20,913 nucleotides of DNA, taken from the IMG/VR virus record IMGVR_UViG_3300044733_002800, positions 1 through 20,913 of that record. One strand, written 5' to 3'. Below the pieces are notes generated by a model that did no database searches, was not told where the DNA came from, and saw only the letters and a list, made by a program, of their open reading frames with translations. Both the position numbers and the translations under genes were made by a program. This DNA is from a virus. Of this stretch, positions 1 through 20,913 are shown piece by piece. Positions within the stretch are counted from its first letter, which is position 1, and each line of letters opens with the position of its first letter.

Positions 1-18
1 GGTTCCGCAGACCGCTTT

Positions 19-46
19 TTACGCTAACACAAGTAATTTGCATTAT
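19..46 (+). promoter_or_regulatory. Putative promoter of the terminase operon, weak match
   Basis: TTACGC (19-24) and CATTAT (41-46) are separated by 16 nt, and the last box ends 7 nt before the ATG at 54. The boxes match the sigma70 consensus poorly. The geometry is the same as at the starts at 12841, 13732 and 19940, and transcription would begin at about the start codon. There is no Shine-Dalgarno sequence. Confidence 0.3.
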
Positions 47-53
47 CTCTAAA

Positions 54-467
54 ATGGCAAAGCCAACAAAACCGATCCGCTGGACGCTTGAACAGGCCGG
101 AGCCGAGTTCGACATTGACCCGTTCACACTGGGAAAGCGTCTCCGCGCCGAGTCTATCGAGGCCGGCGAGGATGGCCGCTTTGGCACAAAGCAGATCGTG
201 ACCGCGATTGCGGGCGACTTGGAAAAAGAGAAAACTCGCAACGAAGCTGCGAAAGCGGACTTGCACGAAATGAAACGCGACCTTGAGCGCGGACGCCTCA
301 TTCCAGCGGAGCGGGTGCGCGCTTCGCTTGAGGAACTGAAAGTCGCCATCTCGCAAGTGATTGACCACTCGCACCTTGAGGCGAAACAGAAAGCTACGAT
401 CTATGCCAACCTCCAAAAACTCGGCGAGCGCGATTTTGTCTCCGGGGCTGACGAGCCTACGGAGTGA
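54..467 (+). CDS. Terminase small subunit, Nu1-like
   Basis: This 137-aa protein is the likely DNA-recognition subunit of the packaging motor. It would bind the packaging site and recruit the large terminase. Residues about 8-50 look like a short helix-turn-helix DNA-binding region. A charged helix follows (about 52-85), then a helical C-terminus that would contact the large subunit. The length and the basic/acidic helical pattern fit the Nu1/gp1 type. The strongest support is its position directly before, and overlapping, a GpA-type large terminase. The ATG at 54 lacks a Shine-Dalgarno sequence. Confidence 0.75.
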   Translation: MAKPTKPIRWTLEQAGAEFDIDPFTLGKRLRAESIEAGEDGRFGTKQIVTAIAGDLEKEKTRNEAAKADLHEMKRDLERGRLIPAERVRASLEELKVAISQVIDHSHLEAKQKATIYANLQKLGERDFVSGADEPTE

Positions 468-2313
468 AATTCACCAATTCCTTGCGAGCTTCAAGCCGCC
501 GGAAACGCTGACCGTCGCACAATGGGCGGAAAAATACCGCTGGCTTGAAAAGGGGAGCACTAGCAAACCAGGGCGCTACTCGTTTGACGCTGGGCCGTAT
601 CAACGCGAACCGCAAGAAAGCTACACCGACCGCGAGGTTCAGACGACCGTGCTGCAATGGGCTTCGCGCACCGGCAAAACGGAGACGCTGAACAACCTCG
701 ACGGCTACATCATAGACCACGATCCGAAGGCAATCTTGGTCGTCTATCCTACGCTCGACAGCGCAACGAAATGGAGGAAGGAATTTTTCAATCCGATGGT
801 GCGGGCAACGCCACGGTTGCGCGGGAAGATCAACATCAAAGCGAGGCACCAGGACAACACGATGCTTTCGATCAAATTTCCCGGCGGGCACATCGCGGCG
901 ATTGGCGCAAACTCGCCGAGCGGATTCCGGCAAATCCAATCGCCGGTTGTGCGGTGCGATGAGATTGACGCGATGGAGGATAGCAAGGAGGGCGACCCGG
1001 TGGCGCTGTCGTTCAAGCGGGCCGACAACTATCCCGACAGCATCCAAGTGCTGAGTTCAACGCCGACGATCAAAGGCAAGAGCCGCATCGAATCGTGGCT
1101 TGAGCGAAGCGATTATCGGAAATGGTTTTGTCCGTGCCAGCAGTGTGGACATTTTCAAGTCCTCGAATGGTCGCAAGTGAAGTGGGACACGGAAGCGCCG
1201 GAGGGCGCGAAATACGTCTGCGAAAACAAGGAGTGCGGGCATGAGCATGACGACGCGGGGCGGCGGGCGATGATCGAGCAAGGCGAGTGGAGGCCGACGA
1301 AACCGTTTGCCGGGATTCGCGGCTATTGGCTAAACGGGCTAAACACGCTTTTCCCGGCAAAGAAAGGATTCGCCAACAAAATGCACCAATTCGTTGCCGA
1401 GTATCTGGAGGCGAAGGAAGGCGGCAAGGCCACGATGCGGACTTGGAAGAACACTTTCCTCGCCATCACCGACGATCCACAGGAAGAAAGCGAAAAAGCT
1501 CCGGACTGGCAGCGCCTCTACAACCTCCGCGAAAACTACACCGCGGCACCGCGGGCGGTCAGCCTCGTCACCTGCTTTGTGGACATCCAGAACAACCGGC
1601 TCGAATTGGAATGGAAAGGTTGGGCACGCGATGAACAAAGCTGGGGACTCGATTACCTCGTGCTTGACGGCAACCCGCTCGACATGCAACCCGGCAGCGT
1701 TTGGCACCGGCTAATGACGGAACTTCAGCGGACTTTCAAACGCGAGGACGGCGCGGAGTTGGCGCTGTCAATGTGCTTTGTGGACGCGGGCAAGTGGGGC
1801 GACTGGGCTTTCCAGGCATACCGCCTGAGCATGACTTACCCGAAGCTGATGGGAAAATTCATGTTGTCGAAAGGCGTTGGTCAGCACGGAGCGCCGATCA
1901 ATCCGAGGAAGATGGCGTCGATTCATCGGAACATCAAAGGCATCCCGATTGGCGCATGGGCGGGAAAGGATTTGATCTACACGCGACTCCGCCTTGAGCC
2001 GAACGCGGACGGAACTTTTCCAACCGGCTACATGCACCATCCGATGAGCTACGATCAAAACTATTTCCAGCAGCTCACCAGCGATTCCGTCGTGCTCGAA
2101 TACAAGGCCGGGGAAGAGGTCCGCAAATACGGCAACAACGAAGGGAAGCGAGACGAGGCGCTCGATTGCGCTTATGGCAACCTGGCCGTATTCATGCTCC
2201 GGCGCTGGAACTTTGACGCGATGGAAGCGGACCTCGCGCTGACCAAGCCCGATGCGCCCGCGCCGGTGGCGCCCGCGCCGGCAGTGTTTCGCGGGGGCGG
2301 ATTCAGATTGTAA
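403..2313 (+). CDS. Terminase large subunit, GpA family
   Basis: ATPase-nuclease of the DNA packaging motor, acting at the portal of the empty prohead. The N-terminus has the PPETLTVAQWAEKYR pattern typical of GpA proteins. A Walker A-like loop ASRTGKT is encoded at 661-681, and a Walker B-like VVRCDEID at about 946-969. A cysteine-rich zinc-finger-like insert (CPCQQCGH, then CENKECGH) lies at about 1130-1245. Asp-rich blocks CFVDIQNN, CFVDAGKW and DEALDCAYG fit the C-terminal nuclease. The ATG at 403 gives 636 aa and overlaps the small subunit by 65 bp. A TTG at 361 or 436 is also possible. The Pro/Ala-rich tail is probably disordered. Confidence 0.93.
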   Translation: MPTSKNSASAILSPGLTSLRSEIHQFLASFKPPETLTVAQWAEKYRWLEKGSTSKPGRYSFDAGPYQREPQESYTDREVQTTVLQWASRTGKTETLNNLDGYIIDHDPKAILVVYPTLDSATKWRKEFFNPMVRATPRLRGKINIKARHQDNTMLSIKFPGGHIAAIGANSPSGFRQIQSPVVRCDEIDAMEDSKEGDPVALSFKRADNYPDSIQVLSSTPTIKGKSRIESWLERSDYRKWFCPCQQCGHFQVLEWSQVKWDTEAPEGAKYVCENKECGHEHDDAGRRAMIEQGEWRPTKPFAGIRGYWLNGLNTLFPAKKGFANKMHQFVAEYLEAKEGGKATMRTWKNTFLAITDDPQEESEKAPDWQRLYNLRENYTAAPRAVSLVTCFVDIQNNRLELEWKGWARDEQSWGLDYLVLDGNPLDMQPGSVWHRLMTELQRTFKREDGAELALSMCFVDAGKWGDWAFQAYRLSMTYPKLMGKFMLSKGVGQHGAPINPRKMASIHRNIKGIPIGAWAGKDLIYTRLRLEPNADGTFPTGYMHHPMSYDQNYFQQLTSDSVVLEYKAGEEVRKYGNNEGKRDEALDCAYGNLAVFMLRRWNFDAMEADLALTKPDAPAPVAPAPAVFRGGGFRL

Positions 2314-2328
2314 AATAGCTGTTGCGCG

Positions 2329-2360
2329 ATTGCGAAACGTGCGCGATACGTTTGTGCAAT
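2329..2360 (+). promoter_or_regulatory. Inverted repeat over the start of the ribbon-helix-helix gene, candidate operator
   Basis: AAACGT (2335-2340) and ACGTTT (2348-2353) are perfect inverted arms around a 7-nt spacer. A second pair, ATTGC (2329-2333) and GCAAT (2356-2360), extends the symmetry and runs into the ATG at 2359. Ribbon-helix-helix proteins usually bind such palindromes, so autorepression is the simple reading. As RNA, the same repeat could fold and hide the start codon. Confidence 0.5.
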
Positions 2361-2508
2361 GAAGAAATTCACTGCCAGCATTAACACCCGCGTCACTCCG
2401 GCGACGCGGGATAACCTAAAGAAAAAAGCGCAAAAGCGCAAAATCCGCCTGACTGACATTGCCCGCGAGGCGCTGGAAGAAAAGGCACAAGCCAAACAAA
2501 ACCAATGA
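2359..2508 (+). CDS. Small ribbon-helix-helix DNA-binding protein
   Basis: This 49-aa protein has an N-terminal beta strand (KKFTASINTRV) followed by two helices (TPATRDNLKKKAQKRK, then LTDIAREALEEKAQ). That is the CopG/Arc/MetJ ribbon-helix-helix pattern, including a basic first strand that would enter the major groove. Such proteins act as dimeric repressors. It lies 45 bp after the large terminase. Its TGA overlaps the ATG of the next gene (ATGA at 2505-2508), so the two are probably translationally coupled. An inverted repeat covers its start codon. I infer that it regulates the cassette up to 4128. Confidence 0.72.
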   Translation: MKKFTASINTRVTPATRDNLKKKAQKRKIRLTDIAREALEEKAQAKQNQ

Positions 2509-3113
2509 AGTCAATAACTACAACTTGGACGGGCATCCGCCCGCTCATCATGTCGAATCCGCAGACGGTGGAAATCGCCAATCCGTTCGCGGTAAATTCG
2601 CGGCGCATTAACAACCTCCTGAAAGCCGCGCGCAAGAAGGGCGACGAAAACCGCATGGCTGAACTGGCCGACGAACAGAAACGCGGAGATTGGGAGGCGT
2701 CCGCGTATTGGGACTCGGAGCGCAAGGCGTTTTACGTTCCCGACACGGCGCTGCTCGCTTGCATCCGCAACGGTGCGGCAGCGGCAAAAAAAGGAAAGGA
2801 CATCGACCGCGCCGTCATTATTACCGAGACGGAAGCGATTATTGAAACCGACATCAAACACAACAGCCTCGACGCCTACTACGCCGACGCCGCGTTTCGT
2901 CTGGAATGTCCGGCGAAGGTGCCGCCGAAAACCGGCGCGCTCATCTGGAAAGTCCGGGCAATGGTGCCGACCGGCTGGAAAGTCACGTTCACGATTGAGT
3001 TCGACGAGAACATCGTTGCCGAGAAATCGCTTCGTGAGGCGCTGGAATTAGCTGGCCGTCTCAGCGGAATCGGCGGATGGCGTCCCAAGTTTGGGCGGTT
3101 TTTGGTGAGCTAG
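2505..3113 (+). CDS. Conserved phage protein with RAMP/Cas7-like motifs (inferred), next to a structured RNA
   Basis: Function unknown; 202 aa. An N-terminal strand-loop reads TWTGIRPLIMSNP (7-19). A charged helical insert follows (about 31-65), then YVPDTALLACIRNGAAAAKKG (77-97) and a glycine-rich basic end GIGGWRPKFGRF (188-199). I have an impression of phage proteins ending in a similar motif, but could not check it. An N-terminal strand, a Pro-anchored helix with Arg and a C-terminal G-rich loop are also what RAMP (Cas5/6/7) RNA-binding folds show. That analogy is inference. The start is an ATGA overlap with the upstream gene. A pentamer/hairpin RNA array begins at its stop codon, so it may bind that RNA. 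Confidence here refers to the gene being real. Confidence 0.85.
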   Translation: MKSITTTWTGIRPLIMSNPQTVEIANPFAVNSRRINNLLKAARKKGDENRMAELADEQKRGDWEASAYWDSERKAFYVPDTALLACIRNGAAAAKKGKDIDRAVIITETEAIIETDIKHNSLDAYYADAAFRLECPAKVPPKTGALIWKVRAMVPTGWKVTFTIEFDENIVAEKSLREALELAGRLSGIGGWRPKFGRFLVS

Positions 3114-3148
3114 GCGAGGTCGGGCTATGCGAAGCCTTGCAATGACTG

Positions 3149-3191
3149 GCCGCACACACCGCGCACGGGAAACCGTGGGCGGCAGTGCGGC
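3149..3191 (+). other. Hairpin 1 of the array, GAAA tetraloop
   Basis: The outer stem GCCGCAC/GTGCGGC has 7 bp (3149-3155 with 3185-3191). The internal loop is ACA (3156-3158) opposite CA (3183-3184). The inner stem pairs 3159-3162 with 3179-3182, then has a G-G mismatch (3163/3178), then pairs CACGG (3164-3168) with CCGTG (3173-3177). The GAAA loop is at 3169-3172. Confidence 0.8.
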
Positions 3192-3241
3192 GTGTCATGG
3201 AACGGCGTGGCGTGGCCAGGCGAAGCGAAGCGGTGACGGGT

Positions 3242-3276
3242 CCACACACCGCGCTCTTTCGGGAGCGCGGCAGTGG
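3242..3276 (+). other. Hairpin 2 of the array, UUCG tetraloop
   Basis: The outer stem CCAC (3242-3245) pairs with GTGG (3273-3276). The internal loop is ACA (3246-3248) opposite CA (3271-3272). The inner 9-bp stem (3249-3257 with 3262-3270) closes with a U-G pair on a TTCG loop (3258-3261). GTGAC (3233-3237) and GTCAC (3281-3285) could add a further outer helix. Confidence 0.8.
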
Positions 3277-3326
3277 CGCGGTCACAGCCATGCAATGCAA
3301 GGCGCAGCGCGGTGCGGACAAGAAAA

Positions 3327-3365
3327 GCAAACACGCCGCGCTTCTTCGGGAGCGCGGAAGTTTGC
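3327..3365 (+). other. Hairpin 3 of the array, cUUCGg tetraloop
   Basis: The outer stem GCAAAC (3327-3332) pairs with GTTTGC (3360-3365). The internal loop is ACG (3333-3335) opposite AA (3358-3359). The 9-bp inner stem (3336-3344 with 3349-3357) carries TTCG at 3345-3348 with the canonical C-G closing pair. Compared with hairpin 2, the last two pairs swap order (U-G then C-G instead of C-G then U-G), so pairing is kept despite base changes. Confidence 0.82.
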
Positions 3366-3418
3366 GCGAACTGGCGATGCATAGCGGGGCAAGGTTCGGA
3401 CCAGCCAAGCATGGCGTG

Positions 3419-3455
3419 GCAAACACACAGCGGCTTACGGGCCGTTGCAGTTTGC
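3419..3455 (+). other. Hairpin 4 of the array, UACG tetraloop
   Basis: The outer stem GCAAAC (3419-3424) pairs with GTTTGC (3450-3455). The internal loop is ACA (3425-3427) opposite CA (3448-3449). The inner stem (3428-3435 with 3440-3447) contains two G-U pairs, and the loop TACG (3436-3439) is of the UNCG type. The inner stem is unrelated in sequence to hairpins 2 and 3, yet the plan is the same. Confidence 0.82.
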
Positions 3456-3522
3456 TGGGCGCGGCATGGCTCGGTATGGCGCGGCGAGGCAGGGCATTGC
3501 CTGGCGCGGCGTGGCACAATCA

Positions 3523-3539
3523 TCCGGCTAATCACCGGA
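3523..3539 (+). other. Short hairpin between the RNA array and the next gene
   Basis: TCCGG (3523-3527) pairs with CCGGA (3535-3539) around a 7-nt loop. It is followed by CAGTTTT and the ATG at 3547. It may mark the 3' end of the array RNA or a weak terminator. The stem is short and the T run is brief, so it is not called a terminator. Confidence 0.35.
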
Positions 3540-3546
3540 CAGTTTT

Positions 3547-4050
3547 ATGACAAACCAACCAGAAAAAGAACCAATCGAAGCAGAAGTTGAAATCACGTCC
3601 GACGACGCCTATCCGGCGCTTTGGGTGCGTCTCGTTGACGAAATGATCGAGAAAGGCATCACGTTCGGAACCAAATACGAAATGGCCTATCTCGTTGACC
3701 GGCTCGCCTGTCAACCCGAGTCCATCGCATTTGGCATTGCCATCTCGAATATCAATGACGAGTTGATCGAGAGCGGGCTTTACTTGTCCGCGCGCGAACA
3801 GCGCGGAGCGGGCTATATCGTGCTGATGGCAGACGGCGCGGAGGAAGTGGCGCGCACTCGCGTTCGCCGTTCCTTCCGTGAAATGGCGCGGGCGTGCAAA
3901 CTGTTTGGCGGCATCGCCCGCAACCCCGAGGCGCAGATCACGGACGACACAAAAAAGCGTTTGCTCAAGTGCGAGGAAAAAGCGGCAATCCGGCTTTCGC
4001 TGATGCGCGCGCCGATTACGAACGCGCGAAAGGCGAATCTTTTGGAGTAG
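3547..4050 (+). CDS. Unknown protein, possibly winged-helix
   Basis: This 167-aa protein is not recognised. After an acidic N-terminus it is largely helical. The segment around residues 57-95 (helices, then SGLYLSAREQRGAGYIVL) looks like the recognition helix and wing of a winged-helix domain, but that is only a pattern impression. The C-terminal half is a basic helix (VRRSFREMARACKLFGG) and a KKRLLKCEEKAAIRLSL helix. It lies between the pentamer/hairpin RNA and an intrinsic terminator, so it probably belongs to the same transcript as the ribbon-helix-helix and RAMP-like genes. No Shine-Dalgarno precedes the ATG. Confidence 0.75.
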   Translation: MTNQPEKEPIEAEVEITSDDAYPALWVRLVDEMIEKGITFGTKYEMAYLVDRLACQPESIAFGIAISNINDELIESGLYLSAREQRGAGYIVLMADGAEEVARTRVRRSFREMARACKLFGGIARNPEAQITDDTKKRLLKCEEKAAIRLSLMRAPITNARKANLLE

Positions 4051-4061
4051 AGCGGTTATAC

Positions 4062-4098
4062 ATGGCGCTGCAAAGCGTGGATATGCAATCGCAAGGGC
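4062..4098 (+). repeat. Second, short block of the GC-ending pentamers before a terminator
   Basis: Five in-phase units at 4062-4086 (ATGGC, GCTGC, AAAGC, then two more ending GA and GC) are followed by two 6-nt units that run into the stem at 4093. The unit pattern is that of the 3106-3515 array. This block also starts just after a stop codon. Confidence 0.55.
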
Positions 4099-4128
4099 GG
4101 CACTGGAAACGGTGCCGCCCTTAGTTTT
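4093..4128 (+). terminator. Strong rho-independent terminator with GAAA loop
   Basis: A 13-bp stem (4093-4105 with 4110-4122), containing one G-T wobble, closes on GAAA (4106-4109). AGTTTT follows. It would end the transcript carrying the ribbon-helix-helix, RAMP-like and 3547 genes, and separates them from the head operon. Confidence 0.85.
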
Positions 4129-4148
4129 GCCGATTTAGTTAAGGTGCA

Positions 4149-4177
4149 TTGACAATCGGCGGGCGTGCGGCAATAGT
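4149..4177 (+). promoter_or_regulatory. Putative sigma70-like promoter of the head operon, near-leaderless
   Basis: TTGACA (4149-4154), a perfect -35 box, lies 17 nt before AATAGT (4172-4177). The start codon at 4187 is only 9 nt after the -10 box, so the leader would be a few nucleotides at most. It directly follows the terminator at 4093-4128. Confidence 0.6.
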
Positions 4178-4186
4178 CGGCAGCAA

Positions 4187-4768
4187 ATGCCCGACCCACT
4201 CAGCGGAATACCAAGCCAATTCGAGGCCGGCGACACGGTGATTTTCACCGAGAATTTCGCTGATTATTCGCCATCCAGCTACACCGGAACGCTTGTTTTC
4301 AACAACAGCGTTGCCGCAGCGACTACGATTACCGCCACAACGAGCGGAACGAGCTTTCTCTTTACGCTCTCGGCGGCAGTGACGGCGGCAATCACGCCAG
4401 GAATTTACACCGTGGCGTTTTACATGACGAGCGGCGCGACCCGCTACACGGCGAAAAGCGGCATCATCAACATCCTCCCAAACCTGACCGCGACGGCAAC
4501 GCCATCGTTCGCGCAGGCGCAAGTGACGCTTCTAAAGACGGTCCTTGCCGAGTTCAACGCGACCACGCGGCAGAGCGTCAACTTCAACGGGCAATCTTTT
4601 TCCCGAGCCTCGATCAAAGAGTATCAGCACCAGCTCACCTACTACCGCGCGGAGGTCATCCGCGAGACGGCAGCGGCAAACGCGGCGCGAGGCGTCACGA
4701 CCGGAAACCGCATCGCCATTCAATTCGTGCCGGCCAATGACAACAACCCCGTAAGCGTAGCTCAATGA
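4187..4768 (+). CDS. gpW-like head-tail joining protein with an N-terminal beta domain
   Basis: This 193-aa protein has two parts. Residues about 1-100 are rich in Thr/Ser/Ala beta strands (from EAGDTVIFTENF on) and resemble Ig-like domains of phage virion proteins. Residues about 108-155 (QAQVTLLKTVLAEFN through IKEYQHQLTYYRAEV) match the gpW helix-strand-helix pattern, with a basic/aromatic second helix. gpW sits in the neck and is normally about 70 aa and all there is, so the extension is unusual. The position just before the portal, with an ATGA overlap at 4765-4768, agrees with a gpW role. Confidence 0.65.
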   Translation: MPDPLSGIPSQFEAGDTVIFTENFADYSPSSYTGTLVFNNSVAAATTITATTSGTSFLFTLSAAVTAAITPGIYTVAFYMTSGATRYTAKSGIINILPNLTATATPSFAQAQVTLLKTVLAEFNATTRQSVNFNGQSFSRASIKEYQHQLTYYRAEVIRETAAANAARGVTTGNRIAIQFVPANDNNPVSVAQ

Positions 4769-6534
4769 AACTCTGGCCCTTCTCCCGTAGCAAAAAGGAA
4801 ATCCCCGGTGTTCACGTTCGCGGATTCCGCGAAATCGCCAGCGTTGGCGGCGGCATCAATGGCGATTGGCCGGTGTCGCAAATCGGCGACGACGCCGATA
4901 TGTGGCAGAACGCATGGGCGCTCACGTCCCGCGTGCGCGACCTGTTCCGCTCAAATCCGCTTTATCAGACGTATCGGGAGACACTTTGGGCGAACGTCTA
5001 TGGCAGCGAAGGAATCATGCTGCGTTCTCGCGTGAAGGAGCAGGAGGACCGCGTGATTTACACGCCGGAAGAAAAGGCCGCAATCCGCGCATACGATGCG
5101 CGCCAAGACCGCGTTCGCTCCCACTTCGCAAAGCGCGACGGGCGCGAGTTCACGCCAACCTGCCGCCCGTGGCAGGGCACGAACGGAAGCAGCCGCGCGC
5201 AGGTCAAGGTCGGCGAACCGGACATCTTCGCCCGTGCGTTGATCGAAAAGAAGTGGCAGGAATGGCAGCGCGCCGAGTTCTGCGACGTTCGCGGCACTCG
5301 AAACTACAAAACGCTCCGGCAGCTTCGCCTGATTGCCGCCGTGCGCGACGGCGACTTTTTCATCCGGCTAATCCGCGATCCAAAGGTGAACAAGTTTGGA
5401 TTTTCGCTGCAACTCATCAATGCGGAATGGTGCGACCGTTTTGCGAATTGCACGCTTCGCAACGGCAACGTGGTGAGGATGGGAATCGAGTATGAGTTCG
5501 GATCGTGGGGACTCGGCAAAGCCGTCGCGTATTACTTCATCAAGCGACAGCCTACCGATTGGCAGTTCACGCTCGGCGGCGCGTTTGGTTACGGTGGCGT
5601 CAATGGCGGACTTCACGACCGCGTGCCGGCCAGCGAAATCCTGCACTACGCGCGCCCGGTTGAGGCCGACAGCACCCGCCCGGCTCCTTGGGTGGCGACT
5701 ACGATTCCGAAAGCCCGGCAGCTCGATCAGTATGAGCTTGCCGAGGTTGTGGCAGCACGGCAGCAAGCGACGAAAACCGGCTGGCTTTACAGCGACGTTC
5801 TTCCCGAAGGTGGAAGCGCGGCCTTCACCGTTGATCCGAAAACGGGCTTGCCGACGCAGCAGATGGGGCCCGGCGACATCGGCGCGCTGCCGTGGGGCGT
5901 GAAATACCAGGCGATTGACCCGACGCACCCGAATGGCAATTTCGAGAACTTCCGCAAGGCGATGCTGCGCTCGCAATGCGCTGGTATGCCGGGCGCAAAT
6001 TACTCGACAATGGCCAGCGATTACGAAGCGATCAACTTTTCCGCCGGACGGCTGCAAAAGCTAGACTCGAATGAAATGTTCAAGCTCATTCAGACGTTCG
6101 ACATTGACTATGCCGAGCGTCCAATTTTCGAGGCGTGGCTGGAAATGGCGCTGATTACCGGGGCGATTCCGCTGCCGCTTTCCAAGTTCGACAAGTTCAA
6201 CAACGCCGTCTTCCAGGGCCGACGCTGGCAGGGAGTGGACGAGGTCAAGGAGGTCAACGCTTCTGCGCTTCGCGTGGCAAATCACATGAGCAGCCTCTCG
6301 CGCGAGTGTGCCGACAACGGCGAGGATTTCGAGGAAATCATGTTTGAGCGCGCCGAGGAAATCATGCTGCAAGAATCGCTTGGAATTGACCCGGCGCTGA
6401 CCGTGGATAACCCCGCGCAGGCGGCGGCGGCACCAGTCACGCTGGAAGAGGAAGACGAGGAAGACGAGGACGAAATGGAAGAGGAAGAGCCGAAACCGAA
6501 GGCCAAGAAAGCGCGCAAAACCGCCCGCGTATGA
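4765..6534 (+). CDS. Portal protein, lambda gpB family
   Basis: This 589-aa protein would form the dodecameric portal through which DNA enters and leaves the head. The start (AWALTSRVRDLFRSNPLYQTYRETLWANVYGSEGI) and the middle (LRLIAAVRDGDFFIRL, then a block ending EILHYARP) are typical of lambda-type portals. So are the block near the YSTMASDYEAINFSAGRL segment and the GRRWQGVD motif. The C-terminus is a low-complexity acidic run followed by a Lys-rich tail, probably disordered. It is coupled by ATGA overlaps on both sides, to the gpW-like gene and to the 43-aa gene. Confidence 0.94.
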   Translation: MKLWPFSRSKKEIPGVHVRGFREIASVGGGINGDWPVSQIGDDADMWQNAWALTSRVRDLFRSNPLYQTYRETLWANVYGSEGIMLRSRVKEQEDRVIYTPEEKAAIRAYDARQDRVRSHFAKRDGREFTPTCRPWQGTNGSSRAQVKVGEPDIFARALIEKKWQEWQRAEFCDVRGTRNYKTLRQLRLIAAVRDGDFFIRLIRDPKVNKFGFSLQLINAEWCDRFANCTLRNGNVVRMGIEYEFGSWGLGKAVAYYFIKRQPTDWQFTLGGAFGYGGVNGGLHDRVPASEILHYARPVEADSTRPAPWVATTIPKARQLDQYELAEVVAARQQATKTGWLYSDVLPEGGSAAFTVDPKTGLPTQQMGPGDIGALPWGVKYQAIDPTHPNGNFENFRKAMLRSQCAGMPGANYSTMASDYEAINFSAGRLQKLDSNEMFKLIQTFDIDYAERPIFEAWLEMALITGAIPLPLSKFDKFNNAVFQGRRWQGVDEVKEVNASALRVANHMSSLSRECADNGEDFEEIMFERAEEIMLQESLGIDPALTVDNPAQAAAAPVTLEEEDEEDEDEMEEEEPKPKAKKARKTARV

Positions 6535-6662
6535 CCACCCCGAAAAAGACCAAACGCGCACTTGCCGTAAAAAATACTAAAGGGACGTTGACAATCAAAC
6601 CGCGTGCGGTTATCTCTGCGCCCATAGTGAACCGCGATCCTCGCCAACTTCTGACCCGATGA
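6531..6662 (+). CDS. 43-aa basic protein between portal and capsid genes
   Basis: An ATG at 6531 overlaps the portal stop (ATGA), and its own TGA overlaps the capsid-fusion start (ATGA at 6659-6662). This exact fit in the 124-bp gap is the main evidence that it is translated. The product begins MTTPKKTKRALAVKNTKG and is basic, with a short hydrophobic stretch (AVISAPIV). No family is recognised. In other phages a small gene here can be a head-completion or scaffold-related protein. It may also serve simply to pass ribosomes on to the capsid gene. Confidence 0.65.
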   Translation: MTTPKKTKRALAVKNTKGTLTIKPRAVISAPIVNRDPRQLLTR

Positions 6663-8542
6663 GCACCCGCACAATCAAAGTTCCGTCCGTGCTCTATCGC
6701 ATGGGCACAAGCGAGAAAAAGGAAAGCGGCGAGATGGAATTGAGCATTTCCAGCGATACGCCCTATCGCCGGTATGATTGGATGAACGATGAGGAATATC
6801 TCGAAGTCCTCGATCACGAACAGGGCATGGACGCCGAGCGGCTGATGGCCGGGGCCGCGCTGCTTTTCAATCACGACCGCAACATTCAGCTTGGCACAAT
6901 CTCCGCGCCGGAAATGCGCGACGGCAAATGCTACGTGACGGCCAAGCTGTCTGCCGCCGCTGATGTGGCAAGCTACCGCACGCGTATTGAGGAAGGGATT
7001 TTGAAGGATACCAGCGTAGGCTATTCGATCACGGATGCGGGCACGCAAATCGGCACGCGCGACGGTCTGCCGATCTACAAATTCAAGTGGGCACCGCACG
7101 AAGCGAGCATGGTGACAATCCCCGCCGACATCACCGTGGGAGTCGGTCGCGCCCGCGAGGAAGAAGGAAAAAGCGAGCTTCGCGAAATAACCGTTGACAA
7201 TATCCTTAATGCACCTAAACAATCAACACAGCCTAACCAATCTACCATGACCACGCCCGCCGCACCTACCACCCCGACCGTCACTATTGACCCGACCAGC
7301 GAGCGCAACGCCGCCGTCGCCGAGTTCAAACAACGCTGCGCCAAAATTGATTCCTACGTTTCCGGCCTGAAACATCCGCAGTGGAAGCAGGCCGCGACGG
7401 AAATCGCCGGTCGCCACAAGACCGGCGAGGCGGATTTCGACGCCTTCCGCACCGAAGCTCTCGACGCTTTCGAGGGCGTGACCCGCATTGCCGCAGAGGA
7501 TAAGGGCATCGGCATGACGGCACGCGACCTCGGCGAATACTCGCTTGTCCGCGCGATTAACAATCTTACGCTCGGCGTGAAAACCGGCCAGCGCATCAAC
7601 TGCCTTGAGTTTGAAGTTTCCGACGAGGTAGCGAAATCCTCCGGTCGCGCTACGCAAGGCCTTTACATCCCGCACGATGTGATGACGCACAAGCGGGCGC
7701 TGACCACCAACGTGTTTTCCGCCGCTGGTGCGCTGGTGGAAACTGGCCCACAGGGGCAGTCGCTCATTGAGTTGCTGCGAAATCAAATGTATGTCGTTGC
7801 AATGGGCGCTCGGGTTATCTCCGGCCTCAAAGGCAACCTTGCAATTCCTTCGCAGACCGGCGGCGCAACTGCCGCGTGGCTTTCCGAAGACGCGACGATT
7901 ACCGCAAGCCAGCAGACCGTTGGCCAGGTTTCGCTCACTCCGCACCGGCTCGCCGCTGCTACGGCGTTCACGTTCCAGCTTCTCGCGCAGTCCACGCCTG
8001 ACGTTGAATCATTCGTTCGCGAGGATTTGATGAAAGTTCTCGCCATTGCCAAAGACCTCGCCGCCCTTTCCGGCTCCGGTGTCAGCGGTCAACCGCTCGG
8101 CATCGCGGCACTTCCCGGAAAGTCCACCAGCGTAACGCTGGCCGGCGCGAACAGCATGACCTACGCAAACGCCGTCCAATTCGAGACGAATGTTGCCACG
8201 GCCAACGCGCTCAACGGTTCGCTCGGATACCTCACCAGCGTTGCCACCAAGGGCAACTCCAAGCTGGTTGCGGAAATCGCCGCCGCCAACTCGATCCCGG
8301 TGTGGAAAAACGACATGGTCAACGGCTACAAGGCTCTTGCCACTAACCAGCTCACCACTCTGCCGAGCGTCATTTACGGCAACTGGAACGACCTTATCAT
8401 CGCCGATTGGGGCGCGGGCGGAAACGAAGTGATCGTTGATCCTTACAGCCTGTCAATGCAGGGCCAGGTTCGGATCGTCATTCAGCACCTGACCGACACC
8501 GCCGTGCGCCACGCCAAATCGTTCTCGATTTCCACCACGTAA
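6659..8542 (+). CDS. Prohead protease fused to HK97-type major capsid protein
   Basis: This 627-aa polyprotein has an N-terminal part (1 to about 175) that is a U35-type prohead protease. It has the His motif LLFNHD (His72), the Ser motif DTSVGY (Ser119) and the closing PHEASMVTIPAD strand. A Pro/Thr/Gln linker (185-212) and a helical delta/scaffold segment (about 213-275) follow. The HK97-fold capsid protein makes up the rest (QSLIELLRNQMYVVAMGARVISGL through the end). In HK97 itself protease and capsid are separate genes. An ATG at codon 197 (7247) could also start capsid protein alone. The protease would cut itself away during maturation. Confidence 0.92.
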   Translation: MSTRTIKVPSVLYRMGTSEKKESGEMELSISSDTPYRRYDWMNDEEYLEVLDHEQGMDAERLMAGAALLFNHDRNIQLGTISAPEMRDGKCYVTAKLSAAADVASYRTRIEEGILKDTSVGYSITDAGTQIGTRDGLPIYKFKWAPHEASMVTIPADITVGVGRAREEEGKSELREITVDNILNAPKQSTQPNQSTMTTPAAPTTPTVTIDPTSERNAAVAEFKQRCAKIDSYVSGLKHPQWKQAATEIAGRHKTGEADFDAFRTEALDAFEGVTRIAAEDKGIGMTARDLGEYSLVRAINNLTLGVKTGQRINCLEFEVSDEVAKSSGRATQGLYIPHDVMTHKRALTTNVFSAAGALVETGPQGQSLIELLRNQMYVVAMGARVISGLKGNLAIPSQTGGATAAWLSEDATITASQQTVGQVSLTPHRLAAATAFTFQLLAQSTPDVESFVREDLMKVLAIAKDLAALSGSGVSGQPLGIAALPGKSTSVTLAGANSMTYANAVQFETNVATANALNGSLGYLTSVATKGNSKLVAEIAAANSIPVWKNDMVNGYKALATNQLTTLPSVIYGNWNDLIIADWGAGGNEVIVDPYSLSMQGQVRIVIQHLTDTAVRHAKSFSISTT

Positions 8543-8575
8543 CCGCATCCGCAGACTTCAACCACCACACACTAT

Positions 8576-8968
8576 ATGCAATCACCCGACCTTAACGGCG
8601 AACTTTCTGAGTTCGCGCTCATCCCGGCAGTCAACCTTCTTGTCGCTGCGGGAACGCAGACCTACGCGGGCGTTGATGTGCAGGAATACATCGGCAACAT
8701 CAAGCTGATTTTCACTCACGCTGGCGCTGCCGCCGACGGTTCAAACTCGCTGCAAGTTTCGATCCTCGACAGCGCGGACAACACCACGTTCGCCGCTTCC
8801 GCTGGCCTGCCGACCTTCGCCGCCATCACCGCGAGCAGCGGCACGGTCAGCGTTGCGCTCGACACCCGCGCATGCAAACGCTATGTGCAGGGCAAGCTGC
8901 TCACCTCGTCCACCACGGCGACGTTCCGCTCGGCGCTGGTTGGCGTCGGTCTGAAAGAGACCATCTAA
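8576..8968 (+). CDS. Putative virion structural protein, possibly head decoration
   Basis: This 130-aa protein is rich in Ala/Ser/Thr and beta strands, with no charged helices. Its style (VDVQEYIGNIKLIFTHAGAAADGSNSLQVSILDSADNTTF) is that of small virion proteins that coat capsids or bind carbohydrate. It follows the major capsid gene by 33 bp and is followed by an intrinsic terminator, so it closes the head operon. A capsid decoration role is inferred from position only. The start lacks a Shine-Dalgarno sequence. Confidence 0.7.
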   Translation: MQSPDLNGELSEFALIPAVNLLVAAGTQTYAGVDVQEYIGNIKLIFTHAGAAADGSNSLQVSILDSADNTTFAASAGLPTFAAITASSGTVSVALDTRACKRYVQGKLLTSSTTATFRSALVGVGLKETI

Positions 8969-8990
8969 ACCGTTTGGAGTAGTTCATAAG

Positions 8991-9025
8991 AAAGGCCCGC
9001 AGGCTGAAAAGTCTGCGGGCTTTTT
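8991..9025 (+). terminator. Strong rho-independent terminator with GAAA loop
   Basis: GCCCGCAGGCT (8995-9005) pairs with AGTCTGCGGGC (9010-9020) around GAAA (9006-9009). It is flanked by AAAG on the left and TTTTT on the right. It ends the head operon and separates it from the cargo island. Confidence 0.9.
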
Positions 9026-9033
9026 ATTTGCTG

Positions 9034-9062
9034 TTGACGGAAACCAAGCGTTAGGCTAAACG
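9034..9062 (+). promoter_or_regulatory. Putative promoter of the cargo island, leaderless
   Basis: TTGACG (9034-9039) and TAAACG (9057-9062) are 17 nt apart. The GTG at 9070 lies 7 nt beyond, about where transcription would start. It directly follows the terminator at 8991-9025. Confidence 0.5.
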
Positions 9063-9069
9063 TGGAATC

Positions 9070-9207
9070 GTGAAGCAGAAAAACCCCGCCGCCGTGGCGC
9101 TTGGCTCGATCAAAAGCGCCAAGAAATCCGCTGCGTCCAGGCGCAACGGCAAGCTCGGCGGCAGGCCAAAGAAAACCAATGAATCCAAAACACAAAAAGC
9201 TCCTTAA
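9070..9207 (+). CDS. Short basic protein of the NPAAVALG type
   Basis: This 45-aa Lys/Arg-rich product contains NPAAVALGSIKSAKKSA and NGKLGGRPKK. Similar short proteins with NPAAVALGRLGG-like starts and GGRPRK-like ends occur in many bacteria and phages without an assigned function. The basic GRPKK end suggests nucleic-acid contact. The start is a GTG just after a promoter-like sequence. The 3' end overlaps the glycosyltransferase gene by 29 bp in another frame. Confidence 0.6.
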   Translation: MKQKNPAAVALGSIKSAKKSAASRRNGKLGGRPKKTNESKTQKAP

Positions 9208-10525
9208 GCGCGCGGCCAAGTGCGGCGCGGACGGCGACCACGCGACGGCGGAAAAGCTCTGGCGTGAATACTTAGAGCACGACCCGAATCATCCCGCCGT
9301 GCTGTTCAATGTCGGCTGGTGTATAGAGCAGCGCGCAAACTCGCCGCAGGATCGGCTAGCCGCCGCTGAGTATTACGAAAAGGTTCTGCAATCGCCGCTT
9401 TCCGATACGGAACTAAAAGCGAACGCGATGAATCAAATCGGGCTGATGTGCCTGACCATTGGCGAGGATGAAAAGGCCGCAACAAGTTTCGGCTTCGCGC
9501 TCAAGATCAAGCCCGACCACGGAGCCGCGAAGATCAACCTGGCCGACGCGCACCGGGCGCTTGGCGAATACGACATGGCCGCGAGCGAATACGCCAACGT
9601 CCTAGACCAAAACCCGAACAACCCAGAGGCGAACATGTGCGCCGGGATGCTGGCGCTTCTGCTTGGCGATTACCCGCGCGGATGGGACTTGTATCGCTCG
9701 CGCTGGCAGGTCAAGACGTTCACGACAAAGCCAATGGAGACGACGCGCCCGCGCTGGAATGGCGAGCCGCTGGACGGCAAAACGATCATGCTTTGGGAGG
9801 AACAGGGCTTTGGCGATTCGTTCAACTTCATTCGCTACGCCTCCGCGCTTGCCAAGCTCGGCGCTCGCGTGTTGTTTGGGTGCCAGCCAATCCTTCGAGA
9901 AGTTATGCGGGGAGTGGACGGGCTGGCCGACGTGGTGGAACGCAGCGACGCGACGCCGTTTGACTACCACCTTCCGCTTCTCGACGTTCCGCACCTTCTC
10001 GGCACAACCACGGCAAACATCCCGCCAGCGCATTGCCTCCGCATCATGCCGGACTGGCGGCGCGTGAGCATTGAAGGCAATCTCTCCCGCCCGCGTGTCG
10101 GTCTGGTTTGGGCCGGTTCGCCAAGCCACGGCAAAGACAAGGCCCGCAGCGTTACGCCGGAAATGCTGCAACCGATCATTGACGCGCACCCGGAACGCGA
10201 CTTTTACAGCCTCCAAGCCGGACCGCGCGCGCATGAGTTTGACCGGCTGCGCGGAGTGACCGACCTCGCGCCGAAAATCGAAAACTGGACAGACACGGCG
10301 CAATTACTGACCTGCATGGACTTGCTGATTTCGGTGGATACCGCGTGCGTTCACTTGGCCGGATGCGTCGGCACGCCGGTTTGGATGCTTTGTCCCAACT
10401 CGCCGGACTGGCGGTGGATGCTGGGGCGCGACGATTCACCCTATTACCCGAAGCTCCGGCTGTTCCGGCAACCGAAGGCCGACGATTGGGCGACGCCGAT
10501 TGAGCGGATAAAGAACGAATTATGA
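9179..10525 (+). CDS. TPR-repeat glycosyltransferase (family 9-like)
   Basis: This 448-aa protein has TPR helices in residues about 1-170 (for example AATSFGFALKIKPDHGAAKINLADAHRALGEYDMA). The rest resembles the heptosyltransferase-like domain of bacterial TPR glycosyltransferases. WEEQGFGDSFNFIRY lies near 206-220, then comes RVGLVWAGSPSHGKDKARSV, and near 380-425 ISVDTACVHLAGCVGTPVWMLCPNSPDWRWMLGRDDSPYYP, which fits nucleotide-sugar binding. It would move a sugar onto protein or glycan in the cytoplasm. The ATG at 9179 is preferred to longer reading in the same frame, which would begin inside the 45-aa gene. There is no signal peptide. Confidence 0.88.
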   Translation: MNPKHKKLLKRAAKCGADGDHATAEKLWREYLEHDPNHPAVLFNVGWCIEQRANSPQDRLAAAEYYEKVLQSPLSDTELKANAMNQIGLMCLTIGEDEKAATSFGFALKIKPDHGAAKINLADAHRALGEYDMAASEYANVLDQNPNNPEANMCAGMLALLLGDYPRGWDLYRSRWQVKTFTTKPMETTRPRWNGEPLDGKTIMLWEEQGFGDSFNFIRYASALAKLGARVLFGCQPILREVMRGVDGLADVVERSDATPFDYHLPLLDVPHLLGTTTANIPPAHCLRIMPDWRRVSIEGNLSRPRVGLVWAGSPSHGKDKARSVTPEMLQPIIDAHPERDFYSLQAGPRAHEFDRLRGVTDLAPKIENWTDTAQLLTCMDLLISVDTACVHLAGCVGTPVWMLCPNSPDWRWMLGRDDSPYYPKLRLFRQPKADDWATPIERIKNEL

Positions 10526-11175
10526 AAAAGGGAAGCAAAATGACCGCTGACCAAAAAGCCAAAATGGTTGCTTATTGGAGCATACACAAAATTAAACGAG
10601 TCCCAAAACCTTGCGCCTGCGGATGCGGTGAAATAACGCTCAATCGCTTTATTCATGGACATACAATGAGAGGAATCAAGCATGGCGTGAACTGGTGCGA
10701 TGCGCAAAGACAAGGGCTGAAGCGCGCACACCGGGAGGGAAAATTCAAAAACGCAAAACCGCTCGACTATGCGGCAATAGCTGAGAAAAACAGAGGTCGT
10801 AAGCGACCGGATAAAGCTTGTGACGCAACGCGTGCCGGAGTGTTACAGGCGTGGGCTGATGGCGCATACGATGGCACAAAATCGGCGGCTGGTCCGAACA
10901 ATGCGAGTGCCGGAATCTGGCGATTACGCGATCCGCGCCGCGCTGTGCATGAGTTCAGAAGTGTCACATTCTGGGTGAAAAATAACGAACGCTTTTTTGC
11001 GCCCGATGATGTGCAATGGCACCGCGATAAACGCGGACACTGGAAGTGCAGGGCGGTTTCAGGGCTGCAAAGTCTAAGCCCGCGCAAAAAGCATCCGAGC
11101 GGATCATGGAAGGGGTGGACTTGGTATTCGCAAACGGAGCGGTTAAAAAACGATGGGGCGGATTTGCTTTCCTAA
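10522..11175 (+). CDS. Homing-endonuclease-like protein with Cys motif
   Basis: This 217-aa protein is basic. CACGCGEITLNRFIHGHTMRG (31-51) resembles the Cys/His knuckle of NUMOD3/HNH-type phage endonucleases. The C-terminal part (WRLRDPRRAVHEFRSVTFWVKNN through SGSWKGWTWYS) resembles a DNA-binding module of such proteins. A complete HNH catalytic set (His-Asn-His) is not obvious, so it may only bind DNA. It is visibly richer in A/T than its neighbours, a sign of separate acquisition. Its ATG overlaps the preceding TGA (ATGA). Confidence 0.55.
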   Translation: MKKGSKMTADQKAKMVAYWSIHKIKRVPKPCACGCGEITLNRFIHGHTMRGIKHGVNWCDAQRQGLKRAHREGKFKNAKPLDYAAIAEKNRGRKRPDKACDATRAGVLQAWADGAYDGTKSAAGPNNASAGIWRLRDPRRAVHEFRSVTFWVKNNERFFAPDDVQWHRDKRGHWKCRAVSGLQSLSPRKKHPSGSWKGWTWYSQTERLKNDGADLLS

Positions 11176-11182
11176 ATGAAAA

Positions 11183-11782
11183 ATGAACAACTCTAGACTG
11201 TCTGACTTCCTCGCCGCCCGCGCGAGCGAGACTTACCCGGAACCTCGCACCGCCGGGCACGACGATCTTACCGCGCGCATGGCCGCGCTTGTCGCGCCGC
11301 ATCTATCGCACGGCGCGTCTATTCTCGACGTTGGATGCGGACAAGGCCCGGCACTCGAATGGTTCACGGCAAACGGATTCTCGCCGCTCGGCATCGCGCT
11401 AGGGCAAGAGGACGTTGACGCTTGTATCGCAGCGGGCTTTCGCTGTAAGCAGATGGACCAAAACAATATAACCTTTCCCGACCGCGCCTTTGATTGTGTG
11501 TGGGCACGGCACGTTTTGGAGCACTCTGTAATTCCGCTCTTCACCCTGACCGAGTTTGCGCGCGTCTTGCAACCGCTGGGCATCCTTTACGCCGAGATGC
11601 CCGCGCCGGACACCGCTTGCGCGCACCAGATCAATGCCAACCATTACAGCGTCTTTCCGGCTTCGTGCTGGCAGTCGCTAATCGAGCGAGCCGGATTCGA
11701 GATATTGGAGGCGCGAACTATCAACCTGCAAACCGGAATGGGGCCGGATGTGTATTTTAGCTTCATCGCTCGCAAATTATGA
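11183..11782 (+). CDS. Class I SAM-dependent methyltransferase
   Basis: This 199-aa protein has motif I ILDVGCGQG (47-55), the SAM-binding loop. A post-I region and FDCVWARHVLEH (103-114), the usual motif IV block of Methyltransf_11 enzymes, follow. Then come LLATEFARVLQPLG-like helix and strand elements and a beta-rich C-terminus. The size is that of a bare Rossmann domain, so the target cannot be read. Between two glycosyltransferase genes, methylation of a sugar or lipid-linked glycan is a reasonable inference; DNA methylation is unlikely as no DPPY-type motif is seen. It is coupled to the next gene by ATGA at 11779-11782. Confidence 0.88.
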   Translation: MNNSRLSDFLAARASETYPEPRTAGHDDLTARMAALVAPHLSHGASILDVGCGQGPALEWFTANGFSPLGIALGQEDVDACIAAGFRCKQMDQNNITFPDRAFDCVWARHVLEHSVIPLFTLTEFARVLQPLGILYAEMPAPDTACAHQINANHYSVFPASCWQSLIERAGFEILEARTINLQTGMGPDVYFSFIARKL

Positions 11783-12822
11783 CACTTCACTACGCCGGAC
11801 AACCCGGACAGGGCTACGGCTGGGGCACCTGCAACACCCATCTCCGCGCGGAACTGGCAAAGCTCGTCACGCTCAACGAAGGAACGGCAAACGTAGTATT
11901 CATGCCGCTGGCCGATCACGACTTGAACCCGGCGACTCCGGCACGCGGCGAGGTTAATCTGGCTTACACGTTTTTCGAGTTTGAACTAGGCCCAAACGCC
12001 GCCGCCAACGCCGCGAAGTATGACGTTGTTTTCGCCGGTTCAACATGGTGCCTAGACCGGCTCGCCGAGCGTGGGATCCACAATACGGCGCTGCTCATTC
12101 AGGGAGTGGACAGTAAAGTATTCAAGCCGCAGCCGCCGCGATTTCCTGCAAACAGATTGCAAAGCGAAGGCGCATTAAAAATGACCGACACGCCAATCGG
12201 CGGCAGCTTCCGAATATTCAGCGGCGGCAAATTCGAGTTCCGCAAGGGGCAGGATTTGGTTATCGCCGCGTTCCGCGAGTTCTCCAAGACGCATCCCGAA
12301 GCGCATTTGGTTTGCTCGTGGTTCAATCCTTGGCCGGACTTGGCAAAGCAGCTTGTGAACAAAATGGGATGGGATGGCCCGACGGTGAATCAGTCCGCAC
12401 TATATCACGCCGTGCTTTGCGCGGAAGGACTCAGGCCGGAACAATTCACGATCCTCCCGCAACTCAGCCACACCGACCTCGCGCGCGAAATGGCAAACAC
12501 CGACGCCGGCCTATTCCCGAACCGCTGCGAGGGCGGCACGAATCTGGTGTTGATGGAATACTCCGCGCTTGGTCGGCCCGTCATCGCCAACGTGCTGACC
12601 GGGCACGCGGATGTTTCGGAGGCGATTCACTACCAGATTCCCGCAACGGCAGACCCGGTTACGGGATGGGCTAAACAGCGCGTGAAGGACATTGTGGATC
12701 GAATGGAAATGGCGAAGCATTACCGGCATGTGCCGGTGCCGTCGCTTCCGTATTGGCCGTGGTCCGACGCCGCTGAGAAGATCGTCACCACGGCGCGGAA
12801 ATACTTTGCACGCCTAAAGTAA
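11779..12822 (+). CDS. Glycosyltransferase, group 1 (GT4-like)
   Basis: This 347-aa GT-B enzyme has an N-terminus with a glycine-rich acceptor-side loop (YAGQPGQGYGWGTCNTHLR). The middle has FSGGKFEFRKGQDLVIAAF, the usual donor-domain opening with the Lys pair region. Near residue 250, CEGGTNLVLMEYSALGRPVIA carries the E-x7-E motif that holds the nucleotide sugar. It would transfer a sugar from an NDP donor in the cytoplasm. It is short at the N-terminus compared with many GT4 enzymes. It is the last gene of the cargo island. The stop overlaps the putative promoter of 12841. Confidence 0.9.
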   Translation: MTLHYAGQPGQGYGWGTCNTHLRAELAKLVTLNEGTANVVFMPLADHDLNPATPARGEVNLAYTFFEFELGPNAAANAAKYDVVFAGSTWCLDRLAERGIHNTALLIQGVDSKVFKPQPPRFPANRLQSEGALKMTDTPIGGSFRIFSGGKFEFRKGQDLVIAAFREFSKTHPEAHLVCSWFNPWPDLAKQLVNKMGWDGPTVNQSALYHAVLCAEGLRPEQFTILPQLSHTDLAREMANTDAGLFPNRCEGGTNLVLMEYSALGRPVIANVLTGHADVSEAIHYQIPATADPVTGWAKQRVKDIVDRMEMAKHYRHVPVPSLPYWPWSDAAEKIVTTARKYFARLK

Positions 12823-12833
12823 TTTGCTAAGGT
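12806..12833 (+). promoter_or_regulatory. Putative leaderless promoter for the neck/tail genes
   Basis: TTGCAC (12806-12811) and TAAGGT (12828-12833) are 16 nt apart, and the GTG at 12841 follows 7 nt later. The 11-mer AAGTAATTTGC (12817-12827) in the spacer recurs at 31-41 before the terminase start. Confidence 0.4.
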
Positions 12834-12840
12834 TGGCCGC

Positions 12841-13185
12841 GTGAGCAGCCAATTGACAGCATCTTGGGCCGAACTTTACACCGCGCAAACGGAGGTTGTA
12901 AAGGACACCGCTACCGCCGACCTCGGCACGCGGCAGGCGACGGTTGGCACGGTCACTGGCAACTGTATTCTCGGCGTCCAGGCGCTTTCTGACGACCTGC
13001 AAATAGACGGCTTCGCCCAGGGCGGCGATTACGCTTTCACGATGCTCGCCAGCGCGTTTGAAGTGCCACCAGAGGCGCAATGCCCGGTTCGGCTGCCAGG
13101 CATTGAAGCGGCGCTTGTGCTCCGGGATTTCGACCTCAACAACGGGGTGTATCAAATGACGGCAATCGACCCGAGCAAGCGATGA
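12841..13185 (+). CDS. Putative head-tail adaptor or neck protein
   Basis: This 114-aa protein is not confidently assigned. The sequence is mixed alpha/beta: an N-terminal helix (LTASWAELYTAQTEV) and a later strand-rich part ending in LRDFDLNNGVYQMTAIDPSKR. The end resembles the closing strands of head-tail connector proteins, where a short beta sheet reports a measured value or contact. It precedes a probable tail-terminator gene, to which it is coupled by ATGA (13182-13185). Position supports a neck role. The start is GTG. Confidence 0.65.
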   Translation: MSSQLTASWAELYTAQTEVVKDTATADLGTRQATVGTVTGNCILGVQALSDDLQIDGFAQGGDYAFTMLASAFEVPPEAQCPVRLPGIEAALVLRDFDLNNGVYQMTAIDPSKR

Positions 13186-13685
13186 GCAACCCCAGCCTAG
13201 AATCCCTAGTTGAGTCCGCCTATTCCGCCGCGCTTCGGACCAATCAGACCGAGCTTGCGGACATCCGCATCAACCTCGCCAGCAGCGGCCTAAACCAGAC
13301 GACCACCGAAGCCGACGACAACAGCGGACGCCCGGCGACCACGCTGCCGATTCCGTGCATCCGCCTTCGCGCGGAGGCCACAAGCGAAACGCTCGGCTCG
13401 CTCAACACGCCGAAATGGGCTGTCCGTTTGGAGGTGGAAGTTGAGCAAAAGGCCAATCTAGGCGAAGGCGATGGCCCAACGCTTGATGACCTTTACAGCC
13501 TCGCCACGCGCCCGTTCTGGTATGGAAGCCCAACGCTCGCCGCAACGCTCGAAACGGGCAACGCCGCGCTCCGCGTGCATGGCGTGAGCAAACGGGGCGA
13601 GGCGCTCGAACAGGAGCAGCTAGAGGCCACGCTGGTGCGCCGTAGCACCGTCACGATTCACTGCGCGCCGGTCACAATTTCGTAG
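13182..13685 (+). CDS. Putative tail completion/terminator protein
   Basis: This 167-aa protein begins with a helix (ESLVESAYSAALRTN) followed by strands such as IRINLASSGLNQ and WAVRLEVEVEQKAN, and ends in VRRSTVTIHCAPVTIS. This order of helix, three or four strands and C-terminal strand is like gpU or HK97-type tail terminators, which cap the tail tube. No motif proves it. It lies between a probable adaptor and probable tail tube genes, as expected for a terminator. The start is an ATGA overlap. Confidence 0.6.
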   Translation: MSNPSLESLVESAYSAALRTNQTELADIRINLASSGLNQTTTEADDNSGRPATTLPIPCIRLRAEATSETLGSLNTPKWAVRLEVEVEQKANLGEGDGPTLDDLYSLATRPFWYGSPTLAATLETGNAALRVHGVSKRGEALEQEQLEATLVRRSTVTIHCAPVTIS

Positions 13686-13696
13686 AAACTTAACGC

Positions 13697-13724
13697 TTGC
13701 AAATAGTCAACGCGCCTTTAGTAT
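13697..13724 (+). promoter_or_regulatory. Putative leaderless promoter in the tail region
   Basis: TTGCAA (13697-13702) and TAGTAT (13719-13724) are 16 nt apart, with the ATG at 13732 7 nt further on. The 12-mer AATAGTCAACGC (13702-13713) recurs at 19908-19919 before another start. Confidence 0.45.
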
Positions 13725-13731
13725 TTTGCCC

Positions 13732-13911
13732 ATGCCGAAGCTCGACACAGCACCAAGCGCCCAACCAGCCGACTCGGCATCCCTTTCCCCGCTAGAGCAG
13801 GAGCTTGTGACGCGCGAGGCGTTTCTCGCCACGCTGGAAACGGGAACCGAGGGGCACCGCGTCCATTCCGAAATTGTCTCCAATCTCAAACGCCAACTAG
13901 AAAAACCATAA
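13732..13911 (+). CDS. Small acidic protein, unknown
   Basis: This 59-aa product begins MPKLDTAPSAQPAD and has a predicted helix (SPLEQELVTREAFLATL, then EIVSNLKRQLEK). It is not recognised. It fits exactly between a promoter-like sequence and the candidate tail tube gene (3 bp before the next ATG). The start at 13732 is preferred over a TTG six bases upstream because the -10-like box would otherwise overlap it. It might be a chaperone-like or regulatory tail protein. Confidence 0.55.
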   Translation: MPKLDTAPSAQPADSASLSPLEQELVTREAFLATLETGTEGHRVHSEIVSNLKRQLEKP

Positions 13912-13914
13912 CTT

Positions 13915-14346
13915 ATGCCCGTCACACTTGTAGGGACCGCCGGTCCCGCTTTCGCACTTCCCGCCGCAGAACTTTTCGTTGACGCCGAAAGCGTCACGCT
14001 GGATGTCTCTCCGCAGTTCATCAAGGAGAAAACGAGCTACGACGGCATCATCAACAATGTAGCTTATGGGCCGATGGAAGCGTCGCTTTCCATTAGCGGA
14101 AAGACCAAAATCCGCAACGTGAACGGGCCTTACACCGGCTCGCTTCTGCTTTCCGTTCTCGGCACGGCGTTTTCGCCCGCGACCACCTACACGACCCTGA
14201 ACGCTGGCACTTCCACCTTTTCCATCACTGCCATCTGGGGCGCGCCGACTACCGGCATGTATCTGGAAAAAGGCAGTCTAAGCTACGGCGAGGGCGATTA
14301 CGTCGGCTTTGCCTGCGACTTCAAAGCGCGAGCCGGAATCACCTAA
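13915..14346 (+). CDS. Candidate major tail tube protein
   Basis: This 143-aa protein is almost entirely beta: VTLVGTAGPAF, VTLDVSPQFIKEKTSYDGIINNV, MEASLSISGKTKIRN, TTYTTLNAGTSTFSITAIWGAPT and FACDFKARAGIT. Small, strand-rich, Ala/Thr/Gly-heavy proteins at this position are commonly the tail tube, which polymerises around the tape measure. The gene lies just downstream of the probable terminator and upstream of the chaperone pair, in keeping with that role. No specific family motif is seen. Confidence 0.5.
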   Translation: MPVTLVGTAGPAFALPAAELFVDAESVTLDVSPQFIKEKTSYDGIINNVAYGPMEASLSISGKTKIRNVNGPYTGSLLLSVLGTAFSPATTYTTLNAGTSTFSITAIWGAPTTGMYLEKGSLSYGEGDYVGFACDFKARAGIT

Positions 14347-14390
14347 CCCACCAACCAACGGAGCGGGAACCGTAAAAACCGCACAGACAA

Positions 14391-14948
14391 ATGACTGAAA
14401 CAGCACTACCGCAGAAGCAGATATTCGAGTGCAGCAACCTCACGCTGGCAATTGCACTCGCCTCGTTTGGCGTTCCGTTCGCAAACGCCGATGGACGCAG
14501 CCTTTTCGGGCTGAACAAATACACCGTGGCCTTCATTCGAGGTCATGCGCTTTACGAAAAGACCAAGGGCCTGTCGCATGACGACGCCATCCGGTTTCTG
14601 TGGCGCAACGGTCAGCCTGGAAACATCGTCTATTGTTTCGAGCGTTCGCAGTTGCTTGCGGATATTTGCGAGGGATGGGACGACCAAGGGGCAGCGGGCG
14701 ACACGCCGAGCGACTTGGAGGTTTCGCCAAAGGACGCCGGACGCATCGCACGCCGCTTATCGCAAACCCGCTCGCAGTTCATCGGCGACAAATACACCGT
14801 CCCGTTGTGGCGTCGCAAAGACACGGACGGCAATTTGCTCGTGCCGGCCATCGCGCACACTATCGGCACCAGCGCGACTGAATCGACCGGCGACAACGCA
14901 ACCCGAACCGTGATTCGCAACGCGCAGATGCGTGGCGTGCAAATCTGA
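14391..14948 (+). CDS. Unknown tail-region protein
   Basis: This 185-aa protein has mixed structure. The early part (NLTLAIALASFGVPFANADGRSLFG) is hydrophobic and may be a helix. Around residues 120-160 it has a basic stretch (AGRIARRLSQTRSQFIGDKYTVPLWRRKD). No domain is recognised. It sits between the candidate tube and the chaperone pair, 44 bp after the previous gene, in a gap without an obvious promoter. It could be a tail assembly factor or a small enzyme. The start context lacks a Shine-Dalgarno sequence. Confidence 0.65.
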   Translation: MTETALPQKQIFECSNLTLAIALASFGVPFANADGRSLFGLNKYTVAFIRGHALYEKTKGLSHDDAIRFLWRNGQPGNIVYCFERSQLLADICEGWDDQGAAGDTPSDLEVSPKDAGRIARRLSQTRSQFIGDKYTVPLWRRKDTDGNLLVPAIAHTIGTSATESTGDNATRTVIRNAQMRGVQI

Positions 14949-14951
14949 CGT

Positions 14952-15173
14952 ATGCCTGTCACGCTTATCCCTTCCAACATCATTTTTGGAACGCATGAAC
15001 CAAAACAACCCTTCAATATTCCGGTCGGAGCAAAGTGGAAAATTCGCATGCGGCCAGATGATTTTGCGCGCTGCTTTGTGCGGCGCAACGGAACAATTTC
15101 AGAACATCGCATTCGCTTGGTTGACGGCGATTGGATGCTGGATGAACCGCACTCAATAAATCATGGAAACTGA
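14952..15173 (+). CDS. Small beta-rich protein, unknown
   Basis: This 73-aa product reads MPVTLIPSNIIFGTHEPKQPFN, then WKIRMRPDDFARCFVRRNG and HRIRLVDGDWMLDE. Alternating charged strands suggest a small beta fold. It is not recognised. The start at 14952 follows the preceding stop by 3 bp. It overlaps the following gene by 11 bp, which fits the tight packing here. Its frame is favoured over an overlapping ORF at 14932 because the ATG follows the previous gene closely. Confidence 0.55.
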   Translation: MPVTLIPSNIIFGTHEPKQPFNIPVGAKWKIRMRPDDFARCFVRRNGTISEHRIRLVDGDWMLDEPHSINHGN

Positions 15174-15591
15174 AACACCCGCAGTCGCACCCGAAGCATC
15201 CGCCGAGCTTGGCGTTGCTCATTACTTCAAAGGCAAGCGTCTTGAGCCTTTCAGCTTCGCCCGCCAGTCCGCATTTCAACGCCTCCGCGTCGGCAGCGAA
15301 TCCACAATCGAATCGGCTGCAATGCTCGTCTTTCTGTGCCTGCAAAAGCCGGAACGGATTGACCGCGCGCGCGGCGAGGAAGGCTGCGCGCGTTTCCGCC
15401 TCGATCTTTCCGCATGGGCAGACGAGCAGAAAATCGGCATCAACTACACGGACGAGGCGGGCGTTTTGCACGGCAGCAAAGCCGGTCACGAAGTGCAGAA
15501 GATTGCGTCCGAAGTATGGTCAGAAATCGCAGCAGCCGAGAGCGAGCCGGACCTTAAAGATGAGACAGGAACCGAAAGCCCAAACGCATGA
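15163..15591 (+). CDS. Putative tail assembly chaperone, gpG-like
   Basis: This 142-aa protein is helical and acidic, like tail assembly chaperones that hold the tape measure before tube assembly. KGKRLEPFSFARQSAFQRLR and ESAAMLVFLCLQKPERIDRARGEEG are its main helices. The acidic C-terminus (ESEPDLKDETGTESPNA) runs into a possible slippery heptamer CCCAAAC at 15579-15585. The next gene is in the -1 frame and overlaps by ATGA. This arrangement, two genes upstream of the tape measure, is that of lambda G and GT. Function is from context, not homology that I can verify. Confidence 0.65.
   Translation: METETPAVAPEASAELGVAHYFKGKRLEPFSFARQSAFQRLRVGSESTIESAAMLVFLCLQKPERIDRARGEEGCARFRLDLSAWADEQKIGINYTDEAGVLHGSKAGHEVQKIASEVWSEIAAAESEPDLKDETGTESPNA
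15579..15585 (+). promoter_or_regulatory. Candidate -1 ribosomal frameshift heptamer
   Basis: C CCA AAC has the X XXY YYZ form, with CCA and AAC in the zero frame of the 15163 gene. A -1 slip leads through CGC into the 15588 frame without an intervening stop. It would join the two chaperone-like genes as in lambda G/GT. A downstream stimulator was not identified. Confidence 0.4.
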
Positions 15592-15821
15592 CGCCGGGAT
15601 GGGAGGCGTCCTACGTCGCCAAAGTCTCGGCAGTCCTTCACGGCTCGATCACGCCGCATCAAATCCGTTGGGAGTTGCCGCTCTCGGACGGGCTGCGCTT
15701 CGTGACGTATTGGTGGAACTTCTACTGCGAGAGAATCCATTCGGGAGGCGTGGTCTATCACGGCGTGGATTGTCGCCGAGTCCAGGACGAAGACGAGACG
15801 GAATGCGGGGAGATCGTATGA
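15588..15821 (+). CDS. Putative tail chaperone second reading frame, gpT-like
   Basis: This 77-aa frame (MTPGWEASYVAKVSAVLHGSITPHQIRWELPLSDGLRFVTYWWNF in part) is largely helical and acidic at its end. It overlaps the preceding gene by ATGA and lies in its -1 frame. It may be made alone by reinitiation, or as the C-terminal part of a fusion by frameshift. In lambda the GT fusion binds the tail tube and tape measure. The downstream gene starts by another ATGA overlap at 15818. Confidence 0.6.
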   Translation: MTPGWEASYVAKVSAVLHGSITPHQIRWELPLSDGLRFVTYWWNFYCERIHSGGVVYHGVDCRRVQDEDETECGEIV

Positions 15822-16429
15822 GCGTAACCATGAAGGCGGACATGAAAAAGCTTCACGCTTCGCTGAAAGCCGTCAAAGCAACGTCGCGCCGATCCTTTAC
15901 CGAAATCATAAACAAGGCATTGAAGGACGTGGCCTTTCGCGCGGCACAATTCACACCTAAAACAAAATCAAGTGCAGTCCGCGCTGGCTTACGCCCAAAG
16001 CTGCTATCGCGGATCGCCGCAAAGTCGCTAACGGCCAAGCAAGGCAAGTTCAAAAAAACTGAACTGGCGGCGGAAAAGAAGAAGATCATGGCGCGACGAC
16101 TTAAGGGAATTGGAGGCGTTCGCGCCGGATGGTTTCCGGCAATCGTGGCTCTTGGCGGAAAGATAAGAGGCGGTGAAAAGATGAAATCGAGCGGAAGCGC
16201 CAGCAAAGGATTTGCAAAAAAGGCCGGTGGATTGCGCCTGTCGGGAAAGATCAGAAACGCGGTTGTCACAACTCAGTTTGCCAAAAAAACAAACACCGGA
16301 GCAGGCAACATCCCGTTTGCCGTTTCTGCTTTAAGGCAGGCGGTTCTGTTTGTTGCCAACGACCGAGCGGCACACGCGGAGCGCAAACGCGCGGTTAGCA
16401 AAGTATTAAAACAGCACTCAGACAAATAA
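15818..16429 (+). CDS. Basic tail/neck protein, possibly HK97-gp10/gpZ-like
   Basis: This 203-aa protein is strongly basic. Its first 45 residues (MKKLHASLKAVKATSRRSFTEIINKALKDVAFRAAQFTPK) resemble the N-terminal helix pattern of HK97 gp10/gpZ-type tail completion proteins, where a helix is followed by an alanine- and proline-marked turn. Later parts are Lys/Gly-rich. In other phages this protein precedes the terminator, so its place after the chaperones would be unusual. The ATGA overlap at 15818 sets the start. A long in-frame extension upstream lies over other genes and is not used. Confidence 0.6.
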   Translation: MSVTMKADMKKLHASLKAVKATSRRSFTEIINKALKDVAFRAAQFTPKTKSSAVRAGLRPKLLSRIAAKSLTAKQGKFKKTELAAEKKKIMARRLKGIGGVRAGWFPAIVALGGKIRGGEKMKSSGSASKGFAKKAGGLRLSGKIRNAVVTTQFAKKTNTGAGNIPFAVSALRQAVLFVANDRAAHAERKRAVSKVLKQHSDK

Positions 16430-16430
16430 G

Positions 16431-17885
16431 ATGGCTACGGACTCGCTAGATTTCAAATCAGGGCTGGACGATTCCAAGTTTCAAGCGGGAATAAACCGCA
16501 TGGACAAAGCAGCGTCCAAGCTGGGAGCCAGCATGGCAAAAGCCTTTGCTGGTGGCGCGGTTATTGGTGGGCTTGCCACGATTGGCACAATGCTTAAGAA
16601 CGTCGGCAACGAGGCGATTGAGTTTGGGTCGAATATCAAAGACACAGCCGACCGGCTTTCAATGTCAACGACCGCAATGCAGGGATTGACCGAGGCGTTT
16701 GGGCTTAGTGGAGCCAAAGCGGAGGACGTGCAAAAGGGAATGGTGCGTTTGAATATGTCGCTAGACGACGCCAGAAACAACACCGGCACAGCGCGGGCGG
16801 CGTTTGAAAGGCTTGGAATCACATGGGAACAAATCGACAACGAATCGCCGGAAGAGGTAATTCATATTCTTGCCGAAGCGGTTAAAAATACGAAAGACCC
16901 AGTCGCCGCGCTTTCCAGCGTTATGGACATTCTTGGAAAAACCGGCGCTAAAATGGTGCCTGGACTTTCACAGGGAGCGGATGCGCTTCGTAAAATGGCC
17001 GATGAAGCTGCAAAACTATCGGACGCAGACATTAAGCGGCTGGACGATTACGGCGACACCATTCAAAAGATTTCAACCCGGCTTTCTGTCTTAAAGGCCA
17101 CCGCCGTCGTCGGAGCCATCGAGGGCGTAAAGAACGCCAGCGTTAGCAGTGTCACAAAAAAGATTGCTGAGGTAAATGCTGCGCTCGCAATGGGTCCAGC
17201 AGGTTTGATGGCGCTTGCGTTCAAGGTGCCGGAGGATTTGAAAAACGCCGCAAATAAAGGCGGCGAAACTGGCGAACAATTCGGACCATCAATGGCCGAA
17301 ATGATGGCAACTCCAAAAAGTGACCCAAGGTTGGAGGAGCAATCAAAAAAGGAAGCGAAGGCATTGGAAGATCGTAATAAGGAGATGCGTGAGTTAGAGG
17401 CTCAGGCGGTTAGGGATAAGGAGAAATACCGCGACGAAATGCGCGCGGCCAATGATGAATACGAAAGATACGAACAAGAAACACAACGCGAGGCGACCGA
17501 GCACTTTCTAGCTGCGGAAAAAGAAAAAAACAAAAAACTCAAACAACAGCAAGAAGCGGCGGCGCGAGAGCAAGCTGCCAACGCGATGAAAAACGCGCAG
17601 GATGCGGCGCAAAAGGCCATTGAGGGCGAAGGTGCGGCGCGCGAAGCCTTGCGCGATGTTCTGAGCGGAAAGAAACCAAGGAAGCCAACGGCAAAGGAAC
17701 GGCAAATAAACCGACTTATGGACAACGCGGAAAAAGGAATTGGCGGGCAATCAACGCGCCGAGGCGCAGCGAAAGCGCTTCAGGAGTTCAAACAAGCTCA
17801 GGCAAACAGGAAGGCAGCCGAGGAATTGCAAAAACAGGCAGTTGCCAAATTGGACCTGATTGAAAAAGGAATCAACGGAGGATAA
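16431..17885 (+). CDS. Tail tape measure protein, short
   Basis: This 484-aa protein would extend through the tail tube and set its length. The start (LDFKSGLDDSKFQAGINRMDKAASKLGASMAKAFAGG) is a common tape-measure opening, followed by a hydrophobic patch AVIGGLATIGTML. The core has helical repeats, for example SMSTTAMQGLTEAFGLSGAKAEDVQKGM. Residues about 300-395 are a charged, Glu/Lys-rich coiled coil. With roughly 0.15 nm per residue the tail would be about 70 nm. The following gene has a GGAGG ribosome site at 17877. Confidence 0.85.
   Translation: MATDSLDFKSGLDDSKFQAGINRMDKAASKLGASMAKAFAGGAVIGGLATIGTMLKNVGNEAIEFGSNIKDTADRLSMSTTAMQGLTEAFGLSGAKAEDVQKGMVRLNMSLDDARNNTGTARAAFERLGITWEQIDNESPEEVIHILAEAVKNTKDPVAALSSVMDILGKTGAKMVPGLSQGADALRKMADEAAKLSDADIKRLDDYGDTIQKISTRLSVLKATAVVGAIEGVKNASVSSVTKKIAEVNAALAMGPAGLMALAFKVPEDLKNAANKGGETGEQFGPSMAEMMATPKSDPRLEEQSKKEAKALEDRNKEMRELEAQAVRDKEKYRDEMRAANDEYERYEQETQREATEHFLAAEKEKNKKLKQQQEAAAREQAANAMKNAQDAAQKAIEGEGAAREALRDVLSGKKPRKPTAKERQINRLMDNAEKGIGGQSTRRGAAKALQEFKQAQANRKAAEELQKQAVAKLDLIEKGINGG
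17877..17881 (+). promoter_or_regulatory. Shine-Dalgarno GGAGG for the 17889 gene
   Basis: GGAGG lies 7 nt before the ATG at 17889, across the end of the tape-measure gene. It is the only strong Shine-Dalgarno site I saw in the window. Confidence 0.7.
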
Positions 17886-17888
17886 CTT

Positions 17889-18563
17889 ATGCCATCGGTA
17901 ATCTACAAACCAGCCAGCGGAACCGGCTACGATTTCGAGCTAAAGTCCACACCAATTGCCAGCAAGAGCGATTGGGGTATCGACACTCTGACGGTCGAAA
18001 TGTGGGGCGCGCAGCCGGGGCTTGTGGCTTACGTCGCCGCGCTCGCGCAGGGGCAGACCTACAACTACAATTCGCAGACGTGGTATCTGCAAAGCTGGAG
18101 CGACGATAAGGATCAGGTGTATCCTACCGTCACGCTAAACTTCAAAGGGCTGTTCAGCGGAATCCCAGCTCCATTGGTAAATGGTCAGAATATAAATCAA
18201 ACCGGCACGATCACAGTTGCAAAAGATACTGTGAATCCAGACGGGACGACCACGCCATCCTCAGCATCCCGAACATTTAGTTATTTCACGCGCCAAACAA
18301 CCACGCGCTATATTACCACCAGCCGCCCAACGGTCCCGACATACACCACGCCGGATATTCCATTTACGCCAGTGATTTACAAAAGCGAGATACGCGACGC
18401 GGACGGAACGCTATACACGGGCAATGCGCCCGCTGCGCTAGTCTCGGGATTGACTCCAGTTGGGAGCATCAACGCCACCACAATGACCTGCACACAAATT
18501 ATAGCAGGACTTAATCTGTTTGAGTGCGAGGACGTTTGCACCGTGCTGTTGCCGTCGAACTAA
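17889..18563 (+). CDS. Virion protein, probable distal tail or tail-tip component
   Basis: This 224-aa protein is rich in Thr, Ser, Tyr and beta strands, with a Thr/Pro/Tyr-rich middle (TTRYITTSRPTVPTYTTPD). It has few charged residues. The position after the tape measure is where distal tail and tail-tip proteins are found. I do not recognise a family. Two late Cys residues (FECEDVC) lie near the C-terminus. It is the only gene with a good Shine-Dalgarno sequence, which may mean stronger expression. Confidence 0.65.
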   Translation: MPSVIYKPASGTGYDFELKSTPIASKSDWGIDTLTVEMWGAQPGLVAYVAALAQGQTYNYNSQTWYLQSWSDDKDQVYPTVTLNFKGLFSGIPAPLVNGQNINQTGTITVAKDTVNPDGTTTPSSASRTFSYFTRQTTTRYITTSRPTVPTYTTPDIPFTPVIYKSEIRDADGTLYTGNAPAALVSGLTPVGSINATTMTCTQIIAGLNLFECEDVCTVLLPSN

Positions 18564-18566
18564 GCC

Positions 18567-19100
18567 ATGCCACAACAACTGCCAGACATTCCCAAGGTTG
18601 ACCGCAAGACCAGCTACCAAGGGCTTAAAGGAATCGTCGCCAAGCTGCGAGACGAGTTCATCCGATCATATCTTGTGGACTCGGCGAGCGTGACGGTTGT
18701 TGACAATCCGGGAAAAACCAGAAGCGCGGAGGTCAACTTCCCGAATCAGGGAGGCGGAATAGTTCCAGCCAACGCTTACCGCGCCGGGGAAACCGAATTG
18801 GGAAGCGATGACCCGGAAAACCCGGTTGCACCGCCAGCTCTGCCGCTTCCTTCTACTGACACCGGAATAAGAGGCACTCAACCACTTGATATTGCCAGCA
18901 ACGAAACAGACGGATATACGCTGCGGGTAATAACGCGGCGTTACATCTACAACAGCGGCGCAGGAACATTCGATGAAATCGCTTTTGCTCGGGATGTTAC
19001 ATGGGACAGCAGCGGTTTATTTTACAAATTTGGGCCGGAAATAGTGGTGGAAACGGGAAACGTAACAGGAAGCGGCAGCGCAAGCGGAGGGCTTCCGTAA
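18567..19100 (+). CDS. Virion-associated protein, unknown
   Basis: This 177-aa protein begins with helices (TSYQGLKGIVAKLRDEFIRSYLVD) and continues in Gly/Pro/Thr-rich, probably beta, stretches, ending in SGSGSASGGLP. No domain is identified. It begins 3 bp after the previous gene and its TAA overlaps the ATG of the next (TAATG). A tail or tail-tip structural role is inferred from position. Confidence 0.6.
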   Translation: MPQQLPDIPKVDRKTSYQGLKGIVAKLRDEFIRSYLVDSASVTVVDNPGKTRSAEVNFPNQGGGIVPANAYRAGETELGSDDPENPVAPPALPLPSTDTGIRGTQPLDIASNETDGYTLRVITRRYIYNSGAGTFDEIAFARDVTWDSSGLFYKFGPEIVVETGNVTGSGSASGGLP

Positions 19101-19912
19101 TGATTGCAACTGCCGCGTTTTGCTGGAAAGCCAAGGCACAAACAATTTCCTGGTCGCACACGGCTTTGTGGGGGCTTTCCGTGCATTGGGCAAGACGATG
19201 GTTCTCTAACGTGGTGTTCTACGGCGACGATTCCGCGCATCGGTTGTTTGTGGACGGGCTGCAACTGCCATTCGAGCGCGTGCATTTGCTGCCGGAGATT
19301 CCTGACGACCTCGCGCACGTCTATGACTTGCCGAAACTGCACGCGCTGCGCTCCGCTGTTCAAGAATACGGCCCGACGCTCCACCTTGACCACGATTGCC
19401 ACTTCCGCCGCAAGCCGTCCGGCGCGATCCTGTCCGCACCGTTTGCCGCTGAATATCGCTACACGGAAACCGACCAGCCGGTTCTTTTCCGGCAAGTGCG
19501 CGAGTTCAACGCCAATCTACCGGAACCGCTGCCGGAGCCGCGCCTGGGGCTTGCCAGCGGAATCATGGGCGGCGGGGACGTTGACGGCATCGCGGCGCTT
19601 TGCATGGAGTCCATCGAGCGCGCCACTTCGCCGGCCAACCGCGAGGCGTTTTCCGCACAGGAGCCGGGTGCCGGATATTGGAAATCAGTGCTTATTGGCG
19701 AAATGGCCTGCGGCAACCGTTGGCCGGACGCCGAGTGCATCTTGGCCGATGGCGGCGGGACTGAGGACGAGCGAAGGCGCATCGGGTATCATCACGTTGC
19801 GGGAGGAAAGAAAGACGCCGGGATGCTCGCCGTAATGGACAACCTTTTCAGGGACGATTTTCCGCAGGAACGAGCGGAACTTTTTCAGAGGTGGAACAAA
19901 CTTATTGAATAG
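19100..19912 (+). CDS. Glycosyltransferase-like protein (GT-A type)
   Basis: This 270-aa protein shows features of GT-A enzymes. HLDHDCHF (95-102) contains a DxD-type motif for metal and nucleotide sugar. Near 76-84, YDLPKLHAL precedes it, and GIMGGGD (154-160) follows. The overall pattern (an N-terminal strand-helix region, the D-x-D block, then a Gly loop) resembles family members annotated as DUF6734-like, but I cannot verify that. It lies inside the tail genes, so a virion substrate is plausible. The TAATG overlap sets the start at 19100, and 33 upstream codons in frame are ignored. Confidence 0.6.
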   Translation: MIATAAFCWKAKAQTISWSHTALWGLSVHWARRWFSNVVFYGDDSAHRLFVDGLQLPFERVHLLPEIPDDLAHVYDLPKLHALRSAVQEYGPTLHLDHDCHFRRKPSGAILSAPFAAEYRYTETDQPVLFRQVREFNANLPEPLPEPRLGLASGIMGGGDVDGIAALCMESIERATSPANREAFSAQEPGAGYWKSVLIGEMACGNRWPDAECILADGGGTEDERRRIGYHHVAGGKKDAGMLAVMDNLFRDDFPQERAELFQRWNKLIE

Positions 19913-19932
19913 TCAACGCATCTAAACTAATC
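19905..19932 (+). promoter_or_regulatory. Putative leaderless promoter before the 19940 gene
   Basis: TTGAAT (19905-19910) is followed 16 nt later by CTAATC (19927-19932), or TAATCT one base on. The start at 19940 lies 7 nt after. TTG to start is 35 nt, as at 12806 and 13697. AATAGTCAACGC (19908-19919) matches 13702-13713. Confidence 0.4.
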
Positions 19933-19939
19933 TCCGCGC

Positions 19940-20320
19940 ATGGCCAACGAATTTACATTTTCCGGCACGTTTCAATTCCTCAAATCGCTGGCCCGCATTT
20001 CCGCCGTGGCGACCACTCAGGCGACAGTCTCAGGGACGCAATGCAACGACGGCACGCAAAGCGTCGGCACGAGCTATGAGGCGCTCGACTTTGGCGACAT
20101 GGGCACAACTCCCGGCTACGTCATGCTGCAAAACCTTGACCCCACAAACTACGTCGAGATTTCCAGCGACAGCGGAGCGACGTATTGCATCCGGCTCAAG
20201 GCCGGGAGCACCAGTGTCGGCGGTGGCATTGCCGTGTTTTTCAACAACTCGCTAACCACATGGGGAGCGCGGGCAAACACCGCCGCTTGTCTCGTTTCCG
20301 TTCGCGCCGTAGCACCATAA
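19940..20320 (+). CDS. Small virion protein, possibly tail-associated
   Basis: This 126-aa protein is rich in Thr, Ser, Gly and Ala and beta strands. MLQNLDPTNYVEISSDSGATYCIRLKAGSTSVGG is like small beta-rich phage structural proteins near the fibre genes. No charged helices or enzyme motifs are seen. It lies 27 bp after the glycosyltransferase-like gene and 4 bp before the fibre-like gene. Confidence 0.6.
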   Translation: MANEFTFSGTFQFLKSLARISAVATTQATVSGTQCNDGTQSVGTSYEALDFGDMGTTPGYVMLQNLDPTNYVEISSDSGATYCIRLKAGSTSVGGGIAVFFNNSLTTWGARANTAACLVSVRAVAP

Positions 20321-20324
20321 TCCC

Positions 20325-20913
20325 ATGCCTTCCGCCGGCCAAATTAGTTTCGTTCACGACCAAACCAGGATGAGGTGGATGACCTCGCTTACAAGCGGGC
20401 GTTTCCAGCCTCCGCTTGTGCTTCCCGAGGGCGATACGATTGACTTTGTTTTCCGCTGGTCAAACAACGGAACGCTGTTCACGCCATCGGTCACGCCGGT
20501 ATGGATATTCGGCATCAAAGACGCGACCACGCCGAGCGGGGATTTCTTGGTTCAGGTCAACAGCGCCAGCGCAAACGCCGGAGTTTATACCTTCACCGTC
20601 CCGATTTCGTCGGCGGAATTGCAGGCATGGCTCGCAACGGCTACCTCGCAGAGCTACGCCGCAATCCAGATCACGGACACGGCCAACGGCATTGCGACGA
20701 CGCCGCTACTTTGCCAGATCACCGCGAATCAAAACGACACCGGCACAACCCCGACCAGCGCGAACGGAACGCTCAACGTCGCCGCCGGCAAGACCGTCAC
20801 CTTCCCGCTGACGCTCACCTTCCCGAGCGCGGCGGGGACGAATGGCTACAAGCTGACCACCGACGGCGCAACAACGCTGAGTTGGACGGCTGACAATGCT
20901 GGGACCGGCGATG
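20325..20913 (+). CDS. Fibre-like virion protein, 3' end outside the window
   Basis: An open frame starts at the ATG 20325 and has no stop to the end of the window, giving at least 196 aa. The product is beta-rich: PLVLPEGDTIDFVFRWSNNG, VYTFTVPISSAELQAWL, and LNVAAGKTVTFPLTLTFPSAAG near the right edge. The N-terminal strands resemble the beta domain of the 4187 gene. The position and the repetitive Thr/Ala/Gly style suggest a tail fibre or tip protein. The remainder cannot be judged. Confidence 0.65.
   Translation, partial: MPSAGQISFVHDQTRMRWMTSLTSGRFQPPLVLPEGDTIDFVFRWSNNGTLFTPSVTPVWIFGIKDATTPSGDFLVQVNSASANAGVYTFTVPISSAELQAWLATATSQSYAAIQITDTANGIATTPLLCQITANQNDTGTTPTSANGTLNVAAGKTVTFPLTLTFPSAAGTNGYKLTTDGATTLSWTADNAGTGD

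Follow-up and report, generated by a model that had tools for sequence, protein, structure and literature searches.

Positions 2359–4050 of the window, by which we mean the whole stretch of 20,913 nucleotides of viral DNA analyzed here (IMG/VR record IMGVR_UViG_3300044733_002800), very probably hold a phage-borne VIPR cassette with a putative function in the RNA-guided repression of recombinase genes of competitors. VIPR (Viral Interference Programmable Repeat) was published in April 2026 (PMC13142463, bioRxiv 2026.04.26.720920) and combines a minimal RAMP protein with vrRNAs that consist of alternating GGY and NN units and a structured tail (PMC13142463). The NN pairs recognize double-stranded DNA with one base skipped between pairs, and the systems, of which seven types have been distinguished, repress competing phages and satellites and include accessory vap genes (PMC13142463). 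Described only months ago, VIPR may be the ancestor of the RAMP machinery of CRISPR. The locus contributes a divergent VIPR lineage from environmental phages, a vipr-linked candidate accessory family and a concrete target.

The vipr gene occupies positions 2505–3113 of the plus strand and encodes 202 amino acids between an ATG start and a TAG stop codon. It is encoded in 13 viral contigs at 87–100% identity and is therefore a real, conserved gene, with family members in described phages, among them SUSP1 and wV8. A phmmer search against the sequences of the PDB returned a single match, the 'SUSP1 Vipr protein' (36pp_D, E 1.4e-17, residues 2 to 201). As its sole PDB relative by sequence is the Vipr of SUSP1, the ORF can be assigned to VIPR. 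The homolog of phage SUSP1 itself was found with an E value of 1e-19, and the window Vipr falls into PHROG_4652 (E 1.2e-32), which also contains gp95 of wV8. A VIPR system is expected to encode a minimal RAMP homolog with kinship to known Viprs and a mass of about 20 kDa, and the 202-residue ORF corresponds to this. NCBIfam and Pfam returned nothing meaningful for the vipr ORF, PADLOC reported nothing, and the relatives found in bacterial genomes are only distant, mostly with 22–31% identity. Three vipr genes (L031, L033 and L088) have frameshifted C-termini or internal stops and are apparently broken copies.

The original prediction had described the product of this ORF as RAMP/Cas7-like and had proposed structure prediction followed by a fold search. 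The AlphaFold2 model, for which 58 homologs from vipr loci served as input, is of high confidence (pLDDT 94.3). The best 50 PDB matches listed by Foldseek come without exception from type III or type VII effectors, in each case from a Cas7 subunit, with E values from 4.3e-6. VIA-align superposed about 150 residues with Z scores that reach 11.2, and the listed rows are Cas7 of types III and VII as well as Cas7-like RAMP domains, among them type III-E gRAMP. Every listed PDB match being a Cas7/RAMP chain, the prediction, which had rested on motif shape, is borne out, and the ORF encodes, as judged from its model, a Cas7-fold RAMP protein. Smaller features that had been pointed out were found as well: the Pro-anchored Arg helix starts at N26-P27 and bears the basic residues RR/KAARKK (DSSP helix 27–45), the glycine-rich loop GIGGWRPKFGRF is present at the C-terminus, and the stop codon (3111–3113) lies inside the first pentamers, where it overlaps unit 1 of the GGY-NN array, AGC-TA (3108–3112).

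Five vrRNAs lie between vipr and the next gene, all on the plus strand, each with a guide of 9–13 GGY-NN units and a hairpin tail. The guide of vr1 (3108–3152) consists of the units AGC-TA, GGC-GA, GGT-CG, GGC-TA, TGC-GA, AGC-CT, TGC-AA and TGA-CT (GGC-CG). The NN pairs of vr2 (3189–3243) are GT AT AC GT GT CA GA GA GG CG (CC), those of vr3 (3286–3330) CA AA AA GC GC GC CA AA (AA), those of vr4 (3363–3422) GC CT GA AT GG AA TC CC CA AT GT (AA) and those of vr5 (3453–3517) TG GC AT TC AT GC GA AG AT CT GC GT AC. In vrRNAs, GGY/NN (YNNGG) units are expected in tandem runs of 9–16, the GGY being constant and the NN hypervariable, and this is what we observed in the window guides, in the unit composition and in the enrichment across 98 loci described below. 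In the 450 units compiled from 11 loci of the clade, the second G is present in 96% and position 3 is C or T in 90%; in the same units the NN positions reach entropies of 1.90 and 1.99 bits, and all 16 dinucleotides occur. A protein-coding reading of the array region was rejected, the open frames being by-products of the repeat phase.

The structured 3' tail of published vrRNAs has its counterpart in four nested hairpin tails and one terminal hairpin, again on the plus strand. The tail of vr1 (3149–3191) comprises the outer stem GCCGCAC/GTGCGGC, ACA, an inner stem, a GAAA loop and CA, whereas that of vr2 (3242–3276) has the outer stem CCAC/GTGG and an inner stem capped by UUCG. The outer stems of vr3 (3327–3365) and vr4 (3417–3457) are GCAAAC/GTTTGC and GGCAAAC/GTTTGCT. 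The terminal tail of vr5, AATCATCCGGCTAATCACCGGACAGTTTT (3518–3546), is a distinct hairpin that reaches the start of the next gene, and its stem shows a compensatory change in a related locus (CCCAC/GTGGG in L006). The nested hairpins have ACA or ACG between the stems and UUCG, GNRA or similar loops; further outer stems are TCTC/GAGA and GCAGAC/GTCTGC. The stems covary, with 3–5 pair types at many positions. As the tails were chosen by a pairing criterion, the percentages of paired positions are biased and the variety of pair types alone counts as evidence.

The lack of an association between this protein family and pentamer arrays in other genomes had been named as a refutation of the prediction, but the association exists, and the pentamer phase is far beyond chance. 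Phased GGY pentamers (at least 6 of 9) were detected nearby on the vipr strand in 87 of 98 vipr loci from viral and bacterial genomes, a set that includes near-duplicates and is not made up of independent loci. The controls gave 0 of 89 for distant forward and 1 of 89 for distant reverse regions, 2 of 98 for the other strand close by, and order-1 Markov sequences gave 0 of 294. GGY pentamers were not detectable near eleven vipr relatives (L040, L052, L055, L056, L064, L065, L077, L081, L082, L091 and L118), which may use another repeat consensus or be located at a contig edge. L025 carries eight consecutive vrRNAs downstream of vipr; the final guide among them looks like window vr4 with altered NN pairs, as if NN substitution drove guide evolution.

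Decoded by the published rule, with one nucleotide skipped after each NN pair, vr1 gives TAx GAx CGx TAx GAx CTx AAx CTx. In amino acids this is Y D R Y E/D L K/N L, which corresponds to the YDRYELKL motif of Sak4-like recombinases. In viral contigs, at least 120 stretches match this pattern, compared to 9 for vr4, 19 for vr2 (with one base half-specified) and 12 for the permuted units of vr1. All 80 vr1 matches that were examined are in frame and encode the YDRYELKL motif of one protein family; they represent 57 distinct 24-mers that differ at skipped wobble bases only. The family was identified as a Sak4-like ssDNA annealing protein by PHROG_124 (E 2e-53) and PF13479, based on the two matches scanned. 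The reading of NN pairs on DNA with a 1-nt skip, which in VIPR often falls on the codon wobble, was thus seen for vr1 only. Since the wobble base is skipped, vr1 should recognize every synonymous version of the motif. Sak4 belongs to the known phage recombinases and is present, for example, in phage HK620 (PMC5928155). The Sak4 target fits a known weak point, since phages require Sak and Sak4 recombinases to replicate in Staphylococcus aureus (PMC5499656) and a phage satellite, too, acts on phage recombinases (PMC11846896).

A vr1 target within 2 mismatches was found neither in the phage's own record nor in those of 13 relatives, all of which are fragments; one relative's record contains a match with 3 mismatches. 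Sak4 was not found in the records of the VIPR relatives, fragments that were searched without a positive control. Scans of 369 genomes of one class gave zero matches for vr1, permuted and 2-nt-skip patterns alike, so that this control for skip length is uninformative.

The published systems of SUSP1 and P. fulva suggest the following mechanism. Each vrRNA would be coated by Vipr subunits and would expose its NN pairs at fixed spacing. The ribonucleoprotein could then bind matching double-stranded DNA, with no PAM needed, and block transcription, which would silence the gene. A competing phage would thereby lose its recombinase. Repression is likelier than cutting since the cassette has no visible nuclease, and the system probably serves to attack rival viruses. 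We further consider it reasonably likely that vr1 is aimed at a motif, YDRYELKL, which unrelated phages conserve in their Sak4 protein sequences, as a broad-spectrum, codon-written guide, and that the locus represents a VIPR lineage that has a winged-helix accessory gene of its own. Such a use of the wobble-skipping code would allow a single RNA to act on many phages through a motif conserved in the protein, irrespective of the codons used.

For the other guides, target searches gave little. No convincing target was found for vr2, whose viral-contig matches lie mostly in unrelated genes. The nine matches of vr4 to 8 NN are at chance level and none extends to all ten core NN, and the 9-NN core of vr5 has no exact viral match. 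A guide search in 1.1 Mb of loci yielded no targets above chance. As four of five guides are without a known target, the target evidence comes from one short guide of 8 NN; the scan of viral contigs covered vr1, vr2, vr4 and vr5. These missing targets, together with the location of the cassette between terminase and head-connector genes, would suit a self-regulatory or structural phage element, for example a regulator of packaging or head genes, for which the Sak4 match would be coincidental. However, the genes up- and downstream of the cassette vary among relatives (e.g. L023 and L027), and the vipr family was also found in unrelated phages and prophages. Moreover, the hypervariability of the guides is confined to NN, and the vr1 count exceeds those of the three comparable patterns several-fold, with matches in frame and in one protein motif. 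We therefore regard a self-regulatory or structural role as unlikely.

The closest known counterpart of the cassette is the type II VIPR of phage SUSP1 (PDB 36pp). The two Viprs are homologous over their full length with 36% identity, and both systems are phage-borne, with intergenic GGY-NN arrays beside vipr, a structured 3' tail, a small accessory gene (in the window a candidate) and a 1-nt skip that is aligned to the codon wobble at the decoded target. In the SUSP1 system, vap1 increases repression. On the other hand, the window Vipr is placed on a long branch separate from the SUSP1 group, a position for which the tree program warns of possible misplacement. The window array is located between vipr and the candidate vap, and its tails look like nested hairpins, whereas for the SUSP1 tail a pseudoknot has been modeled. 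In the window, the single guide that was decoded leads to a recombinase motif, while guides of the SUSP1 clade lead to a satellite in 18 of 20 cases. The window cassette is thus a further member of the known VIPR system and possibly a new type within it. The Felixounavirus wV8 (EU877232) has a similar arrangement, in which gp95, a Vipr homolog annotated as hypothetical, is followed by an accessory gene, gp94, which shows no BLASTP similarity to the candidate Vap of the window. Repeat features annotated as 'DR_4' (2259–2316 and 3652–3709 of locus L015) flank gp95-gp94 and fit the position of a VIPR repeat RNA.

Cas7 of CRISPR type III (Csm3/Cmr4) and of type VII shares the fold and the glycine-rich loop with the window Vipr (Foldseek E 4e-6, VIA-align Z 11), but the latter is only 8–18% identical to most of the listed chains and its guide is read on the target as two bases in three. 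The combination of a CRISPR array and a cas operon that marks class 1 CRISPR-Cas systems was not found, and eight window genes that were scanned gave no match to other Cas proteins. A CRISPR array was rejected as an explanation of the repeats, which have units of 5 nt with interspersed hairpins, unlike CRISPR repeats. Rfam gave only sub-threshold chance matches for window positions 2200–4400. Because the nearest folds are Cas7 subunits of types III and VII, which bind RNA targets, one could also think of an RNA-targeting defence nearer to type III CRISPR, in which the protein would bind Sak4 mRNA instead of DNA. However, vr1 has the same sense as the Sak4 gene; it cannot pair with the mRNA but with the template DNA strand only, and would thus act on DNA. 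Published VIPR binds double-stranded DNA (PMC13142463), and the cassette is without a visible nuclease gene, which makes RNA targeting very improbable. An association of the protein with the repeat RNA would agree with the published Vipr proteins, which co-purify with GGY/NN repeat RNAs (PMC13142463).

Within the VIPR cassette, vipr is flanked by two further genes of the plus strand. Upstream, positions 2359–2508 encode a ribbon-helix-helix (RHH)-like protein of 49 amino acids that resembles NikA and ORF56 (Pfam NikA-like, E 6e-4; NCBIfam ORF56, E 5e-4; both below the curated cut-offs). Its stop codon overlaps the start codon of vipr (ATGA), and close relatives have the ORF conserved in the same place ahead of vipr. 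It is possibly a DNA-binding co-operon gene or an autoregulator. Downstream of the arrays, the gene at 3547–4050 encodes 167 amino acids with a predicted winged helix-turn-helix followed by long helices; the AlphaFold2 model (pLDDT 77) has weak matches to MarR/PurR/VanR-like winged-helix regulators. Among 18 homologs in viral contigs, 16 are adjoined by vipr or its remnant, and the remaining two (L127 and L133) are fragments that end before vipr and both contain VIPR tails. The homologs in L134 and L137 lie beside vipr although the Vipr has diverged. This gene is therefore a candidate accessory gene (Vap) of the window's VIPR lineage.

The candidate Vap comprises two subfamilies that are about 25% identical and exchange behind nearly identical vipr genes (window, L020, L023 and L025); the Vipr of L020 is 99% identical to that of the window, yet it is accompanied by the other Vap subfamily. 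The subfamilies join at a conserved sequence, the terminal tail ...CAGTTTTATGA, suggesting a modular exchange at this point. In L137, vipr is directly followed by the Vap homolog and the arrays come after. More generally, L134 and L137 combine intermediate Viprs with the same Vap family, with the array elsewhere or none obvious between the genes, and are useful links between the window clade and other VIPRs.

After the candidate Vap gene, about five units and a hairpin, GGGCGGCAC..GTGCCGCCC, were noted at 4064–4128, with no strand assigned. Relatives carry intact arrays at the matching position, and we speculate that this is a degenerate sixth vrRNA. That the arrays as a whole are decayed, non-functional repeats maintained by replication slippage would agree with this degenerate set and with the window units that depart from GGY (e.g. 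TGA, GTC and GAA), but it is hardly plausible given the covarying tail stems, the NN letters of vr1, which are the same in four loci of the clade with changes confined to GGY positions, and a near-maximal NN diversity that is not expected from slippage. Outside the cassette, the tail region of the window (9101–12822 and 19001–19912) contains several ORFs that by eye resemble glycosyltransferases and a methyltransferase, an unusual cargo.

Follow-up and report, generated by a model that had tools for sequence, protein, structure and literature searches.

VIPR, first described in April 2026 (bioRxiv, April/June 2026; PMC13142463), is a DNA-binding system that is guided by RNA and related to CRISPR. 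According to the main text of that report, its guide RNAs (vrRNAs) consist of 9-16 YNNGG repeats, which can be written as GGY triplets alternating with NN dinucleotides, followed by a structured 3' tail. The published loci are found in phages, where the vrRNAs adjoin the vipr gene and a vap gene, the latter predicted to encode DNA-binding proteins in types II, VI, and VII of the seven VIPR types. The NN dinucleotides pair noncontiguously with double-stranded DNA, with one base skipped, and the system represses rival mobile elements. The vrRNAs of the SUSP1 and P. fulva systems are expressed and are recovered together with Vipr on purification; Vipr is a RAMP protein proposed to be ancestral to the CRISPR RAMPs (PMC13142463). 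Published VIPR also resembles Class 1 CRISPR, with its RAMP backbone of Csm3, Cmr4, and Cas7, in the protein oligomer formed on a guide RNA and in the interrupted pairing.

Here, we analyzed a viral stretch of 20,913 nucleotides (the window), in which the first-pass annotation had described four like-built hairpins at 3106-3539 as an undescribed class of structured RNA. We are highly confident that this region is instead the vrRNA array of a phage VIPR system, as described in April/June 2026, because a Vipr protein is encoded beside the hairpins and because the linkers are phased pentamers. The hairpins that had been taken as the core of the element then become the 3' tails, while the specific information sits in the linkers, which are the guides. 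The array comprises at least five vrRNAs, assigned as follows.

2505-3113, + strand: predicted vipr gene, 202-aa Cas7/RAMP-like protein (phrog_4652)
3113-3152, + strand: vrRNA1 guide, 8 repeats (GA CG TA GA CT AA CT CG), phase p=4e-4, closely similar in L001-L006
3149-3191, + strand: vrRNA1 tail hairpin with GAAA loop; fold of -34 kcal/mol (z -4.4), covariation
3189-3243, + strand: vrRNA2 guide, 11 repeats (GT AT AC GT GT CA GA GA GG CG CC), phase p=2e-4
3242-3276, + strand: vrRNA2 tail hairpin with UUCG loop; fold, covariation
3281-3330, + strand: vrRNA3 guide, 10 repeats (AC CA AA AA GC GC GC CA AA AA), phase p=4e-4
3327-3365, + strand: vrRNA3 tail hairpin with UUCG loop; fold, covariation
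3363-3422, + strand: vrRNA4 guide, 11 repeats plus a tail-linked AA (GC CT GA AT GG AA TC CC CA AT GT), phase p=2e-4
3417-3457, + strand: vrRNA4 tail hairpin with UACG loop; fold, covariation
3453-3517, + strand: vrRNA5 guide, 13 repeats (TG GC AT TC AT GC GA AG AT CT GC GT AC), phase score 0.97, p=2e-4
3516-3546, + strand: vrRNA5 tail, a simpler hairpin UCCGG/CCGGA (3523-3527/3535-3539) followed by CAGUUUU
3547-4050, + strand: candidate vap gene, 167-aa putative winged-helix-like DNA-binding protein
4044-4129, + strand: candidate sixth, degenerate vrRNA (repeats 4044-4088; tail hairpin 4094-4121 with GAAA loop)

Comparison of the 2505 protein with known structures identified PDB 36pp, the SUSP1 Vipr protein, as its closest solved relative (phmmer E=1.4e-17), and a profile built from 73 homologues gave a single strong PDB match, again 36pp, with an E-value of 3.7e-40. 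The AF2 model of the protein has a pLDDT of 96, and the top Foldseek matches to this model are Csm3, Cmr, and Cas7 chains (E-values down to 5.7e-6), consistent with the fold of the Class 1 RAMP backbone. From sequence and modeled structure, the product is assigned as Vipr, a RAMP homologue. In contrast to Class 1 CRISPR, the window has a single small protein and a pentamer guide with predicted noncontiguous pairing, and no CRISPR array was seen. Immediately upstream (2359-2508), an ORF encodes a 49-aa basic ribbon-helix-helix-like protein; its stop codon overlaps the vipr start (ATGA), so that the two are probably co-translated, and it is possibly a regulator.

Each of the five linkers of the window alternates a triplet, consensus GGC, with a free dinucleotide and keeps strictly to a 5-nt phase (p from 2e-4 to 4e-4 for each), with 8-13 repeats per tract. 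This phase had been overlooked in the first-pass annotation, together with the fifth tract and its tail and the degenerate sixth candidate. Guide 5 is a near-perfect GGC array, while guides 1-4 are degenerate in GGY (NGC, GGA, TGA), and for this reason some of them may be weak or decayed. The vrRNA5 tract and tail (3453-3546) end just before the 3547 gene, and relatives have a counterpart of this tail at the same place, in which changes of the stem retain pairing (CCCAC/GTGGG in L005, for example). The phase score of the candidate sixth unit is just 0.6; its inner stem is identical to that of one tail of L048, where it is clean, and clean tails occupy the sixth-unit place in L002, L007-L009, L011, and L012. 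The first guide of L007, L008, and L012 (around 5610-5690 in L008) is degenerate and retained almost intact as the guides after it are replaced, perhaps reflecting a constant target, and guides 1 and 2 show the same retention in L001-L006.

RNA triplets separated by 2-nt spacers with a period of 5 are also found in the NAG-repeat leaders bound by TRAP (trp RNA-binding attenuation protein), but the triplet and the protein are different and the TRAP leader has no guide function. Both a TRAP-like and a packaging-RNA reading were dropped given the linkage of the array to vipr and the match to PDB 36pp.

The fold reported by the first-pass annotation between the 2505 and 3547 genes was recovered at 3149-3457 on the + strand, with hairpins at 3149-3191, 3242-3276, 3327-3365, and 3417-3457. 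All four share an outer stem, an ACA/CA internal loop, an inner stem, and a UNCG or GNRA tetraloop. The tetraloops (GAAA, UUCG, UUCG, and UACG, starting at about 3169, 3258, 3345, and 3436) are 89, 87, and 91 nt apart, in line with the 87-91 nt estimated before, and the internal loop is ACA opposite CA, with ACG opposite AA in the third copy. The whole hairpin region has a folding z of -6.1 relative to shuffles. With the 2505 protein as query, viral contigs yielded 13 related loci, each with at least two hairpins of the same plan 3' of the gene, in which the stems are altered and the pairing is retained. Across 28 distinct tails, 99.4% of positions are paired, compared to 74% when the arms are shuffled. 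In an alignment of 21 tails, 98.4% of cells are paired, both sides have changed in 8 of the 12 pairs, and the covariation score reaches 0.575, compared with 0.159 for shuffled alignments, with none of 500 shuffles as high; shifting the partner by 1-3 columns abolishes pairing. Covariation in related phages, set beforehand as a test of the claim that the stems are under selection for structure, is therefore present. The loops of the 28 tails are UNCG/YNMG-like or GNRA, and the internal loop is ACA in 26 of them, over NA; the fixed C-G pairs beside this nearly fixed ACA/NA loop suggest that it contacts protein. Among the loci examined, the ACA/CA hairpin is confined to one group (the window, L001-L013, L036, L048, and L059). 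The Rfam 15 search of the window returned nothing at the gathering cut-off, and what it gave at 3080-3560 was only sub-threshold noise. A protein-coding reading of the array region was rejected, as the two longest ORFs tested in it match no Pfam or PHROG family.

Scanning viral contigs for seven GGC-NN units yielded at least 120 loci. A homologue of the 2505 protein is present in 82 of the 120 loci listed, always with the array within 1.5 kb, and among the arrays near vipr at these loci, 109 of 111 are on the strand of the gene and 2 on the opposite one. Since the G+C content of the loci listed ranges from 39% to 76% and their tails are various or not obvious, the pentamer tract and the Vipr protein are the conserved core. 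The same arrangement is seen in the coliphage wV8 (Felixounavirus), where GGT pentamers flank a near-identical homologue of SUSP1 Vipr (6e-128 with PDB 36pp). In this phage (EU877232), the repeats annotated DR_4 beside the homologue (2259-2316 and 3652-3709) look like vrRNA tails.

Several loci depart from this layout. In 38 of the 120 listed (L025, L033, and L089, for example), vipr was not detected; some are cut contigs and others are long, and such loci might encode diverged Vipr proteins or supply vrRNAs that act in trans. One tract of L033 is readable as GGC-NN on both strands. The reverse strand of L131 (10197-12211) has a different array architecture, in which a single vipr gene is surrounded by three long arrays of pentamers, broken at intervals by shorter steps (GGCAGGC), and that of L016 (3081-3624) carries an array whose conserved tail, present in several copies, is of another type (GGGCCTTATTGC...GACGTGCAATC). 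Sampling of 195 genomes of the Verrucomicrobia phylum turned up no Vipr.

These observations bear on two other explanations of the region. In the first, the hairpins would be the active part of a stand-alone structured phage RNA, such as a packaging RNA, a decoy, or a cis-regulator of the flanking genes, with the linkers serving as spacers. The hairpins are indeed real and covarying, and the locus of the window phage lies between terminase and head genes, unlike those of the SUSP1 and P. fulva systems; however, the linkers hold their 5-nt phase while the dinucleotides vary, pentamer arrays go along with vipr and recur across many phages whose tails differ, and the 2505 protein is assigned as Vipr, which leaves this explanation very improbable. 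The second is a DNA-level repeat array (a recombination hot spot, a replication origin, or a terminase site) merely resembling RNA. It would account for the variable number of units among relatives (2 to 7 or more), as expected of recombining repeats, but we give it almost no weight given that loops of the UNCG/YNMG and GNRA kinds and the presence of G-U pairs fit RNA, and given the shared strand of arrays and genes and the expression and co-purification of the SUSP1 and P. fulva vrRNAs (PMC13142463). Together, the tail covariation and the co-orientation of arrays and genes make it well supported that the hairpin region is a + strand RNA under selection for pairing, as had been proposed from its tetraloops and G-U pairs, and we retain its reading as a vrRNA array.

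Compared to the systems of Escherichia phage SUSP1 and the Pseudomonas fulva prophage (type II) as presented in the main text of PMC13142463, the window shares the RAMP protein Vipr, GGY/NN guides with variable NN, structured 3' tails, an array adjoining vipr, and the reading of targets with a 1-nt skip, and it has a small adjacent gene for a putative DNA-binding-like protein; guide 1 is one repeat short, and a predicted target of this kind, presumably on competing mobile elements, was found for guide 4 only. The differences concern the repeats, which are GGC here with several degenerate, and the tail, here a hairpin of two stems and a 3x2 internal loop where that of SUSP1 is a pseudoknot; the tail type of the window clade has no match in the main text of that report. 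In the window, as in all of the L001-L012 loci that hold vipr, the 3547 gene lies 3' of vipr and on its strand. The AF2 model of its product (pLDDT 78) has a winged-helix order, with weak MarR-like Foldseek matches, none below 1e-3. Since its likeness to gene 94, the neighbor of vipr in wV8, a SUSP1-like phage, is unconvincing (no clear similarity was found), the vap label is used as a candidate name.

With a 1-nt skip, all 11 dinucleotides of guide 4 match a tyrosine-integrase sequence in a Verrucomicrobia genome (L141/G001), at the motif VALEMGNSPQIVFQHYRELVT, where the skip falls at the wobble base, in register. Read as codons with the wobble skipped, the guide corresponds to A-L-(D/E)-(I/M)-G-(N/K)-S-P-(H/Q)-(I/M)-V. 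The open frame that contains this 11/11 site is short and C-terminal, while full-length integrases of related genomes match with one or two letter mismatches (10/11); 10/11 matches are found in L143 and in L139, whose site is also that of L144. Using 9 dinucleotides against viral contigs, an integrase was matched in L138, alongside two other matches that look like chance, and using 10 against a collection of 85,000 genomes, two of three matches were integrases, while the third (L140) is clearly unrelated. In seven related genomes, a skip of 1 gives four integrase sites with 0-2 mismatches, compared to none for skips of 0 and 2 and one site with 3 mismatches for a skip of 3. Among 241 genomes of the phylum, only one was matched.

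For the other guides, no target was convincing. Exact 9-dinucleotide scans of viral contigs gave no target for guides 2 and 5 and only chance-level matches, in unrelated phages, for guides 1 and 3. Guide 2 had 3-mismatch matches at chance level in two genomes, guide 5 had none in seven genomes, and the single match of a clean guide from L007 was judged to be chance. When 256 guides were compared all-against-all with a local set of 2.3 Mb (both strands), a database too small for the purpose, no skip stood out.

The system could be VIPR and the guide 4-integrase match still be coincidental, with the real target elsewhere. The unrelated match in L140, the chance-like matches of guides 1 and 3, and the extension of the guide 4 search pattern after the first integrase match lend this some weight. 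We nevertheless consider it unlikely, since the matches come together at a single conserved motif of integrases, where the skip coincides with the wobble base, since they can be lengthened to 11/11, and since they are gone at skips of 0 and 2. We estimate that chance would produce a 22-letter match about 0.03 times in 257 billion bases (both strands). Tyrosine-integrase genes are therefore the most likely target of guide 4 on sequence grounds, a good prediction that falls short of proof.

By analogy with the published system, from which the steps of transcription, processing, assembly, DNA binding, and repression are drawn, the + strand would be transcribed into about five guide RNAs of ~85-90 nt, each made of a GGC-NN pentamer tract and a hairpin tail and trimmed to one guide and one tail. 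The Cas7-like Vipr from the upstream gene would coat the repeats, probably with one subunit per pentamer, while the tail would cap the complex and probably mark its 3' end. The NN dinucleotides would pair with double-stranded DNA, with one target base skipped between dinucleotides, and the complex would bind and repress a selected gene in a competing phage or mobile element. The integrases matched by guide 4 presumably belong to competitors, whose integration would then be hindered.

Taken together, an orphan RNA is resolved into a very recently described RNA-guided system, and pentamer arrays, with at least 120 loci, are common in viral contigs. The match of guide 4 lends independent support, from an uncultivated phage lineage, to the VIPR reading rule; the predicted natural target (integrase genes) is new here, and a well-defined, clade-specific hairpin tail is added to the system. 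More tentatively, the covarying two-stem ACA/CA tail, the putative winged-helix accessory protein, and the silencing of competitors' integrases might define a distinct VIPR subtype, a proposal we hold at somewhat less than even confidence. If true, the 1-nt-skip code would apply in this subtype too, outside the clades for which the main text of PMC13142463 details natural targets.
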